IMG/VR virus record: IMGVR_UViG_3300027746_000038
Span: 1-42,419 of that record
Source of the DNA: a virus
Direction: 5' to 3' (one strand)
DNA: 42,419 nt
Part shown: piece after piece, positions 1 to 42,419 of the stretch
Layout of the letters: each line of letters opens with the position of its first letter
Position numbering within the stretch: the first letter of the stretch is position 1
Translations under genes and position numbers: made by a program
Notes under the pieces: model-generated
The model's database searches: none
The model's input: only the letters and a program-made list of their open reading frames with translations
What the model was told of the DNA's origin: nothing

Positions 1-2
1 CG

Positions 3-830
3 CGCAACTTGGGCAAGAAGATTGAGGAGATATCTCCGGATTATATCCATATCGCCACAGAGGGTCCTCTTGGTCTGTGGGCTAGAGCATATCTTTCACT
101 GGGCAATATTCGCCACAATACCGCTTATCATACTAAATTTCCTGAAGGGCTGAAGAAACTGTTTGGCATACCTGAGTCGCTCACATGGCGATTTGTACGT
201 TGGTTCCACAAGCACAGTGGCAAAGTATTGACCACAACACCCAGCATGGTGACAGAGCTGAAGTCACATGGCTTTGGAGGCGAAGTCATACCCTGGACCC
301 GTGGGGTGGATCGTGATGTGTTTCACCCAGCACACCGTGCCAGCACTGTGGCGGGTCGTCCCATACTGTTGTGCGTCAGTAGGGTCAGCCGGGAAAAGAA
401 CTTGGAAGCTTTCTTTGAATTGATCTACCCTGGGGCTACCAAAATCATGGTGGGTGATGGACCCATGTTGGACACTTATCAAAAAGCCTACCCTGATGTG
501 ATATTCACCGGATTCAAAACAGGACCAAGCCTAGCCCAATACTATGCCAATGCTGATGTGTTTGTGTTTCCCAGCCAGTGGGAAACATTTGGTATTGTTA
601 TGATTGAAGCCATGGCCTGTGGTACACCAGTTGCGGCCTACCCTTGCCAAGGACCCCTGGATGTGATAGATGAGGGTGTAACTGGCTGTATGAATGACGA
701 CTTAAAGCAGGCAGTGCTGGACGCACAAATGTTGGATCGTGGCAGAGTTTGGGAAGGCAGTGGCCGTTGGACTTGGGAAGAAGCTTGGCACATATTCCGT
801 GACAATCTGGTATCTGTAAAATCTCTGTAA
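3..830 (+). CDS. GT4-family glycosyltransferase, 5' end outside window
   Basis: Likely a GT-B fold glycosyltransferase that moves a sugar from a nucleotide sugar to an acceptor that cannot be read here (phage DNA base or surface glycan). The visible part holds the donor-binding half: SREKNLE, a GDGP turn, and the family's ExxxxxxxE signature within ETFGIVMIEAMACG, followed by TPVAAY. The frame is open to the left edge and the first TTG at 9 is not a credible start, so the gene begins upstream; full GT4 proteins usually have 350-400 residues. It ends 57 bases before the next gene, which has its own late-type promoter. The family call is safe; the substrate is unknown. Confidence 0.85.
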   Translation, partial: RNLGKKIEEISPDYIHIATEGPLGLWARAYLSLGNIRHNTAYHTKFPEGLKKLFGIPESLTWRFVRWFHKHSGKVLTTTPSMVTELKSHGFGGEVIPWTRGVDRDVFHPAHRASTVAGRPILLCVSRVSREKNLEAFFELIYPGATKIMVGDGPMLDTYQKAYPDVIFTGFKTGPSLAQYYANADVFVFPSQWETFGIVMIEAMACGTPVAAYPCQGPLDVIDEGVTGCMNDDLKQAVLDAQMLDRGRVWEGSGRWTWEEAWHIFRDNLVSVKSL

Positions 831-841
831 TCGGTTATCGG

Positions 842-848
842 TTAAATA
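842..848 (+). promoter_or_regulatory. T4-type late promoter, TTAAATA form
   Basis: TTAAATA in the sequence CGGTTAAATAG, 39 bases before the ATG at 888. It resembles the T4 late -10 element TATAAATA, and the same TTAAATA form recurs at 3321 and 20054. No sigma70 -35 box is present. Confidence 0.45.
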
Positions 849-887
849 GTCATGTGCCACAAGCACACTAACCACAAGGAGCTCAAA

Positions 888-1205
888 ATGAAACTTGAAA
901 TGACAGTACATGGGTTAAATGTTTTTTTAGAATTGGATGATGATGCATACAACGGTTTAGAAGTTTTACAACACGTAAAAGATCTAATTGACGAATTGTC
1001 AGCATATGACAAAGTCATGTTGTCCATTGTGTCCACAGCAAGCGATGAAGATTTTGAATCAGCTGAAGAAGAAAATGACGAATATGAAGACGTATCAGAA
1101 CAAGTGCATATTGCCCGCGCCACATGGCCTTTTCCAGAAGGTGGGTTGGATGACCAGGGTGCAGAAATAACAGCATTTGAGGAGCCTGAGCAACGAACAG
1201 CTTAA
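888..1205 (+). CDS. acidic hypothetical protein, 105 aa
   Basis: Not recognised. The ATG at 888 is chosen over an in-frame ATG at 852 because AAGGAG (876-881) lies six bases before it. The N-terminal 40 residues look like a small alpha/beta domain (MKLEMTVHGLNVFLELDDD), followed by a helix and a highly acidic stretch (SAEEENDEYEDVSEQ) and a Pro-rich end. The acidic tail is typical of phage early or DNA-mimic-like small proteins, but no function can be assigned. The late-type promoter at 842 suggests late expression. Confidence 0.7.
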   Translation: MKLEMTVHGLNVFLELDDDAYNGLEVLQHVKDLIDELSAYDKVMLSIVSTASDEDFESAEEENDEYEDVSEQVHIARATWPFPEGGLDDQGAEITAFEEPEQRTA

Positions 1206-1294
1206 CAAGCCAGTATCTCGCCGTGCTGATGGCGTATAATAGGACAAGTAATCAGCTGGGAACGCAAGTTCCTATTTTTATGGCTATTCACTTC

Positions 1295-1323
1295 TTGCAT
1301 ACCCTTCGAAAAGCCTGTATAAT
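1295..1323 (+). promoter_or_regulatory. sigma70 promoter, TTGCAT-17-TATAAT
   Basis: TTGCAT 1295-1300 and TATAAT 1318-1323 with a 17-base spacer. The ATG at 1330 is only six bases past the -10 box, so the transcript should begin at or next to the start codon (leaderless). Confidence 0.75.
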
Positions 1324-1329
1324 TACTGT

Positions 1330-1620
1330 ATGCTTGATAACAACATATTTAAACCCACTATAGATTGGATACACAGTGACTACAAAAGTAATCGAACTCG
1401 TTTTTGTTTGGAGAGCCTTGCTTGGGCTATATCTATTGGCTGTTCTATCACTATGGCCACAACCGTGCCTAATCCTCCTCTTCTCATCCTGTACCCCATT
1501 TGGATTGCAGGTTGTGCTATATACGCTTGGTGCGCTTATAGTCGTCGTTCCTTTGGTATGCTGGCTAATTACTGCCTGCTTACCGCAATCGACACCATTG
1601 GACTCATAAGGATGCTATGA
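1330..1620 (+). CDS. small integral membrane protein, 96 aa
   Basis: Predicted inner-membrane protein with three hydrophobic segments at about residues 28-45, 49-66 and 72-92, separated by the short polar turns NPP and SRRSFGM. Layout and motif spacing resemble the 73-residue protein at 5513 (both end in a polar-residue-bearing helix followed by IGxI), so the two look like distant members of one family reminiscent of half-transporters such as SemiSWEET or PnuC fragments; that resemblance is only topological. No ribosome binding site precedes the ATG, which lies at the expected transcription start. Its stop overlaps the next start in ATGA. Confidence 0.75.
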   Translation: MLDNNIFKPTIDWIHSDYKSNRTRFCLESLAWAISIGCSITMATTVPNPPLLILYPIWIAGCAIYAWCAYSRRSFGMLANYCLLTAIDTIGLIRML

Positions 1621-1838
1621 CGCACATGACTGATACGGAACTGGACACGTTGATAAACCAATTGGATGCTGTGTTGTTAGAGTACCAACACTGCCAACCA
1701 CATGAAGTGGCGGGCGCACTGCTGAGCAGAATAACCCTGTTAATGACCATGGACCCAGCTGTGGGCAAGCACATGCTCAAGTTCGTTTGGGAAAAGCTGG
1801 ATGAAATCGAGCAAGCAGATCCCAACAGTATGATATAA
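1617..1838 (+). CDS. hypothetical helical protein, 73 aa
   Basis: Starts inside the stop of the membrane protein gene (ATGA overlap), so it is translationally coupled to it; AAGGATG lies just upstream. The protein is nearly all helix (TDTELDTLINQLDAVLLEYQ, then ALLSRITLL), soluble and slightly acidic. No motif is recognised. Confidence 0.65.
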   Translation: MTHMTDTELDTLINQLDAVLLEYQHCQPHEVAGALLSRITLLMTMDPAVGKHMLKFVWEKLDEIEQADPNSMI

Positions 1839-1846
1839 GGACCCCA

Positions 1847-2026
1847 ATGTTAACACGGAAACTCAGCAAATATTGGCTAAGCGCAGATCACCAAGAATTT
1901 GAATTACTCAGCACATACACAGAAGATCTTGTGGAGTGGGCACGTTATAGAGACATATTAAACGACCGTCAATACCACTGCCATCTTGAAGCATTTCTCC
2001 AGAGATTCTACCCCACCGTAGAGTAA
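1847..2026 (+). CDS. hypothetical protein, 59 aa
   Basis: Short gene with AAGGA (1837-1841) upstream of the ATG, beginning 8 bases after the previous stop. The product, starting MLTRKLSKYWLS and ending RFYPTVE, is helical and charged, with several aromatic residues. It is probably co-transcribed with the two genes upstream. No family recognised; the RBS and tight spacing are the main support. Confidence 0.55.
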   Translation: MLTRKLSKYWLSADHQEFELLSTYTEDLVEWARYRDILNDRQYHCHLEAFLQRFYPTVE

Positions 2027-2152
2027 CAACCCGCGAAGCGGCTGCGAAAAAATTTTGAGCACTGGTAGTTATAAGCCCAGTATCTCCATGCGCTAGTCAA
2101 TGCAGGGCCTCGACTAGCTTTGGGCGTGGACAATTAAACATAACCAAACACC
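2027..2152 (+). other. short intergenic stretch with small dyads
   Basis: No gene seen. Contains CCGCGAAGCGG (2032-2042), able to form a small hairpin, followed by an A/T run, and CGACTAG/CTAGTCAA-like sequences around 2092-2115. It may be the 3' end signal of the operon starting at 1330, but a clean U-tract terminator is not visible. Confidence 0.3.
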
Positions 2153-2181
2153 TTGACTAGTGCGTTGAAGTCCTGTATACT
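2153..2181 (+). promoter_or_regulatory. sigma70 promoter, TTGACT-17-TATACT
   Basis: TTGACT 2153-2158, TATACT 2176-2181, spacer 17. GACT/AGTC can pair across the spacer. The ATG at 2188 lies six bases past the -10 box, again leaving no leader. Confidence 0.75.
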
Positions 2182-2187
2182 ATGCAT

Positions 2188-2262
2188 ATGAACTCGACCC
2201 ATATTGCCATGTTTGTGTTACTGATGTTACTGATACTGGATATCACGGTGAGACTACAATGA
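2188..2262 (+). CDS. 24-residue hydrophobic peptide
   Basis: Peptide MNSTHIAMFVLLMLLILDITVRLQ-type (24 residues): a short polar head, one hydrophobic span (MFVLLMLLILDI) and a charged end. It sits exactly at the predicted transcription start and its stop overlaps the start of the lipoprotein gene (ATGA), which suggests coupling. Small size limits confidence; it could also be merely the leaderless entry point into the operon. Confidence 0.5.
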   Translation: MNSTHIAMFVLLMLLILDITVRLQ

Positions 2263-2501
2263 CCTGGGCTAGATTCATAATACTGATCATCATATTGGCT
2301 TTGGCTAAAATGCTGATGGGTTGTGCTGTATATACTGTGGCCAATGGAGTAACTTACATAGCAACTGATAAGAGCTTAACGGATCATGCGTCTAGCACAC
2401 TGGTTTCGGCCGATTGTGATGCAGTTCGCGTGATTGAAAAAGGCACTTATTATTGTGAAGTTCGTGACATAAGCACTACGTATAATAGGAATCGATTCTA
2501 A
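2259..2501 (+). CDS. putative small lipoprotein, 80 aa
   Basis: N-terminal hydrophobic segment (residues 3-20) ending in a lipobox LMGC with Cys22, so it is probably exported and lipid-anchored. The mature part (TYIATDKSLTDHASS, then C, YYCE) fits a small phage and proteobacterial lipoprotein type with two further cysteines that may form a disulfide. Such proteins can modify the envelope during infection; no specific role is provable. It overlaps the peptide before it and the peptide after it by 4 and 1 bases. Confidence 0.7.
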   Translation: MTWARFIILIIILALAKMLMGCAVYTVANGVTYIATDKSLTDHASSTLVSADCDAVRVIEKGTYYCEVRDISTTYNRNRF

Positions 2502-2572
2502 TGTATAACTCCGCCAATTGGATAGTCTTAGTGTTATTGATAGCGTTCATATGCATACATGTATGGTACTAG
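2501..2572 (+). CDS. 23-residue membrane peptide
   Basis: Begins on the last base of the lipoprotein stop codon; AGGA at 2488-2491 is the likely ribosome site. The 23 residues are mainly one hydrophobic helix (WIVLVLLIAFICI). Third of four consecutive small membrane genes. No family recognised. Confidence 0.5.
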   Translation: MYNSANWIVLVLLIAFICIHVWY

Positions 2573-2575
2573 ACT

Positions 2576-2689
2576 ATGAAGCAATGGTTACGGACTATAC
2601 TGGCAGATGATCTATACTATACACTGGCATTGATATACGTGTGTATGATGTCTTTTGGCGTGGGCATGTTAGTAGCACTGATCTTATAA
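2576..2689 (+). CDS. 37-residue membrane peptide
   Basis: Three bases after the previous stop. A polar N-terminus (MKQWLRTILADDLYY) is followed by one hydrophobic span to the end (TLALIYVCMMSFGVGMLVA). Its stop overlaps a TATAAT and the first copy of the 13-bp repeat at 2692. Probably the last gene of this mini-operon. Confidence 0.5.
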   Translation: MKQWLRTILADDLYYTLALIYVCMMSFGVGMLVALIL

Positions 2690-2691
2690 TA

Positions 2692-2704
2692 GACCCCGCT
2701 GTGA
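2692..2704 (+). repeat. GACCCCGCTGTGA repeat, copy 1
   Basis: 13-bp element directly after TATAAT (2685-2690). Two more copies follow at 2914 and 3007, each downstream of a TATA-like sequence. Confidence 0.6.
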
Positions 2705-2913
2705 TGTTCTACATAATATAGTCTAATTTGGGTCGGGGAACTAATAATGTGTCTGCCAACAACGCTAGACTCAATCGGTCTTCCCGTATGTAGTAGCGTA
2801 TGCCCAGGGGCAGTGCTGAGTATGAGTAAGCACAATAGCACATGTGATCCATGACATCTGGATCTGTGGTGTATGAGTCATAACAGTATAAGCGCATAGT
2901 GTATATAGCAAAA

Positions 2914-2926
2914 GGCCCCGCTGTGA
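2914..2926 (+). repeat. GGCCCCGCTGTGA repeat, copy 2
   Basis: One base differs from the copies at 2692 and 3007. Flanked by GTATATAGCAAAA upstream and GGTATGCG downstream. Confidence 0.6.
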
Positions 2927-3006
2927 GGTATGCGTATATTGACTATGAACGCTTCGCTTGGCCGGACGTATACGAGTAGGCATGTGTACGTACACTATAC
3001 ACAAAA

Positions 3007-3019
3007 GACCCCGCTGTGA
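3007..3019 (+). repeat. GACCCCGCTGTGA repeat, copy 3
   Basis: Identical to copy 1. Preceded by CACTATACACAAAA, which resembles the flank of copy 2, and followed by AGGTGCG. Confidence 0.6.
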
Positions 3020-3320
3020 AGGTGCGTGATTATGGGGGAATATGTGAGTAACCATTAAAACTATGCCTGTCAGCCTCTCAGTCAACCAATTTTTTCTACC
3101 CTAAGCCCACCATAGCCCGCCACGGTTCTGAACCGAAACCTATATTCTGTTGCACTTTGTCACACAATATCACACTTTTCAGCACTTTTCCAGACCAGTG
3201 ACCTCACTGTATAGCTCTACACGCAAGATGGGAGTAGTCTACTCACACTAGACTGACAGTAGCTCAACTGTATATACACTATATACTACTATCTAGCACG
3301 GTGAAAAATAGTGTTCACGG

Positions 3321-3327
3321 TTAAATA
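3321..3327 (+). promoter_or_regulatory. T4-type late promoter, TTAAATA form
   Basis: CGGTTAAATACTATG, 24 bases upstream of the ATG at 3352; same TTAAATA core as at 842. Confidence 0.45.
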
Positions 3328-3351
3328 CTATGTCAAGACCGGAGGTGTACA

Positions 3352-3612
3352 ATGGCAAGAGGTATAGCACAAATACGTTTTCCTACTCATCAAGCGTATA
3401 TAAGTCAAACAGATGATAAACTAATATGCTTCAAACACAATGACCGTTCATGTGACTTTGAAATATTCCCAATGGATAATAACATAGACGCAAGTGATTA
3501 TCTACTAGAACCATTAAAGGGCTATGAATATCACATAGCATGGACAGAGGAATCAGAGATGGAAAAAGAACTGTGGACTCCCATTGTGTGTAGGCGGTCC
3601 AGTTCAATCTAA
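3352..3612 (+). CDS. hypothetical protein, 86 aa
   Basis: Start supported by a very strong ribosome site GGAGGTG (3341-3347) and a late-type promoter at 3321. The product begins MARGIAQIRFPTHQAYISQ and looks like a small beta-rich protein; it has two cysteines and acidic patches. No family recognised. It stands alone between the repeat region and a rho-independent terminator 32 bases after its stop, so it is probably a single-gene late unit. Confidence 0.65.
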   Translation: MARGIAQIRFPTHQAYISQTDDKLICFKHNDRSCDFEIFPMDNNIDASDYLLEPLKGYEYHIAWTEESEMEKELWTPIVCRRSSSI

Positions 3613-3643
3613 AGCACAAAAAGGGGCCGGGCCCTGCCCAACC

Positions 3644-3676
3644 AAAACCCGCATTGTCAAGCGGGTTTTCTTTTTT
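3644..3676 (+). terminator. rho-independent terminator
   Basis: Nine-base-pair stem (AAAACCCGC 3644-3652 with GCGGGTTTT 3661-3669), loop ATTGTCAA, then CTTTTTT. Ends the unit containing the 86-residue gene. Confidence 0.85.
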
Positions 3677-3876
3677 GGTTGCATAAAAACAACACCAAAA
3701 GTCGTCACCGTTCAGGTTAGTTAGTGCCAACTAACTTAGATCCCATCGCCCGCAGTCGCCGTCCACCCCCACTATGTTCGAACGATGCTTATATTATACG
3801 TCAAATAAGCCATGACGTCAACCGGGTCTTTCCCTAGTGTTGTGAAAATACAACACCGCGAGTGCGGATCTTTTGG
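3677..3876 (+). other. 200-bp gap with four hairpins
   Basis: No gene seen. Perfect hairpin AGTTAGT-GCCA-ACTAACT (3719-3736), inverted ACGTCA/TGACGT (3798-3818), GTGTTGT-GAAAAT-ACAACAC (3837-3856) and CCGC-GAGT-GCGG (3856-3867) followed by ATCTTTT. GTCAACCGGGTCTTT (3817-3831) recurs at 7818. The last two hairpins may be terminators just ahead of the next promoter. Confidence 0.5.
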
Positions 3877-3905
3877 TTGACTCTCTCCCACTTCTGCGCT
3901 ATAAT
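3877..3905 (+). promoter_or_regulatory. sigma70 promoter, TTGACT-17-TATAAT
   Basis: TTGACT 3877-3882 and TATAAT 3900-3905, spacer 17. The ATG at 3911 is five bases past the -10 box, so the message should be leaderless. Confidence 0.8.
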
Positions 3906-3910
3906 ACACT

Positions 3911-4240
3911 ATGATGAAAACAAAACGCACTGCCCGCAAAGACTCCAACTACATCATCTACGAAGCCGTTTCGGAACGTGGAGAGAACTACATTGGCTTG
4001 ACCCGCAAGGGAAGCACTACAGTCACAAAGGCTGTGAAAGAACGCTGGAGAAAGCACATCAGCAGAGCCCGCAACGAAAACAGACTGTGGGCCTTGTACA
4101 TCTACTTGAAGTCGGGTGGCCTGGACATGACTTGGGAGCACCGTGTGATCACTGTGATTAGGGGTCGTGCTGAAGCTTATGCATACGAACGATCCTTAGT
4201 CAAAGAGCTTGGCCCTACACTAAACGATCAATATCAATAA
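3911..4240 (+). CDS. GIY-YIG-like nuclease domain protein, 109 aa
   Basis: Probable one-domain GIY-YIG fold nuclease. The N-terminal part reads NYIIYEAV at about residue 13 and ENYIGLTRKG at about residue 25, matching the two beta strands of the family (the first as YIIY in place of GIY), followed by a conserved basic helix (RWRKHISRARNEN) and a late Glu in AYAYERSLVKELGPTLN, the usual place of the metal-binding acid. At 109 residues it is only the catalytic domain, without the DNA-binding tail of homing endonucleases. The start may be 3911 or the adjacent in-frame 3914; both lie at the transcription start with no ribosome site. Confidence 0.65.
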   Translation: MMKTKRTARKDSNYIIYEAVSERGENYIGLTRKGSTTVTKAVKERWRKHISRARNENRLWALYIYLKSGGLDMTWEHRVITVIRGRAEAYAYERSLVKELGPTLNDQYQ

Positions 4241-4248
4241 CCCACAGG

Positions 4249-4277
4249 TTGACTGGGTCTTTGATTCCTGCTATAAT
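4249..4277 (+). promoter_or_regulatory. sigma70 promoter, TTGACT-17-TATAAT
   Basis: TTGACT 4249-4254, TATAAT 4272-4277, spacer 17 (GGGTCTTTGATTCCTGC). CAGG (4245-4248) can pair with CCTG (4267-4270). Drives the GP88-like gene through a leader with GGAGCGAA at 4300-4307. Confidence 0.85.
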
Positions 4278-4309
4278 TATGGCATACACTAACAAACAAG
4301 GAGCGAACC

Positions 4310-5011
4310 ATGTTTAAATTGCTTAGTACTGCAAACCCCAAAATCCAAAAGGGCACGAAGCTTGGCTACCTATCATTCATCTTACACCTTGCACCAAGCA
4401 CCCTTAGCGGGCACAATACTTGCCCAAAAGCCACTAAAGGATGCATCGCCGCTTGCCTCAACACCGCAGGGCGTGGTGGTATGTTCAAACGTGGCGAGAC
4501 TACCAATGTCATACAGAAAGCCCGCATCCGCAAGACTAATTATTTCTACGATGACCGTGCGGGCTTTATGTTCGATTTGATGCAAGACATTAAAAAGGGT
4601 ATTCGTTTAGCCAACAAGCTGGGATTGGAGCCAGTGTTCCGTTTGAATGGTACTAGCGACTTGAGCTGGGAGAAGTATGAGATGACTGAAGGCAAGAACG
4701 TGTTTGACGTGTTCGCTGGCATTCAGTTCTACGACTACACCAAAGTACTTGGACGCAAGGTCAAGCATATCGAAAACTATCACTTGACGTTCTCCAAAGC
4801 GGACGGCAACGACAGTGATGTGGCAGAAGCCCTGCTACAAGGTATGTCAGTGGTTGCTGTCTACGATAAGATCCCAGAGGGCGTACCGAGTGCAGACGAA
4901 ACAGACTTGCGCTTTTTGGACCCCAAAGGCATTATGCTTGGTTTGAAGGCCAAGGGTCGTGCAAAGAAGGACTACAGTGGCTTCGTTATACGGTTGACTG
5001 AGTCAGCTTAA
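4310..5011 (+). CDS. GP88-like cysteine-cluster protein, 233 aa
   Basis: Resembles the phage and plasmid family called gene product 88: an early LSTANPKIQKG, then HNTCPKATKGCIAACLNTAGRGG (about residues 35-57) with three close cysteines (CX6CX3C), a NVIQKARIRKT helix and a C-terminal KKDYSGFVIRL. The cysteine triplet could bind metal or an Fe-S cluster; the biochemical role of the family is not established. The ATG at 4310 follows GGAGCGAA by two bases. The end of the gene contains the -35 box of the next promoter, so the terminal residues RLT are encoded by it. Confidence 0.65.
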   Translation: MFKLLSTANPKIQKGTKLGYLSFILHLAPSTLSGHNTCPKATKGCIAACLNTAGRGGMFKRGETTNVIQKARIRKTNYFYDDRAGFMFDLMQDIKKGIRLANKLGLEPVFRLNGTSDLSWEKYEMTEGKNVFDVFAGIQFYDYTKVLGRKVKHIENYHLTFSKADGNDSDVAEALLQGMSVVAVYDKIPEGVPSADETDLRFLDPKGIMLGLKAKGRAKKDYSGFVIRLTESA

Positions 5012-5022
5012 GACGTTATAAT
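4994..5022 (+). promoter_or_regulatory. sigma70 promoter inside end of upstream gene
   Basis: TTGACT 4994-4999 lies in codons for Leu-Thr of the upstream gene; TATAAT 5017-5022, spacer 17. TGACTGAGTCA (4995-5005) is a perfect odd palindrome over the -35 box. Confidence 0.85.
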
Positions 5023-5052
5023 ACTAACATAGACACACAAAGGAGCGAACTT

Positions 5053-5250
5053 ATGTATGATATAGTTAAAAACCCAATTCCCCGTAGCGGATTGTTTGCT
5101 ACGCCCACCCTGGATCAGATTGCCAACCAAATTGATGGCTTCCCAGCAGAGACCAAAGCCCAGTTGTATTTGGTAATGCAACTGACACTGAACGCTTGCC
5201 ACAAGATTGTGGAAGACGAAATTTTGAACAAAGAGGTATTTGCACAATGA
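5053..5250 (+). CDS. hypothetical protein, 65 aa
   Basis: GGAGCGAA at 5042-5049 sets the start. Soluble, with a Pro-rich head (NPIPRSGLFATPTLDQI) and two helices. First of three genes coupled by overlaps (next ATGA at 5247). Not recognised. Confidence 0.7.
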   Translation: MYDIVKNPIPRSGLFATPTLDQIANQIDGFPAETKAQLYLVMQLTLNACHKIVEDEILNKEVFAQ

Positions 5251-5513
5251 CCTACACTGTAATCGTATACAAGGCAGACAAGCGCAAAAAGACAGGTGAG
5301 CGCGAAGTACTGTACAAGGACTATGAAACTGACAATCTGTCTATGCTGGAGCATACTGTCAAGCATACCTGGCGGACGGGTGCGGGGTTCCGTTATGAAA
5401 TTCACGAGACTATGGTCAAGCGGACCAACATGATGGGTGGCGGTGAGTACTGGGAACGGTTTGATACGCCCAACTATTGCTCACCCAGTTGTGAATCTTA
5501 TTGGAGCATGTGA
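5247..5513 (+). CDS. hypothetical protein, 88 aa
   Basis: The ATG overlaps the stop of the preceding gene (ATGA), preferred over an upstream in-frame ATG within that gene. An N-terminal beta strand (MTYTVIVYKA) and basic turn, then aromatic-rich strands and a cysteine pair near the end (YCSPSCESYW). Could be a small ferredoxin-like or ubiquitin-like fold; no family recognised. Confidence 0.65.
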   Translation: MTYTVIVYKADKRKKTGEREVLYKDYETDNLSMLEHTVKHTWRTGAGFRYEIHETMVKRTNMMGGGEYWERFDTPNYCSPSCESYWSM

Positions 5514-5734
5514 TGCTGACTACAGTGTTTAAATGGGTAGGGACGATCCTTACAGTGGGTGGCGCATTAATGACAGCTATCGATGTGGACCCACTCAACA
5601 TCTACCTGTTCAATGCGGGTGCGCTAGCTTGGCTGGTTGCGGCTGTGCGCATGAAAGAGCTTTCATTAATTGTGGTTAATGGGGCCTTGTTGACAATCTA
5701 CATGATTGGCTTTATACTACGTATACCAACTTAA
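5513..5734 (+). CDS. small membrane protein, 73 aa, two to three helices
   Basis: The ATG at 5513 shares its first base with the upstream stop; GGAG at 5503 is the ribosome site. Hydrophobic segments at about 5-20, 26-43 and 50-70. The pattern (WVGTILTVGGALMTA, NIYLFNAGALAWLVAA, NGALLTIYMIG) parallels the 96-residue protein at 1330. Small membrane families of this kind occur in T4-like phages, function unknown. Confidence 0.7.
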   Translation: MLTTVFKWVGTILTVGGALMTAIDVDPLNIYLFNAGALAWLVAAVRMKELSLIVVNGALLTIYMIGFILRIPT

Positions 5735-5747
5735 AAAAGGAGCGAAG

Positions 5748-6074
5748 ATGTTAACGATACAAGACGTGAACAAGGCTATCATGCTACAAGAGTGGACCAA
5801 CGTAGAGTTGAGTAGCATGATTGATGCAGTCAAGTGGAACAAGGAACAATTGGCCCGACAGATCAAACGTTCGATCAGCCGTGGCGATAACGTGGAGTTC
5901 ACATCCAGCAAGACAGGCAGGCTCACACGTGGGTTTGTAACCAAAGTGGCCATCAAGTATGTCACAGTGGACACGGGCATGGGTATGTGGCGGGTGCCAG
6001 CGAATATGCTGACAAAGGTTGAAGCTGATCCCCTGGACGACTTCAACTATGTGGGATCCAAGCATCACTATTAA
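5748..6074 (+). CDS. hypothetical protein, 108 aa
   Basis: Start set by GGAGCGAA (5739-5746), one base before the ATG; no promoter box of its own is seen, so it is read with the genes before it. The N-terminal half is helical (LTIQDVNKAIMLQEWTNVELSS). The C-terminal half reads like an SH3/KOW-type beta barrel (GDNVEFTSSKTGRLTRGFV, then KYVTVDTGMGMWRVP), a shape common in small nucleic-acid or ribosome-associated proteins. That is a fold impression only. Confidence 0.65.
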   Translation: MLTIQDVNKAIMLQEWTNVELSSMIDAVKWNKEQLARQIKRSISRGDNVEFTSSKTGRLTRGFVTKVAIKYVTVDTGMGMWRVPANMLTKVEADPLDDFNYVGSKHHY

Positions 6075-6106
6075 CCCAGCAAGTTGAAAGGGTATTATAG
6101 CACCAG

Positions 6107-6135
6107 TTGACGAAAGAGTTGATTGGCGTTATAAT
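6107..6135 (+). promoter_or_regulatory. sigma70 promoter of the large noncoding RNA
   Basis: TTGACG 6107-6112, TATAAT 6130-6135, spacer 17. No ribosome site or reading frame follows; the expected start of transcription is about 6142. Confidence 0.8.
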
Positions 6136-6141
6136 AGAAAC

Positions 6142-6593
6142 AAGAAGAAAGAAAAAGCAAGGCGGTCCTCGAATGTAAGAACCCAGCAGAAATGCAAAAA
6201 GGGTTGGAACCAAGGGACACGGAGAGAGTTTGTAGACTCTGCCTAAGCAAACGAATTGAGGTTACCTAGACCACTAGGCGACTGGGATGACGACAGTACC
6301 GACGGGCGCTGGTCAAGTCCAGGAGCATGAAACAGGCGCAAGCTGGAATTGCGGTGGACAATCTAGGAGTAATGACCGTGCAGGCCTATACGAGACGTTC
6401 GTATAGGTAGACATAGATGCACAATGGTTCCTCTCCTTAAATCGCGGATAGGGTCAAGTGCGATCCTGTAGGGACAGCTATAGGCTGATCGCGTTATAAA
6501 CTCCTTACAAAACTTGCTAGTCGACCCGGGTGAGACTTCCCAAAACCCTCCCGGACTATCAATTGAGAGTGTTGTTTTTACGCAACACTCTTT
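6142..6593 (+). ncRNA. large structured noncoding RNA, about 450 nt
   Basis: Gene-free stretch with its own promoter and terminator and many helices. From 5': AACCC/GGGTT (6180-6184 with 6201-6205) enclosing GCA-GAAA-TGC (6186-6195); an AGAGT/ACTCT hairpin near 6227; CCTAG-ACCA-CTAGG near 6265; a CAGGC-GCAA-GCTG hairpin near 6333; a three-part arm of GTGCA/TGCAC (6378-6382 with 6418-6422) capped by a perfect 9-bp hairpin CCTATACGA/TCGTATAGG (6385-6407); CCTGTAG/CTATAGG near 6465; and CCGGG/CCCGG near 6527. Two GNRA tetraloops (GAAA, GCAA) point to folded RNA with tertiary contacts. It lacks the tRNA-like end of tmRNA and the conserved cores of RNase P, 6S and group I/II introns as far as can be judged by eye. 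Large ornate phage RNAs (GOLLD, ROOL) are the nearest concept; identity is not shown. Confidence 0.7.
6567..6593 (+). terminator. terminator of the large noncoding RNA
   Basis: GAGTGTTG (6567-6574) pairs with CAACACTC (6583-6590), loop TTTTTACG, followed by TTTG. The U-tract is short, so termination may be partial or the hairpin may define a processed end. Confidence 0.7.
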
Positions 6594-6640
6594 GTCCCAA
6601 AAAAAAGACCTGGTTGACAAAATGGTCTCAGCACTTTGAC

Positions 6641-6669
6641 TTGACGTTTTGGTACTTCTGCGTTATAAT
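6641..6669 (+). promoter_or_regulatory. sigma70 promoter, TTGACG-17-TATAAT
   Basis: TTGACG 6641-6646, TATAAT 6664-6669, spacer 17. TGACG and CGTTA can pair across the spacer with one G-U. Confidence 0.85.
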
Positions 6670-6701
6670 TAACACATACACAAACACACAAGGACATCAA
6701 A

Positions 6702-6968
6702 ATGCTTACACAATGCATAGCTAAAGCAAAGCTCGTTTTTAACAAAAATTTAAAAACATACAAACTCGTCGTAGCATTTAACGCACACAAGCAGTTTAAA
6801 AAAGACAAATGGGGTAACGAGAAAATAGTATATGCATTCCCTACGCAAGCAAAATGCGCTTATGTCAGCGGAGACATTAGTGCTAAAACATTACAAGCAG
6901 ATTTAGCCAAAATGCTCCCTACAGTTTACAGCACACTACGCACAAACAGCGTAGAATTTGTAGAGTAA
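6702..6968 (+). CDS. hypothetical protein, 88 aa, lysine-rich
   Basis: AGGACAT precedes the ATG, one of the few array genes without GGAGC. The product is basic (KNLKTYKLVVAFNAHKQFKKDKWG), alpha/beta in pattern. This gene and the next three use A-ending codons (GCA, ACA, TTA) more than their neighbours. Not recognised. Confidence 0.65.
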   Translation: MLTQCIAKAKLVFNKNLKTYKLVVAFNAHKQFKKDKWGNEKIVYAFPTQAKCAYVSGDISAKTLQADLAKMLPTVYSTLRTNSVEFVE

Positions 6969-6994
6969 ATTAGTAAACTAATACATAGCACATT

Positions 6995-7023
6995 TTGACA
7001 CTTTAGCCAAAGTGTGCTATAAT
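6995..7023 (+). promoter_or_regulatory. sigma70 promoter with spacer inverted repeat
   Basis: TTGACA 6995-7000, TATAAT 7018-7023, spacer 17. A perfect 7-bp inverted repeat ACACTTT-AGCC-AAAGTGT (6998-7015) fills the space between the boxes; AGCACA/TGTGCT (6987-6992 with 7013-7018) offers an alternative pairing. Confidence 0.9.
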
Positions 7024-7046
7024 TAGTTTTTTAAGTAGGAGCGAAA

Positions 7047-7325
7047 ATGAGTTGGAACAGTTTTATACAGCAAGTAGCAGAAGACAAAGCAAATGCAATA
7101 GTATTTGGCGGGGGTACCCGCATCTCCGGGCCCGCGCAACATGCGTATATAAAATATGGCAAGGGCTTACGTGCATTGCATAACGCAATAGACCGAGCCA
7201 TGCCCGCCGCCGTTGCAAAAGCAAAAGCACAAAAAAATGCAACATATATTGCATACTTAGAGAAGCAGGGCTACACAGTGCTAACACGTACAGAGACAGC
7301 GGAACTAGAGACCCTGCCCGCATAA
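7047..7325 (+). CDS. hypothetical protein, 92 aa
   Basis: GGAGCGAA at 7038-7045 is followed one base later by the ATG. Mostly helical, alanine- and lysine-rich (AMPAAVAKAKAQKNATYIAYLEKQGY), after a glycine-rich turn FGGGTR. Monocistronic between two spacer-repeat promoters. Not recognised. Confidence 0.65.
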   Translation: MSWNSFIQQVAEDKANAIVFGGGTRISGPAQHAYIKYGKGLRALHNAIDRAMPAAVAKAKAQKNATYIAYLEKQGYTVLTRTETAELETLPA

Positions 7326-7344
7326 GGGTTAATACATAGCGCAT

Positions 7345-7373
7345 TTGACACTTTTGCCAAAATGCGCTATAAT
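7345..7373 (+). promoter_or_regulatory. sigma70 promoter with flanking inverted repeat
   Basis: TTGACA 7345-7350, TATAAT 7368-7373, spacer 17. AGCGCATTT (7338-7346) pairs over 9 bp with AAATGCGCT (7360-7368), with TTTT/AAAA nested inside. Confidence 0.9.
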
Positions 7374-7404
7374 TAGTTTTTACAGCAACAAAAGGAGCGA
7401 AACT

Positions 7405-7809
7405 ATGTTAGAAAACACTTTTACATTGCACACAAACGGCAACGGTTATTGGAGTAGTACAGCAAAAGCTGTAGACGTTGAGGCGTTGGACTTGCAATAC
7501 ATTACAAACGACAAGGACTTTGGCGAGCTGTGCATACACTTTGCAACAGACGACCTCACAGCAAATTGCTGGGACACAAGCACAATGGGCTTAATTTACA
7601 CAGACAAATTGTTTATGCAGGAGCTACGTGTTTACTTGCAAACTGTGGGCTTTACGGAAGCGGAAGCAAACGACGTTAATTACAGCGAGCAGGGGATGCA
7701 AAGCGACAACTATGTTAGCTGTGACGTAGGGGCTGTGTTTATAGCGGGCCTTATGCGTTTGGAGCCAGCACATGTGCAAGCAGTTTTTGTAGAGTGTGCA
7801 GACATTTAA
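7405..7809 (+). CDS. hypothetical protein, 134 aa
   Basis: Start fixed by GGAGCGAA (7394-7401); an upstream in-frame ATG at 7345 overlies the promoter and is rejected. Acidic, with a beta-rich N-terminal half (NTFTLHTNGNGYWSSTAKAV) and helical C-terminal half. No recognised motif. Confidence 0.65.
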   Translation: MLENTFTLHTNGNGYWSSTAKAVDVEALDLQYITNDKDFGELCIHFATDDLTANCWDTSTMGLIYTDKLFMQELRVYLQTVGFTEAEANDVNYSEQGMQSDNYVSCDVGAVFIAGLMRLEPAHVQAVFVECADI

Positions 7810-7822
7810 ACACTACTGTCAA

Positions 7823-7844
7823 CCGGGTCTTTGTTTAGGCCCAG
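7823..7844 (+). terminator. possible weak terminator hairpin
   Basis: GGGTC (7825-7829) can pair with GGCCC (7838-7842) around TTTGTTTA, in the leader GTCAACCGGGTCTTT shared with 3817. It lacks a clean U-tract. Confidence 0.3.
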
Positions 7845-7873
7845 TTGACATTTTGGCTAAAGTGCGTTATAAT
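7845..7873 (+). promoter_or_regulatory. sigma70 promoter with spacer inverted repeat
   Basis: TTGACA 7845-7850, TATAAT 7868-7873, spacer 17. CATTTT (7849-7854) pairs with AAAGTG (7859-7864) around the loop GGCT, one G-U. Confidence 0.88.
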
Positions 7874-7900
7874 ACACACATAGTAACAAAGGAGCACAAG

Positions 7901-8056
7901 ATGAGAGACGCAATACTTGCAAAACTAGCGGAAGTAGAAGAGATGCTGGCGGAGGCTACCTGTGACGGCCAGCAACTAGCAGAGCTAAATTGTTTTGCAG
8001 ACGTAGAGGGCGCACTTAGCACACTAGTGCAAGCAGTTGACTACTACGTGGATTAA
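7901..8056 (+). CDS. hypothetical helical protein, 51 aa
   Basis: The leader has the variant AAGGAGCACAAG before the ATG. A short acidic two-helix protein (AILAKLAEVEEMLAEATCDGQ). Its last codons (VDYYVD) carry the -35 box of the next promoter. Not recognised. Confidence 0.6.
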   Translation: MRDAILAKLAEVEEMLAEATCDGQQLAELNCFADVEGALSTLVQAVDYYVD

Positions 8057-8065
8057 TTGTATAAT
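8037..8065 (+). promoter_or_regulatory. sigma70 promoter inside end of upstream gene
   Basis: TTGACT 8037-8042 within codons of the upstream gene, TATAAT 8060-8065, spacer 17. No spacer dyad. Confidence 0.8.
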
Positions 8066-8085
8066 TGTATTTTAAGGAGCGAACA

Positions 8086-8361
8086 ATGCTAACAGTCAAA
8101 CAAGTGCGTCCAGTCTTAGAAGGCTATGCGGACACCATCGGCCGTAACAAGTCGGGCCACATAGTGCTACGTAGGGGTTTCTTTTACACACACGGCATGA
8201 GTGCAAGCAAGTTCGCAGACGCTTGCGTCAAGCGACTGGCGGGTGTGGGCATCACTGCTAGGGTGCGGGATGTGGATGAAGTGTGGCGGCCTTTTAGAGG
8301 CGGTGCTACTGTAGCACAAGGTAGCCACTTCCTAGCGGTATTGGAAGCGGTTGACGAGTAA
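8086..8361 (+). CDS. hypothetical protein, 91 aa
   Basis: GGAGCGAA at 8076-8083, ATG two bases later. Basic N-terminal half with a glycine-histidine turn (KSGHIVLRRGFFYTHGMS), then a helix (KFADACVKRLAGVG) and a strand pair; resembles small alpha/beta proteins. Ends in AVDE, encoded by the next promoter's -35 region. Not recognised. Confidence 0.65.
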   Translation: MLTVKQVRPVLEGYADTIGRNKSGHIVLRRGFFYTHGMSASKFADACVKRLAGVGITARVRDVDEVWRPFRGGATVAQGSHFLAVLEAVDE

Positions 8362-8379
8362 CCCAAACCGTGTTATAAT
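8351..8379 (+). promoter_or_regulatory. sigma70 promoter with inverted repeat
   Basis: TTGACG 8351-8356, TATAAT 8374-8379, spacer 17. CGGTT (8348-8352) pairs with AACCG (8366-8370). Confidence 0.85.
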
Positions 8380-8411
8380 ACACTTATACAAACAAACACA
8401 GGAGCGAACCT

Positions 8412-8660
8412 ATGCTAGTCAAAGAACTTATTGAATCCCTCAAGTACATGGATCAGGATGCTGAGGTCCACTTCAGCTACTGCTATGGCGACCACTGGCG
8501 CACAGAGGTGGCCCCTAAAGCAAGCCGTGTGAACGAAGGCATTGTGGCATACAGCGAGTACCACCGCATGGACAAGCTGGTACAGGACGAAGAGGACTGC
8601 TACGACGAAGACACGGGCGACTACAAAGATGAAGTCCGCAGAGTAGTAGTGATTGACTGA
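8412..8660 (+). CDS. hypothetical acidic protein, 82 aa
   Basis: GGAGCGAA at 8401-8408, ATG three bases later. Begins MLVKELIESLKYMDQDAEVHF, a pattern seen in small conserved phage proteins of the T4-like group, and ends in an acidic loop plus strand (DYKDEVRRVVVID). Function unknown; the last two residues lie over the next -35 box. Confidence 0.65.
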   Translation: MLVKELIESLKYMDQDAEVHFSYCYGDHWRTEVAPKASRVNEGIVAYSEYHRMDKLVQDEEDCYDEDTGDYKDEVRRVVVID

Positions 8661-8681
8661 GTGCCCAAAAGGCGTTATAAT
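8653..8681 (+). promoter_or_regulatory. sigma70 promoter with spacer inverted repeat
   Basis: TTGACT 8653-8658 over the upstream stop codon, TATAAT 8676-8681, spacer 17. AGTGCC (8660-8665) pairs with GGCGTT (8671-8676) around CAAAA, two G-U pairs. Confidence 0.85.
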
Positions 8682-8713
8682 ACATACACACAAACACACA
8701 AGGAGCAAAGCAA

Positions 8714-9208
8714 ATGGGTACACGTTCAATGATTGCTATACAGAATCCCTACAGCAAAGACGTCCGCGCAGTCTACTGCCACTGGGACGGTTACTTGGAG
8801 CACAACGGCTCTATCCTCAACAAGCATTACAGCAACAGCGCCAAAGTCAACAACCTCATAGCCCTGGGCGGCATGAGCAGCCTGCGAGCTGAGATTGGCG
8901 ACAAGCACGCCTTTAGCGAACATGAATTGCCTAAGGCAGAAGTTGAAGCGTTCAGAGCGGCAACCAAAGATATGTGTACGTTCTACGGACGTGACAGAGG
9001 CGAGACAGGACAGGAGTTCAAAGTGTTCCCTACACTGGCTAAGGCACAGGACTATTTCGAAGGCAGCTGGTGCGAGTACTTGTATGTGTTCAAATACAAA
9101 AAGTCAGATGACTATCAGTCAGGCGAATGGCACTTTAAAAAGCCGGGCGGGCGTTGGAAGAAACTTGCCCCAGCACTGGCCAAGCTCAAAGCAGAGGATT
9201 GCGCATGA
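8714..9208 (+). CDS. conserved phage protein (MGTRS...HWDGY type), 164 aa
   Basis: Member of a widespread uncharacterised phage family recognisable by its start MGTRSMIAIQN, the motif YCHWDGYLEHNGSIL at about residues 21-35, and NNLIALGGMSSLR. The conserved His-Trp-Asp-Gly suggests an active or binding site, but no activity is known to me. AAGGAGCAAAG precedes the ATG. The stop overlaps the next start (ATGA), heading a four-gene coupled group. Confidence 0.75.
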   Translation: MGTRSMIAIQNPYSKDVRAVYCHWDGYLEHNGSILNKHYSNSAKVNNLIALGGMSSLRAEIGDKHAFSEHELPKAEVEAFRAATKDMCTFYGRDRGETGQEFKVFPTLAKAQDYFEGSWCEYLYVFKYKKSDDYQSGEWHFKKPGGRWKKLAPALAKLKAEDCA

Positions 9209-9375
9209 CAGGCTTCCAATACAAACGAGCAGTGGCCAAACATGACTTGATCGATAGGGTGATGGACCAAATTGCCCAAGACTTAGAGGGAGGCGACTTA
9301 ACAGCTCTAGAGGAACTGTTAATGTTCGTCCCCCGTGAGAACTTAATTGCTTACCTACCTGAGGAGGGTCTATGA
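9205..9375 (+). CDS. hypothetical helical protein, 56 aa
   Basis: Coupled by ATGA to genes on both sides (9205 and 9372). Short, helical and acidic (DLIDRVMDQIAQDLEGGDLTA). The ATG at 9205 is preferred to an upstream in-frame ATG inside the preceding gene. Not recognised. Confidence 0.65.
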   Translation: MTGFQYKRAVAKHDLIDRVMDQIAQDLEGGDLTALEELLMFVPRENLIAYLPEEGL

Positions 9376-9587
9376 AGAAAGTAATCGTACGCACAGAGCT
9401 ATACCAAGAACTTGAAGTGCCTGACAGCTGGGATCGATATGATGTATACGACTTCCTAGCAGAGCATCAATCGTTCCGTACAGCCTTCCAAGGTGTCAGC
9501 AATGAAGATCAAACAGCCCGCATCATTGACTTGGGCATTACAACAGAAACAGTAACAGAAATGGGTGAGGAGACCTTTGATGAGTAA
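9372..9587 (+). CDS. hypothetical protein, 71 aa
   Basis: Starts in the ATGA overlap. A beta strand (KKVIVRTELYQELEVPDSW), a helix with Tyr-Asp repeats (DRYDVYDFLAEHQSF) and an acidic end. Third gene of the coupled group. Not recognised. Confidence 0.65.
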   Translation: MKKVIVRTELYQELEVPDSWDRYDVYDFLAEHQSFRTAFQGVSNEDQTARIIDLGITTETVTEMGEETFDE

Positions 9588-9792
9588 AATGGCAGAACTA
9601 GCATACGACATTGAGCAACTGTATATCGAGGGCTTCAGTCCCAAGAGCATTGCTGTTCAACTTGGGTGTCCCTTGAGTGTGGTGTACGATTGGCTTGAAG
9701 CTACCAACATATCCGATTCCAAAGCCGATGCGGCCGAATGGGACGAAATAGAAGCAGACGACTTCAATCCCTACGACACCATCAACAGTTGA
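9580..9792 (+). CDS. helix-turn-helix protein, 70 aa
   Basis: Small probable DNA-binding protein. Residues about 8-35 (IEQLYIEGFSPKSIAVQLGC, then PLSVVYDWLEAT) match a homeodomain-like helix-turn-helix with the usual small residue in the turn, followed by a very acidic tail. The ATG at 9580 overlaps the previous gene by 8 bases with AGGAG ahead; 9589 is an alternative start. A small regulator of the array is possible; target unknown. Confidence 0.65.
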   Translation: MSKMAELAYDIEQLYIEGFSPKSIAVQLGCPLSVVYDWLEATNISDSKADAAEWDEIEADDFNPYDTINS

Positions 9793-9817
9793 CGTCTCGT
9801 GCTTTTGGTTGTATAAT
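9789..9817 (+). promoter_or_regulatory. sigma70 promoter, TTGACG-17-TATAAT
   Basis: TTGACG 9789-9794 over the upstream stop, TATAAT 9812-9817, spacer 17. CAAC (9783-9786) can pair with GTTG (9808-9811). Confidence 0.82.
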
Positions 9818-9842
9818 ACACTTATACAGACAGGAGCACACT

Positions 9843-9986
9843 ATGAAGATCGTTGTAAAAATACCACACAAGACCAGGGCACACATTGTGCTGTTCTGTG
9901 CCAACACACCTTTCAAACAGAAGGTAGTGGCCAGCAAAATCAAGTTCAAACGTCAACCCAAACATAAAGGACGCGACAATGGTTGA
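9843..9986 (+). CDS. basic hypothetical peptide, 47 aa
   Basis: CAGGAGCACACT precedes the ATG. Strongly basic: KIVVKIPHKTRAHIVLF, then KQKVVASKIKFKRQPKHKG. The charge suggests nucleic-acid or ribosome binding, but nothing is recognised. Overlaps the next gene by 8 bases. Confidence 0.6.
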   Translation: MKIVVKIPHKTRAHIVLFCANTPFKQKVVASKIKFKRQPKHKGRDNG

Positions 9987-10239
9987 GATCAAATTAGAGG
10001 GCCTCAATGCCCGCCAAAAGGTTCTAGCTGACATCATGTGGGCTATTGAAGAGTGGAGTGATGTGGAACGATTCATCGCTACCTTGCCCAAGCGGGAGAA
10101 GGCCGAGTGCCAAAGCATCGTGGAGATGATGAAGATGGAACTGGTTGAGACTTATCGCAAGGGCATGGCTGAAGATGGTATGCTCCCTGATAACCTTGAA
10201 GCAAAAAAGGTTATTGATAAGTTCCGGTTGACGAAGTAA
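9979..10239 (+). CDS. hypothetical helical protein, 86 aa
   Basis: AAAGGA before the ATG at 9979. All-helical (LNARQKVLADIMWAIEEWSDV) with alternating charges; ends KFRLTK, where Leu-Thr is the -35 box of the next promoter. Not recognised. Confidence 0.65.
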   Translation: MVEIKLEGLNARQKVLADIMWAIEEWSDVERFIATLPKREKAECQSIVEMMKMELVETYRKGMAEDGMLPDNLEAKKVIDKFRLTK

Positions 10240-10256
10240 CCGTTCTTTGCTATAAT
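10228..10256 (+). promoter_or_regulatory. sigma70 promoter inside end of upstream gene
   Basis: TTGACG 10228-10233, TATAAT 10251-10256, spacer 17. CGGTT (10225-10229) pairs with AACCG (10238-10242) across the -35 box. Confidence 0.85.
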
Positions 10257-10290
10257 ATACACTTACACAAACAAATAAGGAGCGAAACTT

Positions 10291-10557
10291 ATGAACATCA
10301 GCACACTAGAGCAGTATGTGGATCAGAAGAACAAATGGCGTGGCGTCTTTAATCAGAAGCCCTTGAGCCTGTTGACCAAGGGGGATCGCCAGAGCATTGC
10401 CAACAGCATTGATTCGGAACTCAGCCCAGAGAACCTTACCTGCGACGGAGAGTTGCGTGGTGCACAGGTTCAGCAGAAGTTCCGTTACCTTACTCGCTGT
10501 GCAGAAGAACTGCTTTCGATTGATCCTACTGTAACCTTTTACGAAATGGGAGTCTAA
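10291..10557 (+). CDS. hypothetical protein, 88 aa
   Basis: GGAGCGAA 10279-10286. Helical, polar (TLEQYVDQKNKWRGVFNQKP; VQQKFRYLTRCAEELLS). First of four genes running head-to-tail to 11479. Not recognised. Confidence 0.65.
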   Translation: MNISTLEQYVDQKNKWRGVFNQKPLSLLTKGDRQSIANSIDSELSPENLTCDGELRGAQVQQKFRYLTRCAEELLSIDPTVTFYEMGV

Positions 10558-10558
10558 G

Positions 10559-10702
10559 ATGAAAGTCATCTTCAATAGCCTGTTAGCAGGTTGGTTCATT
10601 GTGCGTGGTAGCCATCAAACGCCCATCTCGGGTCGCTTTGACAGCAAAGAGGCCGCTTTGGCACACCTTCGTAAACGCAATCCTTTACACACTGGAGTCT
10701 AA
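10559..10702 (+). CDS. hypothetical protein, 47 aa
   Basis: Starts one base after the previous stop, with GGGAG at 10548-10552 as a likely ribosome site. A hydrophobic start (MKVIFNSLLAGWFIVRG) is followed by a basic amphipathic helix (FDSKEAALAHLRKR). Could be a small membrane-associated or strand-helix protein. Confidence 0.6.
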   Translation: MKVIFNSLLAGWFIVRGSHQTPISGRFDSKEAALAHLRKRNPLHTGV

Positions 10703-10703
10703 T

Positions 10704-11357
10704 ATGCCTAATTGGTGCAATAACTATCTCGAACTAGAACACGATGATCCTGAGATGATCACTAGGGCCCGCAAGGCCTTCAACGAAGGCAAACTGTTAG
10801 AAGAGTTCTGCCCAGTGCCCAAGGATCTGCATGTAGTGGCAGGTCGTGTTGGTAATGATGAAGATCCAGAGCAGATCAAACTGGAAGAAGACACAGCCCG
10901 TAACATTGCCACACACGGCTATGCCAACTGGTATGACTACTGCGTGAATGAGTGGGGCACCAAGTGGGATGTGGGCGGCGAAGGCGATCAAGCAAGCCAG
11001 GACAGCCCTACTGACCTCCGCATGAACTTTGATTCAGCCTGGGCACCACCCATAGCCGCTATGGAGAAGTTCCAGGACTTGGGCTTCCGGGTCAAGTTGG
11101 TATATTGGGAATCAGGCATGTGCTTCTGCGGTCTCTTTGATGAGAACGGCGATGACTACATGGACTATACTGACATGAGTGCGGCCGAGGTAGCAGAGTC
11201 CATCAATCCAGAGGTTGACGAGTGCATGTGCATCGTTGAGAACTTGGAAACATGGGAAGAAGACAACCGTGAAGAAGAGGACGAAACTCCACATGAGTTT
11301 GGCACACCGGGTTCATTCACTGTTGAAGAAGGCCTAAAGAAAGAGGAGAACAAGTAA
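10704..11357 (+). CDS. Api92-like / DUF1281 family protein, 217 aa
   Basis: Begins MPNWCNNYLELEH, the hallmark of the Api92-like family found in phages and plasmids, whose domains have a ferredoxin-like fold. Also typical are CPVPKDL at about residue 35 and YCVNEWGTKWDV at about residue 80, and a final PPIAAMEKF...MCFCGLFDENGDD stretch. A long acidic C-terminal tail follows. The molecular role of the family is unknown. The ATG at 10704 follows the previous stop by one base, with GGAG at 10694; an upstream ATG at 10599 lies in the previous gene and is rejected. Confidence 0.75.
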   Translation: MPNWCNNYLELEHDDPEMITRARKAFNEGKLLEEFCPVPKDLHVVAGRVGNDEDPEQIKLEEDTARNIATHGYANWYDYCVNEWGTKWDVGGEGDQASQDSPTDLRMNFDSAWAPPIAAMEKFQDLGFRVKLVYWESGMCFCGLFDENGDDYMDYTDMSAAEVAESINPEVDECMCIVENLETWEEDNREEEDETPHEFGTPGSFTVEEGLKKEENK

Positions 11358-11479
11358 TGGACTTTTGGACATGGCTTGAATCCTGCCCCGTCAAGTATGA
11401 AGTCGATAGCCTACAGGGCTTTGACGGCGTCAGCGTGGCATTCTACCCACCCTCTGAAGAAGAGAGCGAAGAAGAATAA
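11357..11479 (+). CDS. hypothetical acidic protein, 40 aa
   Basis: Shares its first base with the upstream stop; AGGAG at 11344-11348. The N-terminal WTWLESCPVKYEVDS is followed by a glycine turn and ends in EEESEEE. Four bases after its end lies the next promoter. Not recognised. Confidence 0.55.
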   Translation: MDFWTWLESCPVKYEVDSLQGFDGVSVAFYPPSEEESEEE

Positions 11480-11482
11480 TGG

Positions 11483-11511
11483 TTGACTGCCTACCAAAAA
11501 GGCAGTATAAT
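11483..11511 (+). promoter_or_regulatory. sigma70 promoter with spacer inverted repeat
   Basis: TTGACT 11483-11488, TATAAT 11506-11511, spacer 17. CTGCCT (11487-11492) pairs with AGGCAG (11500-11505), loop ACCAAAA. Nearly identical to the promoter at 13628. Confidence 0.9.
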
Positions 11512-11542
11512 TACTTTAACAATAACAACAACTGGAACAGAA

Positions 11543-11680
11543 ATGAAAACCAACCGAGAACTAAACACAGAGTATGATGCTAAAATGAAGGAACGAATAC
11601 GTCCCAAACAGCCTGAATTCAATTGGAAACCTTTGGAAGAAGTGATTCGTCAGTGGGTGACTAAGAATGAGCAGACTTGA
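11543..11680 (+). CDS. hypothetical protein, 45 aa
   Basis: The ATG at 11543 is preferred to a TTG at 11483 that lies in the -35 box; the ribosome site is weak (GGAACAG). Basic and helical (KTNRELNTEYDAKMKERIRP; PLEEVIRQWVTK). Overlaps the next gene by 14 bases. Confidence 0.55.
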   Translation: MKTNRELNTEYDAKMKERIRPKQPEFNWKPLEEVIRQWVTKNEQT

Positions 11681-11930
11681 ACTATTTGGTAGACCCTGGA
11701 CTGTATTCGATCCTGCTAACAAGGATCATAGGCGGTATTATCACCAATTTGTGCAAACCCACAGTTGGGGTGAGTGCCCGGTTAGGTTTGTGGTGCCAGA
11801 AGATCACGGCGATTTGGTCACCATGATTCAACGCAGTTTGATTGCTTACTATGTGAACAAGGAGTTCAAATCAAAGAAGATTCCTGCTCCTTTGGTTCGC
11901 CAAAAGAGGAAGAAAACGGTTGACAACTGA
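11667..11930 (+). CDS. conserved small phage protein, 87 aa
   Basis: Starts MSRLELFGRPWTVFDPANKDHRRYY and contains THSWGECPVRFVVPED, a motif pair that I recognise from small conserved proteins of many phages (function unknown). The C-terminus is basic (KSKKIPAPLVRQKRKK). The last residues VDN lie over the -35 box of the next promoter. Confidence 0.65.
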   Translation: MSRLELFGRPWTVFDPANKDHRRYYHQFVQTHSWGECPVRFVVPEDHGDLVTMIQRSLIAYYVNKEFKSKKIPAPLVRQKRKKTVDN

Positions 11931-11948
11931 CCCAAATAGTTGTATAAT
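11920..11948 (+). promoter_or_regulatory. sigma70 promoter with spacer inverted repeat
   Basis: TTGACA 11920-11925, TATAAT 11943-11948, spacer 17. ACAACT (11923-11928) pairs with AGTTGT (11938-11943), loop GACCCAAAT. Confidence 0.9.
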
Positions 11949-12013
11949 TGAAACATGCTGAGGAAATAGGTTCCAAGGCAGATTTTTTAACACACACAGA
12001 AGAGGTATTTAAA

Positions 12014-12367
12014 ATGGCTACAGATAAATTGTTCAGCGTTGCTGGTATTAGTAAATTGAATGGCGAGTACAAGGTTCGCTTTGCCAATGACATCATGCGT
12101 ATCAAGGTGTTGGCAAAACACGGTCACGAAGACATTCGATTGGCTGATCTTGAGAAGTCAGTCACCAAGTTGGAAGCTGCCAAGATGATCTTGAGCATGG
12201 AAGACTTTGCTGATGCGTTGGCTCAAGCCACCATCACTGAGTATCTTGAAGACAAGACTCCCAAGACTGCTGTCAAGGCTAAGGCTGCTCCAGTCAAGGC
12301 TCCAGTCAAAGCCAAAGCAGTTAAGGCAACTGCCAAGGTTACAGAAGACGAAGACACACCGTTCTAA
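12014..12367 (+). CDS. basic-tailed protein with SSB-like C-terminus, 117 aa
   Basis: An N-terminal domain of about 80 residues (MATDKLFSVAGISKLNGEYK...RFANDIMRIKVLAKHGHEDIR) is followed by a linker of Ala/Lys/Pro repeats (KAKAAPVKAPVKAKAVKATA) and ends in TEDEDTPF. This end mimics the acidic tip of bacterial SSB (DDDIPF type), the docking site for many DNA-repair proteins. The combination suggests a DNA-associated protein that recruits or titrates SSB partners; inference only. The ATG at 12014 follows GAAGAGG; a TTG start at 11948 overlaps the promoter and is rejected. Confidence 0.65.
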   Translation: MATDKLFSVAGISKLNGEYKVRFANDIMRIKVLAKHGHEDIRLADLEKSVTKLEAAKMILSMEDFADALAQATITEYLEDKTPKTAVKAKAAPVKAPVKAKAVKATAKVTEDEDTPF

Positions 12368-12374
12368 ATCAAAG

Positions 12375-12452
12375 GCCCGAGCTTAGATCAATATTGCTTT
12401 GTTGTTCCCTATAAGGCCTACAACATGCTAGAAGATCTTCCTCGGGCTTTCT
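12375..12452 (+). terminator. long hairpin / terminator
   Basis: GCCCGAG (12375-12381) pairs with CTCGGGC (12441-12447), followed by TTTCTT. Inside, AGATC/GATCT (12385-12389 with 12434-12438) and GTTGT/ACAAC (12401-12405 with 12420-12424) extend the structure. The terminator after gene 32 has the same kind of outer GGGC stem and inner GTTG/CAAC hairpin. Confidence 0.65.
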
Positions 12453-12468
12453 TACCTGAAAGAGAGAC

Positions 12469-12657
12469 ATGAACTGGCAACAGTATGAAGTGTGGTCCGA
12501 AGACGATCTCGGCCATCAGGAAATTGTTGATACTACCGCTTCAAAGAAAGAAGCATTGGCACTGGCTCAACGGGTGCATAATGAGACTAAGGCATACGTC
12601 ACCGTTTACCAAGAAACATCAGACGGCGACTATGAGATGATTAAAGAGTTTAAATAG
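12469..12657 (+). CDS. hypothetical protein, 62 aa
   Basis: GAGAG precedes the ATG. Pattern strand-helix-strand (WQQYEVWSEDDLG; KKEALALAQRVHNETKAYVTVYQ), as in small dsRNA-binding-like or ferredoxin-like folds; not recognised. Lies just ahead of the tRNA genes. Confidence 0.6.
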   Translation: MNWQQYEVWSEDDLGHQEIVDTTASKKEALALAQRVHNETKAYVTVYQETSDGDYEMIKEFK

Positions 12658-12663
12658 ATTTAC

Positions 12664-12741
12664 GGGCCCCTAGCTCATGTTGGTTAGAGCAGTGGACTCA
12701 TAATCCATTGGTGCCGTGTTCGACTCACGGGGGGCCCACCA
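12664..12741 (+). tRNA. tRNA with CAT anticodon, probably tRNA-Ile2 (AUA)
   Basis: Complete cloverleaf: acceptor GGGCCCC/GGGGCCC, anticodon stem GTGGA/TCCAT, loop CTCATAA with anticodon CAT at 12699-12701, T arm CCGTG-TTCGACT-CACGG, and encoded CCA. The core (GACTCATAATC) and the C4-G69, C5-G68 acceptor pairs resemble tRNA-Ile2, whose C34 is changed to lysidine by host TilS to read AUA, rather than elongator tRNA-Met. T4 carries a matching tRNA-Ile. Confidence 0.85.
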
Positions 12742-12745
12742 CACT

Positions 12746-12822
12746 CAGTCCTTAGCTCAGTTGGATAGAGCAACAGCCTTCTAAGCTGTAGGCCACTGGT
12801 TCGAATCCAGTAGGACTGGCCA
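12746..12822 (+). tRNA. tRNA-Arg(TCT)
   Basis: Acceptor CAGTCCT/AGGACTG, anticodon stem ACAGC/GCTGT, loop CTTCTAA with anticodon TCT at 12780-12782, T arm ACTGG-TTCGAAT-CCAGT, discriminator G and encoded CCA. Reads AGA/AGG. Only four bases separate it from the preceding tRNA, so the two are probably cut from one precursor. Confidence 0.93.
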
Positions 12823-12834
12823 ATAGCCTTTCGG

Positions 12835-12863
12835 TTGACAGGGTCTTTATTTGATGTTATACT
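12835..12863 (+). promoter_or_regulatory. sigma70 promoter, TTGACA-17-TATACT
   Basis: TTGACA 12835-12840, TATACT 12858-12863, spacer 17 with the GGGTCTTT word also found at 4255. Only ACA/TGT pair across the spacer. Confidence 0.82.
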
Positions 12864-12890
12864 AGCAGTATAGACAATAAGGAGCGAACC

Positions 12891-13325
12891 TTGAAACTAA
12901 TCTTAATCCTAATATCAATCAGCTTAGTTGGATGTGCTAGCGGCCCATCTAGTTACGCCCGACAAGAAGCTGATAAATTGCTAGCTAACCAAACCCGTGC
13001 TAAAGCCCTTATTGCTCAATGGGAAGCCGAAAGAGAAGTCTACAGAGAAAAAGAAAGACGGCTAGACGAAAAATGTGCTACCCAATCTAAACAGCCGATA
13101 ACTATTAATGCCGGCGAAATGAATATAGTAGAGGAAAAGGTAAAGTATATTCTTAAAGATCCTTGGAGCGCACGATTTCGAAATGTATCAAAGGCAAGTG
13201 CTTACGATCAATGCCGCAGGAATCTAGTGTATGTTGGTGAAGTCAACTCTAAGAACAGCATGGGCGGATATACAGGCTTTAGCCAATTTAGAGTGTGGCG
13301 CGACGAATCAGTCGGAGTTGACTGA
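12891..13325 (+). CDS. putative lipoprotein, 144 aa
   Basis: TTG start two bases after GGAGCGAA (12881-12888). A signal sequence (MKLILILISISLVGCAS) with lipobox LVGC predicts lipid anchoring at Cys15. A charged helix (residues about 25-60, probably coiled coil) precedes a C-terminal domain KYILKDPWSARFRN...NLVYVGEVNSKNSMGGYTGF. The last motif is common in small secreted bacterial and phage proteins of unknown role. It could alter the host envelope, for instance against superinfection, but this is not shown. The final GVD is encoded by the next -35 box. Confidence 0.7.
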   Translation: MKLILILISISLVGCASGPSSYARQEADKLLANQTRAKALIAQWEAEREVYREKERRLDEKCATQSKQPITINAGEMNIVEEKVKYILKDPWSARFRNVSKASAYDQCRRNLVYVGEVNSKNSMGGYTGFSQFRVWRDESVGVD

Positions 13326-13346
13326 CTAAACAAAAGGCAGTATAAT
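13318..13346 (+). promoter_or_regulatory. sigma70 promoter inside end of upstream gene
   Basis: TTGACT 13318-13323, TATAAT 13341-13346, spacer 17 ending AAAAGGCAG; only CTG/CAG pair. Confidence 0.85.
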
Positions 13347-13374
13347 TAACACACAAACACACACAGGAGCGAAG

Positions 13375-13623
13375 ATGATAGCAGAACAAACCCGCACAGT
13401 AACTTTCCAGGGCATCACATACGATGCCACACACGGTGGTCCATTTGATAGAGGCTCAGCAGACAGCTACTATGGTCGATCACAACAGCCCCACAAATAC
13501 CCCAACGGTACTGGCAACAAGCCCCGTATCGAAGCACCTGAACTGACTCTGCAAGAGATGCGTGAGTACTACAGAGGCTATGAGTACAATGAGTGCTTTG
13601 GCGATAAAAAGAACTGGGATTAA
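13375..13623 (+). CDS. conserved phage protein (GGPFDRGSADSYYGR type), 82 aa
   Basis: GGAGCGAA 13366-13373, ATG one base later. The stretch HGGPFDRGSADSYYGR at about residues 20-35 and YYRGYEYNECFGDKKNW at the end mark a small family common in phages and prophages; function unknown. Monocistronic. Confidence 0.7.
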   Translation: MIAEQTRTVTFQGITYDATHGGPFDRGSADSYYGRSQQPHKYPNGTGNKPRIEAPELTLQEMREYYRGYEYNECFGDKKNWD

Positions 13624-13627
13624 TTGG

Positions 13628-13656
13628 TTGACTGCCTAACCAAAAGGCAGTATAAT
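13628..13656 (+). promoter_or_regulatory. sigma70 promoter with spacer inverted repeat
   Basis: TTGACT 13628-13633, TATAAT 13651-13656, spacer 17. CTGCCT (13632-13637) pairs with AGGCAG (13645-13650), loop AACCAAA. Confidence 0.9.
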
Positions 13657-13689
13657 TAACACATGAACACAAACAACACGGAGCACACA

Positions 13690-14148
13690 ATGGATTACGA
13701 AAACATAGTAAACACACAAAAGGGCATGGCACAGATGCTGGGCAAGACTTTTGTGCAGGTTACTGGCTCCGTTGGCGGCGGTGAGATGATGTTCGTAACC
13801 GCACAGGGTGAACGTTTCATGTTTGCTCACCAGCAAGATTGTTGCGAGTCAGTGGACATCAACGACATCGTGGGTGACCTCCAGGACCTAGTTGGCACTC
13901 CTTTGTTGGTGGCTGAAGAAGTCCGGGGTGCTACTGAGCCAGACGAAGAGCACTACGAGAGCTATACCTATACCTTCTACAAGTTCGCTACCCGTAAGGG
14001 CTATGTGGATGTGCGTTGGTTGGGTGAGAGCAACGGCTACTACAGCGAAGGCGTGGACCTGTTTGTAGAGGGTGTGTCAGGAGCACAAGAAGCCACTGGC
14101 ACTACCAACCTGGGCGAACTGCTTCGTATGCGGTTGACTGGCGACTGA
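13690..14148 (+). CDS. DUF7448-like phage protein, 152 aa
   Basis: Contains LGKTFVQVTG near the start and FAHQQDCCESVDINDIVGDL at about residues 42-61, then LLVAEEVRG, the signature of a conserved phage family annotated as DUF7448. The double cysteine beside His and acidic residues may bind metal. No function known. GGAG at 13680 precedes the ATG at 13690; the earlier in-frame ATG at 13663 lies in the leader. Ends RLTGD over the next -35 box. Confidence 0.7.
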   Translation: MDYENIVNTQKGMAQMLGKTFVQVTGSVGGGEMMFVTAQGERFMFAHQQDCCESVDINDIVGDLQDLVGTPLLVAEEVRGATEPDEEHYESYTYTFYKFATRKGYVDVRWLGESNGYYSEGVDLFVEGVSGAQEATGTTNLGELLRMRLTGD

Positions 14149-14162
14149 TTTGGCAGTATAAT
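14134..14162 (+). promoter_or_regulatory. sigma70 promoter inside end of upstream gene
   Basis: TTGACT 14134-14139, TATAAT 14157-14162, spacer 17. ACTG/CAGT can pair across the spacer. Confidence 0.85.
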
Positions 14163-14191
14163 TAACACACTAACACAGCAAGGAGCGAACC

Positions 14192-14386
14192 ATGCAAGTA
14201 CACTTTATCAACTCAGGTCTAGGCACAGACAGCGGCTTCAAAGAAGTCGACGTGCAGAGCTTCAAAATGGATCATGACGATGCACCCTACGCCATCGTCA
14301 GTAACCCATTCTTTCCTGGTGATAGCCTACGTGCTGAGTACAACTACTTCAACGGATGCCTGCAATGGGTGGTTGACTTGGATTGA
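14192..14386 (+). CDS. hypothetical protein, 64 aa
   Basis: GGAGCGAA 14182-14189. A small beta-rich acidic protein (MQVHFINSGLGTDSGFKEVD; NYFNGCLQWVVDLD). The last residues VVDLD overlie the next promoter. Not recognised. Confidence 0.6.
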   Translation: MQVHFINSGLGTDSGFKEVDVQSFKMDHDDAPYAIVSNPFFPGDSLRAEYNYFNGCLQWVVDLD

Positions 14387-14401
14387 TTTTGGCTGTATAA
14401 T
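14373..14401 (+). promoter_or_regulatory. sigma70 promoter inside end of upstream gene
   Basis: TTGACT 14373-14378, TATAAT 14396-14401, spacer 17; no clear spacer dyad. Confidence 0.83.
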
Positions 14402-14433
14402 ATACACATACACTAGCAAAACAGGAGCAGTAA

Positions 14434-14562
14434 ATGTCGGCAAACGCAAAGCTCGAAGCAATCAAAGTATTGATATCCCTCTGGAAGTCAGGTGAGTTAA
14501 GTTCATATGACTTTGCTTGTGCTGTGGAAAACGTAGAAAAGTCTGTGTGCTTGACAGACTAG
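14434..14562 (+). CDS. hypothetical protein, 42 aa
   Basis: Short gene with CAGGAGCAGTAA before the ATG and flanked by two good promoters. Helical (SANAKLEAIKVLISLWKSGE) with two cysteines; ends CLTD, whose Leu-Thr codons are the next -35 box. The regular placement in the array supports it as real. Confidence 0.55.
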   Translation: MSANAKLEAIKVLISLWKSGELSSYDFACAVENVEKSVCLTD

Positions 14563-14579
14563 CCCAAAACTAGTATAAT
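14551..14579 (+). promoter_or_regulatory. sigma70 promoter with spacer inverted repeat
   Basis: TTGACA 14551-14556, TATAAT 14574-14579, spacer 17. ACTAG (14558-14562) pairs with CTAGT (14570-14574), loop CCCAAAA. Confidence 0.9.
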
Positions 14580-14610
14580 ACTTACATACAGACACACAAA
14601 GGAGCGCAAC

Positions 14611-14988
14611 ATGGAAGCATTCAAAACGTGGGAAGAGATGTCAACACTGGAGCAGTATGCCTGCCAGTTCTGGGACATGTATAAGGATGCATACGGCTTC
14701 CGCCCACGTGGCATTGACACCTCCAGCTGGACTGAGTCAGACTTCGAAGCGGAGTTTGTGACCCTGGCCCAAGAAATTGAATCCAGCTATCAGGCTCAGT
14801 TGGTACGTGAAGAGATTGCGTCACATGACTTTGAAATGCGGGTGCTGAGCCTGCTCCAAACGGGTGCCAAGGATCGTGAGATGGCACTCCGTTGGATCCA
14901 TGAAGCTGAAGGCTCCAACGGGGATGACGAGTACCTTTGCTTCCTAGTGGGCCTGCCATATCGTTACTTTGCAAAGGAAACTGTATGA
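14611..14988 (+). CDS. conserved phage protein (YKDAYGFRPRG type), 125 aa
   Basis: AAGGAGCGCAAC precedes the ATG. Recognisable by FWDMYKDAYGFRPRGIDTSSW at about residues 20-40, a motif shared by many phage early proteins of unknown role. The C-terminal half has a helix rich in acidic residues and a final hydrophobic strand (EYLCFLVGLPYRYFA). Coupled to the next gene by an overlap. Confidence 0.7.
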   Translation: MEAFKTWEEMSTLEQYACQFWDMYKDAYGFRPRGIDTSSWTESDFEAEFVTLAQEIESSYQAQLVREEIASHDFEMRVLSLLQTGAKDREMALRWIHEAEGSNGDDEYLCFLVGLPYRYFAKETV

Positions 14989-15125
14989 TGGACATTCTCT
15001 ATGCATTCTATATCACTATGGAACTGTGGATCTTCCTGGCAATCCTGGGCATTGCCCTGTGCGTGGAAGAGGGCGTAGTAGCCTATAACAAGCGCAAGTT
15101 GGTTGACAACCCCACGCTTTGGTAG
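14985..15125 (+). CDS. small membrane protein, 46 aa
   Basis: The ATG overlaps the preceding stop; the in-frame ATG at 14988 is an alternative. One transmembrane helix (LWIFLAILGIALCV) follows a short amphipathic head (MMDILYAFYITME); basic cytoplasmic-type tail YNKRK. The end (VDNPTLW) contains the next promoter. Not recognised. Confidence 0.6.
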   Translation: MMDILYAFYITMELWIFLAILGIALCVEEGVVAYNKRKLVDNPTLW

Positions 15126-15131
15126 TATAAT
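15103..15131 (+). promoter_or_regulatory. sigma70 promoter inside end of upstream gene
   Basis: TTGACA 15103-15108, TATAAT 15126-15131, spacer 17; only ACC/GGT pair. Confidence 0.83.
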
Positions 15132-15163
15132 TAACACTTAAACAGCAAACAGGAGCGAACCTA

Positions 15164-15376
15164 ATGCGTACACAAACTACTAGACTACTGGACATGATGG
15201 CGGATGGTGTCATCAGTGCCCAAGCCGTTGCAGAGATGGCACTCAGCTACATGTCAGAAGATGACGTGGCAGACATGATGAGAAGCAACGATATCCTCGA
15301 GGATGAGGATCTTGACGAGTATGATGGACAACCCGACGAAGCTCAGGAGTGGGCAGACTTTGACGCAGACTGCTAA
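15164..15376 (+). CDS. conserved small phage protein (YMSEDDVADMM type), 70 aa
   Basis: GGAGCGAA 15152-15159. The core LLDMMADGVISAQAVAEMAL, then SYMSEDDVADMMRSN, recurs in small phage proteins across unrelated hosts; a very acidic tail follows. Function unknown; the acidic nature could fit a protein-inhibitor role. Confidence 0.65.
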   Translation: MRTQTTRLLDMMADGVISAQAVAEMALSYMSEDDVADMMRSNDILEDEDLDEYDGQPDEAQEWADFDADC

Positions 15377-15382
15377 CAGCAG

Positions 15383-15411
15383 TTGACAGGCTAGCCAAAA
15401 GGCTTTATAAT
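15383..15411 (+). promoter_or_regulatory. sigma70 promoter with spacer inverted repeat
   Basis: TTGACA 15383-15388, TATAAT 15406-15411, spacer 17. AGCC-AAAA-GGCT (15393-15404) lies in the spacer. Confidence 0.88.
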
Positions 15412-15440
15412 AAACACTTACACACAAGAGAGCGACCCAA

Positions 15441-15824
15441 ATGACTACTATTAATTATGACCGTTTTGCCAGTTTTGACATTAACGAATGCTGTGACCAC
15501 TTTGACAGTGAGAAGCAGAGCAACTGGAAGAAGATAAACAAGTTCATCGTTGCAGATGGCCAAGAGTACGCCCACATTATGGAGTCAGAGTTTGACTTTG
15601 AAGACACAGGTGATGGCGAGTACGAGGCCTTCCAAGCAGGCGTCAAGTATGCACTGACCAAGATGAACATTGCCTTTGAGGCAGCCGCCATAGACCTCCA
15701 AGTCTGCGAGGTAGACTTGGTAGAGAGCATGGGCTTTGTGCTAGTACGTGCAGACGACGAGCCCGAGGACTTTGTAAAACGAGTGCTTAAGAAGCCCGTT
15801 ATGATGGTTGACAGCTGGGTATAA
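15441..15824 (+). CDS. hypothetical acidic protein, 127 aa
   Basis: AGAGCGACCC, a diverged leader motif, precedes the ATG. Alpha/beta pattern with Cys-Cys near residue 17 (INECCDHFDSEKQSNW) and a long central helix. Ends MVDSWV, where Val-Asp covers the next -35 box. Not recognised. Confidence 0.65.
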   Translation: MTTINYDRFASFDINECCDHFDSEKQSNWKKINKFIVADGQEYAHIMESEFDFEDTGDGEYEAFQAGVKYALTKMNIAFEAAAIDLQVCEVDLVESMGFVLVRADDEPEDFVKRVLKKPVMMVDSWV

Positions 15825-15836
15825 TCCAGTTATAAT
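15808..15836 (+). promoter_or_regulatory. sigma70 promoter with two TATAAT boxes
   Basis: TTGACA 15808-15813, TATAAT 15831-15836, spacer 17. A second TATAAT (15820-15825) sits in the loop of CTGG/CCAG (15815-15818 with 15826-15829). Confidence 0.87.
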
Positions 15837-15869
15837 ACATACTTACACAACACAATGGAGCGAAACATT

Positions 15870-16193
15870 ATGGTAACAGCAGAACAGATTGTAAATGGTC
15901 TTAGCCTAGCTAACAAGGCATCAACAGACATGTACACCAAAATTGGTGGCGATGGCTATGCTTGCGGCTTTGCATGGGTAGACGTGTTCGTGGACCGTAC
16001 CAATTCAAAGCAGGCCAAAGAGCTGATCAAGGCAGGGTTCAAGAAGGACTACAAACCCAAGTGCCTCAGCTATTGGAATCCAGGCCAATTGGGTGTGCAG
16101 AACATAGACATCAAAGAAGCGGGTGCGGATGCCTACGCCACTTACCTAAAAGGTCTTGGCTTAACTGCCTACAGTGGCTCACGTTTAGATTAA
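15870..16193 (+). CDS. conserved phage protein (RTNSKQAKELIKAGFKKDYKPK type), 107 aa
   Basis: Start at the ATG after GGAGCGAA (15857-15864); the earlier ATG at 15855 overlaps the ribosome site. The motif GFAWVDVFVDRTNSKQAKEL, then AGFKKDYKPKCLSYWNP and QNIDIKEAGADAYA, marks a phage family of unknown function that pairs a beta sheet with helices; basic surface residues would fit nucleic-acid binding. Confidence 0.7.
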   Translation: MVTAEQIVNGLSLANKASTDMYTKIGGDGYACGFAWVDVFVDRTNSKQAKELIKAGFKKDYKPKCLSYWNPGQLGVQNIDIKEAGADAYATYLKGLGLTAYSGSRLD

Positions 16194-16202
16194 CCAAATC
16201 AC

Positions 16203-16231
16203 ATGACAGACCCTCCCGGGTCTGTTATAAT
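16203..16231 (+). promoter_or_regulatory. sigma70 promoter with 8-bp spacer inverted repeat
   Basis: ATGACA 16203-16208, TATAAT 16226-16231, spacer 17. ACAGACCC-TCCC-GGGTCTGT (16206-16225) is the strongest spacer dyad of the set. Confidence 0.88.
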
Positions 16232-16264
16232 GTAAATATTAATTAACACGCAAAGGAGCGAACA

Positions 16265-17143
16265 ATGGCGAAAGTCGTAACTAGTAAGATGCTGATGGCC
16301 CTGCAAGCAGAAGTCAAAACGCTTGAGGTAGAGGCTGTGAAGAAAGATCTTTCAAATGAAACAGATGAAGAGATCCTCACACGTTTGAGAGATCGTTTTG
16401 AGATTTTGGACGACATGACTCGTGCTGTAAAGTCGGGCAAGGTACGTGCTATGATTGTCACAGGTCCTCCGGGCGTGGGCAAGTCATTTGGTGTGGAGTC
16501 AGTGCTGGCAAAGCATGATGTGTTTGCTAATGTGGCACAGGACGAGAAGCTGAAGAAGTACGAAGTAGTCAAGGGCGCAATGTCAGCATTGGGTCTCTAC
16601 TCAAAGCTGTATCACTACAGTGACAAGAAGAACATTATCGTGTTTGATGACTGTGATTCAGTGCTGTTGGATGACTTGAGTCTTAACATTCTCAAAGCCG
16701 CATTGGACACCAGTGCCAAGCGCATGATACACTGGAACACTGACAGCCATTTGCTACGCAGAGAAGGCGTGCCAGACAGCTTTGAGTTCAAGGGCGGTGC
16801 AATCTTCATTACCAACATCAAGTTTGATCATGTGCGAAGCAAGAAGTTGCGTGATCACTTGGAAGCATTAGAGTCACGTTGCCACTACTTGGACCTTACC
16901 ATTGACACTGAGCGTGAGAAGATCCTACGCATTGAGCAAGTGGTTAACGAGTGCGGTATGCTGGACAAGTATGAGTTCGAACCCTACCAAGCTATGGAGG
17001 TAGTGGACTTTGTCAAGGCCAACGTTAGTAGACTACGTGAGCTGAGCTTGCGTACAGTACTTAAGGTAGCGGACTTGAAGCATGGCTTCCCGGACAAGTG
17101 GCGGGCAGTAGCAGAGGTAACGTGTATGCGCAACAGCCGCTAA
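16265..17143 (+). CDS. AAA-type ATPase, 292 aa
   Basis: P-loop ATPase. Walker A GPPGVGKS at residues 67-74, Walker B NIIVFDDCD at about 123-131, and a possible sensor-1 Asn in FITNIKF near 180, followed by arginines (LESRCHYLDLTID) and a helical C-terminal domain. T4-like phages of aquatic bacteria often carry such a protein; it may remodel a host or phage complex, but no partner is known. GGAGCGAA (16255-16262) precedes the ATG. It is the last gene of the plus-strand array, and the anti-leader RNA region follows its stop directly. Confidence 0.82.
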   Translation: MAKVVTSKMLMALQAEVKTLEVEAVKKDLSNETDEEILTRLRDRFEILDDMTRAVKSGKVRAMIVTGPPGVGKSFGVESVLAKHDVFANVAQDEKLKKYEVVKGAMSALGLYSKLYHYSDKKNIIVFDDCDSVLLDDLSLNILKAALDTSAKRMIHWNTDSHLLRREGVPDSFEFKGGAIFITNIKFDHVRSKKLRDHLEALESRCHYLDLTIDTEREKILRIEQVVNECGMLDKYEFEPYQAMEVVDFVKANVSRLRELSLRTVLKVADLKHGFPDKWRAVAEVTCMRNSR

Positions 17144-17159
17144 GGCTCGAGTGTACAGT

Positions 17160-17319
17160 ACAGCAAGCAGCCACTAAGAGCTGTCAGCTGTAGCAGTAGG
17201 ATAGGCTAGTAGATTCGCTCCCGAACGCCTGTCCCGAAACACCAAGCCAACACGGCAAGGTGTTTGGATCTAGGAACAGCAAGCCCGATTCGCTCCCGGC
17301 ATGTTCCTAGATTTTTTTT
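17160..17319 (+). ncRNA. candidate anti-Shine-Dalgarno regulatory RNA
   Basis: Structured 3' region after the ATPase gene. Hairpin 1: ACAGC-CAGC/GCTG-GCTGT (17160-17191). Then a free segment with GATTCGCTCCCG (17212-17223). Hairpin 2: AAACACC-GCC/GGC-GGTGTTT (17237-17265). Hairpin 3 is the terminator (17268-17319), whose 23-base loop shows a second GATTCGCTCCCG (17287-17298) closed by GCC/GGC. TTCGCTCC is the exact complement of GGAGCGAA, found before 14 start codons in this window. No convincing promoter is seen (only TAGGAT at 17197), so it may be a processed 3' UTR. Function is inferred. Confidence 0.6.
17268..17319 (+). terminator. strong rho-independent terminator with anti-SD loop
   Basis: Perfect 11-bp stem ATCTAGGAACA (17268-17278) / TGTTCCTAGAT (17302-17312) followed by a run of T to 17319. 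The 23-base loop contains GATTCGCTCCCG. Confidence 0.92.
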
Positions 17320-17540
17320 GATTTGAATATCGAAAACAAAATGTCTCGGGAAGGTTGAGAAAAAGAAAAGAATTGGCGAGGGGGGTCGGGGCATATAATA
17401 TATACACTGTTGTATTTTTACAACAGCGCATGCCTTTTTCAACCACCCATAGGTGCCAAATCACCCCACCAAATCTATAAGTACTTCTTTATAATTTTTT
17501 ACGCGGTTCCTCTACAGGTACGCAGGACCATTTCGGACAT
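17320..17540. other. 220-bp gap with promoter-like box and hairpin
   Basis: No gene seen. GGGGGGTCGGGG (17380-17391) is followed by TATAAT (17394-17399) without a good -35, then a perfect hairpin CTGTTGTA-TTTT-TACAACAG (17407-17426). Minus-strand reading frames here lie antisense to the structured RNA and have no ribosome site. Confidence 0.4.
17479..17507 (-). repeat. AAGTACTT repeat element, copy 1 (diverged)
   Basis: AAGTACTTCTTTATAATTTTTTACGCGG on the plus strand; resembles the copies at 17795 and 18102 in the order AAGTACTT, T-run, CGC. Confidence 0.45.
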
Positions 17541-17565
17541 AAAAAAGCCCTCTCTCAGAAGGGCT
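17541..17565 (-). terminator. rho-independent terminator, minus strand
   Basis: Read on the minus strand: AGCCCT-TCTGAGAG-AGGGCT followed by TTTTT. Ends transcription of the 24-residue peptide gene 53 bases after its stop. Confidence 0.85.
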
Positions 17566-17617
17566 AGTGTTGCGGGCATGTCCCGTATAGTAGTTCAACA
17601 GTGAAGGTTACTAATCC

Positions 17618-17692
17618 TCAGTTTGGTGGATTCTCACAGTGCATTAACTCTGCGTGAGGTTTGTGATCTAAGTATTCTGACGTCATACGCAT
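17618..17692 (-). CDS. 24-residue peptide gene
   Basis: Peptide starting MRMTSEYLDHKP and ending MHCENPPN. Supported by a strong ribosome site GGAGG five bases before the ATG, a late-like GTAAATA (17731-17737) upstream and a terminator downstream, the same gene layout as the neighbouring pqqA. One Cys, two His, two Glu and two Pro; not recognised. It could be another ribosomally made peptide or a regulatory peptide. Confidence 0.5.
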   Translation of the reverse strand: MRMTSEYLDHKPHAELMHCENPPN

Positions 17693-17730
17693 AACAACCT
17701 CCTGTTCACAGTTCTAGTTCTGTGTACAAG

Positions 17731-17737
17731 TATTTAC
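17731..17737 (-). promoter_or_regulatory. possible late promoter GTAAATA
   Basis: Minus-strand GTAAATA, 38 bases before the 24-residue peptide start. CACAG/CTGTG (17707-17724) between them can form a leader hairpin. Confidence 0.4.
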
Positions 17738-17794
17738 AGATTACACATAGATTACACCCTCATATAGGCTAATTCTACTCTCAGTGAAAACGCT

Positions 17795-17826
17795 AAGTAC
17801 TTCCCAAATTTTTTTTGCGCAGAAAA
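17795..17826 (-). repeat. AAGTACTT repeat element, copy 2
   Basis: AAGTACTTCCCAAAT, a T-run and GCGCAGAAAAA; matches copy 3 at nearly every position over about 33 bases. Lies just past the pqqA terminator. Confidence 0.75.
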
Positions 17827-17866
17827 AAACAGGGCCGCTAGGACCCTGTTTGGCGGATGATCCGCC
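17825..17866 (-). terminator. double hairpin terminator of pqqA
   Basis: On the minus strand: GGCGGA-TCA-TCCGCC (17852-17866), then AAACAGGG-TCCTAGCGG-CCCTGTTT (17827-17851) followed by a run of T. It starts 18 bases after the pqqA stop. Confidence 0.9.
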
Positions 17867-17884
17867 CTGACATATATTACACTA

Positions 17885-17956
17885 TTAGCGATTCATTACG
17901 TACATAGTAACTTCAAAGCCAAAGCGCATATCAGTTGCTGTTGGTGTTGTCCACAT
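17885..17956 (-). CDS. pqqA: PqqA-like coenzyme PQQ precursor peptide, 23 aa
   Basis: The peptide matches PqqA, whose Glu and Tyr side chains are crosslinked by PqqE with PqqD and then processed to pyrroloquinoline quinone, the cofactor of methanol and other dehydrogenases. It has the family length (23), starts MWTTPT, carries GFEVTMY with Glu15 and Tyr19 in the exact family positions, and ends NR. AAGGAG (17964-17969) stands seven bases before the ATG; the in-frame ATG at 17962 is too close to it. The gene has its own leader and a double-hairpin terminator, so the transcript would be short and discrete. No pqqB-E is present in the window, so maturation would depend on the host. The match is by eye, but the motif spacing is very specific. 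Confidence 0.88.
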   Translation of the reverse strand: MWTTPTATDMRFGFEVTMYVMNR

Positions 17957-18022
17957 GGTCATTCTCCTTGTTGATTACGGTTAAACATACTTGTCATGCA
18001 CTAGTATGTATCCACAGTATAA

Positions 18023-18028
18023 CAGGTT
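18023..18028 (-). promoter_or_regulatory. possible -10 box upstream of pqqA
   Basis: Minus-strand reading shows TTATACT near 18018-18024 about 60 bases before pqqA; the matching -35 position (TGTATT) is poor. Offered as the only visible promoter-like signal. Confidence 0.3.
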
Positions 18029-18101
18029 TGACCCATAGAATACATAGTGAAAATCATTAATTCACCATAGCAAACATCACTAACTAACCCCACCGGAACT
18101 T

Positions 18102-18136
18102 CAAGTACTTCCCTAAATTTTTTTTGCGCTGAAAAA
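18102..18136 (-). repeat. AAGTACTT repeat element, copy 3
   Basis: CAAGTACTTCCCTAAAT, a T-run and GCGCTGAAAAA. Lies directly after the 261-residue gene on the minus strand and 146 bases before pqqA. Confidence 0.75.
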
Positions 18137-18139
18137 TAA

Positions 18140-18925
18140 TTAGGACTGTGGACCCTTTTTCATAAAGCTGTCCAGTTCAGCTTGTAAGTTAACATCATTG
18201 GGAAAGCGTTGCAACTGTGCTTGTAAGTCTTTTATGTACTGTTGATTTTGAAACGCTGTAGGCTCTTTGCCACCACCGTATACGTTAGTATATTCATTGC
18301 CTGATATTCTTCTAGGCACCTGCGCTACTTTGAGTTGCGCATCTGCTTGACGTTTTAGTACAAATTGATCAGTTGGCTTGGCAGCACCTATCTGTACGCT
18401 GGCTGGAGGAGGCGGCAAAGTGTTGGTATTTTTACCAACGCCACTGGGTATTTTATCTATAGTGTTTCTACTCAGCTTGTCTACTTGTGCGGCTTTTTGC
18501 TGTTGTTGAATATGTGCAGGTAAATCGCTGGTTTTTGTAACTTGTTCCAAACCCAATGCTCCAGACATTTTTGCTAGCCTAGCATACAGTTTACTACGTG
18601 CTGGATCGTCAACTGCTCTATAAGTCACATGCGTAACATCAGGATTCTTAGCTAGATAGTCTTTCAGTGTGGCCGCTACTTGTCCAAATATAGCTGAGCC
18701 GCCAGTTCTAGCTGTGTCAGTACGTCCCATGGTGTGAGCACCGTTTTTATCACTGCGTGAAAAACTCAATTCCACTACACCGGGTGCAGTTTTAATAAAG
18801 TCAGTTTGTACTCTTGCTCCAGTCTTGTCTGTCCATTTAGCTGTGGTAAATTGTGGACTCGAACTCCATTGTGCTGGTGGGCTGACTAGGTCTACTGCTT
18901 CTGTGGTAAATTCTTTTGCTCTCAT
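18140..18925 (-). CDS. hypothetical protein with possible acetyltransferase-like core, 261 aa
   Basis: Start at the ATG overlapping the upstream stop (ATGA), MRAKEFTTEAVD. Residues about 75-130 (TGGSAIFGQVAATLKDYLAKN, then RAVDDPARSKLYARLAKM) resemble the two core motifs of GNAT acetyltransferases: a glycine turn before a helix, and a later Tyr-bearing helix. The second half is a Pro/Gln-rich, low-complexity tail (QIGAAKPTDQFVLKRQADAQ; a stretch NKNTNTLPPPPASVQ-like), as in virion-associated proteins. Function unproven; it is the second gene of a two-gene late unit. Confidence 0.6.
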   Translation of the reverse strand: MRAKEFTTEAVDLVSPPAQWSSSPQFTTAKWTDKTGARVQTDFIKTAPGVVELSFSRSDKNGAHTMGRTDTARTGGSAIFGQVAATLKDYLAKNPDVTHVTYRAVDDPARSKLYARLAKMSGALGLEQVTKTSDLPAHIQQQQKAAQVDKLSRNTIDKIPSGVGKNTNTLPPPPASVQIGAAKPTDQFVLKRQADAQLKVAQVPRRISGNEYTNVYGGGKEPTAFQNQQYIKDLQAQLQRFPNDVNLQAELDSFMKKGPQS

Positions 18926-19218
18926 ATGGGTGTGCCCCATGCACTACTGGACCGTTCGCCCACTGCCAACACACATGCTGTGGTTGAGGTAAATTCAATC
19001 ATGGTCCATGCGCCAGTGACTGGGTTCACAGTCAATACCAATTGCGTGCCTTGTTCAGGACTTGCTCCCCACCATTGTGGCGTTTCTTTGAATTCATCCC
19101 TTATCACAGTGAACACACGATCCTTATCATCACAAGTCACTGGCTTTTTCAGAACTCTGGGTTCAGCTGACGCAGTGATGCACACCAGTGTCATTAACGT
19201 AATTAAAATTAATCGCAT
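18922..19218 (-). CDS. secreted conserved phage protein, 98 aa
   Basis: Cleavable signal peptide (LILITLMTLVCITASA, cut before EP) predicts export to the periplasm. The mature domain (RVLKKPVTCDDKDRVF, WWGASPEQG, TGAWTMIEFTSTTACVLAVG) has two cysteines that could form a disulfide and matches a small phage family of unknown role. A late promoter TAAATA ends four bases before the ATG, so the message is probably leaderless. Coupled to the next gene by ATGA. Confidence 0.65.
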   Translation of the reverse strand: MRLILITLMTLVCITASAEPRVLKKPVTCDDKDRVFTVIRDEFKETPQWWGASPEQGTQLVLTVNPVTGAWTMIEFTSTTACVLAVGERSSSAWGTPI

Positions 19219-19222
19219 ATGG

Positions 19223-19228
19223 TATTTA
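19223..19228 (-). promoter_or_regulatory. late promoter, GGTAAATA
   Basis: Minus-strand TAAATA (19223-19228), ending four bases before the ATG at 19218. Confidence 0.5.
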
Positions 19229-19239
19229 CCATAATGGTC

Positions 19240-19344
19240 TACAGCTAGCCGTAACGCTCATTCGCGTTTTAACGCTACGCTACTTCGTAGCTGTAAAAAA
19301 TCTGCGCTTCGCGTTGCTCTTGAAAATTTGCGCGGCGCTCCGCG
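19240..19344 (+). other. structured intergenic element between divergent genes
   Basis: TACAGCTA (19240-19247) pairs with TAGCTGTA (19288-19295) around AACGC/GCGTT (19253-19257 with 19264-19268); GCTACG/CGTAGC (19274-19291) is an alternative. CGCGG-CGCT-CCGCG (19331-19344) follows. It sits immediately before the late promoter. No reading frame seen. Confidence 0.5.
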
Positions 19345-19347
19345 AGT

Positions 19348-19355
19348 TATAAATA
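19348..19355 (+). promoter_or_regulatory. consensus T4 late promoter TATAAATA
   Basis: Exact TATAAATA 62 bases before the ATG at 19417. Confidence 0.75.
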
Positions 19356-19381
19356 TAGGGTGATCCTTTTAGTTTGGATCG

Positions 19382-19389
19382 CATAAATA
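19382..19389 (+). promoter_or_regulatory. second late promoter CATAAATA
   Basis: CATAAATA ending 27 bases before the ATG at 19417; AAGGA (19401-19405) lies in its leader. Confidence 0.5.
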
Positions 19390-19416
19390 CACTTATAATT
19401 AAGGATACACCAAACA

Positions 19417-19731
19417 ATGAACCCGATACCAACAACTTATACATTAGGACAGCGTACTTCTGAATTTGTGGGCGCCTTGCAAAGTCTTCCTATTCACAGC
19501 AAGGAACACGAGCAAACAGCACACAAAGTCTTGGCCAAGGTACACGCACCCAAACTGCTTCACACCAAGACACCTGAGGAATTGGCGGCCTTGTATAGAT
19601 CCATGCTGACTCAAGCTGGACTGGACGCAGACTGTGTTGCTCAGTTCACAGCCAAGGCAGTTGAACTTGATCTGTTCCGTGATGTTGAAACACATGTGGA
19701 TGGCACACCCTGGGTAGAACCACAAAGTTAA
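19417..19731 (+). CDS. hypothetical protein, 104 aa
   Basis: AAGGA and two late promoters upstream, rho-independent terminator four bases after the stop: a single-gene late unit. Helical, soluble (RTSEFVGALQSLPIHSKEHEQ; TPEELAALYRSMLTQAGLD). Not recognised. Confidence 0.65.
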   Translation: MNPIPTTYTLGQRTSEFVGALQSLPIHSKEHEQTAHKVLAKVHAPKLLHTKTPEELAALYRSMLTQAGLDADCVAQFTAKAVELDLFRDVETHVDGTPWVEPQS

Positions 19732-19735
19732 TGCC

Positions 19736-19761
19736 AATGCCCGTTTGATACGGGCATTTTC
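19736..19761 (+). terminator. rho-independent terminator
   Basis: AATGCCCGT (19736-19744), loop TTGAT, ACGGGCATT (19750-19758), then TTC; the T-run is short. It may also work for the convergent minus-strand gene. Confidence 0.8.
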
Positions 19762-19765
19762 ACCT

Positions 19766-20026
19766 CTAACTCCAACGTAGTAAAAACAGCGTACACATTG
19801 GTTCTCGTCTGAATGCCACACAGGCTTCCCATGTTTGCTGATGTTGTGTAGTGGTGTATGCCCACTCGCTCCAATGACTGCCCACATATTGATTGAGCCA
19901 TTGCTCCAGTGTTGTCACAGCAGTGACCCAATCTCGTTGATAGTCGGAGTATATGCGTGGCCAAGGTGCTTGTGCTGTGTATTCAAACACCGTGTGTTCG
20001 GGCAAATACTCATATCTGTTGACCAT
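19766..20026 (-). CDS. hypothetical protein, 86 aa
   Basis: The ATG at 20026 is chosen because late promoter TAAATA ends four bases upstream; an ATG at 20044 lies upstream of that box. Aromatic-rich (VNRYEYLPEHTVFEY; PWPRIYSDYQRDWV) and ends RREPMCTLFLLRWS. Tryptophan-rich small proteins of this kind occur in T4-like phages; function unknown. Confidence 0.6.
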   Translation of the reverse strand: MVNRYEYLPEHTVFEYTAQAPWPRIYSDYQRDWVTAVTTLEQWLNQYVGSHWSEWAYTTTQHQQTWEACVAFRREPMCTLFLLRWS

Positions 20027-20030
20027 AAAA

Positions 20031-20036
20031 TATTTA
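20031..20036 (-). promoter_or_regulatory. late promoter CTAAATA
   Basis: Minus-strand TAAATA, ending four bases before the ATG at 20026. Confidence 0.5.
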
Positions 20037-20053
20037 GCGCACAAGTTAAAAAG

Positions 20054-20060
20054 TTAAATA
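20054..20060 (+). promoter_or_regulatory. late promoter TTAAATA
   Basis: Plus-strand TTAAATA, ending four bases before the ATG at 20065; back-to-back with the minus-strand box at 20031. Confidence 0.5.
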
Positions 20061-20064
20061 TCAT

Positions 20065-20793
20065 ATGCTAAAAAAATACCACACACTACTTGCAACGGGC
20101 TGTAGCCATACATTTGGCGCTGAAAGCGTTATACCAAGAGACTGCGATAGTCCTGAAAATGTCAAACATTCGTGGGCACAACAGCTGGGTGAACAGTTGG
20201 CCATTGAGCAAATTGTGAACCTCAGCGAGTGCGGCAACAGCAACGATAAGATATTCCAAGACATTATTTACGACGTGCTACGACACAACTATGCACAGGG
20301 TGGCCAACGCAATGTCATGTGCTTGATACAGTACACACATTGGGATCGAACCGTGGTTCGGAATCCTCGAGACACTGATCAGAGTTTTAATCTCACAGCA
20401 CAAGTGGCCCGAGAATTCCACCAGCACTATCCCAAGTATGTGAAAGATGCAGTGCCTTCATGGGTTGAACAGCTCAGTTTGAATGCTCACAGATATTCGG
20501 ACTGGCTGTACAAAACCATTGCCCTAAAGGAATTTTTACGCCGGCATCACATAGATTTTGCCTTTTGGTGCGTGGAGGCATTGCCAGTCAGTTTGGTTCC
20601 GCCTGAATGTTTGCCCCTGTTTTCCAGTATGCCCAACATCATGCACAACTCAGAAGACTGGTATAGACTGATGGACAGCTTGGGGCCACGACAGCCGCGT
20701 GGACACTACAGCAAAGAAACCATGGCCTTATGGCTACCTTACATCACCACATATCTGGACGGACTATATGACTTTAATACAATTCCCGCTTGA
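20065..20793 (+). CDS. SGNH/GDSL hydrolase-like protein, 242 aa
   Basis: Likely SGNH-fold hydrolase. Block I is ATGCSHTFGAE at about residues 10-20 (GCSH in place of GDS), a block III-like NLSECGNSNDKIF at about 52-64 with Gly and Asn in the expected order, and a late RGHYSKE at about 212-218 that could give the catalytic His. Esterases of this fold could trim host surface glycans or acylated structures. A second, unrelated-looking SGNH protein is encoded at 28234. Heads a plus-strand run with three oxygenases. Confidence 0.65.
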   Translation: MLKKYHTLLATGCSHTFGAESVIPRDCDSPENVKHSWAQQLGEQLAIEQIVNLSECGNSNDKIFQDIIYDVLRHNYAQGGQRNVMCLIQYTHWDRTVVRNPRDTDQSFNLTAQVAREFHQHYPKYVKDAVPSWVEQLSLNAHRYSDWLYKTIALKEFLRRHHIDFAFWCVEALPVSLVPPECLPLFSSMPNIMHNSEDWYRLMDSLGPRQPRGHYSKETMALWLPYITTYLDGLYDFNTIPA

Positions 20794-21307
20794 AAAATTC
20801 ATCAACGCATACACATTTCACGGTCCAGAAACCAATGCTGAGCTAATAAGACTAATACGTGAAGACGGTGGCAAACTCACTAGACAAACTGTGGTCAAAG
20901 CCTACATGACTGACTGGCGTATGCCCATGGATCACAAAAGTGCCTTGCTGGATCCGTTCTTTAAGTTTCTCAACGAGTCATTAAGCGCCAGCGTGGCAAA
21001 TCTTGCGGGCGTAACCAAAGATCCTTTCAAATATAGAATTGCCAATATTTGGGGCGCAATATACAGCAAGGACGATTACACGGAAGCACACAGTCATGCA
21101 CCTTGTCAAATGAGTTTTGTGTACTATGTGCAAGCAGATGATTCGCTGAGTGCGCCCTTGATATTTCCCGAAGTGGAACACACAGTGATGCCCAGTACTG
21201 GTATGCTGATCATATCACCAGGCTGGCTCACGCATCATGTGCCCAAGTACGATCCTGCGTCGGGCAGTGAACGCATAGTTATTGCGGGCAACATAGAGTT
21301 ACAATGA
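20768..21307 (+). CDS. 2OG-Fe(II) oxygenase paralogue 1, 179 aa
   Basis: Iron- and 2-oxoglutarate-dependent dioxygenase of the phage putative-oxygenase type. The iron-site motif is HSHAPC at about residues 110-115, with the distal His in GWLTHHVPKY and the Arg that binds 2-oxoglutarate in SERIVIAGN. The ATG at 20768 overlaps the SGNH gene by 26 bases; an earlier ATG at 20699 is internal to that gene. It forms a tandem with two paralogues joined by 4-base ATGA overlaps. Substrate (protein, nucleobase or small molecule) unknown. Confidence 0.78.
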   Translation: MTLIQFPLEKFINAYTFHGPETNAELIRLIREDGGKLTRQTVVKAYMTDWRMPMDHKSALLDPFFKFLNESLSASVANLAGVTKDPFKYRIANIWGAIYSKDDYTEAHSHAPCQMSFVYYVQADDSLSAPLIFPEVEHTVMPSTGMLIISPGWLTHHVPKYDPASGSERIVIAGNIELQ

Positions 21308-21858
21308 GCACTGCATCAAAACTCACATTTGATCTCAGTCGTTTCATAAACACATACCAGTTTGACGATTCAGAAACCATACAAGCACTGATAGCGATAA
21401 TTAGGGCGGAAGCTGTGCGCAATCAAAGGCCCAGCAACGTACAGGCCTTGGTCACATGGAATCTTTATGAAGTTGATCATAATGCTGTGCCGCAGAACAG
21501 ATTTTTTACTTTTTTAAAAACCAGTTTGGAAGATTCTTGGACCAAACTGCTGTGTGATAATAAGGGATCTGAAACTGTCAGCTTTCGTATCAGCAGTATG
21601 TGGGGTGCAATTTATCAGTCCGGCGACTGGGCAGATTACCATACACACGGACCCAGTAGAACCAGTTGGGTATATTACTTACAAGCTGATCCTGGTCAAG
21701 GCGCTCCTTTGGTTTTTGATAATACTGGTTATGAAATAATGCCCGCCACTGGACAATTGATCATGTTTCCCAGTTGGTTGGGACACAGTGTGCCTAAATT
21801 TGAACCTGGCGATGCCAGCGAACGAATAGTATTAGCAGGCAATGTGGAAATACAATGA
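21304..21858 (+). CDS. 2OG-Fe(II) oxygenase paralogue 2, 184 aa
   Basis: Same architecture as its neighbours: WGAIYQSGDWADYHTHGPS, then WVYYLQADPGQGAPLVF, IMPATGQLIMFPSWLGHSV and SERIVLAGNVE. The His-x-His, distal His and Arg are all kept, so it should be active. The N-terminal domain (LSRFINTYQFDDSETIQALI) is also shared, showing whole-gene duplication. Confidence 0.78.
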   Translation: MSTASKLTFDLSRFINTYQFDDSETIQALIAIIRAEAVRNQRPSNVQALVTWNLYEVDHNAVPQNRFFTFLKTSLEDSWTKLLCDNKGSETVSFRISSMWGAIYQSGDWADYHTHGPSRTSWVYYLQADPGQGAPLVFDNTGYEIMPATGQLIMFPSWLGHSVPKFEPGDASERIVLAGNVEIQ

Positions 21859-22445
21859 ACATTACTTTGCCCTTATCAAGATTTGTAAACAGTTATCAAT
21901 TTAATGATGCAGTGTTTGATAGTGCATTAATTGATGCTATACGTGCAGACGGCGGCAAAAAAAGCTACTCAACCAATGTGCAGGCTTATATGACCGAATA
22001 CAAGCTGACATTGGATCACGATGCTGAACCTTTTGATAAATTTTTTGGATTTTTAAATAGTGCTATTGGCACAAGTTTAAATAAACAAATAGATGGTCGC
22101 AGAGATTTTGATTCTGAACAGCGTGGATACAGCTATATGATAGCTGACATGTGGGGTGCAATTTATAAATCAGGTGATTATACTCATCTGCATCAACACC
22201 TTGGCTCGCCAGTCAGTATGGGCTGTTTGAGTTTTGTCTATTATGCACTGTCCGAAGATACCAATACTGCCCCATTAGTATTTCCCGGCATTGAACACAG
22301 CATCAAGCCCATTACCGGGCAGTTGGTTATTTTTCCTGGATGGTTAGCACACTATGTTCCAGAATACCAACCAGTTGAAAAGTTTGAACGTATTGTACTT
22401 GCGGGCAATGTCGCAGTTAAATGGCAAACTGCCCCGGACAGTTAG
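21855..22445 (+). CDS. 2OG-Fe(II) oxygenase paralogue 3, 196 aa
   Basis: Third tandem copy (LSRFVNSYQFNDAVFDSAL; GDYTHLHQHLGSPVS; VIFPGWLAHYVPEY; FERIVLAGN). It has a slightly longer loop after the HQH motif (SMGCLSFVYY). Catalytic residues kept. Its codons are more A/T-rich than those of copy 1. Ends convergently against the acetyltransferase-like gene with four shared bases. Confidence 0.78.
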   Translation: MNITLPLSRFVNSYQFNDAVFDSALIDAIRADGGKKSYSTNVQAYMTEYKLTLDHDAEPFDKFFGFLNSAIGTSLNKQIDGRRDFDSEQRGYSYMIADMWGAIYKSGDYTHLHQHLGSPVSMGCLSFVYYALSEDTNTAPLVFPGIEHSIKPITGQLVIFPGWLAHYVPEYQPVEKFERIVLAGNVAVKWQTAPDS

Positions 22446-22885
22446 TCCTTGTGGTAGTAACGATAGTTCACTGAAGTCTCGTTGGTTTGATGTACTGCGG
22501 CGCCGTTCTTTGTGTGAAAGCGTCGGGCCATTTCAGTTTGTGGACTCAGTGTAACAATATCATTGACTTCACTGTGTTCCTTTAGAATCCAATCAGCTGC
22601 CTGACGAATTAATGCCGCACCTGCTCCGGGACTGTAACTCCAAATGGTATAGAATACAGCTACATTCTTGCTTGTACTAACTGTCTTTAGGTCTTCTTCG
22701 TTCTTGGGAATTTCAGTTAGCCATTGTAAGCAAGTGGCCGCAAGAATTTCTTCTCCTGCTTTGAGTAGCAAGATTTCTGCGGCTTCGTTGATGCGTTGCT
22801 CGAGTGGAATGTGCGGACGAACAGGATCGTCTTTGATTACTCGTGTCAAAGGATCAGCGATGTCTCTAATGTGATGCAATTCCAT
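22442..22885 (-). CDS. GNAT-like acetyltransferase, 147 aa
   Basis: Small protein with the order of a GNAT domain: central strand ATCLQWLTEI, strand VAVFYTIWSY, a glycine-rich turn PGAGAALIRQAADWILKE as the acetyl-CoA pyrophosphate loop and helix, then MARRFHTKNGAAVH. Target unknown. AGGA precedes the ATG; a late promoter AATAAATA is found 32 bases upstream. Confidence 0.6.
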   Translation of the reverse strand: MELHHIRDIADPLTRVIKDDPVRPHIPLEQRINEAAEILLLKAGEEILAATCLQWLTEIPKNEEDLKTVSTSKNVAVFYTIWSYSPGAGAALIRQAADWILKEHSEVNDIVTLSPQTEMARRFHTKNGAAVHQTNETSVNYRYYHKD

Positions 22886-22917
22886 GATGAATTTCCTAGT
22901 GTGTATCTTTATATGCG

Positions 22918-22925
22918 TATTTATT
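22918..22925 (-). promoter_or_regulatory. late promoter AATAAATA
   Basis: Minus-strand AATAAATA (22918-22925) ahead of the acetyltransferase-like gene. Confidence 0.5.
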
Positions 22926-22956
22926 AATTACTAAGTAAAACACTATTACAAGTAGA

Positions 22957-23523
22957 TTACGGTTGATAAGTTGTGTTGAAACTTAGAGTAATGCGCAGAT
23001 CGCTGTTATTGGGTAAAGTGTCGTGTGGCAACCAACTGGGGAATAGGATCAAGCGTCCAGTATAAGCCTCAAAGTTATGATAGTTTTCATTGTAAAATGT
23101 ATGGCCAGTACTGATTTCAAACATACGCAACGGTTCAAGTGGACTGTGAAATGTTAGGTCACAACTGCCAGGATCAGCATGAACAAACAATGTCGCACTG
23201 ACTATGCTCATTTCATGTCTATGCCGGTCAACACGATCACCACGTTTATAACGATTGAGCCAACTATGATCGATGTATATAGGTCTACATCCCACTGTGT
23301 CAGCCCACTTTGTAATAGCGTCATCAAGCAACCGTCTTAAGTTTTTTAACTTGGGATTATTTAGGATACCGTCATTTTTAGAATTTAGATATGTACTACC
23401 TGAAATTAATCGAATCTTTTCAAAGTTTGCTTGATCTGCCAGACTACGCAATACAGGCAAGTCCGGATGAGCACTTAGATCATATTCATGTATGACTGTG
23501 GGAAATAATAAAATTTCTTGCAT
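22957..23523 (-). CDS. 2OG-Fe(II) oxygenase, 188 aa
   Basis: Phage-type putative 2OG-Fe(II) oxygenase, distinct from the tandem trio: LFPTVIHEYDL at the N-terminus, SWLNRYKRGDRVDRHRHEMS with the His-x-His iron motif at about residues 117-121, LILFPSWLPHDTLPNN with the distal His, and the Arg in DLRITLSFN. It begins on the last base of the helicase stop codon, so it is co-translated with gene 41. Confidence 0.78.
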   Translation of the reverse strand: MQEILLFPTVIHEYDLSAHPDLPVLRSLADQANFEKIRLISGSTYLNSKNDGILNNPKLKNLRRLLDDAITKWADTVGCRPIYIDHSWLNRYKRGDRVDRHRHEMSIVSATLFVHADPGSCDLTFHSPLEPLRMFEISTGHTFYNENYHNFEAYTGRLILFPSWLPHDTLPNNSDLRITLSFNTTYQP

Positions 23524-25004
23524 TATAGTTCATCTGTGGGTAAATTGTTTAATAGTTCTCTAAGTTTGCTACTGGCAACTTCTGCTTTGATCTTTGGCTT
23601 GGCTAAATCAAATCCTTCTTTGGGACTGCCCCGTTCCCAACCAGCTGTTGCGCTGCCAGCATCTTCAGTGCCCTGTGCAGTTTGCCGTTGTTTAATACTG
23701 TTGAGCAAATGACTGCCAGCACTGGCCTGTCCGCTACCATAACTATCTTCTTGTTCGCAATCTGTAATACGTAGTGTATCAATGTTAAACTCAAGATCAA
23801 TCTTTTGTCCAACGCCACTGCTGGACCGTGTTTTCATTAGTTGTATTTGATAGCGTCCACGTTCACGCATGGCCCTGCTGGTAAAAATACCAAACACATT
23901 GTCCGCTGTTTGAATTTTACTCAACCCGCCACTAATGTGACTGTGGTCAAATTCAATTTCTTCTACAGCGCCACGATTCAACTGTGCCGCAGTAACAAAC
24001 ACACAGTTCTTTTCCACGGCCAAATTGCGCAGTTCTTCTGACACGTATTTGTCTTTCACAAACAAGTTTTCTGCTGAAATCTTCTTACTCAAGGGCATAA
24101 GCAAGTCCATATAGTCAACTAACAGCACATCAACTTTACGACCCATTTTGATTTCATACTCTTTCAAGTAAGCACGGATATCGTTTGCAGTCTTGCCGCT
24201 GGGCATGTATTTGACTTGAAACTGTCCACTTTTCTTGCCAATCATTTTGACTTTCATTTCAACGTCATCAATGTTCTTGAAAATCTCTCTGGTCGGAAAA
24301 CCAGTTATCATAGCATCCACACGTAGACTAACCAACTCCTCACTGAGTTCCAATGTTAAGTAGATTACATTAAATCCTGCCAACGCATAGTTTACTCCAA
24401 GGTTTGCCAGGAACAAACTTTTGCCAGCACCCGAGCCTCCAGCCCAAATATTAAGCTCGCCGCGATTAAAACCGCCGTACAGTTTGTCATCAACACTTTT
24501 CCAACCAGTTGAAATCTGTCCATTCTTGTCCTTGATACGCATTAGTCTAGCACGGGGATCTTCAAAATAATCCGTGCCCATGTCACGTTGCAAGCCAATC
24601 TGTACTGCTTGTTTGATCTTTTCTTCTACTGGACCATACTCGCCTTTCTCCAACAAGTCAGCTGATTCCAAAATAGCACGTTCAAGACCTTTGTGGCGGG
24701 TAAATGTTTCAAAGTCATTCATCAACCATTCAAAGTGTTCTTCACGCAGGTCTGTAGCGGCCTTTAAGTTTGATCCTGTTGCCGCATTTAGAATGTCAGT
24801 TGTGGGCAACACATTATTTTCACTTACGTATTTGGTTAAGAACTCCGCCGGTTCTTGTAGTTTACGGTCAAATAATCTGCTGTCAAAAATGCTCTGGCAT
24901 CGTACAAATGTACCAGCATCTGCCAACATCATTTCCAAATAGACTTTTTGTATCTCGTAGCCGTAGTCTACGTTTTGTCTTGCTTTATCTTGTTTTTCAC
25001 TCAT
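23523..25004 (-). CDS. 41: replicative DNA helicase, T4 gp41-like
   Basis: DnaB-family hexameric helicase that unwinds DNA at the phage fork and works with the primase (gp61). Walker A GGSGAGKS at residues 189-196, Walker B VDVLLVDYMDLL near 300, and a RecA core with ENLFVKDKYVSEELRNLA and VFVTAAQLNR. Length 493 compares with about 475 for T4 gp41. The C-terminal extension is Ser/Gly-rich. Its promoter TTGAGA-17-TATAAT overlaps the end of the upstream gene, and only five bases separate the -10 box from the ATG, with no ribosome site. Confidence 0.93.
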   Translation of the reverse strand: MSEKQDKARQNVDYGYEIQKVYLEMMLADAGTFVRCQSIFDSRLFDRKLQEPAEFLTKYVSENNVLPTTDILNAATGSNLKAATDLREEHFEWLMNDFETFTRHKGLERAILESADLLEKGEYGPVEEKIKQAVQIGLQRDMGTDYFEDPRARLMRIKDKNGQISTGWKSVDDKLYGGFNRGELNIWAGGSGAGKSLFLANLGVNYALAGFNVIYLTLELSEELVSLRVDAMITGFPTREIFKNIDDVEMKVKMIGKKSGQFQVKYMPSGKTANDIRAYLKEYEIKMGRKVDVLLVDYMDLLMPLSKKISAENLFVKDKYVSEELRNLAVEKNCVFVTAAQLNRGAVEEIEFDHSHISGGLSKIQTADNVFGIFTSRAMRERGRYQIQLMKTRSSSGVGQKIDLEFNIDTLRITDCEQEDSYGSGQASAGSHLLNSIKQRQTAQGTEDAGSATAGWERGSPKEGFDLAKPKIKAEVASSKLRELLNNLPTDEL

Positions 25005-25009
25005 ACTGT

Positions 25010-25038
25010 ATTATATACTCTTTATATTTTAATCTCAA
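25010..25038 (-). promoter_or_regulatory. sigma70 promoter of gene 41, leaderless geometry
   Basis: Minus-strand TTGAGA (25033-25038) and TATAAT (25010-25015), spacer 17; -35 lies in the end of the carbamoyltransferase gene. The ATG is five bases past the -10 box. Confidence 0.75.
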
Positions 25039-25963
25039 TGTGTTTGACAGGATCCCATTGATATTTCCACTCTCTTTGTTTAGTGTGATACAACACTGCT
25101 CCGATACTACTGCTTGGGTCACCAGGGTTTGGTAATGACCACCGATATTTGAATGCAGGTTCCACAAACTTTTTATTAGCGGCTGAATTCATAGCACACC
25201 CACCCATATACACAAGACAATCAGTGTTGATTAATTTTCTAGCTTCAAGCATAATCATTCCAACCTGTCCTTCAAATGCATCCTGTACTGCGGCAGCAAT
25301 ATCGCATTGATCCTGTAATGTTTCAATAGAGTAGGGCCAATTTAGCACACCTCGATGTAGGTTGTAGTTTAAATTAAGTGTATTGCTGATATACTTGTTA
25401 ACTTCTTTAAAATACCGCCATTTGTCGCCTTGCTCTGCCATCTTTTGTAATAAGTGTTCGTCTTTAATTGGAGTAAGTCCAATTAACTTTGTAAATGCTG
25501 AATAGAATAAACCTAAGCTATGTGGATAACTTCTTCTCCATACTTTACGCATTTCGCCATGCTTGCCTTCCCAAATAGTAGCACATTCAAACTCGCCTAT
25601 AGCATCCAGTACCACAATGGCACAATGATTAAAAGGGCTGGTATAATATCCAGCGGCCGCATGACTTGCATGATGTGGAGTATAGGTAATCGGTGCGTAA
25701 TGAAATTGTCGTGTATTTTTTTTTGGCAGTACTGATAAATCAAATGCGGTACGATATTGTCCAGCATATAACTGTCTTGCCTTTTTAATCCATGGCCGCT
25801 CATACCAAAATAATCTAAAAGGACTTCCGTAGTTAAGTGCTTGAACGGTAGTTACACTTTCTAATTGATCACTGGTACCACTATAGTTATTAACTAATCG
25901 TCCGTCATTAAACACAGCAATGCTATGCCCGTGATTGAGTGCATTTATTCCCCAGGCAATCAT
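25022..25963 (-). CDS. carbamoyltransferase (NodU/CmcH/TobZ type), N-terminal domain only
   Basis: 313 residues with the ASKHA-like N-terminal domain of carbamoyltransferases: WGINALNHGHSIAVFNDG at the start, PHHASHAAAGYYTSPF at about 95-110 (metal-binding histidines), VVLDAIGE at 117-124, YMGGCAMNSAANKKF at about 254-268, and a GDPSSSIGA glycine turn. Family members are normally about 550-600 residues with a C-terminal carbamoyl-transfer domain that is absent here. It could work with a separate partner outside the window, or have a changed role. Related genes modify sugars or nucleobases; the substrate is unknown. Confidence 0.8.
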   Translation of the reverse strand: MIAWGINALNHGHSIAVFNDGRLVNNYSGTSDQLESVTTVQALNYGSPFRLFWYERPWIKKARQLYAGQYRTAFDLSVLPKKNTRQFHYAPITYTPHHASHAAAGYYTSPFNHCAIVVLDAIGEFECATIWEGKHGEMRKVWRRSYPHSLGLFYSAFTKLIGLTPIKDEHLLQKMAEQGDKWRYFKEVNKYISNTLNLNYNLHRGVLNWPYSIETLQDQCDIAAAVQDAFEGQVGMIMLEARKLINTDCLVYMGGCAMNSAANKKFVEPAFKYRWSLPNPGDPSSSIGAVLYHTKQREWKYQWDPVKHIEIKI

Positions 25964-26073
25964 TTGTAGATAAATGGATCGCGTTTACGTAATTCTTCAA
26001 GACGTTTTTTAAAACGCTTGCGTTCTTGATACTTGTACCAAGGACTTAATAAAAAAGCAATTATTTTATTCAT
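25960..26073 (-). CDS. conserved basic peptide, 37 aa
   Basis: Coupled by 4-base overlaps to the primase before and the carbamoyltransferase after; AAGGAG stands six bases ahead. A short hydrophobic head (MNKIIAFLLSPWYKYQ) is followed by a very basic helix (RKRFKKRLEELRKRDPF). Peptides of this type recur beside replication genes in T4-like phages; role unknown. Confidence 0.7.
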   Translation of the reverse strand: MNKIIAFLLSPWYKYQERKRFKKRLEELRKRDPFIYK

Positions 26074-27038
26074 TCTATCTCCTTAAACCATTTCTTTGCT
26101 CTCAATTGTATTTTGAGACTGTTTGATTCTTTTGCATTAGTGATTAGCCACAATGTAGCTAATCTACCCAATTTAACAACAGCATCGTTTACATCTTTAA
26201 CACCTGCAGGCCAGTTGGGCATACTCACACTCCAGCCAAATTCTAATGCTTGCTCTATTGTCTTTGGACCTTCGTGATCTCTATCTGGCACTAGAATAAT
26301 CTCTTTACCTAATTGCTTTAACAACCAATTTTGACTGTCTTTAATTTCAGCACCTAGTAAAGCACATCCATCAATACTTATCGCATCAAAAGGTCCTTCA
26401 CATACAATTACGAAGTTGCGATTGTTTGCTTGCCTATCTAAATTAAACACATATCCCGGCTGTTGCTCACTGATGTACTTGGGTTTAACGTCGCCTATAG
26501 CCCGAGCTGTGTAGCCTACAATGACATTGTCTTTGAGGAACGGTATGATTACTCTGTTGCTAAACCCTATTTTTGGTGTCCAGTAAAATGGATAATCTTC
26601 AAGGTATAAACTTCTGCTTGACAGATATTCAAGTACGGGAATAAGTTTTTTAGGGATATGGTCTAAACTTGACACAGGTTCGCTATCCAAAGGCAATGCC
26701 CTGGGTTCAAATTTAGGAATAACACTTTGTATAACAGTTGTTGAATTGTCATTAAGACGCAATGCTTCTAGTCTAAGTTGGCTAATGGTGTCGTCGCCCA
26801 TGTTGAGCAGACGCATCAGCTTGTTCATTTTTTGACTTATTGTTCTACCGGGTTGCCAGCTTGCCTTAAATTGACAATTAAAACAATGATAGCTTATTGC
26901 ATCGCCACCATTAACAATAAAGCCGCCGCGTTGCCGTTTATCGTCACAACATGGGGCATTAAAACTTATCCAACCACTTGGAGTTTGTTTTCTTTTACCT
27001 GGCAGGTGTGTTAATAGTGTATCCGAGATTAGGCCCAT
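26070..27038 (-). CDS. 61: DNA primase, T4 gp61-like
   Basis: Makes RNA primers for lagging-strand synthesis with helicase gp41. N-terminal zinc-binding region with Cys30-Cys31 and Cys52-x2-Cys55 (SYHCFNCQFKAS), and a TOPRIM-type catalytic core with Glu in CEGPFDA (213-219) and Asp-x-Asp in LVPDRDHEG (about 249-257). 322 residues against about 342 in T4. The promoter is full consensus and the ATG lies seven bases beyond the -10 box, without a ribosome site. Confidence 0.92.
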   Translation of the reverse strand: MGLISDTLLTHLPGKRKQTPSGWISFNAPCCDDKRQRGGFIVNGGDAISYHCFNCQFKASWQPGRTISQKMNKLMRLLNMGDDTISQLRLEALRLNDNSTTVIQSVIPKFEPRALPLDSEPVSSLDHIPKKLIPVLEYLSSRSLYLEDYPFYWTPKIGFSNRVIIPFLKDNVIVGYTARAIGDVKPKYISEQQPGYVFNLDRQANNRNFVIVCEGPFDAISIDGCALLGAEIKDSQNWLLKQLGKEIILVPDRDHEGPKTIEQALEFGWSVSMPNWPAGVKDVNDAVVKLGRLATLWLITNAKESNSLKIQLRAKKWFKEIE

Positions 27039-27045
27039 ATAGCCT

Positions 27046-27074
27046 ATTATACTAGACTACTGTTATTTTGTCAA
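27046..27074 (-). promoter_or_regulatory. consensus sigma70 promoter of gene 61, leaderless geometry
   Basis: Minus-strand TTGACA (27069-27074), TATAAT (27046-27051), spacer 17. The -35 lies in the last codons of the structural gene (VDKITVV). Confidence 0.85.
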
Positions 27075-27858
27075 CAGTTCCGAACGCCGAATTATAATTT
27101 CCGTTTTTCCAAGTTACTCTAAAATAATTATAATTTCCTACATCAACATCGTTAAAATTGATAGTAGTTGTAGTGGCTACAGTTGTAGTTATTGTTCGAA
27201 TGGGTGTTGCATCTAGATAGGAATTAACGGAAATTGTACTGTTTTCGGTTCCTTCTAAATAAATGGTTCCTATAAAGCCAGTAACATCGATATCAAAATC
27301 AAATGTTTTAGTGGGCTCGGCTTCGTAAAATTTTGTAGCAATTGCAGGTGTATGATTAGTGACATTGCCGTTGAGATCAATTTCTTGTGTAAAATGTTCG
27401 TATACTCTATCGTCTCTAAACGTGGGTAATGCGTCACCCACTAGTTCAATAGTGCCCACTGCTCCAAATTTTGTATCAGCATATAACAATACATCTGCTC
27501 CGGCAGTGTTTACAGCAGTGACACTATATTTTAAATATTGATTTGATAATTCATCTAAGTCATCTTGTGGTATAGTAACTGTAGCAATGCCCTTTAATGC
27601 TGTTGGAGTAACTGTGTACGGACTATTTTCCAACGCCTTGCCTCGCACATCCATCACATTCAATTCTATTTGAGGTAACGTTGTTAAATCAATTCTTTTC
27701 TGGTCAGCATTTTTAATATCAAATTCGATAGTGTTATCTATGCCGTTGTAAATTTTTAAGTTTCTCTGATACACGTTTGTATACTCCACAGTAAATCCTG
27801 CCAAATCGGCTAATAGTATGACTCTATTAGAGTATAAATAACTTGAAATTTTTTGCAT
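27052..27858 (-). CDS. putative virion structural protein, 268 aa
   Basis: Beta-rich protein typical of tail or baseplate-associated parts: YQRNLKIYNGIDNTIEFDI near the N-terminus resembles the first domain of BppU-like baseplate proteins, followed by VTIPQDDLDELSNQYLKYSV and a second beta domain at 160-268 (FYEAEPTKTFDFDIDV; TTTVATTTTINFNDVDVGNY). A late promoter CATAAATA 20 bases upstream supports late structural expression. No enzyme motif. Confidence 0.55.
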   Translation of the reverse strand: MQKISSYLYSNRVILLADLAGFTVEYTNVYQRNLKIYNGIDNTIEFDIKNADQKRIDLTTLPQIELNVMDVRGKALENSPYTVTPTALKGIATVTIPQDDLDELSNQYLKYSVTAVNTAGADVLLYADTKFGAVGTIELVGDALPTFRDDRVYEHFTQEIDLNGNVTNHTPAIATKFYEAEPTKTFDFDIDVTGFIGTIYLEGTENSTISVNSYLDATPIRTITTTVATTTTINFNDVDVGNYNYFRVTWKNGNYNSAFGTVDKITVV

Positions 27859-27878
27859 TTGGACGGACCTTTATATAC

Positions 27879-27886
27879 TATTTATG
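27879..27886 (-). promoter_or_regulatory. late promoter CATAAATA
   Basis: Minus-strand CATAAATA, 20 bases before the virion gene; it overlaps the start codon of the divergent gene at 27884. Confidence 0.55.
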
Positions 27887-28258
27887 GCAAAACTAAGAGA
27901 CAATATAGAACAAAACCTACCTTTTATCAGCGTGTTAAACTACGGTGAAAACGAATATGTGGGCATCATTATAAATCAAGATCAGTTTGTCACAAGCTTC
28001 TATGATTTAAATGCTATTCGCACACCGGAAGAAAAGTCTCAGTTTTTAATTATTGGCGAAGCATGGTGGTGGGAATCAAACCGCCAGTTTCCTATCAACA
28101 TATTCTGCAGAGAACAGATACATCCGTTCCAATATGCAATCAAGACATTTAACAGCAAAGATACTCGATTATTATTGGGCCCTTGCGTTAACTTAATGAA
28201 TTTAACTGTGAAGCGTGTTAAACGCAAGAGCGTTCAGTTGGTCCGTAAAGTTCGATGA
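27884..28258 (+). CDS. conserved T4-like phage protein, 124 aa
   Basis: Divergent single gene on the plus strand. Alpha/beta protein: FISVLNYGENEYVGIIINQDQ, GEAWWWESNRQFPINIFC, then KTFNSKDTRLLLGPCVNLMNL and a basic end. The pattern (sequence-specific, tryptophan triplet) is one I associate with uncharacterised proteins of marine T4-like phages. TATACT (27874-27879) precedes the ATG by four bases; no ribosome site, so possibly leaderless. Confidence 0.65.
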   Translation: MAKLRDNIEQNLPFISVLNYGENEYVGIIINQDQFVTSFYDLNAIRTPEEKSQFLIIGEAWWWESNRQFPINIFCREQIHPFQYAIKTFNSKDTRLLLGPCVNLMNLTVKRVKRKSVQLVRKVR

Positions 28259-28983
28259 CCGTCTGATTTTAAACTCTTAAAATCAGGAAAAGTTGGCGTT
28301 TGGGTCTCGTCCCAATTAACAAATTGTCCGTTAAGTCTTGCCTCTACATGTTTTAAAACCCACTTGTTTGATTCACATGTTAAATGATTGCATCTAGGAT
28401 CTTCAAAATTATCCCATGTATGTTCAGTTGCAAATTGCTTAATTTCTTGTGAGCTGATATCATATAACGACCACTCACTGTATTCTAAATCTAATTCCAA
28501 ATCCGGCATCTCACCAATACTTGCTTGTCGAAATGCTGGTATAATTACAGCATCAGGCCTTTTAGCTTTAATATAACAAATAATAGCCTTATTTGTATTT
28601 TTTACATAGGCAAATTGATGGTGGAAAAACTCTATATAAAATTTAAATAAATCTTCTAACAGATTATTTTTGCTTGTGTAATTTTTTATAACCCACTCAA
28701 TTGTACTAATACCGGGCCAGTGCTCAAATGTGGTAACTGTGCCGGTTGTTTTATTTGTACATTCGATTGGGTAATGAATTCGACCATGGGTAGTTACTAC
28801 AAAAATTATTTTTTCATAGTTAGCATGTGTATTTAAAAAATTATTAAAACTCCAATCTATACCGCTTCCTCCCTCGGCAAAAATATCAATGCCGGCAGGA
28901 TCGGTTTGTTGTAACAAATAACTCCACCCGTGAGGAGCGTCACACTCTGCATAGCTATCTCCATATATTGCTAGTTTTTTCAC
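28234..28983 (-). CDS. SGNH/GDSL hydrolase-like protein, 249 aa
   Basis: Block I GDSYAEC at residues 8-14 gives the nucleophilic Ser, GGSGIDWS at about 37-44 supplies the oxyanion Gly/Asn-type block, and CNH-LTCESN near 210 offers the catalytic His. A likely esterase-type hydrolase acting on an acyl or phospho-ester of unknown identity. Begins four bases inside the end of the DnaE-like gene (ATGA-type overlap), so it belongs to the long minus-strand operon. Confidence 0.7.
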   Translation of the reverse strand: MKKLAIYGDSYAECDAPHGWSYLLQQTDPAGIDIFAEGGSGIDWSFNNFLNTHANYEKIIFVVTTHGRIHYPIECTNKTTGTVTTFEHWPGISTIEWVIKNYTSKNNLLEDLFKFYIEFFHHQFAYVKNTNKAIICYIKAKRPDAVIIPAFRQASIGEMPDLELDLEYSEWSLYDISSQEIKQFATEHTWDNFEDPRCNHLTCESNKWVLKHVEARLNGQFVNWDETQTPTFPDFKSLKSDGHRTLRTN

Positions 28984-29549
28984 GCAATAAGCCCTTCACA
29001 AATTAAATTCATCTGTACCACAATGGCCGCCGCATATGCCACAGCATGAGCTTTCTTAAAGTAGTACTCGTCATTCTCGGGCTTCTTCCAAATCTCCGTC
29101 ATCACCGTAGTCCAATCTTTGCCAATCAGATAACGTTTCGCAGGACGAATCATTGCCAACACTGCTGCCAACTCTTCTATAGACTTTGGCTTGCTTTGTC
29201 TCAGAATAGACCCATGCCCATTCACATGGAATAGGTTCTGGGTAAACTCGTCTTCCAATAGTAGATCCCATAATGGTTCTGTCTCCAGTAATTTTTTCAA
29301 GTGCTCTTTGTTTTTAACACCTTCGTAGACTCCCACATTTAAGAAATCTATTTTAAAATAACCCCTGTCTTCTGCTTGCTTGTAGTCTATTGTACTTAGT
29401 CCAGTTAGCGGATTGTACGGAATACTAGTACAATATACGCCTGTATTGTGCTTTTTATAAGTGCCATTATCTTCAATAGCCGCAACAACATGATCAAATA
29501 ACACTAGGGCTTTTGTTCTGTCTGCAAAGTCAATATCAATATCTGGCAT
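28980..29549 (-). CDS. compact DnaE-like (DNA polymerase III alpha) fragment, 189 aa
   Basis: Reads like a cut-down palm of a family C polymerase. In DnaE order it has PDIDIDF (residues 2-8; catalytic Asp-x-Asp), KHNTGVYCTSIPYNP (cf. KHAGGVV), GYFKIDFLN at about 64-72 (cf. LVKFDFLG, third Asp), LFHVNGHGSIL, LAAVLAMIRPAKR and YFKKAHAVAYA (cf. NKSHAAAYA). PHP, finger and tau-binding regions are missing, so it is unlikely to be a processive polymerase; it may be a nucleotidyltransferase or a non-catalytic partner. Clean overlaps with both neighbours argue against a recent pseudogene. Confidence 0.7.
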   Translation of the reverse strand: MPDIDIDFADRTKALVLFDHVVAAIEDNGTYKKHNTGVYCTSIPYNPLTGLSTIDYKQAEDRGYFKIDFLNVGVYEGVKNKEHLKKLLETEPLWDLLLEDEFTQNLFHVNGHGSILRQSKPKSIEELAAVLAMIRPAKRYLIGKDWTTVMTEIWKKPENDEYYFKKAHAVAYAAAIVVQMNLICEGLIA

Positions 29550-30244
29550 TATATATTTGATTCCTTGACCACTTGTCGAACCAGTTCAGTATCTGCTGGC
29601 AGTCGTTTAAACCGGTTTAACCAGAATGGAATATCCATGATTGCAGTTACCGCACTTAACTGGTCGTCTGTAAATTTCTTTATCATGGCTTTACCACTTG
29701 CACTGTTCAAAATTAACCACGGACTTACTTTTCCATCCTTAATGTCATATGTGGCACGACTTAAACTAACATAAAGAAAATAATGATTCCATTGTGCTGT
29801 GTTATCATCTGCCCATGACATCATGTGATTAATTGTGCGCTGTAGTGCAGTTTCTACGGTTTCTGTCCTGACCAAATTGATAACATACTTGTCGTACAAT
29901 TCGTCCCTACACCAATGGTCGAGCTTAACTCCGCTGGTAACCACGTAGTCAATAAATCGGTCCGGGTACAAAGGATTAACATTACTGACAAAACTGCCAA
30001 ACTTGACAAAAGCATTGTAATAAGGACTCCTAGCAAAATCCTCATAAGTTTTATCTTGCCGACTATTTTGCGTTTTTCTATAAAATCTGTTGTATGTGTC
30101 ATAGCCTAGTATCACATGTTTTTCTGTTTTAGCAATGGACCTACGCTTCTGCTCACATAGATGCACAGCCAATGTTTTTTCTTTTGTAAATCCTGATTTA
30201 CAAAATTGGCAAATATATGATTTAGTTTCGGCATCCGTCATCAT
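29549..30244 (-). CDS. zinc-finger protein, 231 aa
   Basis: N-terminal C2H2-type finger YICQFCKSGFTKEKTLAVHLC at about residues 9-29 (Cys-x2-Cys, His-x-Cys), followed by a long helical domain. The ATG at 30244 overlaps the preceding stop (ATGA); 30241 is a second possible start. Such proteins sit among replication genes of aquatic T4-like phages and may bind DNA; role unknown. Confidence 0.65.
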   Translation of the reverse strand: MMTDAETKSYICQFCKSGFTKEKTLAVHLCEQKRRSIAKTEKHVILGYDTYNRFYRKTQNSRQDKTYEDFARSPYYNAFVKFGSFVSNVNPLYPDRFIDYVVTSGVKLDHWCRDELYDKYVINLVRTETVETALQRTINHMMSWADDNTAQWNHYFLYVSLSRATYDIKDGKVSPWLILNSASGKAMIKKFTDDQLSAVTAIMDIPFWLNRFKRLPADTELVRQVVKESNI

Positions 30245-30717
30245 TTAATTTTTTTGGCAATAGTTGCTTCGTCGTATCCGTGCCGTCTTGCTAATTCTTT
30301 TATATCTTTATCAGTAGATAATTTTGCAATTAATTCAATCTCATCTAATTTTTTATTGGGATAAAGTTCTTCTAAAAATCTAGACTTCTTATTACTGCCT
30401 TCTTTCTTTTTATTCCCAAGCCATTGATGAAAGAACACTGTATTTTTATCATAGCTACACATACACAGCAATAGCCATAACAATTTAGGATGTTTTTGTA
30501 GTATGTTCCAATTCTTATTAAAATATTCGTTAACAGTTAGCACAAAATGTTCTTGGACTTCTCTTTTAGAACTTTGCACATTGCTGATATATCGATTGAG
30601 TATGAAGTATTCGCCCTTTAACGCCTTTTGTTGCTCAGCATCCATCTCGTCCCACAAGGTTCGAAAGTTCATGTCAACTGCCGCAAGTTTTTCTTTAAGT
30701 TCGATCTTTTCGCTCAT
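30241..30717 (-). CDS. conserved T4-like phage protein, 158 aa
   Basis: All-helical, charged: KEKLAAVDMNFRTLWDEMD, EYFILNRYISNVQ, HPKLLWLLLCMCSYD, and a C-terminal helix-turn-helix-like KDIKELARRHGYDEATIAKK. It resembles uncharacterised proteins beside gene 41/61 in cyanophage-type T4 relatives. A role in replication is suggested by context only. ATGA overlaps on both sides. Confidence 0.6.
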   Translation of the reverse strand: MSEKIELKEKLAAVDMNFRTLWDEMDAEQQKALKGEYFILNRYISNVQSSKREVQEHFVLTVNEYFNKNWNILQKHPKLLWLLLCMCSYDKNTVFFHQWLGNKKKEGSNKKSRFLEELYPNKKLDEIELIAKLSTDKDIKELARRHGYDEATIAKKIK

Positions 30718-30983
30718 ACTTTATCTTTACTGAGTTTATATATCATTATAACACGATCCAATGCCTTTTGTAAAGTGATATTGGTTTTTGCTTCTCGCCG
30801 AATTTCTCCCCACATTTTACTGTCCATTATGTGATCATGTAACGGTCTGCCATCATCTGTTCGAGGATCGTAATCCCAACCTATTTCTTTTCTTGTACTG
30901 GGATCAGCGCCAATTTCTCTAGCATACACAGTGCCTTTATCTCGCTCGTATATATAAGTAGCACCGGGTTTAAGATTGCCCAT
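30714..30983 (-). CDS. conserved T4-like phage protein, 89 aa
   Basis: Starts MGNLKPGATYIYERDKGTVYAREI and continues GWDYDPRTDDGRPLHDHIMD, a strand-turn-strand pattern with a conserved aromatic and acidic loop, then a helix. Similar small proteins occur in the replication region of T4-like phages. Overlaps the oxygenase gene by 14 bases. Confidence 0.6.
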   Translation of the reverse strand: MGNLKPGATYIYERDKGTVYAREIGADPSTRKEIGWDYDPRTDDGRPLHDHIMDSKMWGEIRREAKTNITLQKALDRVIMIYKLSKDKV

Positions 30984-31614
30984 CTGGCATATCCTCTCGA
31001 GGCACTAGTATAGAATCAAATGCCATCACGGTTCTATGTCCCGAACCAGTCCACGGGTACACAGTATGCGGAAGCTGGCTGGGAAACAATATAAATGTGC
31101 CAGGCTCTGGAGCATATTTCCAAGTGTCATTCATTATAAATTTAGTCAAGTCTTTGTTTACAGGTAGTCTAAATAAAATTTGACCGTCGCTTGGCAATTG
31201 ATTCTCGCTGTAATCCGGAGCACTGATGTATATATTACCACTTAAATTTCCAGCAGGATGTGTGTGCATTTCTTGATAGTCGCCGGCTGTTTGTCTAATG
31301 GTCCATATACTGGTAACTTTGGGTTGGCAATATTTCAAATCGTCAACTCCAGATTGTGTTGTAATTAGATCCATATAACCTTGACATGCTTCCTCAAGCC
31401 AACTAACCAACCACTGCACATCAATATTTAAACTGTTAGGGTATACTTGTATCTGTTGTCCGCCCCTAATGCTTAACCCAACGTTGTTAGCATCATTCAG
31501 TTCGGGATGTGAATGTAGCAGTTCGGCAAGGTTAAAAATTTTACTGAATTCCACAGGGCTTACTGGACCTGCTACCACAACAGTGGGTGCAAAGTATGCT
31601 ATTTTTAATGTCAT
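30970..31614 (-). CDS. 2OG-Fe(II) oxygenase, 214 aa
   Basis: Fifth oxygenase of the window: TSIWTIRQTAGDYQEMHTHPAGN with the His-x-His motif, SGNIYISAPD, FILFPSQLPHTVYPW with the distal His, and Arg in SGHRTVMAFD. The N-terminal domain (YFAPTVVVAGPVSPVEFSKI) differs from the tandem trio. Overlaps both neighbours by a few bases inside the UvsW operon. Confidence 0.75.
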   Translation of the reverse strand: MTLKIAYFAPTVVVAGPVSPVEFSKIFNLAELLHSHPELNDANNVGLSIRGGQQIQVYPNSLNIDVQWLVSWLEEACQGYMDLITTQSGVDDLKYCQPKVTSIWTIRQTAGDYQEMHTHPAGNLSGNIYISAPDYSENQLPSDGQILFRLPVNKDLTKFIMNDTWKYAPEPGTFILFPSQLPHTVYPWTGSGHRTVMAFDSILVPREDMPDGQS

Positions 31615-32117
31615 AATATTCTATCCAATTGAATGATTTCGCTTTGCCTTGAAATTTCTTTAACAAAATAAGCACAATCTGGTTTGTCTCCAAAACGTGT
31701 AGGAGTTGCTAACAGTTGTCCGTTTTTCATCTTTGGAAAGTACCATTTAACATCATTGTAAAAATTTACAATTTCAATTTTCTTAAACTCTACTCTGAAA
31801 CTACTAAGTGGATTGAAAATTAATGCTTCAAACCCTCTGTCGTTTAAACTGGTTAACGGTAAAATTTCAATATCAGTTGCGGCACTGCTGTCGCCCACTG
31901 CTATGCTCCAATCCAATGGCATTGCTATTTCATCTTCACCAATTCGTAAAACCATTGCTGGTGCATTGAATGACTCGAGAAAAATTAATGGCATAAAAAA
32001 GAAATCAGGTTCTTTTGGATCGCTGTTATCTAACACAGCAAATCTTGTGTTTTCATCCACTTCATCTGGTAAGTTGTTTAGTGAAAATGTTTTATTTTCT
32101 AATGTTAATATTTGCAT
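31611..32117 (-). CDS. conserved T4-like phage protein, 168 aa
   Basis: Directly downstream of uvsW. Beta-rich N-terminal part (LTLENKTFSLNNLPDEVDEN, FFFMPLIFLESFNAP) and a C-terminal domain with WYFPKMKNGQLLATPTRF. No catalytic motif. Seen next to uvsW in related phages as far as I recall; function unknown. Confidence 0.6.
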   Translation of the reverse strand: MQILTLENKTFSLNNLPDEVDENTRFAVLDNSDPKEPDFFFMPLIFLESFNAPAMVLRIGEDEIAMPLDWSIAVGDSSAATDIEILPLTSLNDRGFEALIFNPLSSFRVEFKKIEIVNFYNDVKWYFPKMKNGQLLATPTRFGDKPDCAYFVKEISRQSEIIQLDRIL

Positions 32118-32123
32118 AATTCC

Positions 32124-33590
32124 TTATTTTTGCCAATCTATCTTTTCAATAGTGAACGGATACTTGGCATCCTTGTAAAATTTCTTTCTTTCTGTAAGAT
32201 GTCTCTTGGCATATTTGCAAGTGGAAGTGACGTCCCAGATTTGTACAAAGTCCTTGTCTTCGGCTTTTCTAATGCCTCGCCCAATTGATTGTATAACCCG
32301 TGTAAAGCTCTTTCCGGACTCCAGAAGAACCAAATTAAATATCCTAGGAATATTAATACCCACAGCGGCCACACCGTAAGTCGCCACAATAATCTTATTA
32401 GTGCTTGTTTTAATTTCGTCATATTCTTCTTTTCTATCTTTGGTTTTTACCTCGCCTGAGACAAAAACTGCGTCTTCAATTTCATTAATAATAAATTTGC
32501 CTGAGTCGATTCTATTAACTAGAACTAGTGTGTTGCCTGATTGTGATATTTTTTTAATTAGTTTGCTGACATAAATCATTCGGTCGTCGTCGGTAACAAG
32601 ATATTTTAATTCATCGCTGTATGCTTTGAATTCAGGTAAGTCAATTAGCTGTACTATGTTTACGTGACATGTACTTAGTACACCAATATCTTGAAGTTCG
32701 TGAGCTTTAATTCCGCCAACCACGGGGCCAAGACTGGCAAAAATTTGTTCATATTCAAATTTTTCTTTTGGGACTGTTCCGGTTAGTCCCCAGCGTATTG
32801 GTGCATTACATAAGTTTTGTGTGAGTAAATTCTTTAATACTTCGGCCTTGGCCATGTGTACTTCATCAACAATCACAGTCTTAACACCGTCGAGGAATTC
32901 TGCAAGTGTTACTATATCATCTTCATGATTTTTGCTTTTCTTGTCTAGTATGTTGAGACTTTGCCAAGTGCATATAGTGTGTGTTTTGTTAAGATCTTTA
33001 CGGTCGCCGTAGTAAACACCCACATCTAAACCAACTGCAATAAAATCTTCTTCTGTCTGTTCCACTAGACTTTTGTTAGGAACAATAGTAATTGTACGTC
33101 CGTATTTTTCTGCCAATTGACTCAGTGTTGCAGTGGTAATAGTCTTGCCAGCACCTGTGGCAATCTCCTGAAGTGATTGTGTATTGGTTAAAAACGTATT
33201 GACAGCATCAACTTGATAATCACGTAACATGATAGGTTGGCCGGCCTGCTGATGACCTTTGGGCCATACTTTGCCTTGGTCCGACCAGTATGTTTCTGTT
33301 ACTGGTTCAAATGAAATTGCACTTGTTGTGCGTAAATCTTCTACATCATCTACACTTATGCCTAGCTTGTTTAGAATTCCAAATATTGCTTCTAATTGGC
33401 TAAGGTAGCCGTTGCCGCCAAGTCCAAACAAACTAACCATGCCGTCCCATCTGCCCAACTTAAATGCTGGATGGTATCGTGCGTATGGAATTTCATATTT
33501 AAAAGAGTTGGCTAGCTTCTTACGAGCATCAAGCGGTAAGCCTTCTAATTTAATATTAACTTCGTCTTTGATTATTAATTTAATTGACAT
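32124..33590 (-). CDS. uvsW: RNA-DNA/DNA helicase UvsW
   Basis: Superfamily 2 helicase that in T4 unwinds R-loops and branched DNA, moving replication from origin-driven to recombination-driven mode. N-terminal DNA-binding domain to about residue 110 (HPAFKLGRWDGMVSLF), Q-like LRDYQVDAV at 122-130, Walker A ATGAGKT at 144-150, DEVH at 242-245, GLTGTVPKE motif III, and the RecA2 domain ending with TRVIQSIGRGIRKAEDKD (motif VI). 488 residues, close to T4's about 500. Overlaps the gene before it by 11 bases. Confidence 0.93.
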   Translation of the reverse strand: MSIKLIIKDEVNIKLEGLPLDARKKLANSFKYEIPYARYHPAFKLGRWDGMVSLFGLGGNGYLSQLEAIFGILNKLGISVDDVEDLRTTSAISFEPVTETYWSDQGKVWPKGHQQAGQPIMLRDYQVDAVNTFLTNTQSLQEIATGAGKTITTATLSQLAEKYGRTITIVPNKSLVEQTEEDFIAVGLDVGVYYGDRKDLNKTHTICTWQSLNILDKKSKNHEDDIVTLAEFLDGVKTVIVDEVHMAKAEVLKNLLTQNLCNAPIRWGLTGTVPKEKFEYEQIFASLGPVVGGIKAHELQDIGVLSTCHVNIVQLIDLPEFKAYSDELKYLVTDDDRMIYVSKLIKKISQSGNTLVLVNRIDSGKFIINEIEDAVFVSGEVKTKDRKEEYDEIKTSTNKIIVATYGVAAVGINIPRIFNLVLLESGKSFTRVIQSIGRGIRKAEDKDFVQIWDVTSTCKYAKRHLTERKKFYKDAKYPFTIEKIDWQK

Positions 33591-34770
33591 AGTTTGCCTT
33601 TGGGTCCAACACTGGTTTTGTATTGGAATATGATATAACTAAGTCGCAACAGTTGGCATACACCATAGATTTGTTATTTCGTATAGTGTCCAACACAATT
33701 ACACTCATTGGAGTCCATTTACTTTTTAAAAGAAATTTAGGAATTTTTCCAGCTTGAATACCCACAATGGCTGTGTCATTGTTTAATTGAGCATTGTATT
33801 TGTTAGTGGCTATGAGCTGATTAAAATCCTTGCCCAGTCCTTGATTATCCATTCTAAAATACATACCAACGTTTGAGTTGACATTGTTTTCCTTTAGTGC
33901 AGAATCTAGTATGACCATATTTTTATACACAGTATCAGAATCCCAGTTTGGAAACACCATTAGCACCGGAGTACGTTGTAATTCAATTAACGAAGCTATC
34001 AGTTGTTTTAAACTGTAAACTGCACTGTCAACCCATATTCTAGATGTTTCTCTGTATGCAATATCACCAGCTAGTGAAACTGGTTGTTCTTCTGTGTTGT
34101 TAAAAGTGTATTGATATCTAAAACTTCTATCTTTGATAATAACATTATTTAAAGTTGTTTCAACTCCAAGGTCACTAGTGATACTTTTATGAAAATTTTG
34201 ATTTTCAATATTTGTAATTAAAAATCTATCTTCAATTTCTTTTTTGTCCCAACTTTTAATTACTGTAAAATGATTAATAATATCTTCATCTATTTCAAAT
34301 TGCAAAGGTGTCAGTAGCTCTACAAGAAATACAATGTTGTGTTCAGTCAAGGTTGCAGTATAACCTTTAGCAGGATGTGTTTGTACAAGTCCTTCTATCT
34401 TATTTGAATTAGTCTGTAATATTTTTCGTATGTTAGAAGAATACGAAAAATAGATACTTAAAATTGGTTCGCTGTCTTCGTTTTTAGACAACTGTAATTT
34501 TTTATACTCTTCAATCTGTCTAAAAGATTTTGACCAACTTGGGTCTACAATTAGTTCGGATATGTTATCAACTACTTTTACTAAAGAATTTTTATGTTCT
34601 TTGAACAGTTTTAAAATCAAGTTGGATTGATTTTCAGTTATGAAATAATGTGAATTAACTGACGTTGCAAGACTACGTAACACTCGGCTATCTCTAGCCG
34701 GCATCAAATCTTCTATTGTAGGATTAGTTTGATTTACAATATTTAATAGTATTTCGTCTATAGTTATCAT
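33580..34770 (-). CDS. conserved hypothetical protein, 396 aa
   Basis: The first gene of the UvsW operon. The ATG at 34770 is chosen over one at 34833 because the promoter lies between them. The N-terminal half is helical; the C-terminal half (PVLMVFPNWDSDTVYKNMVI, NNDTAIVGIQAGKIPKF, SVIVLDTIRNNKSMVY) looks like a Rossmann-like alpha/beta domain with Asp and Asn at strand ends. No nucleotide motif is clear. Expression with uvsW suggests a DNA-metabolism role (inference). Confidence 0.65.
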   Translation of the reverse strand: MITIDEILLNIVNQTNPTIEDLMPARDSRVLRSLATSVNSHYFITENQSNLILKLFKEHKNSLVKVVDNISELIVDPSWSKSFRQIEEYKKLQLSKNEDSEPILSIYFSYSSNIRKILQTNSNKIEGLVQTHPAKGYTATLTEHNIVFLVELLTPLQFEIDEDIINHFTVIKSWDKKEIEDRFLITNIENQNFHKSITSDLGVETTLNNVIIKDRSFRYQYTFNNTEEQPVSLAGDIAYRETSRIWVDSAVYSLKQLIASLIELQRTPVLMVFPNWDSDTVYKNMVILDSALKENNVNSNVGMYFRMDNQGLGKDFNQLIATNKYNAQLNNDTAIVGIQAGKIPKFLLKSKWTPMSVIVLDTIRNNKSMVYANCCDLVISYSNTKPVLDPKANYVN

Positions 34771-34777
34771 ATGAATT

Positions 34778-34805
34778 ATTATAACACACTTTTGTTGTTT
34801 GTCAA
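34778..34805 (-). promoter_or_regulatory. sigma70 promoter of the UvsW operon
   Basis: Minus-strand TTGACA (34800-34805), TATAAT (34778-34783), spacer 16, the one promoter here not at 17. The ATG at 34770 lies seven bases past the -10 box, with no ribosome site. Confidence 0.8.
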
Positions 34806-34816
34806 AGAAAATAGAC

Positions 34817-34851
34817 AAAAAAATAGGCCTCAATATTATTTAAGGCCTATT
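34817..34851 (-). terminator. terminator after uvsY
   Basis: Minus-strand AATAGGCCT-TAAATAATATTG-AGGCCTATT stem (9 bp) followed by a T-run. Closes the gene 32-uvsX-uvsY unit ahead of the UvsW promoter. Confidence 0.88.
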
Positions 34852-34873
34852 GGTCACCTTTTGGTGGAATTGA

Positions 34874-35329
34874 TTAAAGACTTGCGTCTTCCATACCTGC
34901 TATACGTAATTTTACAATGTTGGTAATTTGCCATTGCTTTTGATCAAGACCCTTGGTAATGCCTAACCATTTGTTGCGTAGCAGTGCAAATTCATTTATA
35001 ATTTTTTCAAAGTCTACCACGTCAGCTTCACCTTCTACAAACTTTTCACAATCTCTAGAGCTTAATGCTCTTTGATAATTTTCAAGATATTTGCGGAAAT
35101 GACTGCTTTTTAACCGGCGTAATTCAATGTTCAGGTATTCCAAGATAGCTTCAATTTCCTGTAATTGTCCAAATCTATGTTCAACAATACCAGGCAGTGC
35201 CGCTGAAGACTTTTCTAAATTGCCAGCCAGTTTAATTTCAGACTTGGCCGAAAGCAATTCAGTATTAAAGTATTCAGCCGCATCGGGGATATGACTAATA
35301 TCCTTGGCTATCTTAGTATACCATCCCAT
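34874..35329 (-). CDS. uvsY: recombination mediator UvsY
   Basis: Loads the UvsX recombinase onto gp32-coated single-stranded DNA. 151 helical residues, close to T4's 137. The C-terminal part (HFRKYLENYQRALSSRDCEKF, VDFEKIINEFALLRNKWLGI, KQWQITNIVKLRIAGMED) matches the UvsY form of aquatic T4-like phages. Directly downstream of the 77-residue gene and uvsX, as expected for the recombination block. Confidence 0.82.
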   Translation of the reverse strand: MGWYTKIAKDISHIPDAAEYFNTELLSAKSEIKLAGNLEKSSAALPGIVEHRFGQLQEIEAILEYLNIELRRLKSSHFRKYLENYQRALSSRDCEKFVEGEADVVDFEKIINEFALLRNKWLGITKGLDQKQWQITNIVKLRIAGMEDASL

Positions 35330-35562
35330 TAAAACTCCATGTCTTTATAGTTGCTGTCGTCTTCGTCTTCGTCGTCGAGATAATAACCAATGGCCTGGTC
35401 CAGTGTATCGTCAATGCCCACTGCACCTTTCATTACTTTATCGCTGACTCCAAAGTCTGCAAGCAAGTCAATATATCGCTCTGCTACATTTTCAAGTTGT
35501 TTCTTGTCAAGGTACTCAACAAAGTTTAACCAGATATCACCAATTTGTGTTTCATTCAACAT
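35329..35562 (-). CDS. conserved acidic protein between uvsX and uvsY, 77 aa
   Basis: Helical (MLNETQIGDIWLNFVEYLDKKQLEN, VAERYIDLLADFGVSDKVM) with an acidic tail YLDDEDEDDSN. Overlaps the end of uvsX by 11 bases and touches the start of uvsY. Its position in the recombination operon is typical of this phage group; function unknown. Confidence 0.65.
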   Translation of the reverse strand: MLNETQIGDIWLNFVEYLDKKQLENVAERYIDLLADFGVSDKVMKGAVGIDDTLDQAIGYYLDDEDEDDSNYKDMEF

Positions 35563-36610
35563 TCTCGTCTATCTCCTCATGAATGGTAGTTGTTGTTAAA
35601 GACTTGATATGGAATTTTGCCATTATCATATCTAATTTATCATCTTTCCATTCTTTTCGGTAGAATTTGAATTCTTCGCCTGTCTCTGGATCAATCCATG
35701 CAAGCCTGTTGCCAGACTGTTTTAACAGTCCTTGTTTTTCAAACATATCTACTAGACCACTGTATGGATTCATACCTGTTGAATACGGAATCTTAATTTG
35801 CAATGTTTCAAACGGCTTTGAATAACGAGTTTTCATAATCTTGCATGATGCACGAATACCCATGACATCAGTAATCTTGTTGCCGTCTTCATCTTCTTTA
35901 AGTTTGAGTTTCTTCATAGCAACAACAATGCTTGATGCATAAACGAAACCTTGACCACCCGAAATCTTGTCATCTGGATCAAACATATCTTGGCTTGCGT
36001 ATGTGTGATTAGTACATACCATTCCAACATTGTGATTACCAAACATGTTAACACAGTTACGAACCAATGCAGTTAATGCTTTTGGCTTACGGCCCATATC
36101 GCCTTTCATATCACCAGCTTGAAACTGGTTAATGTCAGTGGGGGTCAGCAACATACCCAGCGAGTCTATGACAAACATGACCTTGGGACGATTTTCCATT
36201 ACTTTGTAATCTGTCATGAATTCATGAATTGTTTTAGCAACATCATCAATCATGGCCATGTTGAGTTTAAGCAACTTGTCTTCACTGGTGTCAACGCCAA
36301 GGTCTTTTAACCATTGCTCGTCCAGTGCGTTTTCTGTATCGATTAAGATACAATAGATACCTTGTTCTTGTGCATTCTTAATAATGTTTCCAGAACAGAT
36401 ATAGCTCTTGCCAGCGCCAGATTCGCCAGCAAACACAGTAACCTTACCCAAAGGAATACCTTTGTTCCAGTCACCTGAGATTAGATAGTTCAGCGCAAAG
36501 TTACCTGTGCTGACCCAATCAGTCGGGTCATTAAACCCAATGCCAAGACCATCAATACTCTTGGTCAGGGTCTTTCTAAATTTACTTAGGTCGAACGCTT
36601 TAGTTGCCAT
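35552..36610 (-). CDS. uvsX: RecA-like recombinase UvsX
   Basis: Forms filaments on single-stranded DNA and carries out strand exchange for recombination-dependent replication and repair. Walker A GESGAGKS at residues 62-69, Walker B VMFVIDS at about 144-150, CILIDTENALDEQW after the first strand, loop L1/L2 region GMVCTNHTYASQDMFDPDDK and IVVAMKKLKLKEDEDG. 352 residues against 391 in T4. The ATG at 36610 follows AAGGACG; the earlier ATG at 36634 overlaps the previous gene. Confidence 0.95.
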   Translation of the reverse strand: MATKAFDLSKFRKTLTKSIDGLGIGFNDPTDWVSTGNFALNYLISGDWNKGIPLGKVTVFAGESGAGKSYICSGNIIKNAQEQGIYCILIDTENALDEQWLKDLGVDTSEDKLLKLNMAMIDDVAKTIHEFMTDYKVMENRPKVMFVIDSLGMLLTPTDINQFQAGDMKGDMGRKPKALTALVRNCVNMFGNHNVGMVCTNHTYASQDMFDPDDKISGGQGFVYASSIVVAMKKLKLKEDEDGNKITDVMGIRASCKIMKTRYSKPFETLQIKIPYSTGMNPYSGLVDMFEKQGLLKQSGNRLAWIDPETGEEFKFYRKEWKDDKLDMIMAKFHIKSLTTTTIHEEIDENVE

Positions 36611-36611
36611 A

Positions 36612-36824
36612 TTAAACGTCCTTATCCATTTCACATGCTTCGCGGACTAGTCCTACAACTTCGTCTACATTAGTACACATGATTTTGGCGTTTACATAAT
36701 CGCCTTTCTTATTACGACCGCCAGCTTCTACCATAAAGCCGTTGTCGTACATATTGATGGTAAATGATTCATTTACCTTTGTTAACTTGTCTCCAAGTTT
36801 ATTCACTTGTTTAGCTGTTGCCAT
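36612..36824 (-). CDS. hypothetical protein between gene 32 and uvsX, 70 aa
   Basis: Start at the ATG after GGAG (36831-36834), not the distal 36863 which lies in the gene 32 terminator. Small alpha/beta protein with a basic head (ATAKQVNKLGDKLTKVNESF) and strands NMYDNGFMVEAGGRNKKGDY. One base from the uvsX start, so co-transcribed. Confidence 0.6.
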   Translation of the reverse strand: MATAKQVNKLGDKLTKVNESFTINMYDNGFMVEAGGRNKKGDYVNAKIMCTNVDEVVGLVREACEMDKDV

Positions 36825-36831
36825 TATTTTT

Positions 36832-36879
36832 CTCCAAAAAAGATAACCCGGGCGTACAACCAAGTTGTAGAGGCCCGAG
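36832..36879 (-). terminator. terminator after gene 32
   Basis: Minus-strand CTCGGGC-CTC-TACAAC-TTG-GTTGTA-C-GCCCGGG followed by TTATCTTTTTT. The hairpin runs close to the next gene's ribosome site, so read-through is likely needed for uvsX expression from this side. Confidence 0.8.
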
Positions 36880-36889
36880 CCGTTTGCTT

Positions 36890-37873
36890 TTACTTCTGAC
36901 GATTGCGAATCATTGCAAGGATATCTTGCGCACGACTATCGCCTGCACCAGTTGCTTCAGCTTTTGCTGTGGTGCTTGGAGCAGGAGTTGATTTGACCAC
37001 TGGCCCGCCTTCGTCATCAGCATCGTTATTAACTACTACTGGAGTAGCTTTTGGAGTTGATTTGTTTGGATCACCGGTATTCTGACTCATACCAGCTGGT
37101 TTGAAGTATTGTCCCCAACGTTCCATATCATATGGTTCGCCGTCAACTGACGCTTCAAACATTTCCTTCATGACCTTGAGCTCAACGTCTGTTGGCTTTT
37201 TAGGCAGGAAGTCATTTAGATTAAACAAACTGTGCTCTTTGATTGCCGCTTGTTCCACATCATTTAGTGGACGCTCACGACGACTCCAAGTACTGGTTGA
37301 GTAGTCAGCATATCCGCCTTTTGAACCTTTCTTCATACGATAGTCCAAGCCATGCACAAAGTCAGTTGGCAAATCTTCCAACTCTGGATCAACCAGTGCT
37401 GAACGAATTGATGTGAAGATTTGTGGTCCGATGATGAATCTACGGATTGGATTTGCTGGGGTTTCTTTTTCAGCAAGGCCGTCTTCTACTACAAAGCCTT
37501 GGAAAATATAACTACGTTTCTTCCAATACTTACGACCCATGTCTTCCAACGCAGGGTCTTTGAACCATGCACGAACTTCTGAAAGAATAGGACAAGTATC
37601 GCCATACATTTCCACGCATGGTACTTGAACAATAGTTGGTTTGCTTTCTGATTCACCTTTGATTCCGGCGAATGGCAATTTGATCATTGCACGTTCTACC
37701 CAGAAAAAAGTGTTGTCGGTGTTTCCGTCTGGAAGGAAGCGTAGAACCGCTTCGTCACCTTCTTTTAGATTCCAGAATGGGTAAATTGAATTGTCCCCAC
37801 CTGTTCTGTTACCGTCTGAACCGCGAGATTCAGCTGCCTTAAGTTTTGCCCGAATTTCAGCCAAAGATGCCAT
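36890..37873 (-). CDS. 32: single-stranded DNA-binding protein gp32
   Basis: Coats single-stranded DNA and organises replication, recombination and repair. Start at MASLAEIRAKL after AAGGAG (the earlier ATG at 37960 is in the leader). The OB-type core is visible as YPFWNLKEGDEAVLRFLPDG (31-50), FFWVERAMIKLPF and VQVPCVEMYGDTCPILSEV (83-101). T4 gp32 binds zinc through one His and three Cys; only Cys86 and Cys94 are plain here, so the zinc site may be changed or absent. The Pro/Ala/Thr-rich linker (280-310) leads to RAQDILAMIRNRQK, lacking the very acidic T4 tail. Confidence 0.9.
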   Translation of the reverse strand: MASLAEIRAKLKAAESRGSDGNRTGGDNSIYPFWNLKEGDEAVLRFLPDGNTDNTFFWVERAMIKLPFAGIKGESESKPTIVQVPCVEMYGDTCPILSEVRAWFKDPALEDMGRKYWKKRSYIFQGFVVEDGLAEKETPANPIRRFIIGPQIFTSIRSALVDPELEDLPTDFVHGLDYRMKKGSKGGYADYSTSTWSRRERPLNDVEQAAIKEHSLFNLNDFLPKKPTDVELKVMKEMFEASVDGEPYDMERWGQYFKPAGMSQNTGDPNKSTPKATPVVVNNDADDEGGPVVKSTPAPSTTAKAEATGAGDSRAQDILAMIRNRQK

Positions 37874-37911
37874 AATAATTTCTCCTTTTATATGCCTTTG
37901 TTTGCCTAATA

Positions 37912-37933
37912 TTGTTTTACACCTGTAAAACAA
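37912..37933 (-). promoter_or_regulatory. perfect hairpin in gene 32 leader
   Basis: TTGTTTTACA (37912-37921) pairs with TGTAAAACAA (37924-37933) with two bases between. It is followed on the minus strand by an unstructured A-rich leader to the ATG, the arrangement expected for gp32 autoregulation of its own message as in T4 (inference). Confidence 0.6.
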
Positions 37934-37964
37934 AAAGTGCATATACATAAGTATACGCACTTTT
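37932..37964 (-). terminator. hairpin/terminator after the 501-residue gene
   Basis: AAAAGTGC (37933-37940) pairs with GCACTTTT (37957-37964) with inner TATAC/GTATA around ATAA. On the minus strand it ends in TTTTTG, fitting termination upstream of gene 32. CTAAATA (37964-37970) overlaps it. Confidence 0.65.
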
Positions 37965-37970
37965 ATTTAG
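37964..37970 (-). promoter_or_regulatory. possible late promoter CTAAATA
   Basis: Minus-strand CTAAATA at the base of the hairpin, about 90 bases before gene 32. Confidence 0.3.
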
Positions 37971-38017
37971 TAAAGCAAGAGAAATTATGCTCTAAATGTG
38001 AGCATTTTACTCAATTG

Positions 38018-39523
38018 TTATCTGTGGTTAACCAAACTCACAATACGTTGTAATTCGTTGTAACCAACTGATTCGGCTTGTGTTTGGCGTCTTGGTGTTA
38101 TCGAATTTGCAGGTCTAGTAGCTGTATTGGCCGCAGGTTGACGTCTAGTACTAACGGTGGTCACGCCATTGCGGGCGCCTTGGTTTACACCGTCTGCCGC
38201 ATTAGTTTGTGCTTGTGCTTGTGCTTGTGCTTGTGCTTGTGCTTGTGCTTGTGCTTGTGCTTGTGCTTGTGCTTGTTGGGCTTTCCATGCCGCATGGCCA
38301 GAATGACGTGGATCGGATGGTTCCAATCCTGCATCTGGATTCGGTGTAGCATCTGCTAACCCTGCGGCATATTTAAGTTCATCTGGTGTACGCAGTTCGT
38401 CACCAGGTTTGTACATGCCATAGTTTTTCAAGTTTTGTTGCGTTTGTGTTAGTTCTGGAGCAGTTGGTTTTGTTGGAGGCGTTACTGCCGTAACAGATGC
38501 ACCTTGGCCGCCACCTTGCTTTTTAAAATGTGCTTGTAAAGCCATATTAGATTCTGCAGTACCTGCCTTGTACTTTCCAGCGCCTAATGTGCTGTCTACA
38601 AATGCTTGATCAAGCCTATCTTTTTTGCTAACACCTAATTTAGCTAATGCTTGTCCCACTGGACCATCACGAGGATCTACAGCCACAGGAGGACGTACTG
38701 CTGGTGCCGCTGGAGTTACTGCGGCAGCTTGTGCAGGTTGAGCGTTAAGTTTAGAGTTTTTATAATCGCTGTATTGTTTCATTAAGCCTGCAATTTCTGG
38801 ATCTTCGCTATCTCCATATGACTGAGCTAGCGTATCTAATTGTTTTTCTTCTTCAGGAGTTAATGCTTCGTTCAATTGACGAGATTCAATTAAACGTAAT
38901 TTGTTTAAGAAGTACGTGGTACTTTCGACTGCAAAACTACCTAAACTTTTAGCATGATCAATTTCGGCTTGTGTACGCTTTTCCCCTGGCGGTAATGGCG
39001 CCGCTGGTAACGCCGCTTTTGCCAATAGTTCTTTAAATTGTTGTAGACTCTTGCCCACAGCTTCTCCGCTTGCACTGGCAGCGGCTGTTAAATCTTGTGT
39101 ACTAGGAGCGGCAGGAGTAACACTTGCGGCTTGATCCGGTGCGCCCATTAATTCCGGTTGCTCAGTTGGTGTTGGAGGATTCATTGCAACCCACTTGTTA
39201 TTTTCAATTTTGAAAGTGCGCATACCTTTTGCGTCAACTGCGTAGGTTACGCCATCCTTGCCTTGTTCGCTTGCAACTGATCCCGGAGCAAGTGATTCAC
39301 GATTTTGTACCAACGCCATATTTGCACCGCCAGTGGAATTCTTGGCGGCATCTTGTGTGCGAACATCATCACGACTGGTGCTGTCGCCATAGTCACGGCC
39401 GTTAAACCATGAGCTTGGAGATAACACACTCCACTCATCCACTTGTTGATTTTCGTAAACTTTCAAGTATTCTCTCAAACTGTTTACTTTGTCTTTTAAT
39501 TGGCTTTCTGTAATCTTTTTCAT
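38018..39523 (-). CDS. low-complexity protein with Gln-Ala repeat, 501 aa
   Basis: Starts MKKITESQLKDKVNSLREYL, 9 bases after the stop of the 903-residue gene, with AAGGAC ahead. Middle and end are rich in Ala, Pro, Gln and Thr; about 25 residues are an uninterrupted Gln-Ala repeat. A short helical domain (FAVESTTYFLNKLRLIESRQ, then LTPEEEKQLDTLAQSYGDSED) stands near residue 200, and the C-terminus is SVGYNELQRIVSLVNHR. Low-complexity long proteins next to the packaging genes are often virion-internal; no function is shown. Confidence 0.6.
   Translation of the reverse strand: MKKITESQLKDKVNSLREYLKVYENQQVDEWSVLSPSSWFNGRDYGDSTSRDDVRTQDAAKNSTGGANMALVQNRESLAPGSVASEQGKDGVTYAVDAKGMRTFKIENNKWVAMNPPTPTEQPELMGAPDQAASVTPAAPSTQDLTAAASASGEAVGKSLQQFKELLAKAALPAAPLPPGEKRTQAEIDHAKSLGSFAVESTTYFLNKLRLIESRQLNEALTPEEEKQLDTLAQSYGDSEDPEIAGLMKQYSDYKNSKLNAQPAQAAAVTPAAPAVRPPVAVDPRDGPVGQALAKLGVSKKDRLDQAFVDSTLGAGKYKAGTAESNMALQAHFKKQGGGQGASVTAVTPPTKPTAPELTQTQQNLKNYGMYKPGDELRTPDELKYAAGLADATPNPDAGLEPSDPRHSGHAAWKAQQAQAQAQAQAQAQAQAQAQAQAQTNAADGVNQGARNGVTTVSTRRQPAANTATRPANSITPRRQTQAESVGYNELQRIVSLVNHR
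38207..38272 (-). repeat. (TTGTGC)11 hexanucleotide microsatellite
   Basis: Eleven perfect tandem copies of TTGTGC (plus strand) coding for the Gln-Ala repeat of the 501-residue protein. In-frame length changes by slippage would keep the gene open. Confidence 0.95.
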
Positions 39524-39532
39524 AATAAGTCC

Positions 39533-42244
39533 TTATCTTAGTCCTGCAATTTTAAGCATTGCTGTTAGCTCTGAGCTTTCCATGGCGGGCATGTTGCCAC
39601 CTTTTGGCATTTTGTCCATGATGCCTTTCATCATGGCTTGTGGATCCATGCTACCACTAAAACCTGGCATGTCTAGTTTTTGTTGACCTTGCGGAACTTT
39701 GTCCATCATGCCTTTCATCAAGTTACCCACATGGCTTTGAATCTGTGAACCCATTTTGTCAGGATCGCCAAAATCAAAATCCATATCTTGTCCGTTTGCG
39801 CCTGGTATTTTTAATTTCATGCCTTTGGCAATGTCTCTAAATTTGGCCATTGCATCTGCGTGGCTAGCTGGTTGGCCGTCTATTGTGCCTGTTTGATTGC
39901 TAGTATGCCCAGCTTGATTATTTGTACTTGTGGATGTGTTATTTGTAGTTGGAGCAGTTGCAGACTGTGTTGCATTGCTGGATCTGTCCATTTGATTAGT
40001 GTAGTTAACAGATGATGGATCATTAGCTTCTTGATCTTTGTATTGTTTTACTAATTCGTCAATGTCAGCATCTGAATGTTTTGCTTTAAAGTCTGCCATC
40101 AGTTTAGCAAAATCATCTGCTGACTCAGTTGAAGCTTCATCAATAGTGCCACCCATTCCAGACAAGTGTTTGATGTGGCCCAGCTCATCACCGGGCTGAT
40201 TAACGCTACTTGGAGGATCCATTTTCTTAACCATGTGAATCACACGGCTAACATCTTCCTTGGTTGCATTTTTATAGTTGCCATTCTTAAAGTTACTGAT
40301 AATTTTTGTAATAACTCTGGTAGGCCCAATAGTAAAGTTGCCTTCGATATTACTTTCGGTAACAGTAGCATCTCTATTCCAAAAACCACTAATACTCTTT
40401 AATATTTCTTGCACACCACTTTCTTGCGATTTAAATCCAACGCTTGCTGGATTAATACCACATTCTTGCAGTGCGCTGAGCAAAGACATTTTCTTGTGGC
40501 CAAAATCCAATTCAGTATCTGGGCCAGCGCCACATTCCACTGCTTTGATTAATTTTGCCTTCAATGATGCCATACCTTCTGCAATTGCTAAATTTTCTTC
40601 AGGAGCAGGAGCTTCAGGAGCAGGAGCTTCAGGAGCAGGTGCGGCAGCGGCTGGTGCTTCTGGTGCGGCAGCAACTGGTGCGGCAGCAGGTGCCTCACTA
40701 TCTGTTCCACCAACTTCATCGTCGCCGCTAAAATCAATAGCATTGGAATTTAAAATACGTGCTATGTCATCGTTGTCTTGAGAAATTCTTTCAAGTTCCA
40801 TTTGCACAATAGCACGTACATCTAATTCTGGGTCAGCTTTTTTCAACTCATCTAATGGAAATAATGCTTCACCGGTTGTTGGATCTACTTCAGGCAAGTA
40901 TTTGGATAATGTATCTATCACATTGATATTTGAGCCAGGACCGCCAGTCATCGGTGACTGGAATATCCTGTTTAGTTCTTGAATTGCGTTGTTTCTAACT
41001 TTTTCATTCTTATCAAAAAGACCAAGTCCTTCATCGTCGCCTTCCACAATGTCATTCATAAATGATTCAAATGCGGCTTCTGGATCCAATGCTTCTGTCT
41101 TGGGTATGCCTTTTTGTGCAAGAGCCTTTGCGGCATCTTTGCCTGTGCGATTAGGATTGTGTGGTTTCTTGAAAGAAGATTTTTTCTTGTCAGCATCTTG
41201 TTCAGCTTTGTCTTTGTACCAAGGAGCAACATCTTCTTTGTCATCTTCTGCTAACAAATCGTCTGCGGTTAATTCTTTAACTGGCAATTGTGTGCCATCA
41301 ACTAGCCTATAGATGTATGGAAACACTGATTTTAATTCTTCGTTAAATGTGCGTATGGTCAAACGGTCAATCCAATCATCCATCACCGCTTCAGGAATTA
41401 GTTGTTCATCCTGGCTTTCAAAAGATTCTGCAAATTGTTCGTAGTATGCGGAACGCTGTAAATTATGGATTTCTTTTTTAACTGATTCGATACGCTCAAT
41501 CACCTTGCTGGTAACTTCGCCCATTGCTTCACTGAGTTGTGTTTGACGTCCAACATAATTTTTAAATTTACGTAGGCTAGCAAGTTCTTCACTGAGTCCA
41601 GTGATATGCATACCAATACCATCATACGGATGACCGCCATGTTTGATATGCTCTGCCAATGCGCGAGCACCGTTGATGTGCTTTGTAGGATAACGGAAAC
41701 GTTCGCCTGCGGCGTTTTCAACGTAAATGCTTTCAATATGCATAGTCCTGCCAGCGGCAAGTTCTGTGTTAACAGGTTGACTATGTTTAATAACTAATCG
41801 CGCTTCGCCTAAATCTTGGTAGCTTATTCTAGCAGTACCAAACAGCTTGTTTTCCATAATTGTATTATCCTTAACTTTTGCTCGAAACTGGTAGTCTCTT
41901 TTGTCTAAATTGCTTTTACCCATGCGCTGAACATCATAATTTAACAGCCTATTTTTAGCAAATTTTCTAAAACTTCTAATAAATTTAAATGCGCCTGGGT
42001 GTTGTTTTTCTACAATATCGCCGCTAACTTCAATCACTATGCCGTCATCTGCATCTAATGTAATGGCCACAGTTCCAATATCTTCGCCATCTTCTTTGTA
42101 TTCAAATTCAAAGAATCTAGCTTTTGGAATGTCCGTCTTTTTACTCAGCACATTGGCATTTTCGTCTCCGATAGTTATATCGGAAAACCTTGTTTGTATC
42201 TTGCCGTAAAGATCCAAAGCAATTTTATCTAAATTAGCATCCAT
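39533..42244 (-). CDS. large hypothetical, probable virion-associated protein, 903 aa
   Basis: N-terminal 270 residues look folded (ALDLYGKIQTRFSDITIGDE, FKFIRSFRKFAKNRLLNYDV, MHIESIYVENAAGERFRYP, LRKFKNYVGRQTQL), followed by long linkers: a Lys-rich KDKAEQDADKKKSSFKK, an Ala/Pro/Glu repeat (APAPEAPAPEAPAPEE) near 540, another folded part (AVECGAGPDTELDFGHKK), and Gln/Asn/Ser-rich stretches. It ends ESSELTAMLKIAGLR. The N-terminal domain resembles proteins of aquatic T4-like phages beside the terminase. Late promoter GATAAATA ends four bases before the ATG. Confidence 0.65.
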   Translation of the reverse strand: MDANLDKIALDLYGKIQTRFSDITIGDENANVLSKKTDIPKARFFEFEYKEDGEDIGTVAITLDADDGIVIEVSGDIVEKQHPGAFKFIRSFRKFAKNRLLNYDVQRMGKSNLDKRDYQFRAKVKDNTIMENKLFGTARISYQDLGEARLVIKHSQPVNTELAAGRTMHIESIYVENAAGERFRYPTKHINGARALAEHIKHGGHPYDGIGMHITGLSEELASLRKFKNYVGRQTQLSEAMGEVTSKVIERIESVKKEIHNLQRSAYYEQFAESFESQDEQLIPEAVMDDWIDRLTIRTFNEELKSVFPYIYRLVDGTQLPVKELTADDLLAEDDKEDVAPWYKDKAEQDADKKKSSFKKPHNPNRTGKDAAKALAQKGIPKTEALDPEAAFESFMNDIVEGDDEGLGLFDKNEKVRNNAIQELNRIFQSPMTGGPGSNINVIDTLSKYLPEVDPTTGEALFPLDELKKADPELDVRAIVQMELERISQDNDDIARILNSNAIDFSGDDEVGGTDSEAPAAAPVAAAPEAPAAAAPAPEAPAPEAPAPEENLAIAEGMASLKAKLIKAVECGAGPDTELDFGHKKMSLLSALQECGINPASVGFKSQESGVQEILKSISGFWNRDATVTESNIEGNFTIGPTRVITKIISNFKNGNYKNATKEDVSRVIHMVKKMDPPSSVNQPGDELGHIKHLSGMGGTIDEASTESADDFAKLMADFKAKHSDADIDELVKQYKDQEANDPSSVNYTNQMDRSSNATQSATAPTTNNTSTSTNNQAGHTSNQTGTIDGQPASHADAMAKFRDIAKGMKLKIPGANGQDMDFDFGDPDKMGSQIQSHVGNLMKGMMDKVPQGQQKLDMPGFSGSMDPQAMMKGIMDKMPKGGNMPAMESSELTAMLKIAGLR

Positions 42245-42248
42245 GTTA

Positions 42249-42256
42249 TATTTATC
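42249..42256 (-). promoter_or_regulatory. late promoter GATAAATA
   Basis: Minus-strand GATAAATA overlaps the terminase stop codon and ends four bases before the 903-residue gene's ATG. Confidence 0.55.
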
Positions 42257-42419
42257 CTATGCCTGAGGAAATGAATATAGGCAATGGTGCGTCCCATTCT
42301 TCGCCAAATTCCGTGTTTACACTTAGAGTTTCAAACACCCTAGGATCCCAATCTGCTAGTACAACACTCATGCGTATGATTAACAATAATGCACTTACTA
42401 AATCGTCATGTTGTCCAGA
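42252..42419 (-). CDS. 17: probable large terminase subunit, C-terminal end only
   Basis: Open frame from the right window edge to a stop at 42252; only the last 55 residues are inside. It begins SGQHDDLVSALLLIIRM, where the Asp-Asp of the HDDLV motif is typical of the last acidic position of the terminase nuclease (RNase H fold) in T4-like gp17, then ADWDPRVFETLSV and a short tail ending SSGIG. In T4 gp17 packages DNA into the prohead and cuts it. The call rests on one motif and context. Confidence 0.65.
   Translation of the reverse strand, partial: SGQHDDLVSALLLIIRMSVVLADWDPRVFETLSVNTEFGEEWDAPLPIFISSGIG

Follow-up and report, generated by a model that had tools for sequence, protein, structure and literature searches.

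Three separately inherited structured RNA modules, one linked to tRNA arrays, in a noncoding locus of an uncultured phage

Background

Whether a noncoding stretch with a promoter at one end and a hairpin at the other specifies one large RNA or several smaller ones is the question raised by positions 6107-6593 of the IMG/VR virus record IMGVR_UViG_3300027746_000038, a genome fragment that was analysed over its whole length of 42,419 bases (called 'the window' below). In a first-pass annotation, read from the letters by eye, this region had been taken for a single ornate RNA, approximately 450 nt long and ending in a terminal junction, with a degree of structure typical of phage RNAs or ribozymes. 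What tRNA-associated phage RNAs do is a question of long standing: GOLLD and ROOL are structured phage or prophage RNAs of unknown function, often found near tRNA islands (PMC12286853), and RNA C and RNA D of T4 (species 1 and 2 RNAs) are small, stable RNAs of unknown role from the phage tRNA region (PMC3014915, PMC9697503).

The UvsX protein of the window was 74-95% identical to its counterparts in uncultured contigs (265-356 kb) bearing one or more of the modules described below (A, B or C); its identity to UvsX of the closest named phages (for example, Vibrio phage 2.275.O, CBB, GAP32 and Atu_ph07) was about 57-66%. The phage is thus probably an uncultured relative of jumbo phages, known from environmental DNA alone; because the window is only a fragment, the label 'jumbo phage' is taken from these relatives.

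Results and discussion

A noncoding locus with its own promoter

Small genes surround the region, and several of them have near-perfect sigma-70 promoters of their own. Only short, overlapping ORFs were found at 6107-6593 (the longest, on the minus strand in the ORF list, has 85 aa) and its homologues contain many indels, in agreement with the earlier reading of the region as noncoding. The promoter named in that reading was also confirmed, as a plus-strand sigma-70-type sequence at 6107-6135 (TTGACG at 6107-6112, TATAAT at 6130-6135, spacer of 17 nt) with 11 of 12 consensus matches. The terminator fared less well: a plus-strand, terminator-like hairpin read from the sequence is present at 6567-6590 (GAGTGTTG at 6567-6574 and CAACACTC at 6583-6590), and it would be a weak intrinsic terminator, since only a short T tail (TTTG) follows it, and it was not among the results of the terminator scan of the window.

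The folding energy of the region as a single sequence was modestly below that of shuffled sequences (z -2.2; 5 of 100). Folding energy alone is weak evidence, and the decisive evidence comes from covariation among homologues.

Homologues resolve the region into three modules

The first homologous loci were retrieved through the neighbouring protein (encoded at 5748-6074), and thus independently of the RNA sequence; they held parts of the RNA region in varying arrangements. Iterated nhmmer searches separated the region into three modules, A, B and C, and further homologues were collected by gapped-pattern scans of uncultured-virus contigs and by repeat searching. In total, 59, at least 154, and 20 homologous loci were found in uncultured-virus contigs for modules A, B and C, respectively. 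Some of these loci are overlapping stretches of one contig, and distinct sequences were therefore counted. Invariant bases that fell within the patterns searched for (in module B, for example, GGTTACC, TAGG and GTAATG) were excluded as evidence because they are partly produced by the search, and pairs that never varied were treated as neutral toward the fold; the loci fetched through the protein carry the same conserved bases as those from the pattern scans.

The three modules are contiguous in the window and in loci L017/L079. Each was also found apart from the other two, and in most loci the modules are apart or in other contexts. In locus L002, A and B are separated by a protein gene and by a promoter that serves B, and in locus L005 C lies 3.6 kb away from A-B, directly after the stop codon of a protein gene; together with the varied genes that follow A, these arrangements set the module boundaries. 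The single-sequence fold joins helices across modules, whereas the conserved helices are confined within A, B or C. Compensatory changes were found in the helices of all three modules, strongly backing the folds of B and C and more modestly that of A, so that the structured nature of the region, as proposed in the first-pass annotation, is upheld, while the single molecule of some 450 nt and its terminal junction give way to three modules that occur apart and beside different genes. That the region consists of three separately inherited structured RNA modules, and not of one large RNA, is nearly certain.

Module A, a putative portable leader behind promoters

Module A (6158-6244, plus strand; approximately 88 nt) is a putative portable 5'-leader RNA with a closing stem (6160-6163/6241-6244), a long arm (6165-6169/6214-6218, 6175-6184/6201-6210 and 6186-6188/6193-6195) and a hairpin (6225-6230/6235-6240). 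One of the two GNRA-type tetraloops noted earlier, GAAA, is located here (6189-6192). Among 33 distinct aligned sequences, 99.8% of the pair cells were standard, and 37 compensatory cells were found in six pairs (9.1 cells in shuffled controls). The sequences are approximately 91% identical, and compensatory changes were fewer than in B or C. A strict promoter pattern (TTGAC-N16..20-TAYAAT) was present within 90 nt 5' of A in 31 of 38 unique upstream regions (shuffled controls: none), with 10-22 nt between the -10 box and the start of A in these 31. Downstream of A lie B (in about half of the loci), tRNA genes, or various protein genes, the last with a ribosome-binding site and start codon approximately 24-30 nt downstream. 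A divergent A was found 5' of B in locus L008 (model E-value 9.6e-6). In alignment A2, two unpaired positions (approximately 6207 and 6234 in the window) tend to vary in concert, most sequences having G/T or T/G, and the long arm and the hairpin loop may therefore be joined by a tertiary contact.

Module B, a companion of tRNA arrays

Module B (6256-6435, plus strand; approximately 180 nt) contains eight helices: P1 (6256-6261/6430-6435), P2 (6262-6270/6362-6372), P3 (6271-6274/6354-6357), P4 (6278-6284/6320-6326), P5 (6296-6300/6305-6309), P6 (6335-6338/6341-6344), P7 (6374-6382/6418-6429) and P8 (6385-6393/6399-6407). P8 is the perfect 9-bp hairpin (CCTATACGA/TCGTATAGG) seen in the first reading, and it carries conserved loop nucleotides on top of a sequence-variable stem; the second tetraloop of that reading, GCAA, lies at 6337-6340. 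The module was described by model R1, which matched B of the window with 177.9 bits (E-value 7e-47), the window sequence having been included in building the model. In 76 distinct sequences aligned to R1, 91.6% of the pair cells were standard (65.5% in shuffled controls), 44 of 54 pairs were changed on both sides, 956 cells had both sides changed (309 in shuffled controls), and the covariation score was 0.514 (shuffled, 0.148; slid controls, at most 0.071). The R1 alignment is fitted to the structure, but the pairs agreed in a MAFFT alignment as well; columns 20/154, for example, held four pair types and columns 55/62 six, both in 44 of 44 sequences. P1 continues into the flanks, where native partners gave a mean of -18.6 kcal/mol compared to -7.8 kcal/mol for flanks swapped between loci; P1 of the window is short (four of six modelled pairs).

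The association of B with tRNA genes is established by its genomic context. Among the matches listed, about half of the loci place B within tRNA arrays, 50 of the 106 unique copies have a tRNA within 300 nt (expectation in these contigs, 25%), tRNAs near a copy share its strand in all 52 cases, and 13 copies lie exactly 15 nt 3' of a tRNA, which is tRNA-Glu in 12 cases. The 5' neighbour of the unique copies among the matches listed was A in 19 copies, a boxA-like leader in 25 and a tRNA no more than 60 nt away in 13, and in 32 copies a promoter without A or boxA lay directly 5' of B. The boxA-like motif (G[TC]TC[TA]TTAA[AC]A) sits behind promoters of phage tRNA arrays (for example, locus L154, approximately 8373-8385, and L208): out of 77 occurrences, 62 had a tRNA or module on the same strand no more than 300 nt downstream (such stretches make up 5.6% of positions), and 48 had a promoter just upstream. 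Special 5' leaders on operons of tRNAs or B are thus common, and the motif suggests that phages borrow antitermination of the rRNA type. The leaders of the operons that hold many relatives of B thereby resemble the boxA/nut leaders of rRNA operons; in contrast, a search of the window found no boxA-like motif, and A occupies that position.

Module C, a pseudoknotted RNA at the 3' end

Module C (6443-6555, plus strand; approximately 112 nt) contains a first pseudoknot stem (6443-6446/6490-6493), a hairpin (6450-6455/6462-6467), a stem (6468-6473/6503-6508) with an inner stem (6475-6478/6484-6487), and a second pseudoknot in which 6519-6522/6534-6537 crosses 6525-6530/6550-6555. In 14 distinct sequences, 93.8% of the pair cells were paired, 19 of 30 pairs, including some in both pseudoknots, were changed on both sides, and the covariation score was 0.460 (0.158 in shuffled controls). 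The first pseudoknot was misregistered by one alignment column in five sequences, in which direct reading pairs AUCGCU with AGCGAU. B, tRNA-Met or a stop codon lies upstream of C, and in most loci a promoter lies downstream, which places C at the 3' end. Taken with the next hairpin, C did not show the GC-rich hairpin and following U run of an intrinsic terminator, and a U run 3' of C is absent in most C loci. Hairpins resembling that at 6567-6590 also occur 3' of C in loci L017 and L104. Just 3' of C in loci L098, L151 and L032 there is a GC-rich hairpin (GGACGGGGC...GCCCCGTCC and similar), the counterpart of which in the window is AT-richer.

Comparison with known RNAs and distribution among phages

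No Rfam family (out of 4,227) was matched by the region at curated thresholds or at E-values up to 10, nor by A, B or C in the other loci at E-values up to 1; the output consisted of tRNAs and chance matches to unrelated families. The covariance models proposed earlier for a check (GOLLD, ROOL, HEARO, RNase P RNA and group I/II introns), and those of OLE, known ribozymes and riboswitches, likewise gave no match in the region or the other loci at these thresholds. A, B and C are accordingly structured phage RNA families absent from Rfam, and no description of them was found in the literature covered, which included few subscription journals or preprints. GOLLD and ROOL are comparable as phage-encoded structured RNAs, and B shares their link to tRNAs; they differ in sequence and model, and A, B and C are separable and of approximately 88, 180 and 112 nt, unlike the many GOLLD members of more than 800 nt.

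Whole-contig searches found one B each in six large contigs (G003-G007 and G009) and in the 174-kb contig G010, a single A in three large contigs, and a single C in one. The UvsX of G010 is only 27% identical to that of the window, and B therefore spans distant phage lineages. No accepted match to the models of A, B or C was obtained in T4, nine named jumbo phages and two bacterial genomes; the named records were scored under stricter filters, so that very weak relatives could escape detection. BLASTN with the whole region and with single modules against named phages gave none or chance matches only. B resembles RNA C and RNA D of T4 in its position in tRNA arrays; models R1, R2 and R3 found nothing in the T4 record, and unfiltered R1 gave chance-level scores over the T4 tRNA region. 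The C model scored 18 bits within the GroES gene of Pectobacterium phage CBB, a match that was taken as chance, and two pattern matches in cellular genomes were not upheld by the model.

A tentative reading and its rivals

The reading of structure and function that we favour, tentatively and at somewhat less than even confidence, takes B as a stable tRNA-companion RNA, A as a 5'-end module and C as a 3'-end module. Host sigma-70 RNA polymerase would read a short noncoding unit from its own promoter, the main product being B, as a stable species approximately 180 nt long that would belong with the phage tRNA genes. The tRNA association suggests that B probably aids the takeover or protection of translation by the phage, for example as a tRNA-processing, tRNA-protecting or ribosome-related RNA. 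The promoter-proximal and 3' positions of A and C, respectively, suggest cis-acting end modules. A would fold once the polymerase clears the promoter and act on the sequence downstream, either by shielding the 5' end or by conferring termination resistance on the polymerase in the manner of HK022 putRNA, a phage RNA of about 70 nt, of which putL maps just 3' of an early promoter and needs no protein factor to act on RNA polymerase (PMC9378689). A place at the transcript 5' end just behind a promoter, as for putRNA, was found for A in the 31 of the 38 upstream regions noted above. The comparison is one of position and similar size; A has a closed three-way layout, whereas putRNA has two stem-loops, and this likeness, as those to GOLLD, ROOL and the T4 RNAs, is an analogy. 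The two pseudoknots of C would block 3'-to-5' exonucleases from the transcript.

Several findings count against this reading. The main argument against general end modules is that A and C were single-copy in the large contigs that contained them (three and one, respectively), which is odd for general-purpose modules. In addition, about 30 copies of B stand directly behind a promoter without A or boxA, A gave fewer compensatory changes, and no protein partner was identified, TROVE/Ro being absent from the 10 module-containing virus records that were searched (several of them partial); the idea of a Ro/Y RNA was dropped for this reason.

The modules could instead be independent trans-acting small RNAs, co-transcribed by chance as promoter-driven cassettes reshuffle. 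A and B being single-copy where found, the occurrence of each module apart from the others, and the frequent position of B behind its own promoter would all be expected of such RNAs, but A lies right behind promoters and C last in transcripts with few exceptions, and A adjoins B in about half of the A loci, which makes this explanation possible but rather doubtful. A decoy or anti-defence role for B, for example as a lure, made together with replacement tRNAs, for host nucleases that cleave tRNAs during infection, would suit its place in phage tRNA arrays and the conserved loop nucleotides at the tip of the variable P8 stem; as B lacks a tRNA-like fold, we regard this as unlikely.

The two proposals closest to the first-pass annotation fit the data least. 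A single large ornate RNA would account for the contiguous A-B-C of the window and L017/L079 and for the long closing arm of the single-sequence fold, and is nevertheless very improbable, having been largely refuted by the modularity: in most loci the modules are dispersed, and all covarying helices lie within modules. A place among phage RNAs with a link to tRNA genes is supported, in contrast to the ribozyme half of the first-pass suggestion, for which there was no indication. Compact folds, the two pseudoknots of C and the differing positions among phages might speak for one or more modules being a self-cleaving ribozyme or a derived selfish element, but no ribozyme or intron family was matched and no conserved cleavage site was recognised, so that this can scarcely be credited.

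Significance

With at least 106 distinct copies, module B forms a structured RNA class that is widespread and tied to phage tRNA arrays. Since it occurs in phages with UvsX proteins as little as 27% identical, it is probably both ancient and beneficial. It adds an independent case with a well-defined fold to the question of what tRNA-linked phage RNAs do; A and C, for their part, are candidate building blocks for escorting transcripts and protecting their ends. It is conceivable, though on balance doubtful, that uncultured phages possess a modular system for untranslated transcripts, with a 5' escort or protection module, a pseudoknotted 3' guard and, between them, a new and widespread class of RNA working with tRNAs in the takeover of translation.

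Other candidate RNAs near the modules

Short unannotated RNAs of approximately 65 nt were observed among or beside tRNA genes (locus L154, approximately 8717-8787, and 3' of B in loci L006 and L010), with a closing stem of at least five pairs (GAGAGTC...GGCTCTC; GTCCC...GGGAC), like truncated tRNA-like elements. Candidate tmRNA-like genes (ARAGORN) lie approximately 0.4-1.5 kb from A or B in loci L057, L069, L070, L077, L134, L166 and L200, on tRNA-rich contigs. In locus L123 (approximately 3140-3275), B is followed within the tRNA array by a noncoding element with a long stem (TTATTTGTTTTGCTGA...TCAGCAAAACAAAT), which may represent a further RNA family.

Follow-up and report, generated by a model that had tools for sequence, protein, structure and literature searches.

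The 3′ end of the nrdC.10 mRNA in this phage genome is likely to give rise to a base-pairing RNA, one of a phage family that would repress a regulon of early mRNAs. Within the window, which is the whole 42,419-nucleotide stretch of DNA analysed here, positions from about 17199 to 17319 would encode a small regulatory RNA that comes from the tail of this transcript and stops at an intrinsic terminator, and in which two hairpins each show a 9-nt loop, A-TTCGCTCC. The loops are predicted to pair in trans with the extended Shine-Dalgarno sequence, GGAGCGA(A), which some 14 early mRNAs carry, each from its own promoter. By covering the Shine-Dalgarno bases, this pairing would block ribosome binding and initiation, and it might also leave the mRNA open to degradation. 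As the parent gene shares its promoter type and leader with the array, the RNA would accumulate with the early transcripts and repress them, its own parent included, and this collective negative feedback would become early-gene shutoff. Such an RNA could probably switch the whole early-gene set off together. We infer that the RNA is made and processed, that it represses, that it acts in the late early phase and that a chaperone is involved.

The starting point is the distribution of a single short sequence. On both strands of the window, GGAGCGAA has 16 exact matches, as compared with 0.72 expected, and the maximum in 100 shuffles of the window was 4. Fourteen of the 16 matches are on the plus strand, each 9-13 nt 5′ of a start codon. 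The remaining two, in reverse complement, fall at 17214-17221 and 17289-17296, within one 83-nt part of the RNA-like region. The original prediction had described two exact copies of GATTCGCTCCCG with a complement before 14 start codons; both copies were found, at 17212-17223 and 17287-17298, and all 14 plus-strand sites are where it placed them. These leaders lie at 4300-4307 (before a GP88-family gene, 4310-5011), 5042-5049 (gene 5053-5250), 5739-5746 (gene 5748-6074), 7038-7045 (gene 7047-7325), 7394-7401 (gene 7405-7809), 8076-8083 (gene 8086-8361), 8401-8408 (gene 8412-8660), 10279-10286 (gene 10291-10557), 12881-12888 (gene 12891-13325, with a TTG start), 13366-13373 (gene 13375-13623), 14182-14189 (gene 14192-14386), 15152-15159 (gene 15164-15376), 15857-15864 (gene 15870-16193) and 16255-16262, the last of these belonging to the RNA-bearing gene itself. 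The early array also contains two tRNA genes (Met-CAT and Arg-TCT, 12664-12822).

The RNA-bearing gene, on the plus strand at 16265-17143, is a homologue of T4 nrdC.10 (phrog_1250, AAA-like) and the last gene of the array, and the RNA lies in its 3′ UTR. Of the 14 leaders in the window, 13 lie behind a TTGAC-N-TANNNT promoter, and the nrdC.10 leader lies behind a sigma-70-type promoter of the form ATGACA-17-TATAAT (16203-16231, plus strand). Since each leader has its own promoter, the array consists of separately promoted, short-leader genes of early type. Across the relatives, a sigma-70-type TTGAC/TANNNT promoter precedes 278 of 318 leaders, whereas a scan for that promoter type alone found none directly upstream of 102 RNAs. 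This difference argues that the RNA is probably derived from the 3′ UTR of nrdC.10: it lies at an mRNA 3′ end, carries that mRNA's terminator and has no TTGAC/TANNNT promoter of its own. The nrdC.10 promoter is therefore its probable source. The leader of nrdC.10 is itself GGAGCG in 78 of 88 cases.

Hairpin 1 of the RNA (17199-17234, plus strand) has a stem of GGATAGGC and GCCTGTCC and a 9-nt loop, ATTCGCTCC, at 17213-17221, closed by the pair G17212-C17222. Hairpin 2 (17268-17319, plus strand) is the intrinsic terminator, in which the same 9-nt loop, ATTCGCTCC, at 17288-17296 is followed by a run of eight T. The second motif copy thus lies in the terminator loop as originally proposed, but the placing of the first copy between hairpins did not hold: it is enclosed instead by GGATAGGC (17199-17206) paired with GCCTGTCC (17227-17234), and the equivalent stem in relatives covaries perfectly around the same loop. 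Between the two, a motif-free middle hairpin is predicted at 17237-17265, which is not conserved and is absent or replaced in many relatives, and an optional 5′ hairpin predicted at 17160-17191 is variable and missing in several of them (both on the plus strand). In the predicted minimum free energy fold of hairpin 1 in the window, TTCG and CGAA also pair inside the loop, leaving the first copy only partly open. Because of this partial self-folding, copy 2 is probably the more open of the two in the window, with a mean predicted probability of being unpaired of 0.79, as compared with 0.62 for copy 1.

Comparison of the relatives shows stems that covary around loop letters that stay fixed. In the common form of hairpin 1, all six outer pairs have changed on both sides, and 100% of cells are paired. 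Covariation there scores 0.837, as compared with 0.216 for shuffles and at most 0.16 for slid versions. The hairpin 2 architecture is common to 105 distinct RNAs, and single-sequence folding of these placed the 7-nt core entirely within an apical loop in 61 of them for loop 1 and in 80 for loop 2. The motif is displayed in 9-nt apical loops of the form A-N-TCGCTCC, closed by G-C or, in parts of locus L028, which has three hairpins of this type, by A-U. The YUNR U-turn is known from antisense RNA loops, and the UUCG or CUCG of these loops presumably fits it. On these sequence comparisons, the identification of the element as a conserved structured RNA with a terminator is well supported.

In order to sample relatives without reference to the RNA, IMG/VR was searched with the nrdC.10 homologue protein alone, which gave 33 loci. 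Exact copies of TTCGCTCC lie 14-171 nt 3′ of nrdC.10 in 30 of these, and TCGCTCC is kept after the gene in 31, one locus (L027) having the one-letter variant ATCGCTCC in place of the exact sequence. The two most diverged loci (L030 and L032, 46-49% identity) have neither loop nor leaders. Two pattern scans for paired loops enlarged the set, protein-found loci included, to 105 distinct RNAs with a terminator, whose family members are related and whose counts are not independent events. Although the scans used the RNA motif alone, 103 of the 105 RNAs lie 4-97 nt after nrdC.10 (62-100% identity); the other two are cut by a contig end.

Both pattern scans fixed the identity of the loop by construction, so that the evidence for a conserved loop comes from the loci found by protein and from two further scans in which six loop letters were masked. 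The RNA-like matches in the masked scans carried TTCGCT (106 and 29), ATCGCT (6) or CTCGCT (1), and thus only the first letter varies among them; the remaining matches were coding DNA or chance. Judged from these sequences, the family is present as well over 100 distinct phage RNAs, many of them from uncultured giant bacterial viruses. Among cultured phages, neither the window nor the RNA gave a nucleotide match. The nearest cultured relatives examined, PA5oct (16.8 kb around nrdC.10) and Melnitz-3 (whole genome), have neither a TCGCTCC loop in the RNA orientation nor a GGAGCGA leader class. There were also 28 bacterial-genome matches, and those inspected resemble unrelated repeats and not the RNA.

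The leaders correspond closely to this loop. They carry GGAGCGA-N, in which the variable base N (A 220, C 50, G 24 and T 16 of 310) faces the variable base of the loop, and loop and leader are invariant over the same 7 nt. Of 1102 GGAG leaders on the strand of the RNA, 392 are GGAGCGA, the next class having 64, and on the opposite strand 13 of 212 are. Upstream of the RNA there are 291 GGAGCGA leaders, as compared with 19 downstream. Most of the large records examined have these leaders concentrated no further than about 15 kb from the RNA and contain few at other places; in one record, G017, none were found. Among distinct nrdC.10 loci, at least two GGAGCG leaders occur in 21 of 23 with the RNA and in 0 of 73 without it, in a comparison of loci that are related, not independent, and of which those lacking the RNA are for the most part more diverged. 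L028 (nrdC.10 about 60-65% identical) is the most distant member that has the RNA at the nrdC.10 site; its leaders are GGAGCGT/C and the pairing is down to 6 nt, GGAGCG with CGCTCC.

As the original prediction had proposed, RNA-RNA interaction was computed against shuffled controls, and the predicted duplexes between the loop and the 14 leaders average −13.2 kcal/mol, against −5.8 ± 0.5 for shuffled loops. Its refuting case, in which relatives would keep the leaders beside an unrelated loop, was searched for and none was found; the only locus where the loop is absent from the usual site, L382, has it about 600 nt further on. Selection for complementarity between loop and leader is thereby well supported, as is the display of an accessible seed complementary to targets encoded elsewhere. 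The central claim, that the loops pair with the extended ribosome site of the array, thus survives every comparative test available, through fixed loops on covarying stems, the co-occurrence of RNA and leaders, the shared 7 nt and the occurrence of the loop in three 3′-UTR settings described below.

The search for covariation between loop and leader bore out only their co-conservation. No compensatory change of both together was seen among 80 diverged nrdC.10 loci, because both elements are nearly invariant. Given this lack of a true compensatory change, the hairpins might instead bind a protein, of phage or host, which contacts the leaders as well, so that the resemblance would not reflect RNA-RNA pairing. 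Such a protein could further account for the letters kept outside the loop, CCAACG..CGGYAA and YAA-RYCCG..CGG, which suggest a structured internal loop that something may recognise. However, a protein site shared by hairpins and leaders would make them alike, as in CsrB-type sponges, whose repeated identical hairpin loops copy the leader motif and titrate a protein. The loops of the phage RNA are not identical to the mRNA site but are its complement, and the variable positions of loop and leader also correspond, which makes protein binding as the source of the resemblance unlikely.

The same hairpin was also found outside the nrdC.10 setting. In family B (71 distinct records) it follows a gene for a winged-helix (HTH_39) protein, about 92 codons long, with a covariation score of 0.417 against 0.115 for shuffles, and in family C it follows a gene some 100 codons long that has its stop codon at the hairpin. 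In several genomes the two are about 7 kb apart, among GGAGCGA leaders. The loop is thus found in three different 3′-UTR settings, those of nrdC.10 and of two unrelated genes. Single 14-mer matches, considered as a chance control, were dropped from that use; they included two RNA families besides that of nrdC.10.

These settings bear on whether the RNA might act only in cis, as a stability or feedback element in the 3′ UTR of the nrdC.10 mRNA, with the leaders alike through duplication of promoter-leader cassettes. The GGAGCG leader of nrdC.10 itself would fit such a role, as would the existence of other phages that have repeated leaders and no antisense loop. In L374, L383 and L377, for example, there are other repeated extended leaders and no matching antisense loop in the DNA examined, so that such an RNA is not to be assumed from an extended leader by itself. 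Yet the host genes of families B and C mostly lack a GGAG leader while the loop and the array leaders persist, and the leaders vanish where the RNA is absent. Furthermore, an 11-15-nt complement, GGGAGCGAATC, immediately precedes the start codon of genes whose promoter is T4-late-like (TAAATA). These include a CsgF-family gene (PF10614) and genes for small membrane proteins, and in several genomes such sites and the RNA are separated by more than 60-200 kb. Chance would give about two 11-mers in the 14 records scanned, and the weight of these sites therefore lies in their position at start codons and not simply in their count. Complements on genes tens to hundreds of kilobases away make a role purely in cis quite improbable.

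The RNA could also pair with the leaders and activate or protect the mRNAs. The predicted pairing, however, spans exactly the Shine-Dalgarno bases, and in characterised cases such as IsrR translation falls (PMC9410917), so that activation is very improbable. That the 15-bp word serves a repressor as its DNA operator, lying close to promoters in either orientation, is scarcely credible, since even with CCGGGAGCGAATCGG near late-type promoters being the reverse complement of the hairpin top, the array leaders keep only GGAGCGA at ribosome-site spacing, the stem covariation indicates selection on RNA folding and L028 keeps the loop only.

Within the reading of the RNA as a trans-acting repressor, a broader and more tentative possibility is that the loop is a genome-wide timing code, installed behind at least three unrelated genes in giant phages. 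Early mRNAs, with a 7-8-nt match, would then be shut off first, and a few late-type genes with an 11-15-nt match would answer to the RNA or soak it up.

Known RNAs resemble the proposed one in part. In Gram-positive bacteria, IsrR and RsaE use single-stranded C-containing motifs, some in hairpin loops, to pair with Shine-Dalgarno sequences and inhibit translation (PMC9410917). The phage RNA likewise has several C-containing motifs complementary to the Shine-Dalgarno sequence, its loop ...CGCTCC facing GGAGCG, and a terminator at its end; unlike those RNAs, it is phage-encoded and lies in a gene's 3′ UTR, and whereas they target ordinary ribosome sites, the phage leaders have a dedicated extension (CGA) that matches the loop. 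It has no Rfam 15 match at the gathering score, to RsaE, IsrR or any other family, and a permissive Rfam search of 17100-17420 gave a chance match only. Yfr1 and Yfr10 of cyanobacteria similarly present an invariant UCCU-containing motif in a loop or single strand, with variable surroundings and many targets, but differ in motif and hosts; many contacts of the Yfr2 network fall within coding sequence, and that paper describes no leader code (PMC6778093). The phage sRNAs PreS (lambda), VpdS (VP882), PAK_P4as15, P22 sar and P1 c4 are also phage-encoded and base-pairing, several acting on translation, but the examples considered from the review that covers them act on host genes or on one or a few phage genes, and none of these is a regulon-wide early-gene switch in giant phages (PMC12197685).

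Searching the literature for the motif and for phage RNAs of this type gave nothing relevant, and the papers searched report no phage regulon in which a single RNA reads a dedicated leader code. Shine-Dalgarno-targeting RNAs with C-rich loops and phage sRNAs are thus already known, and what would be new is an RNA-read leader code across a regulon. The joint shutoff of early genes in lytic phages is usually put down to sigma factors, to proteins such as RegA or to nucleases. If the present reading is true, an RNA shuts early genes through a letter code in the ribosome site of every member, and early-to-late switching in uncultured giant phages becomes directly testable with short synthetic reporters. 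The combination of a ANTCGCTCC loop with GGAGCGA leaders also offers a search handle for regulons from sequence alone.

Several further observations were made in the relatives. CsgF-like genes with a TAAATA promoter and an 11-15-nt complement occur in L498, L499, L501, L038, L070, L105, L109 and L111. A phage csgF has been described in Melnitz, with a suggested role in lysis timing (PMC9004378); the Melnitz genome was checked and does not itself carry the RNA. In L374, another nrdC.10 phage, seven CTGGAGAA leaders lie at 1195-4556, several before genes with near-identical starts, and L383 and L377 have repeated early leaders, GGAGCAG and CGGAGCAA, which are possibly different leader codes. The array leaders of L001 and L002 include a second frequent class, GGAGCACA, with 6 copies, which the loop does not fully match. 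Finally, about 25 short ORFs of 65-95 codons overlap in a long run at positions 3662-9074 of L028, many of them after CCAGTGAGAGAY or CAGTGAGAACY.
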